From Neisseriaceae bacterium ESL0693 (GTDB lineage: Bacteria; Pseudomonadota; Gammaproteobacteria; Burkholderiales; Neisseriaceae): 64,000 nucleotides of DNA. The notes under the pieces are model-generated. The model had not been told where the DNA came from. It was given only the letters and a program-made list of their open reading frames with translations, and searched no databases. This document shows, in pieces, positions 1 to 64,000 of this stretch. Position 1 is the first letter of the stretch; every line of letters begins with the position of its first letter. Made by a program: the position numbers and the translations under genes. The DNA is taken from contig JAQTIE010000007.1 of the NCBI GenBank assembly GCA_029433475.1, forward strand, positions 186,001 through 250,000, read 5' to 3'.

Positions 1-40
1 AACGATTGATGAAACAGAAATAGACAGATAAGGACAGAAT

Positions 41-250
41 ATGACTGATTTAGAATTGATTGATGATAGTGAGCCATTGGAAAATTTTTTAATGCCTGAA
101 GAGCAAGAGGTACTTGCAGAGCTAACTGAAGAACAGTTTGATGATTATCTTGATGCCTGTAGCTCTTATGAGGCAATGAAAGCCTATCTGGACAATCCAG
201 ACAGTCCACCCCAAGCCAAGGTATTACTTGATCTGAATTGCTGGAAATAA
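41..250 (+). CDS. Small acidic hypothetical protein
   Basis: I do not recognise this 69-aa protein. It is strongly acidic (many Glu and Asp), has no membrane segment or signal peptide, and starts at an ATG preceded by AAGGA at good distance. It is followed by a clear rho-independent terminator, so it ends a transcription unit upstream of the antirestriction/mobilization operon. Small acidic proteins on mobile elements are sometimes DNA mimics or antitoxins, but nothing in the sequence shows that here. Confidence 0.6.
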   Translation: MTDLELIDDSEPLENFLMPEEQEVLAELTEEQFDDYLDACSSYEAMKAYLDNPDSPPQAKVLLDLNCWK

Positions 251-285
251 CCCTCTGTCTCATTATTACTCAACGTATTACCCTG

Positions 286-314
286 CCCTGCTAATGTTTA
301 GTAGGGCTTTTTTT
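286..314 (+). terminator. Rho-independent terminator
   Basis: A 9-bp stem (CCCTGCTAA with TTAGTAGGG, one G-T wobble, loop TGT) is followed by a run of seven T. It ends the small acidic gene. It also rules out the TTG at 313 as the start of the next gene, leaving the ATG at 331. Confidence 0.8.
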
Positions 315-330
315 GTATTTCGGAATAACC

Positions 331-1557
331 ATGAATAAGAAATCATCACCACGAAAACCGTCTTATGCCGAAAAAGTCACTAATGAATTAATTGAACGCA
401 TTAAACAAGGCACTGCGCCCTGGCAACTCCCATTTAAGCCCATCAATAACGATGGCGTTCCCTATAACCATATAACAGGCAACAAATACAACGGCTTTAA
501 TGAACTTTATCTGATGATGCAATCCCGTGAAGACCCACGCTGGCTCACATATAAACAAGCCCAATCCGTTGATGCACAGGTACGCAAAAGCGAACGCGGA
601 GTTACATTACAACGAGTTATTCGATACACGGACAGAATTAAAAAAGATGAAAACGGACAGCCGGTTAAAGATGAGAAGGGGCAACCAGTAACAGTGCGGG
701 CATATTTAGACAAACCCATCATTAAAACCTTTGTTGTCTTCAATGCCGAGCAGATAGACGGCCTGCCTGCTTATGAAAAAGAACCACTACCCGAATTAAC
801 ATGGGACAACGATCATGCCGCTGAACGCATTCTGACAGCCTCTGGAGCAGATATTCAGCATAAGCCTGGTGATATTGCTGGTTATTATGTTGAAAAAGAC
901 AAAATAATTTTGCCGGAAAAAGTACAATTTCCCGATGCCGGTTCATACTATGCCACTGCTTTGCATGAATTAGGTCATTGGACAGGTCATTCCAGTCGCT
1001 TAGACAGAAATATGGAAGGCAGTTTCGGTTCTGAATCTTATGCAAAAGAGGAATTACGGGCTGAAATCGCTTCCATGATGCTCACCCGTGAATTGGGTTT
1101 ACCGCATAACCCTGATCGTCATGCTGCTTATGTAGAGAGCTGGGTTAATGTCCTACAGAAAGATTCCAGTGAAATTCTGAAAGCCGCTGGTGATGCTCAA
1201 AGAATCAAAGACTATGTGTTGTCATTTAACCATGAACAATCCCAATCCATAAAACCAGACAATCAACCTGACCCATCACCACATCAATCCCCCGCCCCTA
1301 CAGCCACAACATCAATTCCAGAACCCAATCCTTTTACTGAAGAACGACTGGCTAATGCCAAAAGCCAATATTACAGCCAGTCGGTCAGGCTGAATACCAA
1401 AGAGAAACAAACCCGCCTGTTATTGGAGTACACGATGGAAAAAACCATTACAGGCATGAATCCGGATATGAAACTCCAGACCCAAATTAACTTTTATGAA
1501 AATCAGGTCAAAGAATTCAATCAATCAAGGAATACCGAACCTGAACAGGAACGATAG
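331..1557 (+). CDS. ardC: ArdC-family antirestriction protein with zincin domain
   Basis: The 408-aa protein has the ArdC layout. The N-terminal half matches the ssDNA-binding ArdC_N domain (segments such as TAPWQLPFKP and the GNKYNGFNELYL region). The C-terminal half is a zincin-like metallopeptidase with HELGHWTGH (HExxH core) and a downstream ELRAEIASM helix carrying the likely third ligand. The tail is Pro/Gln/Ser-rich. ArdC proteins enter the recipient with transferred DNA and protect it against restriction. The gene leads an operon with mobC and the relaxase, 11 bp upstream of mobC. The start at 331 is chosen because the longer TTG start lies inside the upstream terminator. Confidence 0.85.
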   Translation: MNKKSSPRKPSYAEKVTNELIERIKQGTAPWQLPFKPINNDGVPYNHITGNKYNGFNELYLMMQSREDPRWLTYKQAQSVDAQVRKSERGVTLQRVIRYTDRIKKDENGQPVKDEKGQPVTVRAYLDKPIIKTFVVFNAEQIDGLPAYEKEPLPELTWDNDHAAERILTASGADIQHKPGDIAGYYVEKDKIILPEKVQFPDAGSYYATALHELGHWTGHSSRLDRNMEGSFGSESYAKEELRAEIASMMLTRELGLPHNPDRHAAYVESWVNVLQKDSSEILKAAGDAQRIKDYVLSFNHEQSQSIKPDNQPDPSPHQSPAPTATTSIPEPNPFTEERLANAKSQYYSQSVRLNTKEKQTRLLLEYTMEKTITGMNPDMKLQTQINFYENQVKEFNQSRNTEPEQER

Positions 1558-1568
1558 AAAGCCAAACC

Positions 1569-2087
1569 ATGTCTACCTCACAAATTAAAATCTGGGGATT
1601 GCCCGCCGAGGCACAGGAAAAATTAACCCTGATCGCAAAACAAAAAGTGCATAAAGCCAGTATTTCTCTTTTGGCTAAAACCTTATTAATGCAATTGCTG
1701 GAAACAACTGCTACTGTCCCTGAATCTGAAATATTAACTGAAGAAAGATACCGGCTGGAATTAAAACTCTCACCGGCAATGTATCACTATCTCAAAACCG
1801 TTGCGGCACAACAATACATGACACCTAACGCCGTGGCCGTCAACATTCTCAACAGCTATAGAGATCAACACCCGACTTTATCGGACAAAGAGGCTGAAGC
1901 ACTGTATCAGTCCAATTATCAGCTACTACGCATTGGCCGCAATCTGAACCAAATTGCCAGACAACTGAATATCGGTGAAGCCACCAGTCTGACCGCCCAG
2001 GAAATCCGGCAGTTACGTGAAATCATAGAACAACATACCGATAAAGTTAAAGACTTATTACTGGCTAATCAACAACGTTATTATTGA
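1569..2087 (+). CDS. mobC: MobC-like relaxosome accessory protein
   Basis: The 172-aa protein has a MobC-type core near residues 115-165, with RIGRNLNQIARQLN followed by a long helix (LREIIEQHTDKVKDLLL). MobC proteins bind oriT and help the relaxase open the duplex for nicking. The N-terminal half (residues 1-100) looks like two ribbon-helix-helix-type segments, which would suit DNA binding. It lies directly between ardC and the relaxase gene, the standard order in a MOBP module, and its stop codon overlaps the ribosome binding site of the relaxase. Confidence 0.8.
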   Translation: MSTSQIKIWGLPAEAQEKLTLIAKQKVHKASISLLAKTLLMQLLETTATVPESEILTEERYRLELKLSPAMYHYLKTVAAQQYMTPNAVAVNILNSYRDQHPTLSDKEAEALYQSNYQLLRIGRNLNQIARQLNIGEATSLTAQEIRQLREIIEQHTDKVKDLLLANQQRYY

Positions 2088-2095
2088 GGCAAACC

Positions 2096-3142
2096 ATGTC
2101 ACTACAAAATCGTATCGATGACTGGCTTTTGGGTTATAAAACCCATGCAGTCAATCAAAAAGATTCAGGCGGATTTGGTTCTCCAGGTAAATCACCCAAA
2201 TCCAGCAGTAAAAAACCACTCAAGCCAGGCTACGGTCTGGCTAATTTACGCGCTGCAGCTTTAAAACAACCCGAAGTGATGGTTAAGATTACCCGCAGAC
2301 AAAGCGGCAACAGTAACGGCTTAAAGGGCGTTCGCGGCCACATGGACTACATCAGCCGTCATGGCAAGATTGAAGTAGAGAATCAGGACGGTGAAATTCT
2401 GAAAGGCAAAAAAGCTATCCAGGAACAATTAAAAGACTGGCAGAAATTGGGCATTAAAGAAGAAAGTAACAAGCGAGAAGCATTGAACATTGTCCTATCC
2501 ATGCCTGCTGGCACACCGGCCAACGCAGTTAAAAATGCCGCCCGCGCATTTGCTGAAGACCAGTTTCTCGATCACCAGTACGCCTTTGCCCTTCATTCCC
2601 ACGCTGACAATCCGGACGAACCAGCGCACCCTCATGTCCATTTGTGTGTCTTGATGCGCAACCAATATGGCCAAAGGCTTAATCCACGGAAAAATGATCT
2701 GTATGAATGGCGGTTGCGGTTCGCCGAAAAGATGCGTGAACAAGGGATTCCCTGCGCTGCTACCCGCCGCCAGCATCGTGGCGTCACCCAGACAGAAAAC
2801 AGTACCATTAAAGCCATGAAAAAACGAGGTCATCTTGGCAAGGTGCAACAACGCCAAATCAAAGAGCTGATTGAAGCCTTGAAAACCAATGAACGGCCAA
2901 AGCATTTGTTTCTGAAAGAAGCCATGGAAACACGGGGCATCATTGTGAGTGAGTATAACAAGATATCCAAAGGGCTATACCAGGCTGGTTACAAAACGGA
3001 AGCAAAGATCATCAGCAAACTGGCAAAAGAGGTCAGTAAGGCTGGATTTGATACCAAAGCACAGGTTCAATTTGATCAGGTGCAATCTAAATTACAGCCT
3101 AAACAGGCAAATGACTTAGCAAATATTCCTACAGAACGATAA
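2096..3142 (+). CDS. MOBP-like relaxase
   Basis: This 348-aa protein is a relaxase, the enzyme that nicks oriT and carries the strand into the recipient. Motif I with the candidate catalytic tyrosine is in GHMDYISRHG (about residue 85). Motif III, the metal-binding histidine cluster, is HSHADNPDEPAHPHVHLCV (about residues 160-180), followed by the usual YEWRLRFAEKMREQGI helix. There is no helicase or primase domain, so it is a short mobilization-type relaxase; the C-terminal 80 residues are basic and helical. The ATG at 2096 follows GAGG; the alternative TTG at 2084 overlaps the mobC stop. The stretch after it ends in a strong hairpin. Confidence 0.85.
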   Translation: MSLQNRIDDWLLGYKTHAVNQKDSGGFGSPGKSPKSSSKKPLKPGYGLANLRAAALKQPEVMVKITRRQSGNSNGLKGVRGHMDYISRHGKIEVENQDGEILKGKKAIQEQLKDWQKLGIKEESNKREALNIVLSMPAGTPANAVKNAARAFAEDQFLDHQYAFALHSHADNPDEPAHPHVHLCVLMRNQYGQRLNPRKNDLYEWRLRFAEKMREQGIPCAATRRQHRGVTQTENSTIKAMKKRGHLGKVQQRQIKELIEALKTNERPKHLFLKEAMETRGIIVSEYNKISKGLYQAGYKTEAKIISKLAKEVSKAGFDTKAQVQFDQVQSKLQPKQANDLANIPTER

Positions 3143-3156
3143 TTGAGAACAAAATG

Positions 3157-3190
3157 ATGAAGGGTCTATGTTTTCACATAGACCCTTCAT
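3157..3190. terminator. Hairpin terminator after the relaxase gene
   Basis: A perfect 14-bp inverted repeat (3157-3170 with 3177-3190, loop TTTTCA) lies 15 bp after the relaxase stop. It lacks a long T tract on the plus strand and carries a short T run on the minus strand, so it may act in either direction. Confidence 0.6.
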
Positions 3191-3367
3191 TACTCGTGTG
3201 TCCAGAGGGGAAGATTATAAAATCCGCAAGTCCTCTAGCAATTGGATCTAATTATAAAAAGTTCTTATAAATTGTCAACTATTATTAATTAAAAAAATGA
3301 GAATGCGTAAGTCAATAGTGTAAATTTTCGCATTTTCCTAAGGTTTAATATAAATAAATATTAAATC

Positions 3368-3400
3368 TCTACAAAATTAAAAAATTTCATTATAATGAAA
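3368..3400 (+). promoter_or_regulatory. Promoter with 16-bp palindrome over the -10 box
   Basis: A candidate -35 (TCTACA, 3368-3373) is spaced 17 bp from a perfect -10 TATAAT (3391-3396). The -10 lies inside a perfect palindrome TTTCATTATAATGAAA (3385-3400), a likely operator. It would start transcription about 20 nt before the Abi-type gene. The surrounding 200 bp are very AT-rich. Confidence 0.5.
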
Positions 3401-3425
3401 AAAATTAAATTTATTTGTTTTTAAA

Positions 3426-4133
3426 ATGCCAATTACTCGCCAAGATTGTAATGCGTTAATAAACTCATTATCCCAACCTCGTTTAAATACTTATTTGAGG
3501 GAAACTAAAAATGATATATTAAAAGCAATAGAATTATACCAATTGAATGCAGAGGTTTCCGCTGCCTTTTTACCTTCATTGAATATTTGTGAAATTACTA
3601 TCAGGAATGCTATTTCTGAAGCTCTAAAAAAACGATACGGCGATGAATGGGCACGGAATCCAGGTTTCGAAAGATCTCTACCTAATGAAATTAGATCCAC
3701 TTTAATAAATTTGACAAAAAATGGTATAAAGAAAGAGAGAAATGGAAAAGAGCAAAAAGAAAATTTAAGTAATGATGATATCATTGCACAATTAACTTTA
3801 CATTTTTGGCAAAAATGTTGTTCAACAGGTTTTGAAAGTTCTTTATGGAAACAAAATTTGTATGTTTCTTTCCCTAATTTGCCAAAAGAGGAAAACACAA
3901 TAAGAGAAAATATCAAACTTCTACAAGGTTCTATTAATCAAGTAAGACATTTAAGAAATAAAATTGCTCATCATGGGAATATTTTTAAATTAAATTTAAT
4001 TGGTTATTACCAAGAAATTATTCAACTGACGGGATACCGATGCCCTGTTACAAAGTCGTGGTTAGAATCCAATACATGGTATTTACCTAATCTTATTCAT
4101 AAAATTGACCGTTTATTACCCAATAAAAATTAA
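3426..4133 (+). CDS. Abi-like protein with HEPN motif
   Basis: The 235-aa protein resembles the Abi-like family that is often mis-labelled 'CAAX protease'. It has an N-terminal helical region (LSQPRLNTYLRETKND), a conserved ITIRNAISEALKKRYG segment (about residues 55-72), and a C-terminal RNKIAHH (about residue 180) that fits the RN-x3-H motif of HEPN ribonucleases. HEPN/Abi proteins typically act in phage defence or as toxins by cutting RNA. No antitoxin gene is adjacent. It is much more AT-rich than the operon before it and has no evident Shine-Dalgarno, so translation may be weak or leaderless. The promoter palindrome suggests repression. Confidence 0.65.
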   Translation: MPITRQDCNALINSLSQPRLNTYLRETKNDILKAIELYQLNAEVSAAFLPSLNICEITIRNAISEALKKRYGDEWARNPGFERSLPNEIRSTLINLTKNGIKKERNGKEQKENLSNDDIIAQLTLHFWQKCCSTGFESSLWKQNLYVSFPNLPKEENTIRENIKLLQGSINQVRHLRNKIAHHGNIFKLNLIGYYQEIIQLTGYRCPVTKSWLESNTWYLPNLIHKIDRLLPNKN

Positions 4134-4156
4134 TTGGCTAACAATAATGAATTTTG

Positions 4157-4285
4157 CCGCAGTAGGGGGCAAAATATTAGACCCATGCAAAATGCTGCTT
4201 TCGGTGCATTTAGCGTGGGTTTAATATTTTGGGGGCGTGGGGACGTTGTGACGGAACACAGTGAAGTGCAACGGGGCTGCTGCGG
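4157..4285. repeat. 129-bp structured direct repeat, copy 1
   Basis: This 129-bp, GC-rich element is bounded by CCGCAG and CTGCGG, so its ends pair. Inside is a long hairpin (AAAATATTA...TAATATTTT outer part, ACCCA/TGGGT and AAATGC/GCATTT inner parts, TTCG in the loop) and a second stem CGTTG/CAACG. The same element recurs at 5253-5381 with five differences and equal length. It sits at the 3' side of the following leftward ORF, between the Abi-type gene and that ORF. It could be a recombination site, a structured RNA or a transcription barrier. Confidence 0.85.
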
Positions 4286-4289
4286 AAAA

Positions 4290-4319
4290 AAATAAAAGTC
4301 AGATATCTGACTTTTATTT
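4290..4319. terminator. Perfect 30-bp palindrome between convergent genes
   Basis: The 15-bp arms (4290-4304 and 4305-4319) are perfectly complementary with no spacer: AAATAAAAGTCAGAT and its complement. With A runs on one side and T runs on the other it would work as a bidirectional terminator between the rightward Abi-type gene and the leftward ORF at 4336. Confidence 0.65.
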
Positions 4320-4335
4320 CCTTGTTATTTGCTTT

Positions 4336-4806
4336 TTAAAATCCCCATTTCATCACTCTACTTTCATCAAAAATCGGCAATTCCGTCAAATCTTTATCCC
4401 ACCAAGTACCATGCGCACAACGGCGACCCGATTCAATTAAAAAACCAATATATCGCTCTATGGTTTGCGCTTGTATGAGTTTAAAAACTTTAACAATTGG
4501 GTGGTCGTCATAATCTTCTGAATTCGTGCATTGATAACACACAAAAGCAGCTAACCAAGCTATTTGTAGACGATCATAAATATCTTTATAGTTCCAGTGG
4601 TAATATTTAAATACATATTCTCCTGTTTCCTCCATTTCTTCAATACTCACTTTTCTTTTATTCAGAACGGATTGTAAGTTTAATTTTCTTATACAATAAA
4701 TCCATTTATTAATAGAAAATGTATCATTTTTATCAAATACTTTAGAATCAATTAAAACAGAAATTAAAGCGTTAATTGTTTCTTCATTTACAACCATACA
4801 AGACAT
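4336..4806 (-). CDS. Hypothetical protein in the first repeat-flanked unit
   Basis: This 156-aa protein is not recognised. It is helical and soluble-looking, with several aromatic clusters (FKYYHWNYKDIYDRLQIAW at about residues 66-84) and a C-terminal CAHGTWWDKDLTELPIF stretch containing conserved-looking Cys, His and Trp. No signal peptide or clear membrane segment is seen. The start ATG follows AAGGAAAG. The gene lies between a 129-bp structured repeat on its 3' side and a 283-bp inverted repeat on its 5' side. The methylase-like gene next to it has the same arrangement, suggesting shared behaviour. Confidence 0.65.
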   Translation of the reverse strand: MSCMVVNEETINALISVLIDSKVFDKNDTFSINKWIYCIRKLNLQSVLNKRKVSIEEMEETGEYVFKYYHWNYKDIYDRLQIAWLAAFVCYQCTNSEDYDDHPIVKVFKLIQAQTIERYIGFLIESGRRCAHGTWWDKDLTELPIFDESRVMKWGF

Positions 4807-4909
4807 ATCAAACTTTCCTTAAATAAAATATTTATATTTTGGTCAGGTAACTTCCCTGCCCTATTCTTTTGAACCGGCACACAACTCTTTTCATCAAAAA
4901 AACTTCTTT

Positions 4910-5192
4910 GAACCCATTCGACAAACTCAATTTTTAAAGAACATTAGCCATTCCGGTTTTTTCGGAGCCGCTTCTTACCAATCCATGATTCCGTCAATGG
5001 CGAGCCAAAAATGCCCACAAGGATTTTGGTTGTACTGGCGCGGGTAACACGGGTGCAACCAAAACCGGAGGCTTGTCCTTGTGGGCATTTTTGGCTTGAC
5101 ATAGGATTCATGGAAGGATTGGTAATAAGCGGCCTTACCCGAAAAAACCGGAAAGGCTGATTTGCCAGTAATTGAGTTTGTGGAATGGGTTC
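4910..5192. repeat. Giant nested inverted repeat (283 bp)
   Basis: Three nested pairs of arms line up: 4910-4932 with 5170-5192 (22 of 23 paired), 4946-4984 with 5116-5158 (small bulges), and 5003-5032 with 5056-5096 (one bulge on the right). The centre is about 23 nt. Together they form one very long hairpin upstream of the leftward ORF at 4336. It includes GC-rich blocks such as TTCCGGTTTTTTCGG in an AT-rich setting. An ORF of about 100 codons can be read across it on the minus strand, but that is a by-product of the palindrome. Confidence 0.85.
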
Positions 5193-5252
5193 TAGGAATT
5201 TTTGCTATGGGTGTAAGAATTAAAATAATCGGCCACGCAGTGGCCACAATAA

Positions 5253-5381
5253 CCGCAGTAGGGGGCAAAATATTAGACCCATGCAAAATGCTGCCTTCGG
5301 TGCATTTAGCGTGGGTTTAATATTTTGGGGGCGTGGGGGCGTTGTGGCGGAACGAAGTGAAGTGCAACGGGGCTGCTGCGG
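5253..5381. repeat. 129-bp structured direct repeat, copy 2
   Basis: Same length and boundaries (CCGCAG...CTGCGG) as the copy at 4157-4285, with five substitutions, so 124 of 129 positions agree. It lies at the 3' side of the methylase-like gene, as copy 1 lies at the 3' side of the 156-aa ORF. The 1,096-bp distance between copies is exactly one unit: repeat, ORF and giant inverted repeat. Confidence 0.85.
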
Positions 5382-5399
5382 CAGTGGCGAAAGCCACTG
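5382..5399 (-). terminator. Small hairpin after the methylase-like gene
   Basis: CAGTGGC-GAAA-GCCACTG forms a 7-bp stem 9 bp downstream of the methylase-like gene's stop and directly abuts the 129-bp repeat. There is no strong T tract on the minus strand, so termination activity is only likely. Confidence 0.4.
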
Positions 5400-5408
5400 T
5401 TTAATTAA

Positions 5409-6239
5409 TCAGAACAAAGCCAATTGTTCTAAAAGGTCGATTTTTTGTTGATTATCAATCTGAGAAGAGGATATCAACACTGGCTCTGGGTCTTCAGTAT
5501 TCATAACTAACGGTTCTTCTTTTACAACATCAGTATCAGCCTCTTTAATTTTTTCTTTTGTTTTTATTTTATTTTCAAAATTATAAGCCACCCATGCTGA
5601 TGTGCGCCACACAGTATGATATTTGTTAGTGGCAGAATTACCGTGTAGAATTTTTGCTGGTATGCCGTATAACTCACATTGAATATAGCACATCAAAACA
5701 CAGGTTAAATCAATGTCTGCGCCCATAACACACATATTTCTTTCAATGTCATAACCCAAATCTGCTACTTTTTGTGCAAAAGTAATTATATTTACGCCAC
5801 TTCCGCAGGTCGGTTCCAGTACACTAACAAATGATTGTTCGGCTATTTTTGCTTTTATGGCCTCACCAGTTGCGGTTAATTCAGCTAATATTTTTGCAAT
5901 AGATAATGGTGTGAAATATTGGTCTTTTGATTCATCTCCTAAATTTAACTGCATGAAGACATCCCCTAATAAATCAATATACTCACTTTCCTTAGCCGCT
6001 TGAATAGCGAGAATAACTAACCCTAAGAGAGAGGAAAAATCCTTAAATTCATCTTGGGTATATTTTCTTTTGATTTGATTAAACAGTTCTTCTAAATCAG
6101 AATCACAACCATACCGGTTATATAAAGCAATTCCGGACATCTGAATAAAATCCCTGAAAACTTCCCGAACAAAATATTTACGTGAAAACCCATTTAATAA
6201 TTTGACCATCTGTTTTTTATATTCATCAACCTTATCCAT
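5409..6239 (-). CDS. N-6 DNA methylase-like protein lacking the NPPY motif
   Basis: The 276-aa protein has the AdoMet-binding core of HsdM-type N6-adenine methylases: a helical N-terminal part (residues 1-110), a segment QYFTPLSIAKILAEL (about 110-125), motif I LEPTCGSGVN (about 147-156), motif II ADIDLTCVLMC and HGNSATNKYHTVW. The catalytic [DN]PP[YF] that should follow HGNS is absent. The C-terminal 60 residues are Lys/Glu-rich and low-complexity. Similar orphan proteins occur on plasmids and integrative elements. It may be inactive and bind DNA or AdoMet, or use another motif. No restriction or specificity subunit is nearby. The start follows AGGGCAGGGA. Confidence 0.7.
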   Translation of the reverse strand: MDKVDEYKKQMVKLLNGFSRKYFVREVFRDFIQMSGIALYNRYGCDSDLEELFNQIKRKYTQDEFKDFSSLLGLVILAIQAAKESEYIDLLGDVFMQLNLGDESKDQYFTPLSIAKILAELTATGEAIKAKIAEQSFVSVLEPTCGSGVNIITFAQKVADLGYDIERNMCVMGADIDLTCVLMCYIQCELYGIPAKILHGNSATNKYHTVWRTSAWVAYNFENKIKTKEKIKEADTDVVKEEPLVMNTEDPEPVLISSSQIDNQQKIDLLEQLALF

Positions 6240-6265
6240 GTTCCCTGCCCTTTTTTCAAATTAAT

Positions 6266-6484
6266 AAAACCTTTGCGGCGGGTGCCGCTGTGTTGTGATG
6301 GCGTTAAGAATTTTCAGAACCATAAAGTCCAGACTGGCCTGGTATGGCTTTCATCTTCTTTCGGTACGCTTGCGTGGTGGAAAAGGTGGAAGACGTGCCA
6401 GGACACTTGTCTTGGTCTGGACTTTATGGTTCTGAAAATTTAGACATCAGCAAACAACACAGCGGCACCCGCCGCAAAGGTTTT
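6266..6484. repeat. Giant nested inverted repeat (219 bp)
   Basis: The outer arms 6266-6295 and 6455-6484 are perfectly complementary over 30 bp and GC-rich (core GCGGCGGGTGCCGC). The inner arms 6310-6334 and 6415-6439 are perfectly complementary over 25 bp. The centre holds a weaker stem (CTTC/GAAG and CCTGGTATG/CGTGCCAGG). It lies immediately upstream of the methylase-like gene, mirroring the inverted repeat upstream of the 156-aa ORF, but with unrelated sequence. Confidence 0.88.
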
Positions 6485-6494
6485 TAAATCTTAA

Positions 6495-6568
6495 GCCGAG
6501 GATCGGCGTTTCCGCGAATGCGGAATATTGGCAAAACGGGTCGTTTTGCCGGCGCAAGCCTATCCCGC
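6495..6568. other. oriT: Candidate oriT: hairpin cluster with IncP-like nic sequence
   Basis: Three hairpins follow each other: GCCGA/TCGGC (6495-6507), TTCCGC-GAAT-GCGGAA (6510-6525) and GGCAAAACG/CGTTTTGCC (6530-6550). Nine bases later comes CCTATCCCGC (6559-6568), one base from the CCTATCCTGC of IncP-type nic sites. The position before a TraK-like gene matches IncP, where oriT adjoins traK. The nic match is short, so this remains a candidate. Confidence 0.4.
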
Positions 6569-6810
6569 GTTTAATTTTTTCATTTGTTTTTTTGTTGTTT
6601 TTCAGAAATGGAACGCGGCCAACTTTTAATTAGAGTTAATTTATACGTAACTTATAGGTAATTTATAAATTTTCTAATTAATATTGATTTATTTCCTGTT
6701 TATTTTATTAAATATTTAGATTATATTGTTATATACAAGGATATATAGACTATATTTGTATTTATTTTATGTTACTATCGGGTAATATATAGTTAATTGG
6801 AAGCAATCTA
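6569..6810. other. AT-rich leader of the TraK-like gene
   Basis: This non-coding stretch is extremely AT-rich (long runs of A, T and TA steps) and contains several possible -10 boxes close to the TraK-like start. No further structured element, tRNA or conserved ORF is visible. It could contain the promoter of the TraK-like gene and a melting region beside oriT. Confidence 0.4.
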
Positions 6811-7134
6811 ATGGATATAAAAGAATTTATGCAAGAAGTTAAACCAGCTGCAAGAAAATCAAAACTAGAACCATTTCAGTCTGATATCATGACGCTTTAT
6901 CAAAATGGTTATAATTTGAATCAAATATTAATTTTCTTAGAGCGGAACAATATCCAGATTAGCAAACCTGGCCTTCAAAGATTTATTAAGAGAATAAGCA
7001 ACCACTCTCCGTTAAAACCAACTCAACAAAGTCAAATGATCATAAAACACGATACACAACAAAGCCAGAAACCTAGTTCAGACAAACCAGTGCCTTCTTG
7101 GGCAAATGGTTTCAATAGAGATGAAATGTTCTAA
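6811..7134 (+). CDS. TraK-like oriT-binding protein
   Basis: The 107-aa protein has one conserved block at about residues 17-55 (LEPFQSDIMTLYQNGYNLNQ then ILIFLERNNIQISKPGLQRF). This matches the pattern of IncP TraK and related small mobilization proteins: D-[IV]...GY...I..[FY]L....I..S...[FL]..[FY]. TraK binds oriT and aids relaxosome formation. The C-terminal half is Gln/Ser/Pro-rich. A good ribosome binding site (GGAAG) precedes the ATG. The pairing with TraL- and TraM-like genes at 13.9-15.1 kb fits an IncP/IncQ-2-like mobilization set split by inserted modules. Confidence 0.5.
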   Translation: MDIKEFMQEVKPAARKSKLEPFQSDIMTLYQNGYNLNQILIFLERNNIQISKPGLQRFIKRISNHSPLKPTQQSQMIIKHDTQQSQKPSSDKPVPSWANGFNRDEMF

Positions 7135-7251
7135 AATATCAAGACAGAAAAATGAATACAGAAACCTCTTGATGAATGGATTTAGCCATTGGCCAATAAA
7201 AAGGACAAATCCAATATGAATCTGTCCTTGCTTAAGATTTATAGCCTTACT

Positions 7252-7533
7252 TCAAGCCATTGCCGAATGCAATGGGATAACATTTCTGTGTGTTTTTTGT
7301 TCTGCCTGCCAGAGATCATAACTTGTCTGCATGCCGGCCCAAAGAGCACTGCTGGTACCTAACAATATTGACAACCTTACTGCCATATCGGCTGAGATAG
7401 CCGCTCTGCCATTAAGTATGCGAGACAGTGCTGCCCGAGTAACGCCCAAACGTCTGGCAGCTTCTGTAATGCTGGTTTCACCTAGATATTCACGTAATAT
7501 TAAACCTGGATGGGGGGGATTGTGCATCGGCAT
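7252..7533 (-). CDS. higA: HigA-family antitoxin
   Basis: This 93-aa protein is a HigA/VapI-type XRE antitoxin. It begins with the typical [12 protein letters not shown] and carries a helix-turn-helix ([20 protein letters not shown], about residues 22-41). It continues with [22 protein letters not shown]. It neutralises HigB and represses the operon. It lies 18 bp after higB in the usual toxin-first order. Confidence 0.92.
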
Positions 7534-7551
7534 TATTATTCCTTTCTAACC

Positions 7552-7830
7552 TTAATGATAATCCTGATAATCAACAATTTCAGCATTTTGTCCTATAAAT
7601 TTAAAGGTAATACGCCAGTTACCATTGACTTTAACACTCCAGTGATCTTTCAGATTCCCTGATAATGAATGCAATTGCCAGCCTGCTGCGTTCATATCCT
7701 CAGGCTGCAATGCATGATCCAATGTAAATAAAATCAGAGCCAATTTATTAGCATGAGAGGTTTGAATACCTGATTTATTACCAGTCAGGAAAAACCGCTC
7801 TAGTCCTTTATGTTTAAAATTTTTAATCAT
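7552..7830 (-). CDS. higB: HigB-family toxin (ribosome-dependent mRNA interferase)
   Basis: The 92-aa RelE/ParE-fold protein shows HigB landmarks: IKNFKHKGLERFF at the start, a central HSLSGNLKDHWSVKV block, and the C-terminal WRITFKF...VDYQDYH, with the basic and aromatic residues used for mRNA cleavage on the ribosome. With higA it forms an addiction module that stabilises the element. Upstream, around 7840-7860, the minus strand holds a TATAGT -10 and a TGTA...TACA partial palindrome, a likely HigA operator. Confidence 0.92.
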   Translation of the reverse strand: MIKNFKHKGLERFFLTGNKSGIQTSHANKLALILFTLDHALQPEDMNAAGWQLHSLSGNLKDHWSVKVNGNWRITFKFIGQNAEIVDYQDYH

Positions 7831-8271
7831 TTAATGCTTCCATGTGTACCTATACTATACATTAAAATCATGCTCAGTACCAAGTCGTTCTAATTTTTCC
7901 TACCGGTTTTCCCTTCAAAAAATAAAAAATGTCTGGTCGCGCTGATGCGCGTCATACTTTTATGAATGTTGTCTATGCTGATATCTATGTATAGCGTGTA
8001 CATCAGCGGCAAACTACTTTGCTATTTTCAAACAAACTACTTTGTACTCTATGTACAAACATATGATTTTATTTATTCTTTTATTAAGAAGAATAACCTG
8101 GACTTTCCAGAGGAAATAAGGCAATAACCACAGAAATTGGTTCCTTCCACAATTAACCTGGTAAAAAATGCGCTGTTTACTGACAAATCACTTGATTCAG
8201 GCATAAAAATACCACCAGATGGTGGTTTTGGTGTCTTACAGATACGGCTAAACACAGTGAGGTTCACTGTG
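7831..8271. other. Non-coding region with iteron-like repeats and hairpins
   Basis: This 440-bp stretch separates higB from the replication gene. It contains two identical 12-mers CAAACTACTTTG at 8010-8021 and 8033-8044, start-to-start distance 23 bp as in iterons, flanked by near-palindromes such as ATGTATAGCGTGTACAT. Further right are a hairpin ACCACC-AGAT-GGTGGT plus T run (8211-8229) and CACAGTG/CACTGTG (8253-8271) directly after the replication gene's stop. No convincing coding sequence is present. It is the best candidate for a replication origin. Confidence 0.5.
8253..8271 (-). terminator. Hairpin at the end of the replication gene
   Basis: A 7-bp stem CACAGTG/CACTGTG with loop AGGTT starts right after the stop codon of the leftward replication gene and is followed on that strand by a short T stretch. 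Confidence 0.45.
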
Positions 8272-9030
8272 CTATTTCAATTGACCAATCATTCTGAGTA
8301 CATTGTCTCGGTGCTTCATCGCTTCAGCTTTTGATATAGGTTCTTCTTGCTTATCCGGTGGTTTTACTTCAGGCGACACGGGCGGATTAGTTACTGTAGG
8401 TTTTCTGCCATCATTATGTTGACTTGACCAATTTGCATCACGAAAGAAAAAGTTTTTCCAACCGCCTTCAATAGCGGCTGTCATCGTGACAATAATATCA
8501 GCGCCTTGTTTTTGTAGTTTTTCGATCTGTCTGACCCATTTTCGTTTTAATGGCTTGGTTGGTGCCTGGCCAGTTTTTGAGCGGCGTGTATCTAAATATT
8601 CATGCCATAGCTCAAGTGGAATAAACTTAGGTAAAAGGAAACCATCACGATCACGATGAAAATTATCCTGTGTGGTGGGTTCAATACCTTTTTGCCTACA
8701 TAATAATCTATGTAATTGATCAATATTCAGTTTCCACCACATACGGCCAAATACTCCTGCGCGGCGATACTGGACAACACCCAATTCGATTAATATATTG
8801 CGGGATTTTTCATAGATACGCCTACTGATATTGGCCATTGAAAATTCATCAGCACTGAGATAAAACCAACCCATGCGTTCGGGCTTGCCATTCTCAACCA
8901 TTCTGGTTTTATAGAATAGGCGTGCCAGTACATTTGCGGCATCTTTATCAGCACATAATTGTTCAAAACCGCTAAAACTAATAGCGGTTGCCGTTTTATC
9001 AAGAGTTAAAGCAAGTTCAATTGCTAACAT
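8272..9030 (-). CDS. Phage/plasmid replication protein with DnaT/O-like C-terminus
   Basis: The 252-aa protein has an N-terminal winged-helix-like region (residues 1-115, including NISRRIYEKSRNILIELGVV). The C-terminal domain (about residues 145-200) carries WHEYLDTRRS, PTKPLKRKWVRQIEKLQ and AIEGGWKNFFF. That is the pattern of phage replication protein O and DnaT-like ssDNA-binding domains, which recruit the host helicase loader. The end of the protein is Pro-rich. It lies 8 bp after the YdaS/Cro-like gene in the same leftward operon, so it is probably controlled by the CI/Cro switch. Iteron-like repeats lie downstream. Confidence 0.65.
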   Translation of the reverse strand: MLAIELALTLDKTATAISFSGFEQLCADKDAANVLARLFYKTRMVENGKPERMGWFYLSADEFSMANISRRIYEKSRNILIELGVVQYRRAGVFGRMWWKLNIDQLHRLLCRQKGIEPTTQDNFHRDRDGFLLPKFIPLELWHEYLDTRRSKTGQAPTKPLKRKWVRQIEKLQKQGADIIVTMTAAIEGGWKNFFFRDANWSSQHNDGRKPTVTNPPVSPEVKPPDKQEEPISKAEAMKHRDNVLRMIGQLK

Positions 9031-9038
9031 TTAGCTTT

Positions 9039-9248
9039 TTAACCCCAAATACTCTTAGCATCTTTTCGCAAATCATAGCGCGTGACTTCTCCTTCAGTGG
9101 CTTTTTCAATTGCTACTGATAATTTTGGCGATGGTACGCGAATACCCTTCGAACAATGTGATAAATAAGTCGGATTACAACCAATTTTTTTTGCTAAAAC
9201 TAATCTTTCGCCGCGAGGCTTTGATTTAAAATACATATATAAATTCAT
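9039..9248 (-). CDS. YdaS/Cro-like transcriptional regulator
   Basis: The 69-aa protein has a Cro-type helix-turn-helix (LAKKIGCNPTYLSHCSKGIR, about residues 18-37) and the conserved C-terminal pattern TRYDLRKDAKSIWG found in YdaS-like Cro proteins. It is transcribed divergently from the CI-like repressor across a 120-bp intergenic region with an operator-like palindrome, and is followed directly by the replication gene. It is the likely lytic-side regulator of the switch. Confidence 0.8.
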   Translation of the reverse strand: MNLYMYFKSKPRGERLVLAKKIGCNPTYLSHCSKGIRVPSPKLSVAIEKATEGEVTRYDLRKDAKSIWG

Positions 9249-9282
9249 TTATCGGTCTACCTTCTTTATATATTGATTGTTT

Positions 9283-9302
9283 AGTATATCATTTGATACT
9301 TT
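9283..9302. promoter_or_regulatory. Operator-like site in the cro/cI divergent region
   Basis: AGTATATC-ATTT-GATACT fits the half-site pattern ATATC-N4-GATA(T/C) that also appears at 10376-10397 and 10419-10440. It lies between the Cro-like and CI-like genes, where phage-type operators normally sit. Binding by either regulator is inferred from position and repetition. Confidence 0.5.
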
Positions 9303-9368
9303 TAATAATCAATTAATATATATCAAGAGGACGTTTATAGAACTCTATAAAATTGTTACATTCCACGT

Positions 9369-10028
9369 ATGGAAAAAATGGATATGTACGCAATACGTTT
9401 AATTAATTTACGGAATCTAGTTCGTAAATATGGTGGTCAAAAAGGATTTGCGGATAAAGCTGAAATTTCGGCTAATCAGCTAAGTCACATAATAGGACCA
9501 AATCCAATTAGGAATCTAGGTGAGAGATTAGCACGTAAAATAGAAAAGAATCTTCATCTTGAAAATCTATACTTAGATCAGCAACACAACAAAGACATAA
9601 ATAATGATCTTGATATTAATGTAATTTTTTCTCATGAAATTGAACCAAAACATGAAACTTATCAATTTATAAATTCTAAACCGAGCTTGTGCTTTACAAA
9701 TGAATGGGCAACAACAAATGGTTTTGCCACAACTGAAATTTTTGAGTTTCAATATCAACATAATAATATGTATCCGAACATTATAATCGGTGATTTACTC
9801 GCAATTGATACTTCTAATACGCATTTACAAGATAAAAAGACATATCTCATCTTAATAAATGGTGACATAACAATCTTTCGTATATTTAGACAACTTAATG
9901 GAACTATCATTTTTTCAAATGACAACAATGAAAAAAATTTATATCCAGATTTGATTGCGACTACAGACCAGATTCAACGGATTCGTGTAATTGGTTCTGT
10001 AGTCGCATTATTTAGAAAATTTATTTAA
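9369..10028 (+). CDS. CI-like repressor with degenerate S24 domain
   Basis: The 219-aa protein has an N-terminal helix-turn-helix (GFADKAEISANQLSHIIG, about residues 26-43) and a C-terminal LexA/CI-like S24 fold. The usual DSM-x-P catalytic serine motif reads NNMYP (about residue 135), so Ser is Asn. The usual V-K-R-L lysine motif reads ITIFRIF, so Lys is Phe. Both catalytic residues are therefore missing and RecA-stimulated self-cleavage is not expected. It diverges from the Cro-like gene and probably maintains the quiescent state. The start could also be the ATG at 9378 or 9384. Its 3' end overlaps the next convergent gene by 8 bp. Confidence 0.8.
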   Translation: MEKMDMYAIRLINLRNLVRKYGGQKGFADKAEISANQLSHIIGPNPIRNLGERLARKIEKNLHLENLYLDQQHNKDINNDLDINVIFSHEIEPKHETYQFINSKPSLCFTNEWATTNGFATTEIFEFQYQHNNMYPNIIIGDLLAIDTSNTHLQDKKTYLILINGDITIFRIFRQLNGTIIFSNDNNEKNLYPDLIATTDQIQRIRVIGSVVALFRKFI

Positions 10029-10254
10029 CATCTAATCTTGTTTTTAATATTCTATACAATTCAAAGGCAAGATTATTATCGACTTCAAATTGATCTTTTA
10101 TTAATTCTTTAATATCTTCTGTTTTGATTAAATAAGCACCTGGCTCTATTTCTTTTAATACTAATTTACCATCTTCATCAAAATAAACAACAAAGGCAGA
10201 AAATTTATATTTTTCGAAGATATCAATGCACTCAGAGAGATAGGGATTAAGCAT
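10021..10254 (-). CDS. Hypothetical protein, 77 aa
   Basis: This is not recognised. The protein is acidic, without membrane segments, and has a beta-hairpin-like FSAFVVYFDEDGKLVLKEIE stretch (about residues 18-37) followed by helices. It is convergent with, and overlaps by 8 bp, the CI-like gene. It could be a small modulator of the repressor, such as an antirepressor, but this rests only on position. Confidence 0.45.
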   Translation of the reverse strand: MLNPYLSECIDIFEKYKFSAFVVYFDEDGKLVLKEIEPGAYLIKTEDIKELIKDQFEVDNNLAFELYRILKTRLDVK

Positions 10255-10375
10255 ATAAAAAATCTTTCTTAGTAAAGTAAATGAATCTTAATTTTTTTTC
10301 ATTTAGTTTAAAAATTATAAATATAACTAGTTTTATATATCTATGGAATAGATGAAATGTAAAAATTACAATTTA

Positions 10376-10397
10376 AAATATATCTTATGATATATTT
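10376..10397. promoter_or_regulatory. Perfect operator-like palindrome 1
   Basis: AAATATATC-TTAT-GATATATTT has perfect 9-bp arms. The same half-sites recur 43 bp further on and at the cro/cI divergence. It lies upstream of the structured non-coding region at 10.5-10.8 kb. Confidence 0.6.
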
Positions 10398-10418
10398 CAA
10401 TCAAATTTAGTTGCTAAA

Positions 10419-10440
10419 AAATATATCTTTTGATATAGTT
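10419..10440. promoter_or_regulatory. Operator-like palindrome 2
   Basis: AAATATATC-TTTT-GATATAGTT differs from the perfect palindrome 43 bp upstream by one arm base. Start-to-start spacing is four helical turns, which would let two repressor dimers sit on the same face of DNA. Confidence 0.6.
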
Positions 10441-10653
10441 TGAGAAATTAATGTTCTTTAACAATTTAGTCCGAATAATTCCAAATAGATGTATTTATTT
10501 TGGTAATAAGGAAAATAGTTGCAGTTTGCTTGTCAAACTTCACAGCTAGTTAATTGATCATGCGAATCAATTAATCGCTGAGACACAATCGGCATAGCAA
10601 ACGGCATGGCGGGACACTTTGGTCGTCACGCAATCAGTGAATAGCTCTAGCGA
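10441..10653. other. Non-coding leader of repeat copy A
   Basis: No ORF is supported here. It includes a 9-bp hairpin TTAATTGAT/ATCAATTAA (10550-10558 with 10566-10574) and complementary short blocks TTTGCT (about 10524) and AGCAAA (about 10597). Base composition becomes less AT-rich from about 10520. That suggests a structured transcript that begins downstream of the paired operators and runs into the repeat at 10654. Confidence 0.4.
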
Positions 10654-10803
10654 CAGACAAAAATCTCAAGCGGAGAACCAAAGCCGCCCATCTGCGAAAT
10701 CTTAAGACCTTCAGTTTTAAGGTCGTGGCGGAAATAACGGCAGACACAGATTCAAAACCAGGCAGCTTGGCGATACCAGGCTGCCTATATTTTGGATTTG
10801 TTT
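10654..10803 (+). ncRNA. Candidate structured RNA, repeat copy A
   Basis: This 150-bp non-coding sequence is homologous to 11455-11619. Shared blocks are CAGACAAAAATCTCAAGCGG at the start, TTTTAAGGTCGTGG in the middle, CGGAAATAACGG, and a 27-nt hairpin (AGGCAGC-TTGG-CGATA-CCAG-GCTGCCT, 10760-10786) followed by ATATTTT. The middle differs freely between copies, as expected for a structured RNA rather than a coding region. The end hairpin looks like a terminator on the plus strand. It lies about 80 bp before dinJ. No known RNA family was recognised with confidence. Confidence 0.5.
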
Positions 10804-10850
10804 TCAACATATCACTAAATTAGCTGATGCCATTTCATGGTCTTTATAGT

Positions 10851-10871
10851 ATGATTAACATTGTTAATCAT
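10851..10871. promoter_or_regulatory. dinJ-yafQ operator palindrome
   Basis: ATGATTAACA-T-TGTTAATCAT is a perfect 21-bp palindrome overlapping the start of the dinJ transcript, just after a TATAGT -10 box (10845-10850). The ribosome binding site AGGAG follows at once. Autoregulation by DinJ and the DinJ-YafQ complex at such palindromes is established for this family. Confidence 0.75.
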
Positions 10872-10883
10872 AGGAGTTTAAAT

Positions 10884-11156
10884 ATGGCTGCAAATGCACT
10901 CGTTACTACTCGCGTCAATGCCGACATTAAAAATGAAGCATCAAAAGTACTGGCCTCAATGGGTTTAACCATATCTGATGCCGTGCGTCTGATGCTCATC
11001 AGAACCGCCAGGGAAAATACCCTGCCTTTTGAAATCTGGCAGCCTAATGCTGAAACCATGGAAGCCATTGAGGAGGCGCGTTCAGGTAAACTTAAAGCGC
11101 TCTCTCTGGATGAGGCAAAAGCAGAAATAAAGGCTATTTTCAATGAGGCAGATTAA
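10884..11156 (+). CDS. dinJ: DinJ/RelB-family antitoxin
   Basis: The 90-aa protein has the ribbon-helix-helix N-terminus of DinJ/RelB (VTTRVNADIKNEASKVLASM then ISDAVRLMLIRTA). Its toxin-wrapping C-terminus contains TLPFEIWQPNAETMEAIEEA. The ATG at 10884 follows AGGAG at ideal spacing; a longer reading from 10827 would run through the operator and is rejected. It overlaps yafQ by 14 bp, which implies translational coupling. Confidence 0.92.
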   Translation: MAANALVTTRVNADIKNEASKVLASMGLTISDAVRLMLIRTARENTLPFEIWQPNAETMEAIEEARSGKLKALSLDEAKAEIKAIFNEAD

Positions 11157-11433
11157 ATTAACATCTCGGTTTAAAAAAGATTTGAAACGGGAACGCAAAG
11201 GTCGGCATAAGGAAACTCTTGAAGCCGACCTTTTCTCTATTCTGAACTTGCTGTGTAGCGATGCTATCTTACCTGCAAAATACAAAGATCATGCACTAAC
11301 AGGAGACTGGTATCCCTACCGGGATTGCCATATCAGGCCTGATCTGGTGCTGATCTATCAGAAACTGAGTGATGGCGAATTGCTGATTCTACAATTATTG
11401 CGTTTAGGAAGTCATAGTGAATTAGATATATAA
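11143..11433 (+). CDS. yafQ: YafQ-family mRNA interferase toxin
   Basis: The 96-aa protein shows the YafQ signature. The residues used for ribosome-dependent mRNA cleavage in the family are present: His in KYKDHALTGDW (about 50), His in YRDCHIRPD and its Asp (about 62-66), and the His in LGSHSEL near the C-terminus. It is the toxin of the dinJ-yafQ pair and overlaps the antitoxin gene. The pair is bracketed by two copies of a structured non-coding repeat, which may mark it as an inserted unit. Confidence 0.93.
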   Translation: MRQIKLTSRFKKDLKRERKGRHKETLEADLFSILNLLCSDAILPAKYKDHALTGDWYPYRDCHIRPDLVLIYQKLSDGELLILQLLRLGSHSELDI

Positions 11434-11454
11434 CTCTCAAAAACCGGACAGTAC

Positions 11455-11619
11455 CAGACAAAAATCTCAAGCGGGCAACCCATACTGCTCCTCTGAGAAA
11501 TCTTGATAGTTAGTATTTTTCTGGCTTTTAAGGTCGTGGCAACGCGGAAATAACGGTAGATACAGATTTAAAACCAGGCAGCTTGGCGATACCAGGCTGC
11601 CTATATTTTGGATTTGTTT
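11455..11619 (+). ncRNA. Candidate structured RNA, repeat copy B
   Basis: This is homologous to 10654-10803, slightly longer (165 bp), with the same first 20 bases and the same terminal hairpin (11576-11602) followed by ATATTTTGGATTTGTTT. Differences concentrate in the middle (about 11476-11530). It starts 22 bp after yafQ and ends 20 bp before a TTG-initiated ORF. It may be a leader or a free-standing RNA. Confidence 0.5.
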
Positions 11620-11638
11620 ATCAGAAAAGGATCAACCA

Positions 11639-11899
11639 TTGGATACTAAAAAGCAACTACACATTGCAGGACAAACGTTCACAATTATCCGTAATCTGTC
11701 CAACTATCGTCGTAATCCAGCGGCAGTAACTTCTGAACTTGCTATTAGAAACTTACAGATTATCGGTGATTTATCCGAGGCATTACACAATCTACCGATG
11801 AATAATATTTTTGTTGAATCTCTGGTTATCAGCCAGTTAAAAAGTTTTATCGGAGACTATCCGGAATTTAAGGATTATTTTCAGGATATGGTGCTTTAG
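11639..11899 (+). CDS. Hypothetical protein with TTG start
   Basis: This 86-aa protein is unrecognised. It starts at TTG, preceded by AAAAGG at 8-nt spacing; no ATG is available near the start. It is mostly helical, has no membrane segment, and ends FKDYFQDMVL. It lies 20 bp after repeat copy B, so expression may depend on whether transcription reads through the hairpin there. It heads a run of small genes up to 12.6 kb. Confidence 0.5.
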   Translation: MDTKKQLHIAGQTFTIIRNLSNYRRNPAAVTSELAIRNLQIIGDLSEALHNLPMNNIFVESLVISQLKSFIGDYPEFKDYFQDMVL

Positions 11900-11936
11900 C
11901 AATAAATGGACGTAGTGAAATTTTGGGGGGTGTGTG

Positions 11937-12284
11937 ATGATTGGTGATCTCATCATAATGATTGTGGCATCAATATTCTTCATAGGATTTGGATTTCTTA
12001 TAGGCTGTATGATAAGTGATATTATTTCTAATGGACCAGTTTGGTGGATTATCATTACAACAACATGTATTTCTATTTTATTGTCTGTTGGAATGTTCGC
12101 ATCATATTTTGATGAACATAAAAATAATGATTCTCTTACCACAACCGTCAAAAAATTACCGGATGGTCGAAAGGTCACTTGTCTGAAAAGTGATACTAGC
12201 TTGAGTTGTGACTGGGGCAATGTCGAAAAAAGCAAACAAAATAATGATTATCAGAAAAAGGGTTCGAGAGAAGATAAACGATAA
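11937..12284 (+). CDS. Small membrane protein with two transmembrane segments
   Basis: This 115-aa protein is unrecognised. It has two hydrophobic segments (about residues 3-28 and 36-57), then a soluble tail with DGRKVTCLKSDTSLSCDW, whose two cysteines might form a disulfide. A GTG at 11934 is an alternative start; GGGGGG lies upstream. The setting among TrbM and TraL/TraM-like genes suggests a role at the envelope in transfer or exclusion, but this is only positional. Confidence 0.5.
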   Translation: MIGDLIIMIVASIFFIGFGFLIGCMISDIISNGPVWWIIITTTCISILLSVGMFASYFDEHKNNDSLTTTVKKLPDGRKVTCLKSDTSLSCDWGNVEKSKQNNDYQKKGSREDKR

Positions 12285-12301
12285 TTTACTAGGAATTTAA
12301 C

Positions 12302-12466
12302 ATGCTATTGAATCTTATTTTATTGATTATTGCCATAAATATTCTGTTTCTCTTTTTCAGTGTTTGGAGAATTCTGATTAATATTCGTGCACTACAACGC
12401 TTGATAGACCTTCTGATAGTAGCGAAATTACCAAAGGAATCACACAATCAGAATGATTCCATTTAA
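12302..12466 (+). CDS. Single-span membrane peptide, 54 aa
   Basis: A short reading frame begins MLLNLILLIIAINILFLFFS and continues with a basic and amphipathic stretch (RALQRLIDLLIVAKL). It would be a single-span inner-membrane peptide. AGGA precedes the ATG. It lies 17 bp after the two-span protein and before another small ORF, so the three may be co-transcribed. Confidence 0.45.
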   Translation: MLLNLILLIIAINILFLFFSVWRILINIRALQRLIDLLIVAKLPKESHNQNDSI

Positions 12467-12497
12467 GTTAATTAACTGATTGATAGGTAACATCACA

Positions 12498-12641
12498 ATG
12501 AACGATATTCAGACAATTCTTGGCTTAATCGCATTAATTCTCACTCAGATAAGCATATTTCAGGCATATGTGTTGTGGGCTGCATCTTCAATTTCAAAGG
12601 AAAAGGTGGTACGCCAAGGAAATCGCTCACTACGAAAGTAA
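12498..12641 (+). CDS. Single-span membrane peptide, 47 aa
   Basis: This short ORF begins MNDIQTILGLIALILTQISI and contains one hydrophobic span followed by a basic tail rich in Lys and Arg. It overlaps the 3' end of the convergent ORF at 12560-13066 by 82 bp, so one of the two may be spurious. A weak TAGG motif lies upstream. Layout resembles the 54-aa peptide just before it. Confidence 0.35.
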   Translation: MNDIQTILGLIALILTQISIFQAYVLWAASSISKEKVVRQGNRSLRK

Positions 12642-13066
12642 AGCCGAAGTGTCCGTTTGTATGACTTTGGAAGCCTTGATCCACAAGGAATCCAGAGAAT
12701 CATAACAACATTATTATTTCTTTTCTCATTAACAAATAATGGCTGAATAATCATATTTATATTTGTTATTCTATTATTGCGCCATATAGATTCATTCATA
12801 AATTTTTCGGGGGTTACATTTAATACTTTGTAACGTATCACACCTACATTTCTTTGATTGACTACAACAATTTTTCTAAGTTTATAAGGCAATTGTTCAA
12901 ATCGACCCAAATTGAGACGGATCTCAAGCAACCCAGTAAAAGGATTTATTGAACAGAAATAATTAATAGGTGGCCTGATACTTTGCCGTTTATCAATATA
13001 TAAGATTATCAATGTACCGGCTAAAAGGAATGCAGATATTCCACTGAATATGGTCGTCCAAGACAT
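12560..13066 (-). CDS. Hypothetical membrane-anchored protein
   Basis: This 168-aa protein is unrecognised. It has one N-terminal membrane span (about residues 5-24, ISAFLLAGTLIILYI) and a soluble, beta-rich, basic domain with many Arg and Asn (PYKLRKIVVVNQRNVGVIRY). It is transcribed against the neighbouring genes. An exclusion or immunity-like role is possible, but no family match is visible. Confidence 0.5.
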   Translation of the reverse strand: MSWTTIFSGISAFLLAGTLIILYIDKRQSIRPPINYFCSINPFTGLLEIRLNLGRFEQLPYKLRKIVVVNQRNVGVIRYKVLNVTPEKFMNESIWRNNRITNINMIIQPLFVNEKRNNNVVMILWIPCGSRLPKSYKRTLRLYFRSERFPWRTTFSFEIEDAAHNTYA

Positions 13067-13175
13067 GAATTTTAGTCCATTCTTTAATTATAGAAACCAA
13101 GAGAAAGGTATTAAGAATTAATATTTTTCTCTCTTACAATGAAACTTTCTTATTATATTTTAGAAAGATAACTTT

Positions 13176-13712
13176 ATGAAAAAATATTTTATCCCGCTGG
13201 CCATCACGGCCAGTTTTTCTTCATCATTAGCTATGGCTGATACTGATGATTTATTGACAGGTGATGTCAAATTGGCTTGCGAAGCAACCCTATGCCTTTC
13301 AAGTGGCGAGCGGCCAAATGAATGTACCCCGTCAATTAAACGTTACTTTTCAATCAGCGCTAAAAAGATGAGCGACACGATCAAAAAGCGTAAAAACTTT
13401 CTTGAGCTATGTCCTGCTAGCAATGAAAAGGGAATGCCAGAGTTGATAAACGCAATTGCAAACGGCGCTGGTCGTTGTGACGCTGCTGAGCTTAATCGCG
13501 TTATGCGCCGTACAAAGATCATTCAAAAATGTGAAAAGAGCGGATTCTGGCACAACGGACAAGAACAATGTACATCAGTACAGATTTCTTATATTAAGCC
13601 AGCCAAGCCATCTTACTGTACAGCATATGAACAGCAAGGCTGGACTTATAACGTAGATCAGGTCAGATATGTTGGTGATCCAGATCATGGTGGCCGGTGG
13701 ATTAATCAATAA
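13176..13712 (+). CDS. trbM: TrbM-family conjugal transfer protein
   Basis: The 178-aa protein has a signal peptide (residues 1-21, cleavage after AMA) and the TrbM core: LACEATLCLS, PNECTPSIKRYFSI and NFLELCPAS, with conserved cysteines likely paired in the periplasm. TrbM/KikA proteins belong to IncP-type mating-pair regions, and their exact task is unclear. Additional C-terminal cysteines (CEKSGFW, EQCTSV, SYCTAYEQQGW) are visible. It is followed by a strong terminator. It is the only mating-pair-type gene in the window. Confidence 0.8.
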   Translation: MKKYFIPLAITASFSSSLAMADTDDLLTGDVKLACEATLCLSSGERPNECTPSIKRYFSISAKKMSDTIKKRKNFLELCPASNEKGMPELINAIANGAGRCDAAELNRVMRRTKIIQKCEKSGFWHNGQEQCTSVQISYIKPAKPSYCTAYEQQGWTYNVDQVRYVGDPDHGGRWINQ

Positions 13713-13760
13713 TATCTCACATTAGTATTTCTCTCCTCTGTGTTCGTTAACCCGAACCTT

Positions 13761-13804
13761 CCCCGCTTTCGCTTCATTTCCTTACAGCGTCTGCGGGGTT
13801 TTTT
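13761..13804 (+). terminator. Rho-independent terminator after trbM
   Basis: CCCCGC pairs with GCGGGG (13793-13798) around a loop that can form a smaller internal stem, followed by TTTTTT. A further hairpin GTTCG/CGAAC lies just upstream. Confidence 0.75.
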
Positions 13805-13879
13805 ACAAGTGAAAAGGCATTTCAGCGCGCGAAGTGGCTTTTTCTTTGTGAAAATTAATATTCAAAAAAGGAAAATCAT

Positions 13880-14650
13880 ATGCAAGCAGTTCATATTATT
13901 GTGCAGGTAAAAGGCGGTTGCGGGAAAAGCCTGGCTGCCGCACAGCTAGCGCAATTTCTAATGGCAGAAAGTGCGGCAATGGCTATGCCAATACCGGTTC
14001 ATTGTTATGATACTGACCCTGGTAACCATACCTTCGCTGGGTACAAAGCTTTTAATACGCAAATTGTGCCTATTCTACCAGAAGGTTCAATTACCATTGA
14101 TGCCTTAGTCTTTGACAGCATGATTGAACAAATTATAGATAAAGAAGGTATTGCAGTTATTGACAATGGGGCTGGTAGTTTTATTCCCCTCATCCAATAT
14201 TTAAGTGAATGTTCAGTACTTGATCTACTCAAAAGCATGAATATTGAAGTCTTTTTTCATGTACCAGTTATTGGTGGGCAATCGATGGAAGATACTTGCA
14301 TGGGTCTGGGAAAAATCCTAGGGATGTTTGATGCAAGTGTAGTGGTCTGGGCTAATGAACATTTCGGTAAATTAGAACTGGACGGCAAACATTTAACCGA
14401 ACTTAAAATGTTGAAAAAATATGACGATAAAATTCTGGGCATGGTACCAATGAAAAATCACGTTGATGATCTGTTCGGAAAAGACATTGCAGAAATGTTA
14501 AAACATAATTTGACATATAAGGAGGTGATGGAATCTCCTTCATTTTCTCGTATGCAACGTCATCGATTACTGGCAATCAAGAAAGAATATTTCGCCAACT
14601 TAGCTAATCTTCCACTGTTTAATATTGACCAAATCGTGGACAAAAACTAG
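13880..14650 (+). CDS. TraL/MobD-like ParA-family ATPase
   Basis: The 256-aa protein has a deviant Walker A motif KGGCGKS (residues 11-17), a Walker A' DTDPGNHT (about 44-51) and a Walker B-like IAVIDNGAGS (about 91-100), as in the ParA/MinD fold. Among transfer genes this matches IncP TraL and IncQ-2 MobD, accessory proteins that improve mobilization, perhaps by positioning the relaxosome. It has a strong ribosome binding site (AAAAGGAAA) and is followed 6 bp later by the TraM-like gene. Confidence 0.7.
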   Translation: MQAVHIIVQVKGGCGKSLAAAQLAQFLMAESAAMAMPIPVHCYDTDPGNHTFAGYKAFNTQIVPILPEGSITIDALVFDSMIEQIIDKEGIAVIDNGAGSFIPLIQYLSECSVLDLLKSMNIEVFFHVPVIGGQSMEDTCMGLGKILGMFDASVVVWANEHFGKLELDGKHLTELKMLKKYDDKILGMVPMKNHVDDLFGKDIAEMLKHNLTYKEVMESPSFSRMQRHRLLAIKKEYFANLANLPLFNIDQIVDKN

Positions 14651-14656
14651 GGAACA

Positions 14657-15082
14657 ATGATGAATGATCAGGTTAAATCTGTCATCAATGATGTATTTCA
14701 GATAACTGGTGAAAAGATAAATGAAGACGACCCATTGATTACTGAATTCTTGATGAATCGTCATTTTTTTGAAACTGAAATCAGTAAGCTCAAATTAAAT
14801 GATGCTGCCGAAAGAGAAGAATTTCTTTCAGCATTTTCTAAAATGGTTCAGGAATTATCAGCAAAAGTAGATCAGGTTGAACAGCTACGGAAACAGTTAC
14901 TGCTTGAGCTACTGCAAAAGAACCAGGACATTCAGGCTGAATCCGCCGAAAAAATTTATGGACGGGTCGGTCATAAACTGGATCAGCTTCTATCCAAAAG
15001 ACCGATACAAAATAGTATTAATTGGTCATTCATCATCTGTATGGTTCAGTTGGTTATTCTCATCTACATTGTACTGAGGTAA
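14657..15082 (+). CDS. TraM/MobE-like protein with C-terminal membrane anchor
   Basis: The 141-aa protein has a long coiled-coil-like helix (about residues 50-105: LSAKVDQVEQLRKQLLLELL) and a single C-terminal membrane span (about 122-140). Small tail-anchored proteins of this layout follow TraL/MobD in IncP and IncQ-2 mobilization regions. The partner gene, position and architecture suggest it anchors the ParA-like protein at the membrane. An ATG three bases later is an equally good start. Confidence 0.55.
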   Translation: MMNDQVKSVINDVFQITGEKINEDDPLITEFLMNRHFFETEISKLKLNDAAEREEFLSAFSKMVQELSAKVDQVEQLRKQLLLELLQKNQDIQAESAEKIYGRVGHKLDQLLSKRPIQNSINWSFIICMVQLVILIYIVLR

Positions 15083-15085
15083 ATT

Positions 15086-15346
15086 ATGCTTATTGATCGT
15101 AGGGTTGAGGTAGTTGAAACCCACAAGGTTTCATCATCTTTCGAACCAAAACCAGAATCGTACCCGCACTATTGGTTGCAGCCAATCGCTACGGAAACAG
15201 GCAAGAAATATTGCCTGTTTTTTTATATTAGTCCAGCAAGTTATCTGATTCTAGCAAATGGTCTATCACGACCATTAGCGATTAGAAGCTTAAAACGATG
15301 GCGGCAGACAGCACTGTTTGACGTATTTGAAGTGTTTTATGGATAA
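15086..15346 (+). CDS. Hypothetical protein, 86 aa
   Basis: This protein is unrecognised and soluble. It contains a predicted beta-rich central part (KKYCLFFYISPASYLILANG) and a basic C-terminal stretch RSLKRWRQTALF that could contact DNA. GAGG at the end of the TraM-like gene serves as ribosome binding site, and the gene ends four bases before the excisionase-like gene. Position suggests a plasmid or integrase accessory protein. Confidence 0.55.
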   Translation: MLIDRRVEVVETHKVSSSFEPKPESYPHYWLQPIATETGKKYCLFFYISPASYLILANGLSRPLAIRSLKRWRQTALFDVFEVFYG

Positions 15347-15350
15347 ATAA

Positions 15351-15719
15351 ATGGTTAATCTGATTACTTATACAGTCATTGATGCTGCAAAAATTTGTCA
15401 TTGTCATGAAGAAACTATTAGAAGGCATATTCGATCAGGTGAATTGGCTGCCCGAAAAGTAGGTAAAGGTTATTGTATTACAGCGAGTGCGCTTGACGCT
15501 TTTCTAAATGATTTGCAAAATGAACAAGTGCAAGTATCACTCGAACGTAAAGGAGTGAGCAAATGTCTCTTTATCAAAGAGAAAACGGATTTTGGTATAT
15601 TGACGTCATCACGCCAGATAAAGAGAGAATTAGACGCTCTACTGGCACCAGAGACAAAAGGCAGGCGGAAGAGTTGCACGATAAAATCAAGCATGATTTG
15701 TGGCGACAAAGTCGTTTGA
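15351..15719 (+). CDS. Excisionase-like helix-turn-helix protein
   Basis: The first 60 residues form a MerR/Xis-type winged helix: YTVIDAAKICHCHEETIRRH then RSGELAARKVGKGYCITASALDAFL. This is the DNA-binding fold of excisionases that direct integrase toward excision. The remaining residues (about 71-122) are read in another frame through the start of the integrase gene, overlapping it by 157 bp. The tail looks like a shadow of the integrase sequence and may not be needed. The coupling would tie excisionase and integrase synthesis. Confidence 0.7.
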   Translation: MVNLITYTVIDAAKICHCHEETIRRHIRSGELAARKVGKGYCITASALDAFLNDLQNEQVQVSLERKGVSKCLFIKEKTDFGILTSSRQIKRELDALLAPETKGRRKSCTIKSSMICGDKVV

Positions 15720-16585
15720 AGGAAACACCTAAATATACCTGGGACGAAGCAGTATTAAGATGGATTAAAGAGAAAAAAGATAAAAGGAGTCTTAAAGCTG
15801 ATTTAAGCAGACTTAGAAACCTGCCAGAATTAAGGGGGATTTTTCTGCATGAACTATCCAGAGACAATATTATGCATGTAATCAGATCGAAGCCCTGCGG
15901 TGATAGTACTAAAAATCGCTATATTGCGGTTGTCCGCAGCATCTTGAATGCATGTCTGAAAGACTGGGGCTGGCTTAATGAAGTACCATATCTGAAACAG
16001 TATCAGGAACAGAAAAAGCGTATTCGCTGGTTAAAACCAAAGGAAGCTGAACGACTGATTAATTGCCTCCCTGACTACATGGCAGCGATGGCCAGATTCA
16101 GTCTTGCAACAGGGCTAAGGCAGCGAAACGTGTTCAATTTAAAATGGGAACAAATCAATATGGTGACAAAAGTGGCAACTTATTATCCTGATGAGATGAA
16201 ATCAGGCCACGCGTTGGGTATTGCATTAAATGAAACTGCAATGAAGGTATTACTTAATCAGACGGGTAAACATCGTGAATACGTGTTTGTTCATTCGAGA
16301 AACAGACCGGTCAAAACACTGAACGACAAAGTCTGGCATAAAGCTCTAGATAAAGCAGGCATTGAAAATTTCCGATGGCATGACCTTAGACACACATGGG
16401 CAAGCTGGCTGGTACAAAGCGGCGTATCTTTGTATGCTTTGAAAGAAATGGGCGGTTGGGAATCAATAGAGATGGTACAGAAGTATGCACATTTATCACC
16501 GGCTCACCTACATCAACATGCCAAAGCCATTGATGAAATAATGGAAAAAAGCCACAAATCTGACACAGACAGAAATGTGGCTTAG
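15563..16585 (+). CDS. int: Tyrosine-family site-specific integrase
   Basis: The 340-aa recombinase inserts and excises the element. An N-terminal Arm-type part (SLYQRENGFWYIDVITPDKE) and a core-binding domain (about residues 55-145) precede the catalytic domain. Visible catalytic residues are Arg in ATGLRQRN (about 190), a likely Lys in PDEMKSGHALG, His-x-x-Arg in WHDLRH, the Trp of GGWES and the nucleophile Tyr in QKYAHLSP. AAAGGAG precedes the ATG. It ends 50 bp from the 3' end of tRNA-Lys, the expected arrangement for an integrase next to its attachment site. Confidence 0.95.
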   Translation: MSLYQRENGFWYIDVITPDKERIRRSTGTRDKRQAEELHDKIKHDLWRQSRLKETPKYTWDEAVLRWIKEKKDKRSLKADLSRLRNLPELRGIFLHELSRDNIMHVIRSKPCGDSTKNRYIAVVRSILNACLKDWGWLNEVPYLKQYQEQKKRIRWLKPKEAERLINCLPDYMAAMARFSLATGLRQRNVFNLKWEQINMVTKVATYYPDEMKSGHALGIALNETAMKVLLNQTGKHREYVFVHSRNRPVKTLNDKVWHKALDKAGIENFRWHDLRHTWASWLVQSGVSLYALKEMGGWESIEMVQKYAHLSPAHLHQHAKAIDEIMEKSHKSDTDRNVA

Positions 16586-16635
16586 AAATTAAATCAGAAA
16601 TATACAATTAACTCATTGATCTGATTTTAAAAATC

Positions 16636-16711
16636 TGGTGGGTCGTCAGGGGATCGAACCCTGGACAAATGGATTAAGAGTCCACTGCTCTACCAACTGA
16701 GCTAACGACCC
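16636..16711 (-). tRNA. tRNA-Lys (CTT anticodon)
   Basis: A full cloverleaf can be read on the minus strand: acceptor GGGTCGT/ACGACCC, D arm with AGCTCAGTTGGTAGAGC, anticodon loop CTCTTAA giving anticodon CTT (reads AAG), T arm CAGGG-TTCGATC-CCCTG, discriminator A and encoded CCA. Its 3' end faces the integrase gene, so the tRNA 3' half is the probable att core of the island. Confidence 0.95.
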
Positions 16712-16823
16712 CAAAAGAGGTGAGTATTGTAAATTATTTAAACTAATCTGACAATATCATTTGAACCAATAAACCAGAAATAACTTGATCATGGTTACCT
16801 TCTTCTACTTTTGACGATGTAAA

Positions 16824-18158
<1,335 letters not shown>

Positions 18159-18198
18159 TTAATTGTAAACGATATCAGACTGATCGTCTGTCTCTGAC

Positions 18199-19239
18199 TC
18201 ATTTTTTATGAGTAACTAATTGTTGTGTGGCATGGATGAAAGCCTGTTGTTTGTCTTTAGCTTTACCGCTATCAATAGCCTGTATCGCGGCTTTGACACC
18301 ATCATCTAAGGAAGAGACTACATCAGCAGCATATAAAGCGGCGGCGCTATTAAGAACCACGATATCCCGGCAAGGACCGGCCTCTCCGGCCAATACGGCA
18401 TTCATTTTCTGCAAGGATTCCTGACTATTATTCACCTGAAGTGGTTTCAAATCTTCAATAACGGCAAGATCAAATTGTGATGGATGAATATCATATTCCA
18501 TAATCAGGCCATTTTTTAATTCGGCTACCCGGGTAGAGCCAGTCAGCGTAATTTCATCCAGACCATCATGTCCATGTACAACCAGAACATGTTTACTGCC
18601 CATATGTTGTAATACCCGGGATAGAATCCCCACCAGGTCAATATGAAATACCCCCAATACCTGATTCACTGCACTGGCCGGATTGGTCAAAGGTCCAAGA
18701 ATATTAAAAATGGTTCTGACGCCCAGTGCTTTGCGTACGGGCGCTACATGACGCATGCTGTGATGGTGATTAGGCGCAAACATGAAACCCACACCCAATG
18801 TCTGAATGCATTCAGCCACCTGTATCGGATCTAAAGCCAGTCCGGCGCCCATGGCTTCGATAATATCTGCTGAACCACTGGAAGAAGATACTGAGCGTCC
18901 GCCGTGTTTGGCTATTTTGGCACCGGCAGCCGCTGCAACAAACATACTGGTGGTGGAAATATTAAATGTATGGGCGTTATCCCCGCCTGTACCCACAATA
19001 TCCACCAGATGGGTGGTATCTTCTATCGGTACTTTGGTGGCAAATTCCCGCATGACAGAAGCGGCGGCAGCAATTTCTGATACTGATTCTACTTTTACAC
19101 GTAAACCAATTAAAATAGCGGAAATGATTTCGGGCGATACCTCACCATTCATGATCTGACGCATTAAATCAGTCATTTCGTCATAAAATAATTCATTATT
19201 ATCTAAAAGACGATTGAGTGCCTGCTGCGGTGTAATCAT
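18199..19239 (-). CDS. trpD: Anthranilate phosphoribosyltransferase
   Basis: The 346-aa enzyme transfers phosphoribosyl from PRPP to anthranilate, the second step of tryptophan synthesis. It has the PRPP loop [17 protein letters not shown] (about residues 78-94) and the [19 protein letters not shown] segment (about 112-130), both intact. It is monofunctional, not fused to trpG. No other trp gene is near, so the pathway is dispersed in this genome. GGAG lies ahead of the ATG. Confidence 0.96.
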
Positions 19240-19369
19240 TGGATCTCCTTAATTATCAATAAAACAGTTATTGTTTCACCCAGTAAAAAATCATTCAAAA
19301 TCAGTATGCGTTGTGGTATACAGGATATTATCTTAATGTCTGTCTGTGCATTATTTGACCAGCACTAAA

Positions 19370-20959
19370 CTATAATAAATTTTCTATCGGTAACCATGAC
19401 CAGGCTTTTACCCAGCCTCGACGCCATAAACTGGCTTCAGGTTCATGATACATGATATTTTTATGATTATCCGCCTCTCGTGTTTGCCAGCGCAGCTTGT
19501 TACCTGGTGTCAGTAAAACCTGGTAAGTCACGTAAGGCAGTGCCTCATCAATGGCCTGGTTCATGTATTGGACCAATTCAGGCGATTGAATTAAAACCCC
19601 CATTTCAGTATTTAATCTGGCAGAGCGTGGATCAAGATTCAGTGAACCAACAAATAATTGGTTATTGTCGATTGTAAATGTTTTGGCATGCAGGCTGGAG
19701 GCTGAATTACCGGTAAACCCGCGGTCACGATGAGTGGTGATACGAGCCGGTTTTTTCAATTCATAAAGCTCAATGCCATTTTGTAATAATGTCTGGCGAT
19801 AACGCGCATAACCGGAATGAACAATAGGCACATCCGTAGCAGCAAGAGAATTGGTCAAAACACGAATGCGCACGCCTTGATGATGTATCATACTCAGATA
19901 ATTTACCCCTACTTTGGTGGGCACAAAATAGGGTGTAATCAGCAGCATGTTTTTCTTTGGTGTAGGAATTGTCTGTAATAGATTGCTTAAAGCCAGTTCG
20001 CTATTAGTGGCTTCTGTTTCCTTTAAATTGACATGCTGCTGGCCAGCAGATTCAGGTTTGCCGGGAAGTGCCTTAGCCGGATCATCACTGATTAATTTGG
20101 TTTGTGCCCATTCGTATTCCAGCGATCCTTGCTTCAATCTGGAAACAAAATCATTTTGTTCGTAATGGTCGGCACGATGCTGATTAAAATTGGCTGAATA
20201 ATAAATTAAATGGTCTGATGGTTTTGAATCCGGCCTCTTCTGATGCACAATACGATCAAAAGGATAAGCTGAACTGCTGTTCCAGTAACGATCAAAATCC
20301 GTTGATATTTTTTCTACTACCGGGCCGATGGTTAATACGTCCAGATCAACAAACAGTAAACCATTGCCCATATCAAAATATTCGTCTCCGATATTGCGGC
20401 CACCCACAATAGATACCTGATTGTCTGCTGTCATGGACTTATTATGCATACGACGGTTTAGCCGGTTAAAATCGGTTATATAGCCCAATGCGCGCCAGTG
20501 ACGGTTTACAAACGGATTAAATAAACGGATTTGAATATTCGGCTCATTGTTAATGGCTTGCAACAATCGATCCTGACCCACAGTATTATTATCGTCCAGC
20601 AGTAAGCGCACTTTCACTCCGCGTCTGGCAGCCTTAACCAATTCACGAAACAATAATTGGCCGGAGGTATCATTACGCCAGATATAATATTGCAGATCCA
20701 GACTATGCTCTGCCAGACGAATCAAAGCCAGACGGGCGGCAAATGCTTCTTGTCCGTCATCCAGCGGATAGACACCGGATAAGCCCTGATGTGCAGCGAT
20801 TAATGGCGCATTGGCATAAGCAAGAATAGAAGGCTCATCTGATGGGATATGCTTATCCATACTGCGATCGGCCAAAGGAGGCAGACTCTGGCAGGCAGAT
20901 AAAGCCATCAATAAAGCAAGACAACTTATCCATTTATTAATTATTTTAGTATTCAGCAT
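19370..20959 (-). CDS. Phospholipase D-family lipoprotein, cardiolipin synthase-like (ClsC type)
   Basis: The 529-aa protein starts with a lipoprotein signal (ALLMALSACQS, lipobox Cys at about residue 23). It has two HKD motifs, HNKSMTADNQVSIVGGRNIG (about 172-191) and HAKTFTIDNNQLFVGSLNLD (about 425-444), as in the phospholipase D superfamily. The layout matches ClsC/YmdC-like cardiolipin synthases rather than ClsA, which has two N-terminal membrane spans. It probably remodels phospholipids at the outer face of the inner membrane or in the periplasm. Its own promoter is likely, since 68 bp separate it from ubiD. Confidence 0.85.
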   Translation of the reverse strand: MLNTKIINKWISCLALLMALSACQSLPPLADRSMDKHIPSDEPSILAYANAPLIAAHQGLSGVYPLDDGQEAFAARLALIRLAEHSLDLQYYIWRNDTSGQLLFRELVKAARRGVKVRLLLDDNNTVGQDRLLQAINNEPNIQIRLFNPFVNRHWRALGYITDFNRLNRRMHNKSMTADNQVSIVGGRNIGDEYFDMGNGLLFVDLDVLTIGPVVEKISTDFDRYWNSSSAYPFDRIVHQKRPDSKPSDHLIYYSANFNQHRADHYEQNDFVSRLKQGSLEYEWAQTKLISDDPAKALPGKPESAGQQHVNLKETEATNSELALSNLLQTIPTPKKNMLLITPYFVPTKVGVNYLSMIHHQGVRIRVLTNSLAATDVPIVHSGYARYRQTLLQNGIELYELKKPARITTHRDRGFTGNSASSLHAKTFTIDNNQLFVGSLNLDPRSARLNTEMGVLIQSPELVQYMNQAIDEALPYVTYQVLLTPGNKLRWQTREADNHKNIMYHEPEASLWRRGWVKAWSWLPIENLL

Positions 20960-21026
20960 AAGCTTTTAATTTTCACTATAAATGTAGTGACCGATGATCA
21001 GAGTGGAAATATTGGGCAAATCTGGA

Positions 21027-22505
21027 TTACAAGCCTAATTTATCCCATATCTGATCTATTCTGGTTACAATGCGCGGGTCTTTATGAATGATTCTGCCCC
21101 ATTCCCGTTGTGTTTCTCCTGCCCATTTATTGGTAGCATCCAGCCCCATTTTGCCACCGAGACCACTAACCGGGCTGGCAAAATCCAGATAATCAATGGG
21201 GGTGTGATCAATTAAGGTAGTATCACGAACCGGGTCAACCCGGGTAGTAATGGCCCAGATCACCTCTTTCCAGTCTCGTATATTGATGTCATCATCCACC
21301 ACCACAATAAATTTGGTATACATAAACTGGCGCAAATAACTCCAGCAGCCCATCATCACTCGCTTGGCATGGCCACTATATTGTTTTTTGATACTAACAA
21401 TGGCCATACGATACGAGCATCCTTCGGGGGGCAGATAGAAATCCACAATTTCGGGAAATTGCTTTTGTAGCAAAGGAACAAATACTTCATTCAGCGCTAC
21501 ACCCAAAACAGCCGGTTCATCCGGTGGTTTGCCTGTATATGTGCTGTGATACAAGGCATTTTCACGCATGGTAATGCGGTTTACAGTCAGCACCGGAAAA
21601 TAGTCCTGTTCATTATAATAGCCGGTATGATCGCCATAAGGCCCTTCTAAAGCTACCTCATCGGGCATAATCACCCCTTCCAATACAATCTCTGCCCGCG
21701 CAGGTACTTGCAAATCATTGCCAATACACTTTACCAATTCGGTGCGCGCACCGCGAAGCAGTCCGGCAAACTGATATTCACTCAGGGTATCAGGCACCGG
21801 AGTAACTGCGCCCAGAATGGTGGCCGGATCACAACCCAGTACCACGGCAACAGGATACGGGGTATCAGGATATTGTTGTTTATGTGCCTGAAAATCCAGT
21901 GCCCCGCCGCGGTGTGCCAGCCAGCGCATGATGAGTTTGTTTTTACCTAATAATTGCTGGCGATAAATACCAAGATTCTGACGTTTTTTATGTGGCCCGC
22001 GGGTAACCGTCAGTCCCCAGGTGATCAATGGTGCGACATCTTCCGGCCAACAATGCTGTATGGGTAATTGAGTCAGGTCAACATCTGTCCCTTCGATAAT
22101 AATTTGTTGACAAGGTGCTTTTCTGACTACATGGGGCGCCATACTCCACAAATCTTTCAATAACGGCAACTTACTCAAAGCATCTTTGATGCCTTTGGGT
22201 GGCTCCGGTTCTTTCAGATAAGCCAGTGTTTTACCGATTTCACGTAATTGATCTGTACTGTCTGCTCCCATGCCCAAAGCCACGCGCTCAGGTGTGCCAA
22301 ATAAATTGGCCAGGACAGGATAAGGATAAATATCGCCATTGGCTTTGCAAGGGTTTTCAAATAGCAATGCGGGGCCTTGATGACGCAGGACGCGATCAGC
22401 AATTTCAGTCATTTCCAGATCGGGAGAAACCGGGACAGTAATGCGTTTGAGCTGATTCTGTTGTGCCAATTGCTGAATAAACTCACGCAGATCATGATAT
22501 TTCAT
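21027..22505 (-). CDS. ubiD: 4-hydroxy-3-polyprenylbenzoate decarboxylase
   Basis: The 492-aa UbiD enzyme decarboxylates 4-hydroxy-3-polyprenylbenzoate in ubiquinone synthesis and uses prenylated FMN made by UbiX. The length and conserved stretches fit: [15 protein letters not shown] at the start, [21 protein letters not shown], the [11 protein letters not shown] loop and [20 protein letters not shown] near the C-terminus. It follows pth by 9 bp, so the two are probably co-transcribed. Confidence 0.96.
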
Positions 22506-22514
22506 TACGTTGCC

Positions 22515-23090
22515 TTATTTACTGTGCAGGATTTGCTGTGTTGCGGTAAAGTCATCACTGAGTAAAGTAGGCATAACTGCAATAGACTTTTGCATGGCTT
22601 CCTCAATCAGTCGCTTTTCTGAGGTTTGTGGTTTATGTAATACATAATGCACTACTAAGTTTCGATCGCCCGGATGATCAATACCCAAACGTAAACGATA
22701 AAAATCAGCTGAACCTAATTTAGCCTGAATGTCTTTCAAGCCATTATGACCGCCATTACCACCACCCCGTTTAAATTTTACCTGGCCACAAGGAATATCC
22801 AATTCATCATGCACCACCAGAATTTCGTCTGGCCGGATTTTATAAAAGTCAGCCAGCGCCTGGACAGCCATGCCTGATTTATTCATAAATGTATTGGGTT
22901 TTAATAACCAGATTTCACCGCTATCTAATGCAACCCGGGCAACATCACCAAAAAATTTTTTTTCTGTTTTCAATGTCTGGTGCCAATGATCAGCCAGCTG
23001 ATCAATAAAATCAAAACCCATATTGTGACGGGTGTGCTTATATTCCGTACCAGGATTACCCAAGCCTGCGATCAGCCTGATGATAGACAT
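22515..23090 (-). CDS. pth: Peptidyl-tRNA hydrolase
   Basis: The 191-aa enzyme releases tRNA from stalled peptidyl-tRNA. Its key features are present: [20 protein letters not shown] with catalytic His (about residue 24) and Asn, [16 protein letters not shown] with the catalytic Asp (about 97), and the [10 protein letters not shown] tRNA-binding loop. It lies between rnfH and ubiD on the same strand. Confidence 0.97.
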
Positions 23091-23138
23091 AATACTTCCT
23101 TATAGATAAGCAGAATGATCATATTGATTTCCGCTTCA

Positions 23139-23417
23139 TTATTTTTTTAGTGCCCTGCGTCTGCGATTTTCTTTTGGGTCAATGAGTAAAGGCCGGTAAG
23201 CTTCTATACGATCCCCTGCCTGCACAATATAATCATCAGCCACTTGTTTACCAAATATGCCAATCGGTATGTAATGAAAATCCACGTCATGAAATACCTG
23301 TGGTAGCGCCGATTGTAATAATACTGCCCGAGCGCCCAATCCTTCTGTAATTTCACCTTGCCATAGGTACTGTTTTTCAGGTGTTGCGTAGACTGCTTCA
23401 ACCGTTATTTTATTCAT
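23139..23417 (-). CDS. rnfH: RnfH-family ubiquitin-like protein
   Basis: The 92-aa protein has the RnfH pattern: ITVEAVYATPEKQYLW at the start, VGDRIEAYRPLLIDPKENRR-type end (here AGDRIEAYRPLLIDPKENRR). It is a small beta-grasp protein of unclear function that is almost always next to ratA. The ATG at 23417 overlaps the ratA stop by 8 bp. A longer frame from 23450 would lie inside ratA and is rejected. Confidence 0.9.
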   Translation of the reverse strand: MNKITVEAVYATPEKQYLWQGEITEGLGARAVLLQSALPQVFHDVDFHYIPIGIFGKQVADDYIVQAGDRIEAYRPLLIDPKENRRRRALKK

Positions 23418-23853
23418 GATAGCGCCTGTCCGCCTCTTGAATGAATGCATCTACCAACGTATCCGCAATATGATTAAAAACCGGGCCGATCAGTGTGGAT
23501 AACAGAGTACTGGCAAATTCATATTGCAGACAAAAATCAATTTTACAACCTAAGTCCTGAATGGGCGTAAATTGCCAGGTACCACTCAAGGCGCGAAACG
23601 GACCATTCAATAAATCCATACGGATCAGATGTGGCCGTTCATTGGTGTTACGTGTAGAAAAGGATTGACGTATTTTCATATAATCCATATGCAATACGGC
23701 TTCCAGCATATGCTCATCCCGCTTGAGGATTTCGGTACGATTGCACCAGGGCAGAAATTTTGGATAATCTTCAACAGTATTCACCAAATCGAACATGTGT
23801 TCAGCACTGTGCAGTACCAAGACATTTTTTTCTACTGTTTTCATCATCACCAC
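23410..23853 (-). CDS. ratA: RatA/Coq10-like START-domain protein
   Basis: The 147-aa protein belongs to the Coq10/RatA group: HSAEHMFDLVNTVEDYPKFLPWC (in part residues 15-35), then LNGPFRALSGTWQFTPI and CKIDFCLQYEFAS. Coq10 binds ubiquinone; RatA was described in E. coli as a ribosome-association toxin. The ubiD-containing neighbourhood favours a quinone-related role. Start could be any of three close ATG codons. Overlaps rnfH. Confidence 0.88.
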   Translation of the reverse strand: MVMMKTVEKNVLVLHSAEHMFDLVNTVEDYPKFLPWCNRTEILKRDEHMLEAVLHMDYMKIRQSFSTRNTNERPHLIRMDLLNGPFRALSGTWQFTPIQDLGCKIDFCLQYEFASTLLSTLIGPVFNHIADTLVDAFIQEADRRYHE

Positions 23854-23894
23854 ATTATTAAAATTCAGTTACCATTCAGTTATTAAAGACTTTA

Positions 23895-24863
23895 TTAATA
23901 AGTCAGTGACAATAATAACTGTTTTGTTTGTGACCAGGCATTGCCACTGTGCACACCTTTAATCTGGCGATCAATCTGTGCACAGCTTTGTAAGGCAGCC
24001 AGAAGCCGCGCCGGACCAATACGCTTGGCCGCCAATGGTGCCAGCGTCTGCTTGTCACCCCATAATCTTAAACTGCGCCTCAATTCAGCGATGGGCTGCC
24101 CTTGCTTGAGTGCAGCCAGTACTTTTAACAAAATACGAATGTCTTCACTGACTGCCCATAATAATAAAACAGGCTCACCTTCATGAATAGACAAGCCATC
24201 CAACAGGCGCAGCAAGCGTGCAGCATCGCCACTCATCCACGCACTGGCCAATTGGAAAACATCAAAACGCGCCACATCGGCAATGGCATTTTCAATCGCT
24301 TGTAAACCAATAGTTTGTGCCTCAGGATACAATAAAGCCAATTTATCAATTTCCTGCCGGGCAGCCAATAAATTGCCTTCCACTTTTTCTGCAAACAAAG
24401 CCAGAGCATCAGGTTCAATTGATAAATCATGCTGAGCCAGACGATTTTTAATCCATTGGGGCAGTAAGGAAGCGCCAATGGATTTTGCCTCAATAACCGT
24501 AGCTTTTTTTGACCATGCAGTAAACCATTTACTCTGCATTTGTGCACGATCAAGTTTTGGCAGTACCAGAACAATGCATGTGTCTGCGGCCAGCTGATCG
24601 ATCAGTTGTAGTAAAACGGCACTGCCTTCTTTACCTGGCTTACCAGACAAAACATGCAATTCCAGGAATTTCTTGTCCGCAAATAAACCCACTGACTGAA
24701 TTTCCGACCAGATTAATGACCAATCAAATCCAGCATCAATAGTCATGACTTTCCGGTCAGTATAGCCTTGGGTGCGGGCAGTATGCCGGATCTGATCCAA
24801 AGCTTCCAATCGCAATAATTCTTCTTCGCCATGAATCAGATAAGCAGTACTCAATGATGACAT
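23895..24863 (-). CDS. holA: DNA polymerase III delta subunit
   Basis: The 322-aa protein is the clamp-loader delta subunit that opens the beta clamp. It starts with YLIHGEEELLRLEALDQIR and carries the L-F-clamp-binding type segment VGLFADKKFLELHVLSGKPG (in part), the helical middle domain with NRLAQHDLSIEPDALALFAE, and the C-terminal collar LDGLSIHEGEPVLLLWAVS. It overlaps lptE by one base, the usual lptE-holA order in proteobacteria. Confidence 0.93.
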   Translation of the reverse strand: MSSLSTAYLIHGEEELLRLEALDQIRHTARTQGYTDRKVMTIDAGFDWSLIWSEIQSVGLFADKKFLELHVLSGKPGKEGSAVLLQLIDQLAADTCIVLVLPKLDRAQMQSKWFTAWSKKATVIEAKSIGASLLPQWIKNRLAQHDLSIEPDALALFAEKVEGNLLAARQEIDKLALLYPEAQTIGLQAIENAIADVARFDVFQLASAWMSGDAARLLRLLDGLSIHEGEPVLLLWAVSEDIRILLKVLAALKQGQPIAELRRSLRLWGDKQTLAPLAAKRIGPARLLAALQSCAQIDRQIKGVHSGNAWSQTKQLLLSLTY

Positions 24864-25342
24864 TATGGCTCAACCGGCAGATAAGCCAACCGACGTACCA
24901 ATTGTTCAGCCGCATCCTGACGAATATCACGCCAGACCAGACGTTCTTCATTTTCCTTGGCCAATACTTCATGGTCTGAATAGTCCATATAACGGGTTAC
25001 TACCACGCGGATGGGGTCACCTAAAGGATCTCCATGCCGATAGGCCTGTACATTCACTTCCAAAGTCAATAAGTATTCAGCTGTATCACCCGATAAATCC
25101 ACTGCCGATGTGGTCTTGCTTTCATTGGCTGAAATGACTTTGACGGTGATGTCGGTATTGGTTTCATCCACTTCGACATTGGGCTGATGCCGTAATACGG
25201 TTTCAAGTGGCTTTTGCATGCTGCCACCTTCGATTTTCCAGCGCTGGTAAGGCATTGCCTGATCGAAAACAGAAGTACCTTTAAGATGAAAACCACAACC
25301 ACTGAGCAGTAATGCTAAAATCAGCAATAGCCATTTATTCAT
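24863..25342 (-). CDS. lptE: LPS-assembly lipoprotein LptE
   Basis: The 159-aa lipoprotein has the signal WLLLILALLLSGCGFHLKG with the lipobox Cys at about residue 16 and the conserved CGFHL(K/R)G of LptE/RlpB. LptE plugs the LptD barrel and helps insert lipopolysaccharide in the outer membrane. The start at 25342 is preferred because GGGA lies just upstream. It follows gatB and couples directly to holA. Confidence 0.92.
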   Translation of the reverse strand: MNKWLLLILALLLSGCGFHLKGTSVFDQAMPYQRWKIEGGSMQKPLETVLRHQPNVEVDETNTDITVKVISANESKTTSAVDLSGDTAEYLLTLEVNVQAYRHGDPLGDPIRVVVTRYMDYSDHEVLAKENEERLVWRDIRQDAAEQLVRRLAYLPVEP

Positions 25343-25371
25343 ATTTTTTCCCATCGGTCATCATGTCTGTA

Positions 25372-26799
25372 TTAAGCAAGTTTCACTTTAAGTAACTGCT
25401 GTACCTGTTGTGGATTTGCTTTACCACGAGAAGCTTTCATGACTTGCCCCACCAGTGCATTGAAGGCTTTTTCTTTGCCGGCTTTGAATTCTTCTACTGA
25501 TTTCTGGTTATTGGCCAATACTTCATCAATAATTTTCTCAATAGCACCGTTATCAGTCATCTGCTTTAAGCCATCACGTTCAATAATGGCATCTGCGCTA
25601 AGTTCACTTTGCCACATGGCTTCAAACACTTGTTTTGCCAGCTTGTTGCTCAAGGTTTGATCAGCGATGCGTTTGATCAATCCTGCCAGACGTTCGGGAC
25701 TGACCGGACTTTCGGTTAAGGTTAAACCGGCTTTATTGAGCGCGGCAGCCAACTCACCATGCATCCAGTTGGCCACTAATTTACCCTCACCGCTTAAATC
25801 TGCCGTCTCCTCAAACCAGGCGGCCTGCGCGCGCTGGGTTGTCAATAGTCTGGCATCATAGTCAGAGACGCCATATTGTTGAATAAACCGTTCAGCCATT
25901 TCTGCCGGTAATTCCGGCATGGCGGCTCTGGCCTTTTCCATCATACTGTCAGTGATCATTACAGGCAGTAAATCCGGATCAGGAAAATAGCGATAGTCAT
26001 GTGCATCTTCTTTACTGCGCATGGCACGGGTTTCACCCTTATCCGGATCAAAAAGTCGGGTCTGCTGGATAACCTGACCGCCATCTTCAATTAATTCAAT
26101 CTGACGATCAACTTCATAATTGATGGCCTGTTCCAGAAAACGAAATGAATTCAGATTTTTGATTTCACAGCGGGTACCAAATGCCTGCTGACCGTGCTGA
26201 CGCACAGAGACATTGGCGTCAATGCGGAATGACCCTTCGGCCATGTTGCCATCACAGATTTCCAGCCAGGTAACCAATTCATGCATGGTTTTGGCATAAG
26301 CTACCGCTTCAGCGGCAGAACGCATTTCAGGCTCTGAAACCACTTCAAGTAATGGTGTACCTGCCCGGTTTAGGTCAATACCGGTTGCATGCTCAAATGC
26401 ATCATGCACTGATTTACCCGCATCTTCTTCCATATGCGCACGCGTTACATTAATGGTTTTAACCTGCTCACCCACCACAATGTCCAGTTTACCCCGTTCA
26501 ACAATGGGTAAATCCATCTGACTGATCTGATAGCCTTTGGGCAAATCCGGATAAAAATAATTTTTACGGTCAAATACATTTTTACGGTTAATGGTGGCAT
26601 TTAAAGCCAGCCCCAGTTTAATCGCTTTATTCACCACTTCCCGGTTTAATACGGGCAAAGCCCCGGGCATTGCACAATCAACCACATTGGCATGAGTATT
26701 TGGCGACGCGCCAAAGGCAGTGGAAGAACCACTGAAGATTTTAGATTGTGTATTCAGCTGAACATGTATTTCCAGCCCGATTACGGTTTCCCAAGTCAT
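25372..26799 (-). CDS. gatB: Aspartyl/glutamyl-tRNA amidotransferase subunit B
   Basis: The 475-aa subunit binds misacylated Glu-tRNA-Gln or Asp-tRNA-Asn and phosphorylates the acid before amidation. Signatures include [12 protein letters not shown] (residues 5-16), [35 protein letters not shown] and the C-terminal YqeY-like tail [19 protein letters not shown]. It follows gatA by 41 bp. The gatCAB set implies use of the indirect amidation route. Confidence 0.97.
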
Positions 26800-26840
26800 A
26801 TATCTGCTTTCTATATCATTCTTTTGGCTTACGATTAAGC

Positions 26841-28292
26841 TTATTGCGGCGCTTTGTTATGCCAGTCACTGTGTTGCTGAATCTGATGCGCTACACCCAA
26901 TAATCTGCTTTCACTAAAGTAATTACCGATCAACTGCACGCCAATCGGCAAGCCATTACGGTCAAAGCCTGCGGGCAGCGATAAGCCGGGCAAACCAGCC
27001 AGATTAAGTGAAACGGTATAAATATCCGATAAATACATCTGAACCGGATCATGATCATGACTGCCCAGTTTAGGCGCAGCCGATGGTGCAACGGGTGCCA
27101 GAATGATGTCACAGTCAGCTAAAGCAGTCTGAAAATCATTAGCCACCAGACGGCGCAGTTTCTGGGCTTTCAGGTAATAAGCATCATAATAGCCATGGGA
27201 TAACACGTAAGTACCAATCATGATGCGTCGTTTTACTTCATCACCAAAGCCTTCTGTACGGCTTTTACTGTACATTTCATCCAGATTATGAAATTGATCA
27301 GCCCGGTGGCCAAAACGGACACCATCATAACGCGACAGATTGGTACTGGCCTCAGCCGAAGCCAGCACATAATAGGCAGGAATAGACAATTCAGTCTGCG
27401 GCAGGCATACGTCCACCAATTCGGCGTCTTGCGTTTTCAATAACTGAATAACCTCATTAATGGCTTTTTGTACATCCTCACTCAGGCCTTCGCCAAAATA
27501 TTCGCGTGGCAAGCCAACCTTCAGACCTTTCAGTGGCTGATTTAGATCACGGGTATAGTCTTCCTTGCTGCGTTCAATACTGGTTGAATCCCGCTGATCA
27601 AAGCTGGCCATGCTGTTAAGTAACAGTGCACAGTCTTCAGCCGTCTGTGCCATGGGGCCGGCCTGATCAAAACTGGAAGCATAGGCCACCATACCGAAGC
27701 GGCTGATCACGCCATAGGTGGGTTTAATGCCGGTAATGCCGCAATGGGAGGCTGGCTGACGAATGGAACCGCCGGTATCTGATCCCAGGGCGGCGGGTGC
27801 CAGCCGCGCTGCTACTGCCGCAGCAGAGCCGCCGGACGACCCGCCCGGAACATGTTCATGCTGCCAGGGATTGCATGTAGCGCCATAAAAAGAGGTTTCT
27901 GTGGTCGAACCCATGGCGAATTCATCCATATTGGTGCGACCTAAAGTCACCATGCCTGCATCAAGCAGATTCTGAACCACGGTAGCGGTATAAGGCGAGG
28001 TAAAATTATCCAGCATCCGGCTAGCGCAGGCACTGCGCCAGTTTTGCTGACAGAAGATATCTTTATAAGCAATGGGCACACCGGTTAAAGTAGTGGCTGT
28101 ACCAGCGGCCAATCGTTCATCTGCCGCTCTGGCTTCAAGTAATGTCTGCTCTTTATCCAGTGTGATATAAGCATTAATAGCTGCATTCTTTTCTTTAATA
28201 GCGGCCAGATAGTCCTGTGCCAGCTCAACCGCACTACTTTGTTTATTTTGCAGTAATTCACTGCACTGCTTTAAAGTATAATTTTTTGTCAT
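26841..28292 (-). CDS. gatA: Aspartyl/glutamyl-tRNA amidotransferase subunit A
   Basis: The 483-aa amidase signature enzyme frees ammonia from glutamine for GatB. The catalytic Ser-cisSer-Lys triad is visible: Lys in [10 protein letters not shown] (about residue 74), and the serines in [18 protein letters not shown] and [14 protein letters not shown] (about 150-180). Length is standard. It starts 85 bp after gatC. Confidence 0.98.
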
Positions 28293-28377
28293 GGCTTATT
28301 AAATATTCCGACTCAATTTCAACCGGTCTGAAAATGGAAAATGATAAATTTAAAGATGAACACATCTGCCAAGCAGA

Positions 28378-28665
28378 CTATTCAATGACTTTGGGTACCA
28401 GATATAAATCTTTATCCACCATCGGTGCAGTCGACTGTAACGCGCTATGCTGATCCAGTTCAGTCACCACATCAGCCCGCATACGCAAAGCCAGCTCATG
28501 CGGGTGAGCCATGGGCTCGACATTTTCTGTATTTACCGATTGCATTTTTTCGACCATACTGAAGATATGGTTAAGTTCACCTAACATATTATTTTGCTCG
28601 GACTCAGATAAACTTAGCCGCGACAACCGCGCCAGTTTATCTACATCACTTAATGTTAAAGCCAT
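28378..28665 (-). CDS. gatC: Aspartyl/glutamyl-tRNA amidotransferase subunit C
   Basis: The 95-aa subunit wraps around GatA and GatB and stabilises the complex. The family pattern is present: VDKLARLSRLSLSESEQNNM, LNHIFSMVEKMQSVNTENVE and PMAHPHELALRMRADVV. AAGGA precedes the ATG at 28665. It is the first gene of the long leftward unit and diverges from mreB. Confidence 0.95.
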   Translation of the reverse strand: MALTLSDVDKLARLSRLSLSESEQNNMLGELNHIFSMVEKMQSVNTENVEPMAHPHELALRMRADVVTELDQHSALQSTAPMVDKDLYLVPKVIE

Positions 28666-28853
28666 CAAAAAATCCTTAAATTTGATTTAGCAAAACGGGC
28701 AAACTGCGGTATCATTGCGCGTTCTGGTTTGGTTAGCATAATTGCACTGATTATAACCGAAAACCGCATTTTTTGGCGCAACGATTTTATCGCCCGAATG
28801 CTGTCGTCAGGATACAGACAGACCCTAGGCAGACCGATTAATTTAAAGCTTAA

Positions 28854-29909
<1,056 letters not shown>

Positions 29910-29932
29910 GCTTCAGTATTGTGTGATTCGTG

Positions 29933-30799
29933 ATGGCCGAACCTTCATTACATTTCGTTCAAAACGGGCTGCGCCCGACCAGTAAACTGGTGTTGTGTTC
30001 TTTAGCAGCAATTGCCTTGCTGTTGCTGGATCACCGCTATGATGCTATTGAGCGAGGGCGCACATACATAGCCGCCACTTTATATCCCTTACAGTGGCTG
30101 GCGAAGCAACCGATCAATCTGACCAGTGAAGTGACCGGTTATTTTCAGAATCAGACCAGACTACTGCACGAAAACCAAACGCTGAAAGCGCAAAATACAC
30201 AACTGAAATTGTCTTTGCAGCAACAGCAGATACAATTACAATCAGCCGCGCAGGTGATGCAACAGGCACGACTGCAACAACAGGCATTGCCCCAGTCTCA
30301 GATTGCACAGATTATTTCCAGCAACAGCAATCCTCTGTCGGATCGGTTTATCATTAACAAAGGGTCACACGATCATGTTCAGGCGGGTGATCCGGTCAGT
30401 GATGAAAAAGGTGTTATTGGTCAGGTTTCCTCAGTGCAGCCCTTTAGTGCCGAAGTAACATTGATCACCAGCAATAATATTGCCATTCCTGCCATGGTGA
30501 TGCGCACGGGCGTACGTACTTTGGTTTATGGACGTTCAGGCGGTCTGGATCTACGCTTTTTTCCAGCCAATTCCAGTTTGCAAAAAGGTGATCTGCTGGT
30601 CACTTCGGGGCTGGACAGCGCTTACCCTACCGGTATTCCCATTGCCATGGTTGAAATGGCGCAAAGTGGCAGTGGTTCACCATATTACCGGGCACAGATC
30701 AGCCCGGTGGCCAGTGTTCGCAGCAGTAATTTTGTACTGGTTATTCCGCAGAAAAAAAATCGAACTGCTGCTATTATTTCTCCTGTACCAGACAAATAA
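29933..30799 (+). CDS. mreC: Rod shape-determining protein MreC
   Basis: The 288-aa protein has a short cytoplasmic N-terminus, one membrane span (about residues 18-36), a long periplasmic coiled coil (about 65-115, very Gln-rich) and the beta-rich MreC domain with VSDEKGVIGQVSSVQPFSA and FFPANSSLQKGDLLVTSGLD. It links MreB filaments to the penicillin-binding protein and RodA. A GTG at 29930 is an alternative start. Confidence 0.95.
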   Translation: MAEPSLHFVQNGLRPTSKLVLCSLAAIALLLLDHRYDAIERGRTYIAATLYPLQWLAKQPINLTSEVTGYFQNQTRLLHENQTLKAQNTQLKLSLQQQQIQLQSAAQVMQQARLQQQALPQSQIAQIISSNSNPLSDRFIINKGSHDHVQAGDPVSDEKGVIGQVSSVQPFSAEVTLITSNNIAIPAMVMRTGVRTLVYGRSGGLDLRFFPANSSLQKGDLLVTSGLDSAYPTGIPIAMVEMAQSGSGSPYYRAQISPVASVRSSNFVLVIPQKKNRTAAIISPVPDK

Positions 30800-30814
30800 G
30801 ACTCAATTGTCACC

Positions 30815-31312
30815 ATGACCGAAATTGATAACCTTCATCGCCACATCCGTAAACGTTTTTTTATATTCAGTTTAGCGGTGGCGTTATTACTGGATTTTAT
30901 TCCATTTTCACCCATGATCAGTCATTGGCTGCCAAACTGTACTGCACTTTTTACGCTGTACTGGGCATTACACCGGCCACAGAATCTGGGTATTGGTGTT
31001 GCGTTTGTCATCGGGCTGATTCTGGATGTCGGTACAGCTACACCTTTAGGGTTACACGCTTTAGCTTACATTTTTGCTGTTTACGTTATTCAGCAAAACC
31101 GCAATCAGATACTGGCCTATTCTTATGGCCTGCAATCATTGGCGGTTTTGGGGGCATTGATATTAATGGATTTCATCATCATTATTATTCATTTCTTTGC
31201 CTCACATCAATTTGTTGGCTGGTTTATTTTTTTGCCGTCTTTTATTAGTGCTCTGTTATGGCCATTATTAAGTAAACTCATGCTGTATTCTTCTCAATTC
31301 AGGCATTTATGA
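30815..31312 (+). CDS. mreD: Rod shape-determining protein MreD
   Basis: The 165-aa inner-membrane protein has five or six hydrophobic spans and the MreD-type motif IGVAFVIGLILDVGTATPLGLHA (in part, about residues 65-85). It works with MreC in the elongasome. It overlaps the start of mrdA by four bases (ATGA), so the two are translationally coupled. Confidence 0.93.
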   Translation: MTEIDNLHRHIRKRFFIFSLAVALLLDFIPFSPMISHWLPNCTALFTLYWALHRPQNLGIGVAFVIGLILDVGTATPLGLHALAYIFAVYVIQQNRNQILAYSYGLQSLAVLGALILMDFIIIIIHFFASHQFVGWFIFLPSFISALLWPLLSKLMLYSSQFRHL

Positions 31313-33354
31313 AAGCGTTAAAATTTCATTCCAAGCCACCTCGTGCTACGAAACCGCCCCGCTTTCGTGATCATGGATTACGGGTTGCTGTAGCATTCAG
31401 TCTTATTGTTTTATGTTTTTGCCTGCTTATCGGCCGGTTTGTTTATCTTCAGATATTCAAATATGATTACTATGTTGCCGCTGCAACCAGTAACCGTATT
31501 TCCCTGATTCCTACGCCACCGGTACGCGGCGAGATTGTTGATGTTAATGGCGTTGTTCTGGCTCATAATTATCCGGCCTATTCGCTTGAACTGATTCCCA
31601 GTGAAATACCCGGCAATCTGGAAGATACCATAGAAGCATTGCGTAGCTATGTTAACATCACAGCTGCCGATCTGAAACGCTTTAAAAAATTCCGTACTGA
31701 TTACCGCTCTTATGATCGCACTCCTTTAAAACTGAAGCTGACCATTGAAGAAGCCAGCACACTGGCGGCTCAGTTATACCGCTTTCCCGGCGTGGAAATC
31801 AATGCGCGAACGTTTCGTGATTATCCTTATGGAGCCCTTACCGGTCATTTTATCGGCTATATAGGCCGCATCAGCGATAAAGACATGACGTCTTTAGATA
31901 AAAATAAACTCACTGCACTGTATCGGGGCAGCACCCATATTGGCAAAATGGGATTGGAACAGTTTTATGAACGACAATTACACGGTACGCCGGGGTTTAA
32001 AGAAGTAGAAAAAGATGCCCAAGGGCATATTGTGCGTACCATCAAAACGGTACCACCCATACCAGGGCAAACTTTACGTCTTGGTCTGGATATTCGTGTA
32101 CAGCAGGAAGCAGATCGTTTACTTGGCAACCAGCGTGGTGCCATCGTGGCTTTAGATCCGCAAACGGGCGCGGTATTGGCCATGGTATCAAAACCGAGCT
32201 ACGATCCGAATTTATTTATTGATGGCATTGATACCGATACCTGGAAAAGTTTGAATGAAGACTGGCGCCATCCCTTACTCAACCGAGCTACACAAGGTAT
32301 GTACCCCCCCGGTTCAACCTTTAAGCCTTTTCTGGGCATGGCGGCTCTGGAAAGTGGCAAACTGACACAAAACACGGTATTACCGGCACCGGGTGCATGG
32401 AGCATTCCCGGTTCAACCCATCAGTTCAGGGATGCAGCACGCAATGGCCATGGCTCGGCCAATTTAAGCCGTGCTATTCAAGTATCTTCGGATACATTTT
32501 TTTACCGGCTTGGCTATGAAATGGGTATTGATAAAATGTCGCCCTATCTGGCTCAGTTCGGACTGGGTCGACAAACCGGCATAGACATGCCACATGAATA
32601 CTCTGGTGTTTTACCCTCGCGGGAATGGAAAGCAAAACGTTTTGCCAAAGCCAATCTGGCCACTCGTACATGGCAACCGGCAGACAGTGTCAGCATGGCC
32701 ATCGGACAAGGTTATAATGCTTATACGCCGTTGCAAATGGCATTTGCCACCGCCATTCTGGCCAATGATGGCATTGTATTTCGCCCGCATCTGGGGCAGG
32801 CCTTGCTGGATCATAATGAACGCAAGATCACTTATATTGACCCCATGCCTATCCGCACATTGCCTTTTAAGCGTGAAAATTTTGAATACATTAAACAGGC
32901 CATGCAAAAAGTATTGCAACCGGGCGGTACTGCGGCTTCAATAGGTGCTGGTCTGAATTACACCATGGGTGGCAAAACAGGTACGGCGCAGGTGGTACGC
33001 ATCAAACAAGGTGCCCGCTACAATGCTTCTGCACTGGCCTTGCAACACCGCGATCATGCCTGGTTTATCGCGTTTGCTCCAGCATCTAAACCAAAGATTG
33101 CGGTAGCGGTGATTCTGGAAAATAATGGCTGGGGCATTACAGCAGCGCCGATCGCCAAGCAATTGATTGACTTTTATCTGTTAAAACTCAAGAATCTGCC
33201 GGACAATGCCTTGCCCAAAGCAGACGAAGAAACACAAAGTAATGATTTAAATAATAATGCCATGATGGATGCACGAGAATTTGAGGAAGCCACACCAACA
33301 CCAGTTCCTCCTTTATTACGCGCCTATCAGGCCAGTACAACTGGTACAGATTGA
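31309..33354 (+). CDS. mrdA: Penicillin-binding protein 2 (elongasome transpeptidase)
   Basis: The 681-aa protein has one N-terminal membrane span (about residues 28-48), the pedestal/dimerisation domain (about 60-250) and the transpeptidase domain. Active-site motifs are visible: STFK with the nucleophile Ser (PPGSTFKPFLG, about residue 343), SSD (about 395) and KTG (MGGKTGTAQVV, about 555). It cross-links peptidoglycan during side-wall growth with RodA, encoded next. The C-terminus has an Asn- and Pro-rich tail longer than in E. coli PBP2. Confidence 0.97.
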   Translation: MKALKFHSKPPRATKPPRFRDHGLRVAVAFSLIVLCFCLLIGRFVYLQIFKYDYYVAAATSNRISLIPTPPVRGEIVDVNGVVLAHNYPAYSLELIPSEIPGNLEDTIEALRSYVNITAADLKRFKKFRTDYRSYDRTPLKLKLTIEEASTLAAQLYRFPGVEINARTFRDYPYGALTGHFIGYIGRISDKDMTSLDKNKLTALYRGSTHIGKMGLEQFYERQLHGTPGFKEVEKDAQGHIVRTIKTVPPIPGQTLRLGLDIRVQQEADRLLGNQRGAIVALDPQTGAVLAMVSKPSYDPNLFIDGIDTDTWKSLNEDWRHPLLNRATQGMYPPGSTFKPFLGMAALESGKLTQNTVLPAPGAWSIPGSTHQFRDAARNGHGSANLSRAIQVSSDTFFYRLGYEMGIDKMSPYLAQFGLGRQTGIDMPHEYSGVLPSREWKAKRFAKANLATRTWQPADSVSMAIGQGYNAYTPLQMAFATAILANDGIVFRPHLGQALLDHNERKITYIDPMPIRTLPFKRENFEYIKQAMQKVLQPGGTAASIGAGLNYTMGGKTGTAQVVRIKQGARYNASALALQHRDHAWFIAFAPASKPKIAVAVILENNGWGITAAPIAKQLIDFYLLKLKNLPDNALPKADEETQSNDLNNNAMMDAREFEEATPTPVPPLLRAYQASTTGTD

Positions 33355-33367
33355 TAAAGCAAATTTT

Positions 33368-34492
33368 ATGCATACTGAATTTACCTGGTTAAAAAATTTA
33401 TGGCAGCGATTATGGACACCCATGGATGTATGGCTGTTTTACGCGATGCTGATTATCTATGTCATGAGCCTGTTTCTACTGTATTCTGCTGATGGACAGG
33501 ATTTCGGACAACTGGAAAATAAAACCGTTCATACCATTTTAAGTTTTATTTTGCTGTGGGTAGTGGCCAGAACACCGCCACAGATTCTCAGTAGTTTTGC
33601 GCTGCCTGTATATATATTGGGTATATTCTTACTGATCGGCGTTCATTTTATAGGTATTACCGTTAACGGCTCTACTCGCTGGTTAAGTATAGGCATCACC
33701 CGTATTCAGCCATCGGAAATCATGAAAATTGCGGTTCCCATGCTGGTGGCCTGGTATTTCCAGCGCTATGAAAGTAATATCCGCTGGTATCATTATATAG
33801 TGGCCTTTATTCTGATTATCCTGCCAGTGGCTTTGATTCTGAAACAACCTGATCTGGGTACGGCTACTTTAATTATGGCTTCGGGGCTATTCGTTATTTT
33901 CTTCGCCGGTCTGCCCTGGAAAGTCATCATTGCCGCCATTGTCGGTTTTATTGCCATGCTGCCGATCATCTGGAATTACGGCATGCATGATTATCAGCGC
34001 ATGCGCGTATTGACGCTGCTTGACCCGACTAAAGACCGTCTTGGTGCCGGCTATCATATTCTGCAATCCATGACCGCTATTGGTTCGGGGGGCATCTGGG
34101 GCAAAGGCTGGTTAGGCGGCTCTCAGACACATCTTGATTATATTCCTGAATCCACTACCGATTTTATCTTTGCCGTGTTTGGAGAGGAATTCGGCCTAAT
34201 CGGCAATATTTTATTGGTGTGTGTGTACACGTTTATTCTTGGGCGTGGTCTGTATATTACTTTACATGCTACCAACTTATATAGCCGTACATTGGCCGGT
34301 GCTTTAACCATGACATTATTTTGCTATGCTTTTGTCAACATGGGTATGGTAAGCGGTATCTTGCCGGTGGTGGGTGTTCCTTTACCCTTGGTCAGTTATG
34401 GTGGTACCGCCACATTATCTGTCATGATGATTCTGGCCATGTTGATGGGCATTGGCAATCAACAGCAGCAACATGCCCGCTATCATCGTTAG
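33368..34492 (+). CDS. rodA: Peptidoglycan glycosyltransferase RodA
   Basis: The 374-aa SEDS glycosyltransferase has about ten membrane spans. Characteristic SEDS sites are GSTRWLSIGITRIQPSEIMK, ILKQPDLGTATLIMASGL and the catalytic Asp region PESTTDFIFAVFGEEFGL, plus PVVGVPLPLVSYGGT near the end. It pairs with PBP2. The ATG at 33368 lies 13 bp after mrdA's stop; an open frame reaches back into mrdA (33269) but is not needed. A strong terminator follows. Confidence 0.96.
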   Translation: MHTEFTWLKNLWQRLWTPMDVWLFYAMLIIYVMSLFLLYSADGQDFGQLENKTVHTILSFILLWVVARTPPQILSSFALPVYILGIFLLIGVHFIGITVNGSTRWLSIGITRIQPSEIMKIAVPMLVAWYFQRYESNIRWYHYIVAFILIILPVALILKQPDLGTATLIMASGLFVIFFAGLPWKVIIAAIVGFIAMLPIIWNYGMHDYQRMRVLTLLDPTKDRLGAGYHILQSMTAIGSGGIWGKGWLGGSQTHLDYIPESTTDFIFAVFGEEFGLIGNILLVCVYTFILGRGLYITLHATNLYSRTLAGALTMTLFCYAFVNMGMVSGILPVVGVPLPLVSYGGTATLSVMMILAMLMGIGNQQQQHARYHR

Positions 34493-34522
34493 AATCAATC
34501 ATCTGCTGATACAATGATTCAG

Positions 34523-34564
34523 TATAAAACGGTTTTTGTTATCTTTAGCAAAAACCGTTTTATA
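34523..34564. terminator. Bidirectional terminator after rodA
   Basis: A perfect 16-bp stem (34523-34538 with 34549-34564; core AAAACGGTTTTTG) with a 10-nt loop and A/T-rich flanks separates the rod-shape operon from the convergent transporter gene. Confidence 0.85.
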
Positions 34565-34594
34565 TTATTTCTCAGTGAACATATTAATTAATGA

Positions 34595-35878
34595 TTATTC
34601 TGATATATCATTATGCTTGGTCTCAGGCATCATCCACATGGCCACCAATGATAAAGCACCTGAAAGCATGACATAATAAGCCGGCCCTACCGGTCCTATC
34701 TGGGGAATCAGCCAGGTAATAATGAATTGAGTAGTACCGCCAAAAATGGTGGCGCCGATTGCATAAATCAGGGAAACACCTGTCGCTCGGAAAGCTTTAG
34801 GCATCATCTCCGGAATAGACACCAGACAAACAGCACCACTCATACCAGACAACCATGTAATGCACATGGTTACAATAATCAATATCCAGACATTACCGCT
34901 TTTATCCAGCCAGTAAAATAAAGGCACTATGATCAAAGTCAGCAGCATTCTTGGCCAGATAATGATGTTTTTACGATTATATTTATCCGCCAGATAACCA
35001 CCCACTAATGATGAGGCAAACAGCATCATGCCACCGATAGCAGTAGCAATCTGTGCCGTCACGTCATTCAGCTTTAAGGTGGTTAAGGCATAAGTGGTCA
35101 TATAATTGCCCACCTGCACCGATATCGTTGAAGACATCATGATCAAAATACCCAGAATAAAGAAACGGGTGTATTTCGATAATAAAGTGCTTACTATTTT
35201 GATACTGGTGTGTTCTGTTGGCGCTTCCATGGTTTCAGGCAATGCCCGCCTGATGTAGAGCGCAATCGGTACCAGCAGAATACTCAGTATAAAAGGCAAA
35301 CGCCAACCCCAGGCAAGTAATTGTTCAGCCGTCAGCACCCAGGAAACCAGTATACCCACCAAACCGCCAACGAATACCGCTATGCCCTGACTGGCCATCT
35401 GCCAGCTGGCATAAAAAGCACGCTTGTCAGGCGGTGCGATTTCCACCAGCATTGCCGATACCGGCCCTACTTCTCCGCCAAGCCCCAGACCTTGAAGTAA
35501 TCGTGCAACCAATACAATGATGGGTGCAGCCATGCCGATCTGTTCATAGCTTGGCGTAGCGGCCAGACCCAGAGTACCAATGGTAATTAAAGCCACCGTT
35601 AGAATCATGGCAGCTTTGCGGCCGGCTCGGTCAGCAAAAGTACCGATTAAAAAACCACCTAGCGGACGGGTAAAAAACCCGACACCATATACCGCTACTG
35701 AAGCCAGTAATGTTGTGAGCTCATTGCCGGTAGGAAAAAATGTTTGTCCAATATAGGTAGCAAAAAAGGAATAAATGATAAAATCATAGAACTCAAGAGC
35801 ATTTCCTGCCACAGCGGCCATCACAACTTTGGCCGAGGGCGGTTTACATCCCGAGACAACAGTATTTGTGGTTGTCAT
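34595..35878 (-). CDS. MHS-family (metabolite:H+ symporter) MFS transporter
   Basis: The 427-aa protein has 12 predicted spans. It carries signature sites of the MHS branch: GNALEFYDFIIYSFFATYIG (residues 26-45), FFTRPLGGFLIGTFADRAGR (about 77-96) and RLLQGLGLGGEVGPVSAML (about 129-147). The branch contains citrate, alpha-ketoglutarate, proline/betaine and shikimate carriers. Citrate/tricarballylate-type carriers look closest, but substrate cannot be set from sequence alone. It is 54 bp downstream of an M20 amidohydrolase on the same strand and may import its substrate. Confidence 0.82.
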   Translation of the reverse strand: MTTTNTVVSGCKPPSAKVVMAAVAGNALEFYDFIIYSFFATYIGQTFFPTGNELTTLLASVAVYGVGFFTRPLGGFLIGTFADRAGRKAAMILTVALITIGTLGLAATPSYEQIGMAAPIIVLVARLLQGLGLGGEVGPVSAMLVEIAPPDKRAFYASWQMASQGIAVFVGGLVGILVSWVLTAEQLLAWGWRLPFILSILLVPIALYIRRALPETMEAPTEHTSIKIVSTLLSKYTRFFILGILIMMSSTISVQVGNYMTTYALTTLKLNDVTAQIATAIGGMMLFASSLVGGYLADKYNRKNIIIWPRMLLTLIIVPLFYWLDKSGNVWILIIVTMCITWLSGMSGAVCLVSIPEMMPKAFRATGVSLIYAIGATIFGGTTQFIITWLIPQIGPVGPAYYVMLSGALSLVAMWMMPETKHNDISE

Positions 35879-35932
35879 TATCTCATTCTCAGCTGATTAA
35901 ACAGGGGTATTGGAATCTTGTATAAAAGCGAT

Positions 35933-37114
35933 CTATTGTAAAAAATTCTCTGCTAATGCGGTCCAGTACATTGCCCCAACCAGAATATTTTTATCATTGA
36001 AATTGTAGCCCGGATTATGCAGGCTATGGCTATAAGCAGGTTCATTAACCCCATTACCGATAAAAAGATAGCTACCCGGACATTGCTCCAGCATATAAGC
36101 AAAATCTTCGCTGCCCGTCATGGGAATTGTGTTTTCCACAACTGCTTCAGGTGGCAATATCTGTTTAGCTATTTTGCGGGCAAAATCGGTTTCTTTGAGC
36201 GTATTGTATAAAGGAGGATAGCCTCTTTCATAGACTACTTCGGCAGTAAGACCAAAGCTTTGTGCCTGTGCCTGAGCCAATTCAACAATGCGTTTCTGGA
36301 GTAAATCCCGGACATCAGGTTTAAAGCATCGGATGGACAGCACCAGCTGAGCCTGTTGCGGAATAATATTATTGGCTGTTCCGGCCTGCATCATGCCAAT
36401 GGTCACTACCGCAGAATCCAATGGGGAAACATTGCGGGCAACCACGGTTTGCAAAGCCATCACCAATGAAGCAGTTGCCACAATCGGGTCAGGGGTTTTT
36501 TGTGGTTGTGCACCATGTCCACCCGGTCCATGCAAGGTAATAGTGGCCTTATCTGAAGAAGCCATCATGGCGCCATCAAAAAAATGTAATTGACCTTGCG
36601 GATAGCCGGGCATATTGTGCATCCCATAAATGGCATCACATGGATACTTGGCAAATAACCCGTCTTCAATCATCTGGGCAGCACCACAATGGGCAACACC
36701 CACTTCTTCAGCCGGCTGAAAGATTAAATTGACAGTACCATTGAATCGGCGGCGTGTGGCCAACGCTTTGGCCGCAGCCAATAATATCACTGTATGTCCA
36801 TCATGACCGCAGGCATGCATTTTGCCTTTTTCTACACTGCAATAATCAATATTGGTTTCTTCTTCAATCGGCAAAGCATCCATATCCGCGCGTATGCCAA
36901 TCGTGCGAGAGCTCTCTCCTTGTTTTAATTGAGCCACCAATCCGGTACCGCCGATGTTCCGCTCAACTGTGTAACCCCATTCAGTCAATAATTTGGCCAC
37001 TAGATCACTGGTTCGATATTCATTGAAGGCCAGCTCGGGATGCTGGTGAATATCATGTCTCAGATGAATGAAGGTTGCTATTTCTTGCTGGAGAAATGCT
37101 TGCAAATCGTTCAT
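35933..37114 (-). CDS. M20-family amidohydrolase (hippurate hydrolase type)
   Basis: The 393-aa enzyme has the metal-binding signature of M20D aminoacylases: IGIRADMDALPIEEE (about residues 80-94), KMHACGHDGHTVILLAAAKA (in part), QPAEEVGVAHCGA and a C-terminal PMTGSEDFAYMLEQCPGSY. Members hydrolyse N-acyl amino acids such as hippurate or indole-acetyl conjugates. A good ribosome binding site (AAAGAG) supports the ATG at 37114 rather than the upstream 37150. The MHS transporter follows. Confidence 0.9.
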   Translation of the reverse strand: MNDLQAFLQQEIATFIHLRHDIHQHPELAFNEYRTSDLVAKLLTEWGYTVERNIGGTGLVAQLKQGESSRTIGIRADMDALPIEEETNIDYCSVEKGKMHACGHDGHTVILLAAAKALATRRRFNGTVNLIFQPAEEVGVAHCGAAQMIEDGLFAKYPCDAIYGMHNMPGYPQGQLHFFDGAMMASSDKATITLHGPGGHGAQPQKTPDPIVATASLVMALQTVVARNVSPLDSAVVTIGMMQAGTANNIIPQQAQLVLSIRCFKPDVRDLLQKRIVELAQAQAQSFGLTAEVVYERGYPPLYNTLKETDFARKIAKQILPPEAVVENTIPMTGSEDFAYMLEQCPGSYLFIGNGVNEPAYSHSLHNPGYNFNDKNILVGAMYWTALAENFLQ

Positions 37115-37342
37115 AAAAGTGATCTCTTTGTCGTTAATCAGAGTGATCATTCTATGGGTGGTTGATATGATTGTCCAACATATATTTTAAATAAGTTAAT
37201 AAAATATCAGAATATACAATATATTATTGAAGATACGTTATTAGCGCGCAACTAACCATTTTATTTATATGCTATTTTTTGGTTGATGTTTAACTGCCGA
37301 GCATGGATATAACATCTGGTTTATACATATAAACCGTTTGAT

Positions 37343-37395
37343 AACAGGATAAAAAATACCTCTATATTTGTTATAGAGGTATTTTTTATCCTGTT
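37343..37395. terminator. Long perfect hairpin terminator
   Basis: The arms 37343-37366 and 37372-37395 match perfectly over 24 bp with a 5-nt loop (TTTGT). Each arm has a six-base A or T run, so it can stop transcripts from either side. It lies downstream of the copper-protein gene. Confidence 0.85.
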
Positions 37396-37429
37396 TCTGA
37401 TAGCAATCAATAATGAGATCATTAAGACA

Positions 37430-37759
37430 TTACGCTGCCATTTCGGCACATAAATCACTGCATTTACGGCATATCTGGGCACACTGCTGACAATGCTCCG
37501 GTTTGTGTTTTGAACATTCAAGAGCACAGGCATGACAAACATCAGCACATAAATGACAAATGCGCGAGGTAAATTCGCTGTTTGAGGCCATCAACTGCAC
37601 CGCCAATCGGCAAATAGCAGCACATTCAATATCCAGATGCACGCATTTGGCCATCATTTTAACATCTTCTTCGCGTAAGCAAGCGCTGGCGCAATAATCA
37701 CACGCGGCTGAACATTGGCTACACAGTTCAATACATGTTTTCAGTTTCTGAGTATTCAT
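37430..37759 (-). CDS. Csp-like four-helix copper-storage protein
   Basis: The 109-aa protein has many cysteines in the spacing of the Csp/DUF326 family: ELCSQCSAACDYCASACL, CVHLDIECAAICRLA, CHLCADVCHACALECSKH and CQQCAQICRKCSDLCAEM. Csp proteins fold as four-helix bundles whose cysteine-lined core binds many Cu(I) ions. There is no signal peptide, so this is a cytosolic Csp3-type. AGAGG at 8-nt spacing sets the ATG at 37759. It stands alone between terminators. Confidence 0.88.
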   Translation of the reverse strand: MNTQKLKTCIELCSQCSAACDYCASACLREEDVKMMAKCVHLDIECAAICRLAVQLMASNSEFTSRICHLCADVCHACALECSKHKPEHCQQCAQICRKCSDLCAEMAA

Positions 37760-37890
37760 AATCATTACCTCTTTAAGAGTACATTAATGAAATCACAACC
37801 GATACTTTTATTCAGTGTATAAAACCCCGGATAAGACAACAATACTGAACCATGTAAAAATCAATAAATTAGCCTCAATCAAACACAATA

Positions 37891-38502
37891 TTATTTAAGG
37901 CGATGCGTTAACACCTCATCAACCAGACCATAATCTCTGGCTTCAGTCGCAGACATAAAGTTATCGCGATCTGTGTCCTTTTCAATCTGTTCCAATGATT
38001 GACCAGTATGATCAGCCAGATGTTGATTTAATTTATGTTTCAACTTCAATAATTCACGCGCATGAATTTCGATGTCTGAAGCCTGACCGCCCAGACCACC
38101 GCTGATCAAAGGCTGATGAATCATGATACGGCTATTGGGCAATGCAAACCGTTTTCCCTTAGTGCCGGCAGATAATAAAAATGCCCCCATGCTGGCCGCC
38201 TGTCCAAGGCACAGCGTGGTAACATCGGGTTTAATGAAATTCATGGTATCAAAAATAGACATTCCGGCGGTAACCGAACCGCCCGGAGAATTGATATATA
38301 AAGAAATATCTTTATCCGGATTCTCGCTTTCCAGAAACAGCAATTGTGCCACCACCAGATTGGCGGTTTCATCGGTTACAGGCCCTACCATAAATACAAT
38401 CCGCTCCTTCAGTAAACGCGAATAAATATCATAGGCGCGTTCACCTCGCCCGCTTTGTTCTACTACCATGGGCACCAGTCCCAGACTTTCGATACTTGAC
38501 AT
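37891..38502 (-). CDS. clpP: ATP-dependent Clp protease proteolytic subunit
   Basis: The 203-aa serine protease assembles as a 14-mer chamber with ClpX or ClpA. The catalytic triad is visible: Ser in [13 protein letters not shown], His in SRIMIHQPL, and Asp in [10 protein letters not shown]. The ATG at 38502 follows AAAGGA; a longer frame to 38526 is not supported. It lies downstream of tig, but a strong hairpin separates the two. Confidence 0.97.
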
Positions 38503-38521
38503 GATTATTCCTTTAATTGTC

Positions 38522-38566
38522 ATCAAAAAGCACCTAAGCAGTATAAACCACTTGGGTGCTTTTGAT
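38522..38566 (-). terminator. Hairpin terminator between tig and clpP
   Basis: The arms 38522-38538 and 38551-38566 pair over about 15 positions (core AAGCACC/GGTGCTT), followed on the minus strand by a T run (TTTTT). It would end most tig transcripts, giving clpP separate or reduced expression. Confidence 0.75.
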
Positions 38567-38602
38567 CAGAAACCACAATAATGATATACCAGACCGGTTC
38601 AG

Positions 38603-39916
38603 TTATGCCTGTTGGTTCATCACTTCATCAAATGGCAATACTTTATCAGTTACTTTGGCTTTACTCAAAACATAATCTACGACATTCTGTTCAACCGCCA
38701 AAGAAGTAGGACCTTGCAGATTTTTCTTATCACTGAAATACCAATCAATCACTTCCTGAGGATCTTCATAGCTATCAGCGAATTCGGTAACCACTGCTTT
38801 AATCTGCTCGTCTGTAGCCTGCAAGCTGGCATCTTCCATCAATTGCGCAATGATCAGACTGACAGCCACACGACGCTTGGCCGGTTCATTAAACATATCT
38901 GCCGGTAAATTCAGGTCTTGCGCACTCATGCCTTGCGCCGCAAAATTTTCTTTCATGCGATCAGCCAGATGTCTGGCTTCTTCAGCAATCAATGCCTGCG
39001 GCACTTCAAAAGGTGTCACGGCCAGCAAAGCATCAAATACACTGTCTTTGGTCATTTCACTAATGCGGCGATTGACTTCACGGCTGATATTTTTCTTTAC
39101 TTCAGCGCGCATTTTATTGATATCACCATCTTCAATACCTAAAGATTTGGCAAAATCCTCATTGACTTCAGGCAATACCGGTTCGGCCACATTTTTTAAG
39201 GTAATGGTGAAAATAGCGGTTTTACCGGCCACATCTTTACCTTGATAGTCTTCCGGAAAGGTAACGCTTACTTCTTTAACATCCCCTTCTTTCATGCCAA
39301 CCACACCGGCTTCAAATTCAGGCAGCATCTGGCCGTTGCCCAATAAGAACGGGTAATTTTCAGCAGAACCACCTTCAAATGGGAGATTATCGATCTGACC
39401 GGCAAAATCAATAATCACACGGTCACCATTTTGCGCTTCACGTTCAACGCGGTTAAAGCGGGTACGCTGTTTACGCAGAATATCAATGGTTTTATCCACT
39501 TCGGCATCACCGATTTCGGTAGTGACTTTATTGACATTCTGTTCAGACAAGTCCCCTACCTTGATTTCTGGATAAACTTCAAACACAGCAGCAATTTTGA
39601 AAGCCTTATCATCATTCTGCTCGGCATCTTCAAGCGCATTCAAGCTTTTCAGGCCGGCTACTTTTAATTTTTCTGCCACCACTACTTCGTAAAATGCTTT
39701 CTGAGCCAATTCATTCAATACTTCATCACGGATGCCAGCACCATACATGGAATCGATCATTTTCAGCGGGGCTTTACCTGGGCGAAAACCATCTACGCGA
39801 GCGCGTTTTTGTGCCTTTTTCAAACGTGTATTCACTTGTGTATTAATATCGTCCCAGGCCAGCGCCAGTACGACCTTACGTTCTAGATTTTCCAGTTTTT
39901 CTACTGTTACGCTCAT
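38603..39916 (-). CDS. tig: Trigger factor
   Basis: The 437-aa chaperone binds nascent chains at the ribosome exit. Domains in order are the ribosome-binding N-terminus with the GFRPGKAPLKMI signature (about residues 43-54), the FKBP-type prolyl isomerase domain (about 160-245, GDRVIIDFAGQID, YPFLLGNGQMLPEFEAGVVG) and the helical chaperone C-terminus. Full length. It precedes clpP, a common order in bacteria. Confidence 0.97.
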   Translation of the reverse strand: MSVTVEKLENLERKVVLALAWDDINTQVNTRLKKAQKRARVDGFRPGKAPLKMIDSMYGAGIRDEVLNELAQKAFYEVVVAEKLKVAGLKSLNALEDAEQNDDKAFKIAAVFEVYPEIKVGDLSEQNVNKVTTEIGDAEVDKTIDILRKQRTRFNRVEREAQNGDRVIIDFAGQIDNLPFEGGSAENYPFLLGNGQMLPEFEAGVVGMKEGDVKEVSVTFPEDYQGKDVAGKTAIFTITLKNVAEPVLPEVNEDFAKSLGIEDGDINKMRAEVKKNISREVNRRISEMTKDSVFDALLAVTPFEVPQALIAEEARHLADRMKENFAAQGMSAQDLNLPADMFNEPAKRRVAVSLIIAQLMEDASLQATDEQIKAVVTEFADSYEDPQEVIDWYFSDKKNLQGPTSLAVEQNVVDYVLSKAKVTDKVLPFDEVMNQQA

Positions 39917-40093
39917 CGTAAACCCTTAGTTTTTCAGTTAGTTTGATATCAATTTGGTTATTTCATGCATGAAAATAATCATTGCGTTGGCTTATTCATC
40001 ACATGAAAATAAAAATAAGGCGTAAGTGTACCATAAGCCAACATAAAAACATATGTCACGCTAAAAAGTGGCCAGGCATTTTTAAAGTAGTTT

Positions 40094-40981
40094 TCAGTCA
40101 GGCCGGGTCATTTTCATGATCCGCTGCACTTCATGCCAATAACCATCAGCACGTCCAACCATCAGCGCCACCATACCTTGTTGTATTTGCTGAATCCGCG
40201 GCCAGTCTAACGCTTGCTCAGATGAAAAAGGCAATATGTGCGGCGACAGCCAGGCGGTTTTATCGATAATACCGAAACGATAAAGCACTGTCAGCTCAGA
40301 CAAATAAGGCAGCAAATCAGACCATTGGAATACGCATAAGCCAGTCCAGCCCAGGTGATTTAAGGGTGGTTTAGCCAGTGGCTGACCATTGTGGGTGAAA
40401 ATCATGCCACGAAGTACGCTGACAGACTGAACCATCTGAAGTTTAAGTCCATAATCATCTAAAGCTTGCTGTTGTGCCTCAGGCATGGATAACCGACTCA
40501 GCTGCTGTTGTAATTTAAGCGCTTTATCCTGCCATCGATCCTGTGCATTCAAACCCACCAACTGATTGATATCGCTACTCTGGCTACCATAGTATTTACA
40601 GGCCAATTCAATATGAAATAGCTGACCATCAATTCTGGCCAGAAAATCCAATTCAGCCAACGTTTGCCCTTGCTGACTGAGGGGCATATTCTTCCAGATT
40701 AATGCCGTATGCGGCGCATGACTTAACCAGAAAGCCAATAATCGCTCAGCATAGCGACCCAACCGCTGGCCATCTGGCGGCTGTGATTGCAGGTATTGGC
40801 ATAACGGTGCGGCGTCTTTATCCAGCGCCAGCAGATAACGGAAACCATCGGTTCCCAATAGCGTGGCTACTGGCAACTCATGGCCACTGTGCCATGGCGG
40901 CGGCGCGGTCAGCAAACTGGCCAGATCCCGTACAACCGGCGTTTTTAATCGCCACCACAAGGCATCCAAAGCATAATTCAT
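40094..40981 (-). CDS. DUF1853 family protein
   Basis: The 295-aa protein matches the DUF1853 family: an N-terminal ALWWRLKTPVVRDLASLL, LGRYAERLLAFWL, and the central block LAELDFLARIDGQLFHIELACKYY, which has the D-x(n)-E-x-K arrangement of a PD-(D/E)xK nuclease-like core. Activity has not been established for the family. It is 38 bp downstream of trmJ on the same strand. Confidence 0.82.
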   Translation of the reverse strand: MNYALDALWWRLKTPVVRDLASLLTAPPPWHSGHELPVATLLGTDGFRYLLALDKDAAPLCQYLQSQPPDGQRLGRYAERLLAFWLSHAPHTALIWKNMPLSQQGQTLAELDFLARIDGQLFHIELACKYYGSQSSDINQLVGLNAQDRWQDKALKLQQQLSRLSMPEAQQQALDDYGLKLQMVQSVSVLRGMIFTHNGQPLAKPPLNHLGWTGLCVFQWSDLLPYLSELTVLYRFGIIDKTAWLSPHILPFSSEQALDWPRIQQIQQGMVALMVGRADGYWHEVQRIMKMTRPD

Positions 40982-41019
40982 AGGCTAGACCATCATCAGG
41001 ATTCCATCATCAGGAATGT

Positions 41020-41832
41020 TCATGAGTGATTTTTTTGCACACGCTGGGAAACCGTATTAAAAAAGCCACGCAGAATATCAATATCTTCAGTAGTGAGCTC
41101 GGCTCGGTTAAACATGGCACTCATGCGCCGGATTAAACGGACTTCATTACGCCGATCAAAAAAACGGACATCTTGCATGGTGTCACGCAAATGCATGACC
41201 ATACCGTTAATTTGTTCATGAGAAGCATAATGCATGGGCTGTTTTAAATAATCCATGGCAACGTCTGCATGACTGAATATTTCATAACACATTACCTGCA
41301 CTGCCTGTGCCAGATTCAATGAAAAATAATCAGGATTGCCATTAATAGTAATCAATCGGTTGCAACTTTGTGCTTCTTCGATACTTAACCCGAAGGTTTC
41401 GTTACCAAAAACCAATGCCACGGTTTGATTTTGAGCGGCCGCCTGAAGTAATGATGGCGCCAGCTCGCGCGGAGTGTGCATGGGTGCGGTTAATTCGCGC
41501 TTACGGCTGGTCAGCGCACAGGATAACGTGGTATCAGCCAAGGCTTCATTAAGCGTGGCCACAATAGAGGCTTTTTCAAGCACATCGCGTGCACCAGAAG
41601 CCAGAATAAAACATTCTTCAGGTAACTGATAGGCAGCTATATCAGCCGGATGAAACTGCGGCGGTTCTGGCGTCATCGGTGTTTGCATTAATTGGGGCGC
41701 CACCAGTACTAGACGGGTCAGTCCCATGGTTTTCATAGCACGTGCAGCTGAACCAATATTGGCCGGATGACTGGTGCGGGACAAAACCACTTTGATCTGA
41801 TTCAGATAAGGAGGAAGTTCGGGTTTATTCAT
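41020..41832 (-). CDS. trmJ: tRNA (cytidine/uridine-2'-O-)-methyltransferase TrmJ
   Basis: The 270-aa SPOUT methyltransferase 2'-O-methylates position 32 of tRNA. It begins IKVVLSRTSHPANIGSAARA (residues 10-29), and the knotted AdoMet site is visible in TVALVFGNETFGLSIEEAQ, CNRLITINGNPDYFSLNLAQAVQVM. The C-terminal extension (ERL-type helices, RLIRRMSAMFNRAEL) fits TrmJ. The inner ATG at 41832 is preferred; the frame opens to 41874. Confidence 0.93.
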   Translation of the reverse strand: MNKPELPPYLNQIKVVLSRTSHPANIGSAARAMKTMGLTRLVLVAPQLMQTPMTPEPPQFHPADIAAYQLPEECFILASGARDVLEKASIVATLNEALADTTLSCALTSRKRELTAPMHTPRELAPSLLQAAAQNQTVALVFGNETFGLSIEEAQSCNRLITINGNPDYFSLNLAQAVQVMCYEIFSHADVAMDYLKQPMHYASHEQINGMVMHLRDTMQDVRFFDRRNEVRLIRRMSAMFNRAELTTEDIDILRGFFNTVSQRVQKNHS

Positions 41833-41971
41833 GGATAGATTTATAATAGGTTTACTTAATAGCCAGATACACAAGCCATTTTAATGAAGGTATGAGGTTA
41901 TTTTAGCAAATCAGAATATAATTTGCTGTAAATAGATGGTTGGCCGACTTCAGTCAATGTTCTTTTTCCCG

Positions 41972-42023
41972 TATAATCCGGCTCCATCGGTTTATCTTTT
42001 GCCGCGTCACCTGAATGCGCGGC
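41972..42023 (+). promoter_or_regulatory. Promoter and attenuator-like hairpin upstream of suhB
   Basis: A perfect -10 TATAAT (41972-41977, preceded at 17 bp by a weak TTCAGT) is followed about 20 nt later by GCCGCG/CGCGGC (42001-42023) and TTTTG-TTCTTT. This resembles a transcription terminator inside the leader, 87 bp ahead of suhB. It could attenuate suhB or end a very short RNA. Confidence 0.5.
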
Positions 42024-42109
42024 TTTTGTTCTTTAAATAAAATATCCCCTTTTGTTCAGATATCACTGATTGTGGTGTCATCTAAAAATATCAACCAAGA
42101 GAATTTGCT

Positions 42110-42898
42110 ATGAATCCAATTTTGACCACTGCATGGAAAGCAGCACGCAAAGCGGGTCACATGATGTTACGCGCCAGTAACAATCTGAATCACATTAAAG
42201 TAGACAATAAAGCCATTAATGATTTTGTTTCAGATGTGGATCGCGAAGCAGAGCGTATTCTGGTCAGCACACTTCAGGAAAGCTATCCTCATCATGCCAT
42301 TCTGAGTGAAGAAATGGGTCAGATCGGTAATGAAAAAGCAGAATATCAATGGATTATCGACCCTTTGGATGGTACCACCAATTATCTGCACGGGCATAAA
42401 CAATTTGCCATCTCAATGGCGTTATTGCATAAAGGGGTATTAACTGAGGCACTGGTTTTCGCACCAGAACAGAATGATTTATATACCGCCAGCCGTGGAC
42501 AGGGCGCTTTACTGAATGATAAAAGAATCCGGGTCAGCAGCCGGATTGAGATGTCGCGCAGTCTGATAGCTACTGGTTTTCCGGTGGTTGATCAAAGCAT
42601 GATGGATACCTATCTGGCAATTTTGAAAGATGTTCTGGCCAAAACGGCCGGCGCGCGACGCGAAGGTGCCGCCTCATTGGATTTATGTCATGTTGCGTCT
42701 GGCCGGGCGGATGGTTATTTTGAATTTAATCTGAAACCGTGGGATATTGCCGCAGGCGCCTTGATCGTACAGGAAGCAGGCGGAATTGTGACGGATATGC
42801 AAGGCGAACAGGAATGGCTGCAATCAGGTGATATTGTGGCAGCTAATCCCAAAATTCTGGCGCAATTACTGCAAATTATCGCTCCGCATTTAAAATAA
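42110..42898 (+). CDS. suhB: Inositol monophosphatase family protein SuhB
   Basis: The 262-aa Mg-dependent phosphatase shows the family motifs: EEMGQIGNEK (Glu metal ligand), WIIDPLDGTTNYLHGHKQFA (about residues 82-101) and KPWDIAAGALIVQEAGGIVT (about 205-224). In E. coli, SuhB also associates with the rRNA antitermination complex. AAGAG lies before the ATG. Confidence 0.95.
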   Translation: MNPILTTAWKAARKAGHMMLRASNNLNHIKVDNKAINDFVSDVDREAERILVSTLQESYPHHAILSEEMGQIGNEKAEYQWIIDPLDGTTNYLHGHKQFAISMALLHKGVLTEALVFAPEQNDLYTASRGQGALLNDKRIRVSSRIEMSRSLIATGFPVVDQSMMDTYLAILKDVLAKTAGARREGAASLDLCHVASGRADGYFEFNLKPWDIAAGALIVQEAGGIVTDMQGEQEWLQSGDIVAANPKILAQLLQIIAPHLK

Positions 42899-42960
42899 AC
42901 CCTGACCAGCATTGCACCATATGCTCTGCTACAATAATAATGATTAAAGGATGATCTGCC

Positions 42961-43416
42961 ATGAATAAAATCAGAAAATTATTGCTTCTGGCTTTACTGA
43001 CCAGTCTGACCAGTCTGACTTATGCTCATGATCTTGTAGTACAGAATGCATGGGCGCGATTCAGTGTGGCTGGCATGAGCGCCAGCGGCGTGTTTCTTGA
43101 TATTGACAACCAAAGCAAACAAGATGATGTGTTGGTGGCGGTCAGTACGCCAGTGGCCGGTAAAAGTGAAATTCATGAAAGCGTCAATCATGAAGGCATG
43201 ATGCATATGCATGCTTTGCCTGAAGGATTGGCTTTACCTGCCCATCAAACCACTCATCTTCAGCCCGGCAGTATGCACATCATGCTGATGGATTTGAAGC
43301 AGCCTTTAAAACAGGGAACCACGATTCCACTAACACTGATGTTTAAACACAGCCAGTCCTTGAACATTACTGTACCGGTAAAAACCGGCAATGGTCAGGG
43401 TCATAAAATGCATTAA
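42961..43416 (+). CDS. PCu(A)C-type periplasmic copper chaperone
   Basis: The 151-aa protein has a signal peptide (residues 1-22) containing an in-frame 9-bp tandem repeat (LTSLTSLT). The mature part has the H-x(n)-M-x(n)-H-x-M copper site: HESVNHEGMMHMHAL and LQPGSMHIMLMDLK. Such proteins deliver Cu(I) to cytochrome c oxidase. It ends in a His/Met-rich tail. AAAGGATG lies upstream of the start. Confidence 0.9.
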   Translation: MNKIRKLLLLALLTSLTSLTYAHDLVVQNAWARFSVAGMSASGVFLDIDNQSKQDDVLVAVSTPVAGKSEIHESVNHEGMMHMHALPEGLALPAHQTTHLQPGSMHIMLMDLKQPLKQGTTIPLTLMFKHSQSLNITVPVKTGNGQGHKMH

Positions 43417-43644
43417 TGTTAGGCAGTAAAACCCTATTATCAGAATGATGATTGATATTGCCTCTTTATGTTGATATGAATTATTAATTCAGCCACTAAG
43501 TTGTTAAGCGATCGGGCATATCAGATAATAACGTCTGGTTTGATGCCCGATTATTTATTATCATCTCCATAACCATGAGAGATAAACACATCATCAAATG
43601 CTATCTTCTCAACAAAGTCATTTTTCTCTTCATTAAGCTGCCTT

Positions 43645-45810
43645 ATGATTGCATTACTACACTCAGGAAAATTCTGGCTTAAACTGATGGTAACCGGATT
43701 CATCGGTTTAATCACATTATGCCTGCTGGGCGTAGTCAGCCTGCATTATCTGTTTGATACCCATAAAATTTATCAGAATATCAATGCGGCGATGGCCAAT
43801 ACAGATTATCGCCTTGATTTTAGCAACCACATCAGTCGCTCATGGTTTCCGCGTCCAACGGTAACTTTGCATCAGGTACGCATGATTCATAAGCAGCACC
43901 AAAACACCGAGCTAACCGCCGATGACATGAAAATCGGCCTGAGCTGGCAAATTTTACTGGGTCGATCCATCATTGAAAAATGGCAATGTGATGGCGTTAA
44001 TGCCAATATTTTTCGCAATACAGAGGGTCACTGGAATAGCGATAATTTCTGGCAGTCATTTCAACGCCAAAAAGATAAATGGCATATCAACCGACTGGTG
44101 CTTGAGAATGCCACTATCCGTATTCGGGATGAGCAAAAAACGTATTTATTGAAACATTTAAATGCCAATATTAACAATCTGAACGGGAATAACCGCAAAA
44201 TTCAGGCTGAAGGCTTGTGGCAACAATCATCGCATATGCCCATTTTATGGCAGCTCAGTGCGATTAACCATGCCGATAATCAATGGCGACAAGTACAACT
44301 TAATATTCAGACCAATCATGTCACTTTAGGCACAAGCTCCGGCCAATGGAATTTTGATGCCTATTGGCTTGGCGATAAACAACTACTGCAAACCGATGAC
44401 ATCAAATGGCGCTGGCAAAGTCAAAATCATGATATCCATGCTAATGGCACAGGTAAAAACTGGCAATTGGGCTGGTCAACCTTAACCATGCCACAATTAA
44501 ACGCGTTGATTACCGCCAGCACCCCCACTAACGATAGAGTCAATGTGTCACTCAATGCTACCGATACCCATTGGAGAAACCATTTGTGGGCCATCAAGCA
44601 ATTTCAAATAGATGCCGGTTGGCGCAGTCCGCAATATCAGTCATCACTCAATATAGCTGGCCAATTAACATGGCCAGATGCAAAAACATGGCAAATAGCC
44701 AACTTAACATTGACCAGCCATCAGGATGGCATAGATAGCCGGCCAAACCAACGATTTATCATGGATCTTTCCGGTGATTTAACGAGCACAATCGGCCAGA
44801 ATACTGACTTGAAACTACAAGGGCAATTTGATAATCAACCCCTGAACATAGAGATGGCTTATCAGCATCACCCACAACAGCAGCCAGCCACCCTGACAGG
44901 CAATATCAGACTGGCTCAGTTAAACCTACGGCCTTATCTACAGGATACGGCAACCTATCCCATTAAATCCTGGCTGCAAACCGGTTATCACTGGCTGCAA
45001 AACCACAGCCTAGACTGGCAGGTAAACATTGATCGCATTACTGCGCCTTCATTGCAACTGAATCAGTTGCAAACCCGACTCATGGCCAATAAGGATATCA
45101 TCACACTGTCTCCGATCAAGGTTCAGATGTATGATGGCGTAAGCAATGGCTTGTTTCGCATTATGAACAACTCAACTTTATCCTGGCAGTTACAACAACG
45201 CTTTCAGAATATTCAAATCAAGCCTTTTTTGCAGGACAATTTTAATTTCCATAATCTGGCCGGTCAGGGCGATGCGTCTATTGACCTAAGTGGACAAGCC
45301 GAAAATTCACAACGCTGGCTGGATACGCTTAATGGCGAAATTGACATACAATTACAGCAAGGTTTACTCAAAGGCATTGATATCAATAATATTCTAAAAA
45401 ATAAAAACGCCAATACCACCATGACTTACAATGAAACCAGTCAAACTCCATTTCAATTGTTTAAACTACATATTCCACTGCAACAAGGCATAAGTCAGAA
45501 CAGCACGCTCGCACTGCGCGCAGATAATTTTGATATCAAAGGACAGGGAAAGTTTAATTTAGTCAATCAATTGATTGATTACATGATTTTAATTTCAACC
45601 CAGCATAATAATGAACAAAGCTTATTGCCCCTGAAAATCAGCGGCGCCATCGCACATCCCAATTTTAATATTGATTATCAGCGCCTGACCGCAGGTTTAC
45701 ACACACCCGAACAAAAGCAGGAAAGCCTGCGCCAGACACTAAAACAACAATGGTCATGGCTTAATCAAGGCGCCAGCAATGAAGTCAATGACTGGTCTGT
45801 TCAACCATGA
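43645..45810 (+). CDS. AsmA family protein
   Basis: The 721-aa protein has an N-terminal membrane anchor (about residues 12-35), the AsmA N-terminal block (MANTDYRLDFSNHISRSWFPRPTVT in part), and the AsmA_2-type C-terminus (FHNLAGQGDASIDLSGQA, GLLKGIDINNIL, ADNFDIKGQGKFNLVNQ). These proteins are long beta-rich periplasmic bridges thought to move phospholipids to the outer membrane. It overlaps the next gene by four bases. Confidence 0.9.
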   Translation: MIALLHSGKFWLKLMVTGFIGLITLCLLGVVSLHYLFDTHKIYQNINAAMANTDYRLDFSNHISRSWFPRPTVTLHQVRMIHKQHQNTELTADDMKIGLSWQILLGRSIIEKWQCDGVNANIFRNTEGHWNSDNFWQSFQRQKDKWHINRLVLENATIRIRDEQKTYLLKHLNANINNLNGNNRKIQAEGLWQQSSHMPILWQLSAINHADNQWRQVQLNIQTNHVTLGTSSGQWNFDAYWLGDKQLLQTDDIKWRWQSQNHDIHANGTGKNWQLGWSTLTMPQLNALITASTPTNDRVNVSLNATDTHWRNHLWAIKQFQIDAGWRSPQYQSSLNIAGQLTWPDAKTWQIANLTLTSHQDGIDSRPNQRFIMDLSGDLTSTIGQNTDLKLQGQFDNQPLNIEMAYQHHPQQQPATLTGNIRLAQLNLRPYLQDTATYPIKSWLQTGYHWLQNHSLDWQVNIDRITAPSLQLNQLQTRLMANKDIITLSPIKVQMYDGVSNGLFRIMNNSTLSWQLQQRFQNIQIKPFLQDNFNFHNLAGQGDASIDLSGQAENSQRWLDTLNGEIDIQLQQGLLKGIDINNILKNKNANTTMTYNETSQTPFQLFKLHIPLQQGISQNSTLALRADNFDIKGQGKFNLVNQLIDYMILISTQHNNEQSLLPLKISGAIAHPNFNIDYQRLTAGLHTPEQKQESLRQTLKQQWSWLNQGASNEVNDWSVQP

Positions 45811-47378
45811 TTCCTGTCTGGCATGGCTGGCCATCAGCAGAAATTTTAACAAGACACTTTAATCAGCACCATGCTACCACAGGCATTATTGTTGCTGATC
45901 ACTGGCTAAGCGATGTTTCTGATCAGTATTCAGATGAATGGCTGGCACTACTGCACCAAGCCGCTTTGTACTATCAGCATCAACCTGTTTTCTGCCTGCC
46001 ATTCATCCATGGTTCACGGCTATTATTAATCCAACCCGATATGTATGCCTCATGGCATCAGAGATTACCTGACTGGATTATTCCCCACCTGACAGCAGAG
46101 CATCATCTGATTCATCCGGCCGATGCAACCAAACCATGGTTAGATCAACCTGAACCCATTCCGGCCAAATCGGTAGTCATCATTGGTGCAGGCATCGCAG
46201 GCGCTGCCACGGCTTATGCATTGGCACAACACCAGGTTGCCGTTACCGTGCTCGATCAAAGCGATGTAGCCACAGCCGCCTCAGGCAACCAGCAAGGTTT
46301 GTTGTATGCCAAAATTTCAGCTCATGACACCATACAAAGTGAATTGTTGCTGGCTGGATATGGCTATAGCCAGATTTTACTGACTCAGACCATGACAGGT
46401 AAAACAGGCTGGAATCGTTGTGGTGTATTACATGTTGACCACAACAGCGCTGAATATCAGCGTAATCGTTTATTGGCTCAGCAACACCCTGAAAGCACTT
46501 TGTATCAATGGGTCAGCGCCCAAAAAGCCTCACAACTGGCCGGACTACCCTTAACTACAGGTGGCCTCTGGTGGCCACATGGCGTGGCGCTTAATCCAAG
46601 ACTGTGGTGTATGGCTTTACTGGATCACCCATTAATTACTGTTCATACCCACAGTAAAGTAACCCGACTGGATGCTCTTCAGAATCATTGGCGCGTACAA
46701 TACCAAGCACATGGAAGACCGCAAAAGCTTAGCGCCTCGCACGTTGTGCTGTGTATGGGCGCCTACAGCGATACCCTGTCACCCACATTACACTGGCCAT
46801 TTCAATTTATTCGCGGGCAGACTACCGTAAGTCATGTTAACCCGCACACCATGACACCCCAATGCGCACTCAGTGGTCACAGCTACATCACACCGGCCTG
46901 GCAGAATCAACTGTGTTTTGGTGCCACATTTCACCCCAACAACCGGCATGATGCCCTAACCTATGCCGATCAGGAAGCCAATCAGCAGCAACTGGCACAA
47001 TGGTTGCCGGAACTGGCCAGAAGTTTGCCCCAGATCACGGCACTACAAGGCCATGCAGCCATCCGTTGCGATGCTTTTGATCACTTACCCGTTGTGGGTG
47101 CCATAGGCGACAGCCGGCAAATGCGGCAGGTATATGCCCAACTGGCACTGGATAAAAATTATCGGCTCAATGCGCCCTGCCCATGGCAACAGGGCATTTT
47201 TATCAATACCGCACACGGCAGCCGTGGCTTGACTACTGCCCCTTTATGTGCAGAAGCAATCGCCTGCGCCATTCTCGGTTTACCCTCGCCGTTATCAACC
47301 AGACTGCAACAGGCACTCCATCCCAACAGATTAATCATTCGCAGTATCAGCCACCATCTGCCCTGGCATGGTGCCTGA
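45807..47378 (+). CDS. MnmC-like FAD-dependent oxidoreductase (no methyltransferase domain)
   Basis: The 523-aa protein has a dinucleotide-binding DAO fold starting at about residue 118 (SVVIIGAGIAGAATAYALAQ), then ASGNQQGLLYAKIS, RCGVLHVDH and the C-terminal NTAHGSRGLTTAPLCAEA. These match the C-terminal half of MnmC, which removes carboxymethyl from cmnm5s2U34 in tRNA. The first 115 residues are not a recognisable methyltransferase, so the second MnmC step is either supplied elsewhere or absent. It overlaps asmA (ATGA) and is translationally coupled. Confidence 0.8.
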   Translation: MIPVWHGWPSAEILTRHFNQHHATTGIIVADHWLSDVSDQYSDEWLALLHQAALYYQHQPVFCLPFIHGSRLLLIQPDMYASWHQRLPDWIIPHLTAEHHLIHPADATKPWLDQPEPIPAKSVVIIGAGIAGAATAYALAQHQVAVTVLDQSDVATAASGNQQGLLYAKISAHDTIQSELLLAGYGYSQILLTQTMTGKTGWNRCGVLHVDHNSAEYQRNRLLAQQHPESTLYQWVSAQKASQLAGLPLTTGGLWWPHGVALNPRLWCMALLDHPLITVHTHSKVTRLDALQNHWRVQYQAHGRPQKLSASHVVLCMGAYSDTLSPTLHWPFQFIRGQTTVSHVNPHTMTPQCALSGHSYITPAWQNQLCFGATFHPNNRHDALTYADQEANQQQLAQWLPELARSLPQITALQGHAAIRCDAFDHLPVVGAIGDSRQMRQVYAQLALDKNYRLNAPCPWQQGIFINTAHGSRGLTTAPLCAEAIACAILGLPSPLSTRLQQALHPNRLIIRSISHHLPWHGA

Positions 47379-47491
47379 TTCGACTATTGCTCAATAAAAC
47401 CAGCATACAAAGACTAATATTTCAAAAGCTTAATATACACATTTTTGTTATCATCAAAAATATTGCGTCTTCCGTATACAGGGGAATGAAA

Positions 47492-47508
47492 ATGTTATAC
47501 TATAACAT
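47492..47508. promoter_or_regulatory. Zur box upstream of the zinc uptake operon
   Basis: ATGTTATA-C-TATAACAT is a perfect 17-bp palindrome matching the Zur operator core TGTTATANTATAACA. It lies 42 bp before a 35-aa ORF that overlaps the ATPase gene. A TATACT -10 is embedded in it, so bound Zur would block RNA polymerase when zinc is plentiful. Confidence 0.9.
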
Positions 47509-47549
47509 ACATCCCCAAGTGAATTTCAGGCAGGGAATAAAGGTATATT

Positions 47550-47657
47550 ATGTTTTTTTCTTTATTACTGAGCAGCGCAGTCAGGCGCTTGCTTTGTGTG
47601 ATTATCCTACTGATGCTTATCGGTGGTATTTATGCATGGGCAGTGAATGCAGCATGA
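47550..47657 (+). CDS. Zur-controlled 35-aa membrane peptide
   Basis: This short ORF begins MFFSLLLSSAVRRLLCVIIL and continues LMLIGGIYAW, giving one membrane span with two Arg at the inner side. AAAGG precedes the ATG at 7-nt spacing. Its stop overlaps the ATPase ATG (ATGA), which is typical of real coupled genes. It is the first gene behind the Zur box. It could help assemble the transporter or simply couple translation. The peptide is not a known family to me. Confidence 0.6.
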   Translation: MFFSLLLSSAVRRLLCVIILLMLIGGIYAWAVNAA

Positions 47658-48382
47658 ATATTGATATTCATAATCTGACGGTCAGCTACCGGCATCGCCC
47701 TGCCGTTCATCATCTGAACATTCAGTTTAATAAAAACCAGATGTGGGCACTGTGTGGCCCCAATGGTGCGGGTAAATCCACCCTCTTAAAAGCCATTATG
47801 GGCTTAATCAAACCAGACAGTGGCCAGATACACTGGCATGACTTGCAACGCGCCGATATTGCCTATTTGCCGCAACAATCAGACATTGACCGCAGCATGC
47901 CCATGAGTGTGTTTGAATTAACCGCCATGGGTTTATGGTATGAGATCGGCTATTTCAAATCCATCAATCAAACCATGAAAACCAAAGTAATCACTGCATT
48001 GCAGCAAGTGAATATGGCTGACTATGCAGACCGGCCGATTGCCCAGCTATCCAATGGCCAGTTTCAACGGGTCTTATTTGCCCGCATGCTGGTGCAAAAA
48101 GCACAAGTATTGTTATTGGATGAGCCTTTTAATGCCGTTGACGCACAAACTACGCAAGCACTTTTAAATATGCTGTGTCGGCATCAGCAACAACATCAAT
48201 GTATTGTCATTGCCGTATTGCATGACTATGGCCAAGTGAAACATTATTTTCCCTATACTCTATTAATGGCACGTGAAAAAATAGCCTCTGGCCACACCCG
48301 TGAAGTACTGACTACCGAAAATATCCGTCAGGCAGACATGGCCATACATCAGCCTGATAATACTGAATGGTGTGCGATATAA
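47654..48382 (+). CDS. znuC: Zinc/manganese ABC transporter ATP-binding protein
   Basis: The 242-aa ATPase has Walker A GPNGAGKSTLLKAI (about residues 35-48), Q-loop PQQSDIDRS, the signature LSNGQFQRVLFARML (a variant LSGGQ with Asn), Walker B VLLLDEPF and the H-loop VLHDYG. It powers metal import with the next two genes. The true start is the ATG at 47654 rather than the long open frame from 47183, which lies over mnmC and the Zur box. Confidence 0.93.
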   Translation: MNIDIHNLTVSYRHRPAVHHLNIQFNKNQMWALCGPNGAGKSTLLKAIMGLIKPDSGQIHWHDLQRADIAYLPQQSDIDRSMPMSVFELTAMGLWYEIGYFKSINQTMKTKVITALQQVNMADYADRPIAQLSNGQFQRVLFARMLVQKAQVLLLDEPFNAVDAQTTQALLNMLCRHQQQHQCIVIAVLHDYGQVKHYFPYTLLMAREKIASGHTREVLTTENIRQADMAIHQPDNTEWCAI

Positions 48383-48383
48383 C

Positions 48384-49265
48384 ATGTTTATTTCATTTTT
48401 GCATTTATTGGCCGACCCCTTCATCGATTACGATTTTATGCGTTTTGCGCTGGCCTCGATTATTTTTCTGGCTTTAGGCACAGCACCCGTTGGCGTATTT
48501 CTGATGATGCGCCGCATGAGTCTGATCGGTGACGCTTTAGGCCATGCCATTTTGCCAGGTGCAGCCGTGGGCTACCTTATCGCAGGTTTAAGCGTGCCCG
48601 CCATGAGTATCGGCGGCTTTATTGCCGGACTTTTAATGGCACTTTTAGCCGGATTGGCCAGCCGGTTTGCCAATGTAAAAGAAGATGCCAGCTTTGCCGC
48701 TTTTTTCCTGACATGTCTGGCCATTGGCGTGTTACTGGTCAGCAAAAGCGGCAACAGCGTTGATTTACTCAATTTACTGTTTGGTTCCATTCTTGCTGTC
48801 GATAAAACTGCCCTGACTTTGGTTGCACTGGCTACCAGCATCACCATGATCGTACTGGCACTGATCTATCGCCCGCTCTTTTTAGAAAGTATTGACCCTT
48901 TATTTTTACGCGCCGTCAGAGGTAAAGGCGGATTGTGGCATATTATGTTTCTGGTTCTGGTGGTGCTTAATCTGGTGGCCGGTTTTCAGGCATTAGGCAC
49001 CTTAATGTCTGTCGGCCTCATGATGCTACCCGCCATCAGTGCGCGCTTATGGGCCAGAACCATGGGTGTCATTCTGATATTGTCAACACTGATGGCATTA
49101 TGCTGTGGCTACATCGGACTATTATTGTCTTACTACTACGACCTGCCTTCAGGCCCTGCCATTATTTTGTGTTGCGGCACTATTTATTTATTGTCCTTAT
49201 TCGTTGGTTACGAAAACGGCGTTTTACCACGTTTGTATAAACGCAGTCGTCATCACGCAACCTGA
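48384..49265 (+). CDS. znuB: Zinc/manganese ABC transporter permease
   Basis: The 293-aa protein has eight or nine membrane spans and the ABC-3 permease motifs: MMRRMSLIGDALGHAILPG (about residues 35-53), and QALGTLMSVGLMMLPAISAR (about 204-223). It forms the channel through the inner membrane. Start at 48384 lies one base after the ATPase stop; an upstream GTG at 48372 is the alternative. Confidence 0.92.
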   Translation: MFISFLHLLADPFIDYDFMRFALASIIFLALGTAPVGVFLMMRRMSLIGDALGHAILPGAAVGYLIAGLSVPAMSIGGFIAGLLMALLAGLASRFANVKEDASFAAFFLTCLAIGVLLVSKSGNSVDLLNLLFGSILAVDKTALTLVALATSITMIVLALIYRPLFLESIDPLFLRAVRGKGGLWHIMFLVLVVLNLVAGFQALGTLMSVGLMMLPAISARLWARTMGVILILSTLMALCCGYIGLLLSYYYDLPSGPAIILCCGTIYLLSLFVGYENGVLPRLYKRSRHHAT

Positions 49266-49318
49266 TTGATTCCAGTCATCTATTTTTACCCACAACCCTT
49301 ATATGAAGTGATTTTCTG

Positions 49319-50269
49319 ATGAAACTTAGTCGAATTTATTTGCTCTTTGCCTTTGTAGTGTGCTTTTTTAGCCGACAGATACTGGCCGCCCCGCTGCCTG
49401 TAGTGACCAGTTTTAGTATTCTGGGTGATGTAACACAACAAATTGGCGGTCAGCGGGTCAAGGTACAAACACTGGTAGGCCCTGATCAGGATGCTCATAT
49501 CTATCAATTAAGCAGCAAAGATTTACGTTTGATGCGCCAGTCCAAACTGATCTTACTCAACGGATTAGGCTTCGAATCCTTGCCTTTGCAGCGGGCAGCA
49601 CAGCAAAGTCATGTTCCGGTTTATGAAGTAACAAAAGGCATCAAACCCATCGATATGCATACAGATCACGATCACAACCATGATCACGATCATGACCATA
49701 GTCACGACCACAGCCATGATCATAGCCATGATCATGATCATCACCACGCCATTGATCCCCATGTCTGGAACGATCCTGTTCTGATGCAGACCTATGCCCA
49801 GAATGTGGCCGATGCCCTGATTCAGGTTGATCCCGCTGGTAAAGCCTACTATCAGCAACGCCTCAGTCAGTATCAGCAACAACTGCAACAATTAAACCAA
49901 TGGGCAAGCAATATTTTTGCCCGCATTCCGGCAGCAAACCGCAAAGTACTGACCGGCCATGATGCTTTTGGCTATCTGGCACAACGCTATCACATTGAAT
50001 TTCTGGCACCTCAAGGCGTCAGCACTGAAGCCGAGCCGTCCGCGCGCCAGGTAGCAGCAATTATCAGTCAAATTCGTGAACAGCACATTAAAGCCGTATT
50101 CACAGAAAATATTAAAGACCCACGCATGGTTAAACGCATAGCCGATGAAACCGGTGTTCATATTTCCGGCCACCTTTATTCGGACGCACTCAGCCGTGAT
50201 CAAAGCGCCGCTACTTACATTGACATGTTCCGCTACAATGTCAATGCACTCAGCCGCGCCATGCAATAA
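49319..50269 (+). CDS. znuA: Zinc ABC transporter substrate-binding protein with His-rich loop
   Basis: The 316-aa cluster A-I binding protein has a signal peptide (residues 1-23) and the metal ligands expected for zinc: His in GPDQDAHIYQL, the histidine after the loop (AIDPHVWNDP), HDAFGYLAQRY and a late EN-containing VFTENIKDP. Between residues 116 and 146 is a long run of alternating Asp/His repeats, the zinc-buffering loop typical of ZnuA. The His-rich loop plus the Zur box favour zinc over manganese. Confidence 0.93.
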   Translation: MKLSRIYLLFAFVVCFFSRQILAAPLPVVTSFSILGDVTQQIGGQRVKVQTLVGPDQDAHIYQLSSKDLRLMRQSKLILLNGLGFESLPLQRAAQQSHVPVYEVTKGIKPIDMHTDHDHNHDHDHDHSHDHSHDHSHDHDHHHAIDPHVWNDPVLMQTYAQNVADALIQVDPAGKAYYQQRLSQYQQQLQQLNQWASNIFARIPAANRKVLTGHDAFGYLAQRYHIEFLAPQGVSTEAEPSARQVAAIISQIREQHIKAVFTENIKDPRMVKRIADETGVHISGHLYSDALSRDQSAATYIDMFRYNVNALSRAMQ

Positions 50270-50273
50270 CCAA

Positions 50274-50306
50274 AAATAAGGCATTGATTCAATCAATGCC
50301 TTATTT
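50274..50306. terminator. Terminator after the zinc operon
   Basis: AAATAAGGCATTGAT pairs perfectly with ATCAATGCCTTATTT around a TCA loop, starting 5 bp after znuA's stop. Confidence 0.85.
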
Positions 50307-50862
50307 CCATTCATCGCCACACATCAGCACAGAAACAACCGCCAGCCTTGGTTTTAGTGCCCCTACCCGTTATGCCCTCTACCTGATCGTCAGCTGGTTT
50401 CTACATTAGCATCAAAACCATGTTTAATAATGACATACAGTTTTATACACAACCCATGCAGCCTTATTGTTTCAAACGTATTGTAAAAACATATAATTAT
50501 GCACTTATTAAATTTCATTTATTTATACATCAATGCCACAATACCCAAATGTAGCCTTGATCAGCCAAAATTTACTCAAAAATCCGGCAAGAACCAATGC
50601 CATGTTTTGTCTGGCACTTGAAATCTATCCGCGTGGCCTTTTAAATCAGATTTATTCACCCATGAAAATTAAATGTTTAAATCAAACCAAAAAATATGCA
50701 TACCCGCCATTATGCACATAATAAATGCATAAATATAAAATAAATCAATAATAAAAAATTCAAATACTCGTTTGGCATTGAGTCAGAAATGTATAATTAT
50801 TGACAACACTCAAAATTAAATGAATACTTTGTTAATGATTGTCATCAAATGGAATTTATATT
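50307..50862. other. AT-rich intergenic region
   Basis: No gene is supported here. A 62-codon frame at 50533-50721 has no ribosome binding site, ordinary composition for non-coding DNA and no recognisable motif. The last 150 bp are very AT-rich, with several possible -10 boxes for the DUF1090 gene. I see no repeat or RNA. Confidence 0.5.
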
Positions 50863-51282
50863 ATGCCTTTATCTTCAAAAACCCTGAATACATGCTCACT
50901 TTTAATTCTGACTGCCTGTCTGACAGCGCCTGTTTTCGCTCATGCCCATGGCCAAACCTGCGCGGATAAACTTCAGGCGGTGAATAATCAGATCAAATAT
51001 GCGACTACTTATCATAATCCGGCTGAATTAAACCGCCTGAAAATCGCCAGATCACAAATCATCGCCAATTGCAACGATAATGACCTGACACAGAAATACC
51101 AGGATAAAGTAGAAAAATATCAGCAACAATTGGCTCGTGATCAATCACAACTGGCTCGGGCACGCGTCAACGGAGACCCGCATAAAATCGAAAAAGCCGA
51201 AAAACGCGTGGCCAAAACCCTCAGGAAATTACAAGAAGCCAAAGCAGATCGTGCCCGGTTCCATGGTAATCTTAAACGCTAA
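50863..51282 (+). CDS. DUF1090 (YqjC-like) periplasmic protein
   Basis: The 139-aa protein has a signal peptide (residues 1-26, ending VFAHA), then QTCADKLQAVNNQIKYATTY with two cysteines (CADK and NCND), and a charged coiled coil (QQLARDQSQLARARVNGDP, KAEKRVAKTLRKLQEAKADR). This is the DUF1090 pattern; the function is not known. The ATG at 50863 is preferred over a TTG at 50839. It is followed 36 bp later by lolA. Confidence 0.82.
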   Translation: MPLSSKTLNTCSLLILTACLTAPVFAHAHGQTCADKLQAVNNQIKYATTYHNPAELNRLKIARSQIIANCNDNDLTQKYQDKVEKYQQQLARDQSQLARARVNGDPHKIEKAEKRVAKTLRKLQEAKADRARFHGNLKR

Positions 51283-51318
51283 TCCACCCTATCAGATTTA
51301 TTGAGAGAAAATATATAA

Positions 51319-51933
51319 ATGAAATACCTGACCCAGCCGGTGGCCATTTTTGCACTGGCCGCAACCTGTGTTGTCGCTCATGCTGGCGGTATTGCGGCAT
51401 TACAGAATTTTAATACCCAGACCAGTAAAATCAGCGGAAAATTCAGCCAGCGTGTTCAGAATAAAAAGCATACCCAAGTAACCAGTGGTACCTTTGCCAT
51501 TCAAAGACCCGGGCTATTTCGTTGGGAATATACCACCCCTTACCAGCAAACCATTGTAGGCGATGGTAAAACCGTCTGGTTGTATGACCATGATCTGGCT
51601 CAGGTTACCCAACGGTCACAAAATCAGACACTGGGCGATTCGCCGGCAGCGATTTTATCCAATAAAATTGCTTTAAATAATTACTATGCTTTAAAAGAAG
51701 ACGGAGAAACCAATGGCGTTAGCTATGTGCGCGCCACGCCGAAAAAAGACGATACCGGCTATCAATATATCCGTATTGGCTTTAATGGCAACACACTGGC
51801 CAGCATGCAATTAAAAGACAGCTTTGGCAATCAAACCGATATTCAGTTTTCTGACATCAATACACAGCCACAGTTTACCCGCCAGCAATTTCAGTTTACC
51901 CCACCCAAAGGGGTAGACGTATTAAGCCAATAA
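51319..51933 (+). CDS. lolA: Outer-membrane lipoprotein carrier protein LolA
   Basis: The 204-aa periplasmic carrier takes lipoproteins from LolCDE to LolB. It has a signal peptide (residues 1-21, ending AHA), and the LolA pattern: GKFSQRV, SGTFAIQRPGLFRWEYTTPY (about residues 54-73), GDGKTVWLYDHDLAQVTQR and IRIGFNGNTLASMQLKDSFGN. No known family feature is missing. Confidence 0.93.
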   Translation: MKYLTQPVAIFALAATCVVAHAGGIAALQNFNTQTSKISGKFSQRVQNKKHTQVTSGTFAIQRPGLFRWEYTTPYQQTIVGDGKTVWLYDHDLAQVTQRSQNQTLGDSPAAILSNKIALNNYYALKEDGETNGVSYVRATPKKDDTGYQYIRIGFNGNTLASMQLKDSFGNQTDIQFSDINTQPQFTRQQFQFTPPKGVDVLSQ

Positions 51934-51946
51934 ACAGTCAGCAATA

Positions 51947-51979
51947 CCAGTGTAAGCAGAATGATTGACCTTACACTGG
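51947..51979. terminator. Bidirectional terminator between lolA and a lipoprotein gene
   Basis: CCAGTGTAAG pairs perfectly with CTTACACTGG. A longer alternative pairing TTAAGCCA (51922) with TGGCTTAA (51977) also exists. It lies between convergent genes. Confidence 0.65.
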
Positions 51980-52006
51980 CTTAATGACATTTTAATAGTA
52001 TTTATA

Positions 52007-52444
52007 TTAACCACACCGATAAACAAACGGTTTACCCTGATGATAGCCCCGGCACCAGCGCGGCTGACGCATCCAGTCAAATTCATCATGCCAGCGGCGA
52101 TTCATCTCTTGAGTACGCATCTCTTGTAATCGCACCTCATTCAAATAATTTTCCCAGGCCAGTTTATAACAGCTCTGAAACAACGGTGCACTGACACTTT
52201 TCTGGTACTCTTCAGCCTCTTTAGCATAGAAAGGATCAGATAAAAAAGCCGGATTCTGCATCTGTTGCTGCATCAGTTCTGCCGTATGCGCATCACATTG
52301 CGCCGCCAGCTGCACCACCAGTCGCTCACGCGCCTCTTCTGCTGCTTTGGCCTGCGCTGCTTTTTGTTCTGGCGTTGCACAAGACATCAATCCCAGCAAT
52401 ATCATCGTCCAGATGATGGGTTTTAGCCCTTGTCCACACAACAT
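52007..52444 (-). CDS. Hypothetical lipoprotein
   Basis: This 145-aa protein has a lipoprotein signal (IIWTMILLGLMSCATPE, Cys at about residue 22). The mature part is charged and helical (AAQAKAAEEARERLVVQLAA) with pairs of cysteines at both ends (QCDAH, SCYKL, RWCRG, YRCG), and it is not recognised. The first 40 bp of the gene are duplicated, in decayed form, at about 54650-54690, next to comEC, which marks its original neighbour. Confidence 0.6.
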   Translation of the reverse strand: MLCGQGLKPIIWTMILLGLMSCATPEQKAAQAKAAEEARERLVVQLAAQCDAHTAELMQQQMQNPAFLSDPFYAKEAEEYQKSVSAPLFQSCYKLAWENYLNEVRLQEMRTQEMNRRWHDEFDWMRQPRWCRGYHQGKPFVYRCG

Positions 52445-52588
52445 TGATCACCTCAAATCCTCAGATCATAGCCGTTTTATATCATACGTAAAGACAGATT
52501 ATTCCGGCCTTTGCCAAGGTTTACGCTGCCAGTAGGGTTTATATTGCCGCAAAGTATGCCAACAAATCCACCACATCAACACGACCAA
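52406..52588 (-). repeat. Left copy of a duplicated lipoprotein-start/comEC-end junction
   Basis: The left copy consists of the intact lipoprotein start and a comEC 3' remnant. Bases 52495-52560 match the comEC end (ATTCCGGCCTTTGCCAAGG, TACGCTGCCAGTAGGGTTTA) with a few changes. The match then jumps over about 84 bases of comEC to CAAATCCACCACATCA (about 52564-52579). So the left comEC piece is a deleted, decaying duplicate. Confidence 0.75.
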
Positions 52589-52822
52589 TATCATGATACG
52601 GCAATAAATTATCTATTTGTTTTATAAAAAATAACTGTACATTAAATATCAGATCAGAATGAGCCGGACATGCCATACTGGCATCGAAAAACAATGATTG
52701 CATACATCTCTTATATGTTTATTCTCATAAACTCATATAATAAAACATTAATATTCATATTGTTAACAAATATTATCTATGTTAATGTAGCTTCTATACA
52801 AACGGTTTGACGGGAGATGGAG
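52445..52822. other. Gene-free stretch left of the insert genes
   Basis: It carries the comEC remnant (to about 52588) and then AT-rich DNA without recognisable genes, including possible promoter sequence for the next ORF. GGGAGATGGAGATGG sits directly before its start. Confidence 0.5.
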
Positions 52823-53104
52823 ATGGCCTTCAGGAAAGAAATACTATGTAATCGCTACACTGTATTTAATAAATACATATATATTTCAAAATTTTACAAT
52901 GATGGCACTCCTAAGCATTATGCCTTGTTCCGTAAAAGCCAGAAACTGTGCCGCCCGCGGCCGATCATTAAATCCATGGCTGATTATCATAAGCATAAGG
53001 CCGAAATGGACGCCATTAAAGAAGAGCGCAAGCAGATACCGCAGGTGATTCTGCCTGAATACATTAAACAACTCGAAGCTGAAGGCCGCTTGCCCAACCA
53101 GTAG
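52823..53104 (+). CDS. Hypothetical protein, 93 aa
   Basis: This protein is unrecognised. It is basic in the first half and has an acidic/basic helix near the end (ADYHKHKAEMDAIKEERKQ), and no signal peptide or membrane span. A strong GGAGATGGAG precedes the ATG at 52823 (another ATG lies 6 bp upstream). It is the first gene of the AT-rich insert between the duplicated junctions. Confidence 0.5.
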   Translation: MAFRKEILCNRYTVFNKYIYISKFYNDGTPKHYALFRKSQKLCRPRPIIKSMADYHKHKAEMDAIKEERKQIPQVILPEYIKQLEAEGRLPNQ

Positions 53105-53323
53105 CCGCAGACACATTAAGCCAAAGACGCTGGCGGGGCAGTTGCAAGAGGCAGAAATACCGGCGCTGTCTTTATAGCCCCGACGGCGTGCACTGAGGCT
53201 GAGGGTATTGCCGTCTTAGCCGGGCTAGTTTGCCCTGTTTTATTGATCTTAATCCCTACCCTATCTGAGGCAGAGACTGACTTTCCGATGGACTAGCATC
53301 ACATATATCCAAACTGTGCTTAC
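53105..53323. other. Stop-riddled spacer before the P450 fragment
   Basis: This 219-bp stretch has no intact frame. It is richer in GC than its flanks in the first 150 bp and seems to be a fragment of a gene I could not identify. No RNA or repeat was seen. Confidence 0.4.
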
Positions 53324-53557
53324 ATGCCAGAGCAAGTCATGCTTCGTGATCAAAAAATAAAAAATGTTTCTTTTGGAGCAGGATGGCACGTTTGTCTGGG
53401 AGGGAATTTAGCGAGAAAATCTACGGCAAGGCTTATTGAGTTGTTTAGTGAGCTCGAGAAGAAAGTAAAACTTATTCATGTTGAAGACAAATGGATAGAC
53501 TCTTTCGGCTTCCGGTTCCTTGAGAAACTTAAAGTAAAAGTAATGATTATGGAATAA
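53324..53557 (+). pseudogene. C-terminal fragment of a cytochrome P450
   Basis: The 77-residue frame holds the P450 haem-binding loop FGAGWHVCLGGNLARKSTAR (fits F-x2-G-x3-C-x-G) and the following helix and sheet. A P450 needs about 400 residues, and the sequence before it has stop codons and no other P450 motif, so this is a remnant. P450s are unusual in Neisseriaceae, which supports foreign origin. Confidence 0.75.
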
Positions 53558-53620
53558 CATCGTATAGCTCAATTTCAAATTGTGTTAACAATATAATTAT
53601 TTTTATAAAGTGTTTATTTT

Positions 53621-54355
53621 ATGAGTATTTATGTTTTTGATATTGATGGTACCCTCTCCAACGCCGGCAAGAAAGTCCACCCGGCTATAGACAGAAAACT
53701 TGTTGAATTAACCGGAAATAATCAGGTTATTTTTGCTTCAGCCAGACCGGTTCGGGACATGTTGCCGATGGTTTCGGATAAACTCCATTCATCAGTATTC
53801 ATTGGTTGTAACGGAGGTATGGCATGGGAAAACGGGCAAATTGTTTTAAGTCATGTGTTTGAGCGTGGTTTTGTATCTCGTATGATTAACGTTATGAACA
53901 ACTTTGGCATTCCCTATGTTCTTGACGGTAAATGGAATTATTCTATTTCTAAAAATGACCACCCTTTTCACGAATATATCCGTTCGTTAAGCAATCATGA
54001 AACAGGCGAGAAAGATATCATCTCTGGCGGGGTAACAAAAATTTTAATACTTTCTGAAAAACATAAAGATAAAATAATGATGTATGCAAAGGACGATGTC
54101 AGCATACATACACACCGCAGTGACGGCTTTTACGATTTTACCCCACAAGGAAATAATAAATACCAGACGCTGTCTAAATTAATAGGAAAAGAAAAATATA
54201 TTGCTTTCGGTAATGATCAAAATGATTTTATCATGCTGCGCAAAGCAGAAATATCGGTTTTTGTTGGAGAAAAAGAAAATTTCAAAGAGGCTAGCTATTA
54301 TGTTTCGATGGATTACATTCCTACGCTGATTAATCATATAGAAAGCAGGAAATAA
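53621..54355 (+). CDS. HAD-family phosphatase (Cof type)
   Basis: The 244-aa protein has HAD motif I DIDGTL (residues 7-12, nucleophile Asp), motif II SARPV (about residue 40), a C2 cap typical of the Cof subfamily (residues about 80-180), motif III Lys in NNKYQTL and motif IV FGNDQNDFIML. It probably dephosphorylates a sugar phosphate or nucleotide. It lies in the AT-rich insert, with codon use unlike the flanking chromosome. Confidence 0.85.
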   Translation: MSIYVFDIDGTLSNAGKKVHPAIDRKLVELTGNNQVIFASARPVRDMLPMVSDKLHSSVFIGCNGGMAWENGQIVLSHVFERGFVSRMINVMNNFGIPYVLDGKWNYSISKNDHPFHEYIRSLSNHETGEKDIISGGVTKILILSEKHKDKIMMYAKDDVSIHTHRSDGFYDFTPQGNNKYQTLSKLIGKEKYIAFGNDQNDFIMLRKAEISVFVGEKENFKEASYYVSMDYIPTLINHIESRK

Positions 54356-54373
54356 AAATAAACAGGATATTTT

Positions 54374-54592
54374 ATGAACTTGGCAGATGTTTTAGGCTAC
54401 ACAGGTACGGTACTGGTAATCTTATCATTCTTATGTAATTCATTAATAAAACTTCGTATTTTAAATGCGATTGGTGCATTTTTAGTTACCATCTATGCCA
54501 TTATGAATCATGCATGGCCTGTGGCATTGCTTGATGGATTCATTGTTATAATCAATGTATTCCAACTTTTTAAAAACAAAATTCAAATTTAA
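54374..54592 (+). CDS. Small YgjV-like membrane protein
   Basis: The 72-aa protein has three hydrophobic segments with LGYTGTVLVILSFLCNSLIK at the start and a conserved-looking LRILNAIGAFLVTIYAIMNH centre (residues about 28-47). This resembles the YgjV/CBU_0592 family of small inner-membrane proteins, whose function is unknown. It follows the HAD gene by 18 bp and is probably co-transcribed. Confidence 0.65.
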   Translation: MNLADVLGYTGTVLVILSFLCNSLIKLRILNAIGAFLVTIYAIMNHAWPVALLDGFIVIINVFQLFKNKIQI

Positions 54593-54649
54593 TGAAAGTA
54601 TGTGATCATTCTCTAAAACATTGCAGTTAAAACATGATTAATGGGATTG

Positions 54650-54705
54650 CGTCCAGATAATGGATTTCGGCCATTGTCCGCACATTGATCACCTTAGATC
54701 ACAGA
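54650..54705 (-). repeat. Right copy of the duplicated junction: decayed lipoprotein start beside comEC
   Basis: Bases 54651-54690 resemble the first codons of the lipoprotein gene at 52444 (TCCAGATAATGG and TGATCACC blocks) with several substitutions and small deletions. The adjoining comEC end is intact. With the left copy, the lipoprotein-start/comEC-end junction exists twice and brackets the 2.05-kb insert. Confidence 0.7.
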
Positions 54706-56967
54706 TTATTCCGGCCTTTGCCAAGGTTTACGCTGCCAGTAGGGTTTATGCTGCCGTAAAGTATGCCAATGAATCGGCGCTTCAGACAACAGCGTCTGTA
54801 CTGCCCCCATACTGTCAGTGCGCAACAGATGAACATGGTTCTGTGCCAGCAAATCCACCACATCAGCATGAGGGTGCCGGTATGGATTGGCAAAACCGGC
54901 ACTGGCCACCGCAAACTGAGGCGATACCTGTTGCAAAAATTCCTCACTACTGGAGGTATGGCTGCCATGATGTCCTAAAATCAAAATCTGACTATACAGA
55001 TCACGCCCATACGCCTGTATCAGTGAACGCTCTCCGGTCTTAGATAAATCACCCATAATCATCACTGCTTTATCCGCAGCCACTACCCGCAAAACACAAC
55101 TATGATCATTTTTCCTGGCTTTGGCTTTAACCGGCTGATTTAAAAATTCAAACCACACCCCATCCCACTGCCAGTTTAAGCCCGCATAGCATGGTTTAGC
55201 CGCAAAATGATAGGCATTCGCCTGCCCGGCTACAATCTGATGAGGATGGAACTGATCACGTATCAAATCCGCGCCACCATCATGATCGGTATCATGATGC
55301 GACAACACCAGCATATCTAATTTCTTTATCCCCAATGCCTGTAGATTCGGCACCAGATCGGATTGCGCTGCATGCGCCGTGCCTGTATCAAAGATCAGCG
55401 TATGATGTGCAGTTTCAAGGCTCAGAGACAAACCTTGTCCTACATCCCAGACGGTTAATAAAACCTGGCCATGCTCAGGCTTGGAAGGCCGATAGGTCAA
55501 GAGCATGACCACCAGCAGGCAGCATAAAGGCCGTAACCACAACCCTCGGGGCAATAATAGAATCAATACAGCCAATACAGACAATAACCACAATAGCGCC
55601 GGCGCCTGAGCCGGATAATATTGTGGCGCATACTGTGCTATCCAATGCAATGCCTGCATTGTCCATTCAGATAGCCAGGCAGCCAACGTCAGTAGGGGCG
55701 GCCATGGCAGAAATAATGACAGCAAAGCCACCGGCACCAATACCAATGTAAACCACGGAATCGCCACCGCATTCACCAGTGGCGACAAAACCGCTACCGA
55801 ACCGAATACATAAGACACCAACACCACTGAAGCCAGACCTGACGCCCATTGTGCCTGCACTCCTTGTCTGATACGCGACAAATATAAATAACCACTGCCT
55901 GCCCACATCAATGCCGCCACCAATAAAAATGACAGCCAGAAACCCACACTCAATACCGCCAAGGAGTCATACAACAACACCATCGCCATCACCAACCACC
56001 ACAATTGCATCGGCGCCAGATGACCACGACGCCACGTCAGCGCCAATACAATAATCATCAGCATACTGCGCTGGGTAGGCACGGCAAAGCCCGCCAGACC
56101 GCTGTAGATAACCGCTACCACTACCGCAGTAGCACGTACATAACGCCAAGGCTCATTTATCGGCAACGGCAGATAGCGCAACAATATTTTACACAGCCAC
56201 GCAAACAGCATGGCCAGCATACCCACATGCAAACCGGAAATACTCACCAGATGATTAATGCCCAGCGGGCGAAAAATCTGCCAGGCCTCATCAGGCAAAG
56301 CCGCCTGATCACCCACGGTTAACGCTTTCAGTAACGCTACTCCTTGCGGATAGTCATGGCGCTGTTGCTGCCAGCGCTGCCCCAGGACCGTCCGCCATCG
56401 AATCAATTCGCTTTGCCACCGGCGTGTTGCATGACATGCTGTTCTCTCGCCTTTGATGGTTGCCATGGCCACAATATGATTAGACAACGCCCATGCCTCA
56501 GCATTGAAACCAACCCGATTCACTTCTCCCACTACTGGCCGCACCCGTACGGCCACCTGCCAGCAATCACCGGCACGCCAGGATTGTTGCTGATAATCAT
56601 TGACCAGCCAGATTTGTGGCGGTTGTTGAGACGTCCATACTCGCGCCAGAAACCGGCTGCGTCGCCCATCGGTTTGTACAATATCAGCCACAGACAGCTG
56701 CACTGTCCGCATGACTCTTGCCTGATTTAATGGCCATTGCTGGTGCAATACTGTCTGCGTCTGCCATAAACCAAAGGCTACCCCCAGACATACTGCAACC
56801 ACACACGCCAACCAGCGTAATGGTGGCCACACCAACACCACTAAACCAACCACAGCCGCACCCAGCCAGTAAACAGGCTGCGCCAGAAAAACAGGCAACA
56901 AAAACGATACCCATACCCCCATCACCCAGCAAGGTATCCAGGCTAATCCCTGACGATACGACCCCAA
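54706..56967 (-). CDS. comEC: DNA internalization competence protein ComEC
   Basis: The 753-aa protein is the inner-membrane channel for single-stranded DNA in natural transformation. It has N-terminal hydrophobic segments (residues 1-65), an OB-like periplasmic part, the Competence domain (about 220-480, including GINHLVSISGLHVGMLAMLF in part) and a C-terminal metallo-beta-lactamase domain with LSHHDTDHDGGADL (about 560). Neisseriaceae are naturally competent. The last bases are duplicated upstream of the lipoprotein gene. Confidence 0.95.
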   Translation of the reverse strand: MGSYRQGLAWIPCWVMGVWVSFLLPVFLAQPVYWLGAAVVGLVVLVWPPLRWLACVVAVCLGVAFGLWQTQTVLHQQWPLNQARVMRTVQLSVADIVQTDGRRSRFLARVWTSQQPPQIWLVNDYQQQSWRAGDCWQVAVRVRPVVGEVNRVGFNAEAWALSNHIVAMATIKGERTACHATRRWQSELIRWRTVLGQRWQQQRHDYPQGVALLKALTVGDQAALPDEAWQIFRPLGINHLVSISGLHVGMLAMLFAWLCKILLRYLPLPINEPWRYVRATAVVVAVIYSGLAGFAVPTQRSMLMIIVLALTWRRGHLAPMQLWWLVMAMVLLYDSLAVLSVGFWLSFLLVAALMWAGSGYLYLSRIRQGVQAQWASGLASVVLVSYVFGSVAVLSPLVNAVAIPWFTLVLVPVALLSLFLPWPPLLTLAAWLSEWTMQALHWIAQYAPQYYPAQAPALLWLLSVLAVLILLLPRGLWLRPLCCLLVVMLLTYRPSKPEHGQVLLTVWDVGQGLSLSLETAHHTLIFDTGTAHAAQSDLVPNLQALGIKKLDMLVLSHHDTDHDGGADLIRDQFHPHQIVAGQANAYHFAAKPCYAGLNWQWDGVWFEFLNQPVKAKARKNDHSCVLRVVAADKAVMIMGDLSKTGERSLIQAYGRDLYSQILILGHHGSHTSSSEEFLQQVSPQFAVASAGFANPYRHPHADVVDLLAQNHVHLLRTDSMGAVQTLLSEAPIHWHTLRQHKPYWQRKPWQRPE

Positions 56968-57150
56968 ATAACCCTATCCTTATCTTATCAATATCCAATA
57001 TGGTTATTCATTAATATAGCATATTTGAATAGGGTAATCCATGAAATCAATACAACACATTTCCGACACCCTCATCCAATAGTCCATTTACCGGCACCAT
57101 ATCTATCCATTCATACAATCACACAAATCATCATGCGAAAAGATGAATAT

Positions 57151-57873
57151 ATGCGTATAATTAGCCACTCATCAAAACAGATTCTGATACAGGTTTTAAA
57201 AGACGTTATGGCACAGATGCCAGCCGAAAGCAGCAAACTCAGCACTGCCATCAAAAAATACATGCTCACTGGCATTCTGATCTGGTTACCCATTATGGTA
57301 ACCATCTGGGTGATTAGTTATATTATTGGCATCGCTGACAAAATCATGACCATCCTGCCCCTGCACTGGCAACCCAGAATCCTGTTGGGTTTTCAGATAC
57401 CCGGGCTGGGTTTATTGATCACCATTTTGCTGTTGTTTTTAACCGGTTTATTCGCGGCCAACATCATCGGTCGCAAAGTCATTGCTGTGGGTGATTCGCT
57501 TTTAAGCCGTATTCCCGTGGTTAAAAGTATCTATCTGGGTGTCAAGAAGGTATCTGAATCTTTATTGTCTGATTCGCGCCAATCATTTACCACGCCAGTA
57601 CTTGTGCCCTTTCCGCAGCCTGACATCTGGAGTATTGGTTTTGTTTCCGGCCACATTCCTGACAACATTGCTCAGGCACTGCCAAAGCATGCGCAAGACG
57701 AGGAAACACACCACTATATTGCGGTTTATGTGCCCACCACCCCCAATCCCACCGGCGGCTATTACATCATGGTGCATCAGTCCGATATTCGTGAAATTGA
57801 TATGAGTGTGGACGATGCTCTAAAATACGTTATTTCGATGGGAATGGTACAACCGGATGAACCACACGGCTGA
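57151..57873 (+). CDS. DUF502 family membrane protein
   Basis: The 240-aa protein has two membrane spans (about residues 33-55 and 75-98, with LTGILIWLPIMVTIWVISYI) and the DUF502 pattern GDSLLSRIPVVKSIYLGVKK, FVSGHIPDNI and YVPTTPNPTGGYYIMV. The function is unknown. The frame is open to 57025, and starts at 57133 or 57208 are also possible. It sits before aspS, a pairing seen in beta-proteobacteria. Confidence 0.85.
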   Translation: MRIISHSSKQILIQVLKDVMAQMPAESSKLSTAIKKYMLTGILIWLPIMVTIWVISYIIGIADKIMTILPLHWQPRILLGFQIPGLGLLITILLLFLTGLFAANIIGRKVIAVGDSLLSRIPVVKSIYLGVKKVSESLLSDSRQSFTTPVLVPFPQPDIWSIGFVSGHIPDNIAQALPKHAQDEETHHYIAVYVPTTPNPTGGYYIMVHQSDIREIDMSVDDALKYVISMGMVQPDEPHG

Positions 57874-57978
57874 CTTACCGGCAAAGACAGAACAGATAAA
57901 ACCATGCTGTAACCACTACACGTTGATTAATACAACAGAAATTATTATTCAGAATTAAAGAAACATTAAAGGTAAACT

Positions 57979-59781
57979 ATGCGAACAAACTACTGCGGCC
58001 TAATTAACGAGCAATATCTTGATCAGACCATTACGGTTAAAGGCTGGGTACATCGCCGCCGCGACCATGGCGGAGTGATCTTTATCGATTTACGTGATCG
58101 GGAAGGTATTGTACAGGTGGTGATTGATCCTGACACACCAGAAGCCTTTGCACTGGCCGATTCAGCGCGCAATGAATACGTGTTACAAATCACAGGGCGC
58201 GTGCGCTCTCGCCCCGAAGGCACCAAAAACGATAAAATGATTTCAGGTGGCATTGAATTACTTGGAAAAGAAATTGAAATTCTGAATACTGCCGCCACAC
58301 CACCCTTTCAGATTGATGATGAAAACATCAGCGAAAATGTTCGCCTGACCAATCGGGTGATTGATCTGCGCCGCCCCGCCATGCAAAACAACTTGCGCCT
58401 GCGCTATCGGGTTGCCATGGCGGTACGCCGTTATCTGGATGCACAGGGTTTCATTGACATCGAAACACCGATGCTGACCCGTTCCACCCCTGAAGGCGCG
58501 CGTGATTATCTGGTGCCCAGCCGCGTATTTCCCGGTGAATTTTTTGCCTTGCCGCAATCTCCGCAACTATTCAAACAATTATTAATGGTGGCTGGTTTTG
58601 ACCGCTATTATCAGATTGTTAAATGTTTTCGTGATGAAGATTTACGTGCCGATCGTCAGCCTGAATTTACCCAAATCGATTTGGAAACCTCATTTTTAAA
58701 TGAAGATGAAATTATGGACATCACCGAAAACATGGTGAAATCCGTATTCCATGAATCATTAAATGTTGATCTGGGCACTTTTCCGCGCATGAGTTGGCAT
58801 GAAGCCATGTTTGATTATGGTTCAGACAAGCCTGATCTGCGCGTAGATTTGAAATTCACTGAACTGACCGAAGACATGAAAACCGAAGAATTCAAAGTCT
58901 TTCGTGCAGCTGCCGATATGGAAAACGGCCGCGTAGTGGCTTTGCGCGTCCCCAATGGCGTCAAACTGACCCGCAAGGAAATTGATGTCTATACTCAGTT
59001 TGTCGCTATTTACGGCGCCAAAGGTCTGGCTTACATCAAAGTAAACGACATCAGCAAAATCACCAACACTGAAGACAGCGGGCTGCAATCACCCATTGTC
59101 AAATTCCTGTCTGAAGCCGGCCTGAAAACCATCATCAGCAAAACCGGCGCGCAGAATGGCGATATTATTTTCTTTGGTGCCGATAAAGCCAAAATCGTTA
59201 ATGAAGCCATTGGCGCACTGCGCATCAAAATCGGCCACGAACACGGCGCTGAAAACGGCTATTTCCACGATGAATGGCGCCCATTGTGGGTGGTGGATTT
59301 CCCGATGTTTGAATACGATGAAGAAGAACAGCGCTGGAGCGCCATGCACCACCCCTTTACCGCGCCCAAAGCAGGTCATGAAGATTTACTGGAAACCGAT
59401 CCGGCCAACAGCATTGCCCGTGCCTATGATATGGTACTGAACGGCTGGGAAATCGGTGGCGGCTCAATCCGTATCCACCGCGCCGATGTTCAGGAAAAAG
59501 TGTTTGCCGCCCTGAAAATCAGCCCGGAAGAGCAACAAAATAAATTCGGCTTCCTGTTGGACAATCTGAAATTCGGTGCCCCTCCTCATGGTGGTCTGGC
59601 CTTTGGTCTGGATCGTCTGGTCACGCTGATGGCTGGCGCAGATTCGATTCGTGACGTCATCGCCTTTCCGAAGACACAACGTTCACAGGATTTATTGGTT
59701 GATGCTCCCAATCAGGTGGATGAAAAACAATTACGTGAACTGGGCTTACGGTTACGCCAGAAAACCCAGACCAATGAATAA
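57979..59781 (+). CDS. aspS: Aspartyl-tRNA synthetase
   Basis: The 600-aa class II enzyme has an N-terminal OB domain ([20 protein letters not shown]), the motif 2 region [20 protein letters not shown], a GAD insertion domain (about 290-410) and motif 3 [16 protein letters not shown]. The bacterial length and the insertion mark it as AspRS of the bacterial type. With GatCAB present, the Asp-tRNA-Asn route may apply. AAAGGT precedes the ATG. Confidence 0.97.
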
Positions 59782-59807
59782 TTGCTTATCAGGCAAATAT
59801 TAAAATC

Positions 59808-59838
59808 AAAGCACAGGTAACTACCTGTGCTTTTTTGT
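59808..59838 (+). terminator. Terminator after aspS
   Basis: AAAGCACAGG-TAACTA-CCTGTGCTTT is followed by TTTG, 27 bp after the stop. Confidence 0.85.
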
Positions 59839-61297
59839 ATCTTGCCAAACAAAAAACTTAAAAGAAATTATGAATAATTTTAAAGAAAATTTGTTTAGCT
59901 TTTTGATAAAGATATCAAATCCGCACATATCGCCACACAAACTGGCATGTCCATTCTTGAATTTATGGAGAGTATTTAATGGGGGGTTTATACCGAAAGC
60001 GGAAAGACTTATAAAAATACATAAACAACTGATGGCGATCTGACATGGTTGTTGACTGTAAAAAATAAACCTTATTTCAAATCAAATCCAATAATACAGA
60101 TGAAACTTCTGGAATTGATAATAATATTATTAAACGCAATGGCAAAACAGCGATATTGATGATTTTGTTTTTATCACGTATTGCGACATAGCAGTCACGG
60201 CTAATCATAGAAGCTATAAAAATAAAGAAAGAGCGCTTTTGTATCTGTTATTTAAAAATACTTGATTGATAATTTTATTCCATCTCATCTAATCTGAAAA
60301 TTCTTAGCGTTATGTCTGTGCCATGCAGGGCTTATTAAATAGCAGAGGTATCATTTTGATTCATCACACACAAAATAAGTCAGATGCCGGCATATTTGGT
60401 TTAAGCCTGGGAGAAAGCTTATTTATCAAGAGAGCTCAAATATCACCAAAAAAATGATTTGTAAATTCAATAAATCAATAAATAAAGAATATAAGCCTTT
60501 CGCGCTCGACTTGAAAAATGAAGACATAACTATTATTGATAAAATAGAATGATTCGCATGAAGGACTTAAAAACAATTTAAATACTATTTAAAAATAGAT
60601 ATTCTTGATCACTATGCCATACGAGAATATGCATTATATAATTATATTGACATAAAACACACCGTGGTCAAATTTTAGCATAATGCGGTATTGGATCTTG
60701 TTGATAAAAGATTTCAGCCGTTTTATATGTTTAGCCAGCCATAAAAGATATCAGTATCCTGCATTTTTGTACGGACAAACCAGCTGGCGTAGCATCAATC
60801 CTGATTCAAGGCGCATGTCTCAATCACTTTGGTCATACTTTAATCACGCATACCGGCGGCCATCTTTATCATTAGAAAATCAATTACTAGTCATGGGTAT
60901 GCAATGGTACAACACAAGACTACATTACTGCTTGCTTGTATTTCCCCCCAAAACCAAATTAATTGTCCTTGCTTTAAAACCGGCAATAATTCACATAAAT
61001 TCAATACACCTATTTAAAACAGATCATTGCCACATTATTGCAGCAACGCTGTTTGAGACCTAATTTAACTATTGATAAAATTTAAAAATATGTTCAATAC
61101 GGTATGAATTAAACCCCGCGAGACAACAGGCAGTCATCAAAACCGGCCAAGTCATTATTTTCTATGCGTAATACATCATGGCCGGCTTTTCACCAGGCAA
61201 AAACCAGCCACCACATAACTTTTTTCACCGCATAAAAAGCAATCCTCAGTTAAAGCAGTATCCTGCTATCCGGCCTCATGGGTCTATGCTGTTGGTT
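59839..61297. other. Gene-poor region with decayed sequence
   Basis: About 1.45 kb holds no convincing intact gene. Between 59950 and 60290 and again between 60350 and 60560, short protein-like stretches break at several stops and frameshifts (for example SGKTYKNT and LGESLFIKRAQIS readings), suggesting two decayed small genes of unknown type. The frame at 60683-61063 has no ribosome binding site or recognisable motif and is not accepted. The region may be a graveyard of inserted genes. Confidence 0.45.
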
Positions 61298-62395
61298 TTA
61301 CCGCCGTTGCAGCCACACACCCGATTCAATATGAGGCGTACCCGGAAATTGATCAAACAAGGCGGCCCGTTTGATTGCATGGCTATGGTTCAGCACCGCC
61401 AGATTTTGCTGCAAAGTTACCGGATTACATGAAACATAAATAATATTGTCAAATTGTTGCAGCAATTTCAGCGTATCCAGATCAATGCCTGCACGCGGCG
61501 GGTCAACAAAAACCGTACTGAAGTGATAATCAGCCAGATCAATCTCTGCCTCATCCAGGCGCCTGAATGAACGCACGCCATGATAAGCCTGTGTAAACTC
61601 TTCTGCCGACAACCGCGCAATAGCAATATTGTTAATCTGATTGGCATCAATATTCCAACGAGCGGCCTGTACCGAGGTTTTGGATACTTCAGTAGCCAGC
61701 ACCCGGTCAAAATGGCGCGACAAAGGCAAGGTAAAATTACCATTACCGCAATAAAGCTCCAGTAAGTCTCCTTTGCCAATTGCCTGCGCCACGTCTGTCG
61801 CCCAATTGAGCATTTTTTCACACATACGGGCATTGGGCTGGGTAAAACCGCCCTCTAATTGTTTATACTGAAATACTTCATGATGAACACAAAGCTTTTC
61901 CAGCACATAATCCCGATCCAGCACCCATTTTTGTTTGCGGCTGCGGCCAATGATCTGCACACCCAATACCGTTGCCAGTTGCCGCGCTGCTTCTGCCCAA
62001 TCATCGTCCAGCTGGCGATGGTAAATTAAAGTGATCAACGTATCATGGGTTAAGGTGGTCAGAAATTCAATCTGATACAGTCTGCTTTCTAATACCGGAT
62101 TTTTTTGAATGTGCTCTAATAAAACCGGCATTAATTCAGTAATGTGCTGATGTGCCAGCGGCAATGTCTTGAGTTTGATCACCTTTCTGGCTGAATTCCC
62201 TGCATTTTTTTCAAACATAGCATACCAGCAATCATCGTCTTCCCGCCAGAATCGGAATTCAGCCCGCATACGATAGTGTTCCGGCTCGGACGCAAATACG
62301 GCTAATTCCGGCACAGCATAATCGGCCAGTAATTCAGTTAAATAATTTTGTTTATTCAGCAGCTGTTGCTGATAAGAAGGGGAAATCATGGCCAT
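61298..62395 (-). CDS. trmA: tRNA (uracil-5-)-methyltransferase TrmA
   Basis: The 365-aa enzyme makes ribothymidine at position 54 of tRNA. Its marks are EPEHYRMRAEFRFWREDD (about residues 45-62), DLLELYCGNGNFTLPL (AdoMet site), VFVDPPRAGID and the catalytic-cysteine motif IIYVSCNPVTL. It lacks the iron-sulfur cluster found in RumA-type enzymes. Start at 62395 is one of several possible ATGs. Confidence 0.95.
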   Translation of the reverse strand: MAMISPSYQQQLLNKQNYLTELLADYAVPELAVFASEPEHYRMRAEFRFWREDDDCWYAMFEKNAGNSARKVIKLKTLPLAHQHITELMPVLLEHIQKNPVLESRLYQIEFLTTLTHDTLITLIYHRQLDDDWAEAARQLATVLGVQIIGRSRKQKWVLDRDYVLEKLCVHHEVFQYKQLEGGFTQPNARMCEKMLNWATDVAQAIGKGDLLELYCGNGNFTLPLSRHFDRVLATEVSKTSVQAARWNIDANQINNIAIARLSAEEFTQAYHGVRSFRRLDEAEIDLADYHFSTVFVDPPRAGIDLDTLKLLQQFDNIIYVSCNPVTLQQNLAVLNHSHAIKRAALFDQFPGTPHIESGVWLQRR

Positions 62396-62445
62396 GAACG
62401 GATACACATCACATAACAAAAAAACGCATTATAAACAATTTGAGC

Positions 62446-63168
62446 CTATTGCCGCACATCACGTTTGACTACCTGCCCATAATCCGCCGCCGCCATCATA
62501 GTCATAATCATCTGCGCGGTGGTTGCCGGTGTTTGCAAACGCTGACTGGCATAAAGATCCACAAAATTACTGCGCAATGGAAACTGATCTTCACGAGAAG
62601 CCCTGATTTGTGCCTGCATATCGGTATTGACCACGCCCGGAGCAATACTGGCTATCCGTACCCCCGGATGCTTTTCTGCTGCCACCGCCTCGGCATGCTG
62701 ATCCAGCGCGGCTTTAGTAGCACCATAAATACTCCAGCCCGGATAAGCCTTTCTGCCAGCACCGCTGCTGATATGGGCAATACGCAAGGGCACTTTCGCC
62801 TTTGTGGCCGTCTCAATCAACGCATTGGTTAACAATAATGGCGCCATCACATTGATTTTTACCGCCTGCACGATCGCTGCCGGATTTTGCTGGCCGGTTA
62901 GCGCATTGGGTTCAACCACACCGGCATTATTGATTAAAATCAATTCTTTCGCTTGTGCCAATTCATGTGTGAAAGGATTTGCTGCCAGCCAGTCTGTCAG
63001 CTGGTTTTCATTACCCAGATCGATATTAACCTGCTGCAATAAGGCTGGTGGCTGAGGCCAGCTGTGGCGTGCCAGCCCGATCACATGATATCCCTGATCC
63101 AGATAACCCTGTGCCAGTGCCTGACCCAGACCACGGCTATGGCCGCTGATAATCGCCCATTTCTTCAT
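62446..63168 (-). CDS. Short-chain dehydrogenase/reductase
   Basis: The 240-aa SDR has a Rossmann NAD(P) site ISGHSRGLGQALAQGYL (residues 7-23), the NNAGVV segment (about 79-84), and the Ser-Tyr-Lys set: AHISSGAG and YGATKAALD (Tyr and Lys at about 148 and 152). It resembles sepiapterin reductase/benzil reductase-like SDRs; the substrate cannot be told. It lies 50 bp upstream of trmA on the same strand. Confidence 0.88.
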   Translation of the reverse strand: MKKWAIISGHSRGLGQALAQGYLDQGYHVIGLARHSWPQPPALLQQVNIDLGNENQLTDWLAANPFTHELAQAKELILINNAGVVEPNALTGQQNPAAIVQAVKINVMAPLLLTNALIETATKAKVPLRIAHISSGAGRKAYPGWSIYGATKAALDQHAEAVAAEKHPGVRIASIAPGVVNTDMQAQIRASREDQFPLRSNFVDLYASQRLQTPATTAQMIMTMMAAADYGQVVKRDVRQ

Positions 63169-63265
63169 TATCTTGTCCTTGCATTATTGATCTTGATTGG
63201 TGATTCACTACAGTTTCACCCCAAAGATATAGTAACATGTGGCCAGTTTAATAATCACTCATGCC

Positions 63266-63994
63266 ATGACACCATTAACCACTCCGCCATTGCCGCCCAA
63301 AATCATTCAAAAACTGCATGAATTGGATATTGATTCCATTGAGGCATTACGCCAGAAGGGCGCCCTGACTGCTTTTTTACTATTAAAAGCGGCTAAACTG
63401 GGGGTAACCGATCATTTATTGTGGCAATTGATGGCCTTAACTGAAAACCGTCACACCAGCGAACTGACTGCCACCGAAAAGGCTTATTGGCACACACAGC
63501 TAAAGCAACACCCGCCAGTGGATTGCTTTCCGCCACTGGCACAAATGCAGCATTGGATGGGTCAGGCACTGATGCAGGCACAAAACGCCCTGAATGCGCA
63601 TGAAGTACCTATCGGTGCAGTGGTGGTACACAACCAGACCATCATAGGCCAGGGTTTTAATCAGTGTATTACCCACCATAACATCAGCCACCATGCTGAA
63701 ATTCAGGCTCTGGCCGATGCTGGCCGATACACACAAAATTACCGGCTGCAACAATGTGATGTATACGTTACGCTTGAACCTTGCGCCATGTGTGCCAGCG
63801 CCCTGATTCAGGCCAGAGTCCGCCGGGTGATTTATGCCACTACCGAAAAGAAAAGCGGTGCTGCCGGCAGTGTATTGAATTTATTTGCCCAGCGATCATT
63901 AAACGCGCATACGGCGGTACTGGGCGGTGTGCTGGCCAATGAAAGCCAGCAATTATTACAACAGTTTTTTCAGGCAAAACGACAACACGGCTAA
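63266..63994 (+). CDS. tadA: tRNA-specific adenosine deaminase TadA with N-terminal TfoX-C-like domain
   Basis: The 242-aa protein deaminates A34 to inosine in tRNA-Arg. The C-terminal 155 residues form the cytidine/tRNA adenosine deaminase fold: HHAEIQALADAG with the catalytic Glu, and LEPCAMCASALIQARVRRV with the zinc cysteines. The first 80 residues (PPLPPKIIQKLHELDIDSIE, ALRQKGALTAFLLLKAAK) resemble the TfoX C-terminal helix-hairpin domain, an extension not found in E. coli TadA. A GTG at 63239 is an alternative start. Confidence 0.92.
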   Translation: MTPLTTPPLPPKIIQKLHELDIDSIEALRQKGALTAFLLLKAAKLGVTDHLLWQLMALTENRHTSELTATEKAYWHTQLKQHPPVDCFPPLAQMQHWMGQALMQAQNALNAHEVPIGAVVVHNQTIIGQGFNQCITHHNISHHAEIQALADAGRYTQNYRLQQCDVYVTLEPCAMCASALIQARVRRVIYATTEKKSGAAGSVLNLFAQRSLNAHTAVLGGVLANESQQLLQQFFQAKRQHG

Positions 63995-64000
63995 ATCAGT

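Follow-up and report, generated by a model that had tools for sequence, protein, structure and literature searches.

What do two consecutive single-gene units, each framed by heavily structured DNA, do in the genome of Neisseriaceae bacterium ESL0693? We addressed this question in a window of 64,000 nt, i.e., the whole stretch of DNA that was analyzed, to which all coordinates refer. A first-pass annotation had described two tandem units, each with a 129-bp repeat, a single leftward ORF, and a giant inverted repeat, and both sequence and fold scores confirm this layout. The units are EL1-ORF156-h1 and, next to it, EL2-F1-H2, where EL denotes the 129-nt structured repeat family and H2 the family of the second giant hairpin. 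The two EL copies (4157..4285 and 5253..5381, + strand) are direct repeats of 129 nt with 96% identity and have complementary ends, as annotated. Both hairpins are giant and real; the second was correctly placed (H2; 6266..6484, + strand), whereas the first extends over 4899..5203 (h1; + strand) instead of 4910-5192. The pairing of the two as counterparts is unsupported: no copy of h1 was found outside the ESL0693 genome, whereas H2 recurs in the family. We do not claim kinship, as h1 reaches 41 bits with the H2 model and wrong-strand H2 copies reach 35-64 bits. The 326-nt fold of the h1 region is exceptionally stable (z-score −13.0; none of 100 shuffles equally good), with both strands folding about equally well and almost no strand preference.

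Regarding the genes, the annotation of one ORF without assignment and one methylase-like ORF also held. ORF156 (4336..4806, − strand; 156 aa), downstream of h1, belongs to no family, and a protein scan revealed no relatives in the other 82 family genomes or in viral contigs. F1 (5409..6239, − strand; 276 aa) matches Pfam N6_Mtase with 35.9 bits (cut-off 20.4), lacks the [ND]PP[YFW] motif, and terminates in QLALF; its start codon lies approximately 26 nt from the start of H2. Relatives of F1 occur in 2,096 plasmid records, and none of the five records fetched contains a giant hairpin comparable to H2 just upstream of the gene.

The units adjoin the likely oriT of a Neisseriaceae integrative and conjugative element (ICE) of about 40 kb. 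The element possesses the components by which MOBP/MPF_T ICEs are recognized, i.e., a relaxase, a VirB-type T4SS, a coupling protein, a tRNA integrase, and attachment repeats. On the + strand, the window encodes the anti-restriction protein ArdC (313..1557; Pfam ArdcN and MPTase-PolyVal), MobC (1569..2087; Pfam MobC), a MOBP-like relaxase (2084..3142; Pfam Relaxase; 97.6 bits with NCBIfam MobP1, under the cut-off of 200), the conserved gene F0 beside oriT, which has no assigned function (6811..7134), and the ICE integrase adjoining tRNA-Lys (15563..16585; Pfam Phage_integrase, ARAGORN). The right attachment repeat corresponds to the tRNA-Lys 3′ end (16634..16683, strand not assigned), and its left copy is located about 40 kb away. 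The likely oriT (6493..6570, + strand) combines small hairpins with the nic-like motif GCCTATCCCGCGT at 6558-6570, which we presume to be nic, and to have its polarity, by resemblance to RP4. Among 21 matches to this motif in 20 genomes, 17 are found 106-118 nt to the right of an H2 copy on the same strand. According to PMC7371117, the elements ICEriNK (Tn6744) and ICENmu (Tn6745) carry a MOBP-like relaxase, a VirB-type T4SS, and a terminal integrase, and vary mostly between relaxase and integrase. The present ICE shares these features as described there. Neither oriT nor hairpin occurs in the main text of PMC7371117.

EL forms a three-way junction (P1, P2, and P3) with G-tracts at its junctions. 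Folded as + strand RNA, copies 1 and 2 reach −56.9 and −57.2 kcal/mol (z-scores −6.0 and −5.3), and none of 200 shuffles was as good. Covariation was detected for 31 of 47 base pairs (score 0.443 versus 0.194 in shuffles), and the ratio of G·T to A·C pairs on the + strand (166:17) demonstrates that the fold is kept on one strand only. Four G-tracts of at least 4 that could meet in the core are present in 18 of 27 distinct rows; the copy in G080 is short of one tract. The same polarity applies to H2 (60:1), which consists of two nested, perfect arms of 31 and 26 bp (z-score −14.35; none of 200 shuffles equally good), shows covariation in 21 of 96 pairs, and was the strongest hairpin in all five stretches scanned. 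In every copy compared, H2 folds better on the + strand, the template for the leftward genes. For both families, the folding strand is antisense to the genes and carries the nic-like motif. The suggestion that these structures are leader RNAs was rejected, because the strand on which their folds are conserved is antisense to the ORFs.

To what extent the arrangement is conserved can be seen among 83 family genomes, of which 18 contain EL and 16 contain H2 (both in 15 genomes, one alone in four). EL and H2 are paired at 18 loci (17 in relatives and the one in the window) from three Neisseriaceae genera, always on the same strand, at a distance of 916-2794 nt. The order is fixed: relaxase, cargo, EL, leftward genes, H2, and nic motif. 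The unit proposed by the first-pass annotation is therefore recurrent; its single gene applies to the window, whereas relatives hold one to four genes between EL and H2, all leftward. The sister ICE G024:C157 possesses primase, MobC, relaxase, and nic motif, whereas EL, H2, and the leftward genes are all missing from it. A genome pattern scan yielded 59 stretches, including nine clear EL copies in eight Neisseria records, the remainder being chance-like. None of 72,556 plasmid records matched the window region, a Neisseria EL, or a Neisseria H2, and one protein scan and two pattern scans of viral contigs found nothing. With Rfam 15, no match at gathering score covered EL or H2; the only such matches, within the window and at one of the three loci scanned in relatives, were to tRNA, and a low-threshold scan gave chance-like matches only.

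The genes beside the repeats were surveyed at 19 of 28 EL places. In 18 of the 19, at one fixed site in one kind of ICE, the right-hand neighbor was F4 (16 places) or F1 (two places), an outcome that the first-pass annotation itself had counted against its idea of integron-like gene capture. That idea is unsupported because of this fixed place and the mostly constant right-hand genes. F43 was discarded as a candidate rightward gene, since its frame runs antisense across F4, F7, and F1. The nine EL places outside the survey comprise two with F4 or F1, one with remnants of F4, and six exceptions (G020:C20 twice, G036:C44, G049:503986, G024:C21, and G080), where neighbors differ or neither F4 nor F1 is present. 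Of these exceptions, four show decay or divergence, and the G020:C20 pair (N. dentiae) is intact.

Conserved, covarying, polar on one strand, fixed in order, and jointly absent from the sister ICE, EL and H2 may delimit, one at each end, a gene module linked to transfer in Neisseriaceae ICEs with MOBP-like relaxases, both acting as folded single-stranded DNA of the transferred strand; we give this proposal an even chance of being correct. In function, H2 would resemble a single-strand promoter or an origin of priming, and EL would mark the far end of the unit, the role of EL being the weaker of the two assignments. In the incoming strand, H2 may fold into a duplex-like hairpin that is used by RNA polymerase in the manner of Frpo; the polymerase would then transcribe the leftward genes off single-stranded DNA, and the RNA started at H2 may prime the second strand. 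The Frpo/ssi promoters of F and ColIb-P9 resemble H2 in three respects: a long hairpin lies directly upstream of genes templated by the transferred strand, the template strand folds better, and methylase-type genes are found downstream. As a control, we examined the F plasmid, where the template strand gives the better fold for the hairpins located at Frpo1 and Frpo2; against the reading, two of nine strong windows favor the opposite strand. The resemblance does not extend to sequence, as the H2 model has no match to Frpo or elsewhere over the F leading region. Several observations speak against the main reading. By the RP4-like nic polarity, H2 would be on the side entering last, whereas Frpo is in the leading region. 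The promoter boxes of H2 (−35 and −10) are weak, with TGGACT-17-TTTAAC ranking within the best three pairs for 12 of 19 H2 copies but not for the H2 of the window, h1 has next to no strand preference, and the EL of G080 misses a G-tract. Furthermore, G038 retains EL and genes without H2, and G020:C20 has an EL pair and a zeta-toxin gene without H2.

The single-strand origins (ssos) of rolling-circle plasmids and ICEBs1 offer a second comparison. In most rolling-circle plasmids, the sso is upstream of the nick according to PMC4595007, and H2 is likewise a strand-specific folded site near the nick on its upstream side. By the assumed polarity, H2 would be on the 5′ side of nic, which is also the side of most plasmid ssos. 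Unlike H2, sso1 of ICEBs1 is downstream of oriT; H2, in contrast to an sso, precedes a gene block and EL, and its priming activity is putative.

The role of EL is more speculative than that of H2. At the 3′ end of the operon, EL would terminate or hand over transcription from H2, acting in the template strand through its stems and its G-tract core, which possibly folds as a G-quadruplex. A bolder version, which we advance as tentative and rather doubtful, is a transcription unit on single-stranded DNA that is started by H2 and stopped at EL: there, a three-way junction folded in the template around a G-quadruplex core would halt RNA polymerase and leave a primer end. If this version is true, conjugative elements would possess terminators that form only in the single-stranded state of their DNA. 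The consulted literature on Frpo/ssi promoters describes no counterpart of EL.

Alternatively, EL could be a small structured + strand RNA, an ICE-borne regulator, with H2 as a separate oriT-side hairpin. The pairing polarity suits such an RNA equally well as single-stranded DNA, and 14 of 19 copies have a left-hand gene directed towards EL. We nevertheless consider it unlikely: the left gene points away in the other five, a terminator-like hairpin precedes EL in eight further copies, the left flanks are dissimilar apart from A/T richness with no common promoter-like sequence (both by eye), and Rfam offers no family. Decidedly unlikely is a function of EL as an ssi-like priming or primosome-assembly site on the transferred strand, serving the ICE primase or the host, instead of a transcription end. 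Such sites occur in other plasmids, the fold is on the transferred strand, and ICEs of this kind encode a Toprim primase; however, the sister ICE without EL retains primase, relaxase, and nic motif, and the presence of EL follows the leftward genes.

A role of EL in duplex DNA, as a transcription insulator or bidirectional terminator, is very improbable. EL does sit between converging genes in most loci, and several copies are flanked by A-rich sequence on the left and T-rich sequence on the right, yet terminator-like hairpins already occur to the left of nine of the 19 copies, and a two-way duplex insulator leaves the one-strand polarity unexplained. The notion that terminators wall off EL on both sides was rejected, since only two of 19 copies have one on the right. 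A recombination border, for integron-type gene capture or cargo exchange by homologous recombination between copies, is extremely improbable: EL shares with attC sites that folded sites work on one strand with genes between them, left neighbors are of eleven kinds among the 19 copies, and ORF156-h1 here and the zeta-toxin gene in G020:C20 each lie between direct EL repeats, but EL, unlike cassettes, keeps to one ICE plan and fixed place with the same right-hand families in all but one surveyed copy, most deviating places elsewhere are decayed or divergent, no recombinase tracking EL sites was seen, and the sole integrase identified is the tyrosine integrase of the ICE near tRNA-Lys. We prefer to regard EL as marking the end of the module, as a single-strand version of transcription insulation.

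A few well-studied plasmids are known to carry single-strand promoters. In our judgment, little is known about how transcription of single-stranded DNA ends and about priming of the second strand in ICEs from other bacteria. The compact module described here, which combines one to four genes with a hairpin, a structured end, and a nic motif at 18 loci, makes both questions testable, aided by naturally occurring loci from which H2 or the entire module is missing, and the covariance models of EL and H2 provide a means of finding further copies.

At this locus, conserved elements folded on one strand flank a gene module that adjoins a nic-like motif. The first-pass annotation had proposed two consecutive units, each with a 129-bp direct repeat, one leftward ORF and a giant inverted repeat, and all of these were confirmed. 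The repeats (termed EL; 4157-4285 and 5253-5381) share 96% identity, the inverted repeats lie at 4899-5203 (h1; z -13.0) and 6266-6484 (H2; z -14.35), and each unit carries a single leftward ORF. H2 outranked every other hairpin in the five stretches scanned in 220-nt windows, and h1 ranked second in the own genome. We found no second occurrence of h1 among 83 family genomes, only the one in its own genome, and no relative of the first ORF (ORF156, 4336-4806) in the other 82. Since h1 folds practically equally on both strands, the first unit may work otherwise than the second. An Abi_2/HEPN-like gene (3426-4133) lies directly left of the first EL copy.

The left 16.7 kb of the window belong to an integrated conjugative element (ICE), of which they form the right part; encoded here are ArdC, MobC and a MOBP-like relaxase. 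Left of the window follow VirB4, VirB6, VirB8, VirB9- and VirB10-type proteins, a VirB11-type ATPase, a coupling protein and SSB. The tyrosine integrase adjoins tRNA-Lys, and a repeat of about 50 bp of the tRNA end was found about 40 kb off on the same contig. Left of the ICE, there are partial copies of this end at G000:C23:161431-161479 and 162437-162494, one of which appears to be the left attachment site; the other may stem from an earlier insertion. The overall plan resembles that of ICEriNK and ICENmu, as far as the consulted sections of the published description go (PMC7371117). A HigB-like toxin and HTH antitoxin pair (7252-7830) lies in the likely leading region.

By blastn, the right half of EL was matched in nine relatives and the own genome (10/83); at full length, these relatives carry versions of about 144 nt with the same design. 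A covariance model (R1) extended the distribution to 18/83 family genomes with 29 rows, corresponding to 28 places, as two rows are both strands of a single rearranged copy. Named hosts with clear copies in the genome collection are Neisseria weixii, N. dentiae, N. wadsworthii, N. sicca and three further Neisseria. In a class sample EL was detected in the own genome only (369 genomes), and in an order sample in 3/399 genomes, all of them family members, both searches having stricter filters and few scored candidates per genome, so that distant copies were possibly missed. EL folds into a three-way junction: P1 is the closing stem, P2 is long and variable, and P3 forms the third stem. Base pairing holds in 94.6% of cells across 27 distinct rows, and 31/47 pairs changed on both sides, with a covariation score of 0.443 vs. 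0.194 (sd 0.010) in shuffles and ≤ 0.112 when slid; this alignment was fitted to the model and leans towards the fold, and a free MAFFT alignment already revealed compensated changes at 23/47 pairs. The junction strands are almost wholly G, and 18/27 rows have at least four tracts of at least four G. The remaining nine rows are G014 (whose last tract is three G), G080 (lacking the third tract), both readings of the rearranged G024:C135, a G016 copy with an internal deletion and four decayed copies (G036:C44, G049:503986, G024:C21 and G010:1968801). Most copies that stand alone belong to this decayed group, but the two solitary ones of G020:C20 are intact. In G024:C135:29298-29484 (L019/L012), EL carries an inverted duplication of its 3' half around P2, an arrangement reminiscent of a template switch by replication at the hairpin.

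The H2 model (R2) identified 20 places in 16/83 genomes, in + sense, excluding two weak matches (G077 and G035) from a raw tally of 18 genomes; the match in G030 is a short one of 72 nt. R2 recovered the same three genomes as EL in the order sample (3/399). EL and H2 occur together in 15 genomes, EL alone in G014, G038 and G080, and H2 alone in G037. The H2 arms are conserved through compensated changes (21/96 pairs, nine sequences).

Gene order was read from 28 oriented stretches. Where the transfer module is present, the shared order is relaxase, variable cargo, EL, leftward genes, H2, small hairpins, nic motif and F0, the rightward gene next to oriT. The relaxase family (F9; 11 stretches) is always rightward and always left of EL. 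In 18/18 paired loci, EL and H2 lie on the same strand, spaced 916-2794 nt apart, and the interval varies in gene content while its ends are constant, holding one to four leftward genes from families F4, F7, F1, F3 or others. The motif GCCTATCCYGCGT, which we take to resemble an RP4-type nic site, gave 21 matches in 20 genomes searched (17 positive; five matches for a reversed-pattern control). Seventeen of them, with G049:967206 counted by hand, share their strand with an H2 copy that lies 106-118 nt to their left; the others are in G024:C157, G038, G077 and G037. By RP4-type polarity, the + strand would be the transferred one and the H2 side would enter last.

Neighbours were surveyed at 19 of the 28 EL places. 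The right neighbour was F4 (16) or F1 (2) in 18/19, and eleven kinds of neighbour occurred on the left, including a zeta toxin in eight (assigned by Pfam in one member; the names UmuC, VapC and LysR were given by eye). Outside the survey, the second G016 copy and G024:C135 have F4 and F1 on the right, respectively, and G010:1968801 has F4 remnants; six places are without F4/F1 neighbours (G020:C20 twice, G036:C44, G049:503986, G024:C21 and G080). In G020:C20 (L026), two intact EL direct repeats surround a zeta-toxin gene, adjoined by an IS-like transposase. A sister ICE (G024:C157, L171) contains primase, MobC, relaxase, nic motif, F0 and ParA-side genes, but EL, H2 and the leftward genes of the F module are all missing, and G038 lacks H2 and retains EL and the genes. 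In both, oriT similarity sets in immediately to the right of the point at which H2 ends in other loci (by eye). Based on these variants, EL follows the leftward genes, not the primase, and the nic region is retained without need for H2. The place of the leftward module in L171 is occupied by toxin-antitoxin-like genes. In the natural H2-minus variant (L152, G038:C8), H2 has apparently been lost by a deletion between the outer left arm and oriT.

A fold of equal importance on either strand should show as many G·T as A·C among its paired sites. On the + strand, however, G·T greatly exceeds A·C (EL 166:17, H2 60:1), and the folded molecule is therefore the + strand or its RNA copy rather than mRNA from the leftward genes. 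EL could thus conceivably be an RNA copied from the + strand, for which the polarity would be identical; however, the left gene points away in 5/19 copies and a terminator-like hairpin precedes EL in eight further ones. As a control, the F plasmid leading region showed strong hairpins roughly 8.1 and 13.5 kb into the stretch, preceding ssb and genes that we take to be ygeA and ygeB. One report places Frpo2 and Frpo1 at these positions (PMC9849209). At both, the fold of the template strand is the more stable by about 4-6 kcal/mol; overall, this strand was preferred in 7/9 strong 220-nt windows (the other strand in 2/9) and in 11/14 best 250-nt windows.

The F1 product (5409-6239) has a methylase-like SAM region and is a putative methylase. 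The motif [ND]PP[YFW] was absent from all 20 rows of alignment A5, some of which are halves of split genes, and 14/20 end in QLxLF, which resembles a sliding-clamp binding motif. Relatives occur in 2,096 plasmid records; elsewhere the family is annotated as N-6 DNA methylase. The methylase M.EcoGIX is reported to be expressed early from a single-strand promoter (PMC7736820), and leading regions often carry methylases (PMC11541004).

Among the partial, non-subscription texts searched, no description of EL or the EL-H2 unit was recognised, which is no proof of novelty. Frpo elements lie in the leading region, whereas H2 lies upstream of nic, as does the sso of most rolling-circle plasmids relative to the nick (PMC4595007). 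We therefore liken H2 to both in its presumed working and do not class it as a Frpo. As the gene starts so close to the H2 base (26 nt in the window, about 25-37 nt in relatives checked), transcription likely starts inside H2; a weak promoter-like pair with its -10 on an internal bubble ranked in the top three in 12/19 H2 copies, not in the window's copy. On the incoming strand, we infer that H2 would act as a duplex-like promoter or priming origin, and, most speculatively, EL would end single-strand transcription or serve as a priming site.
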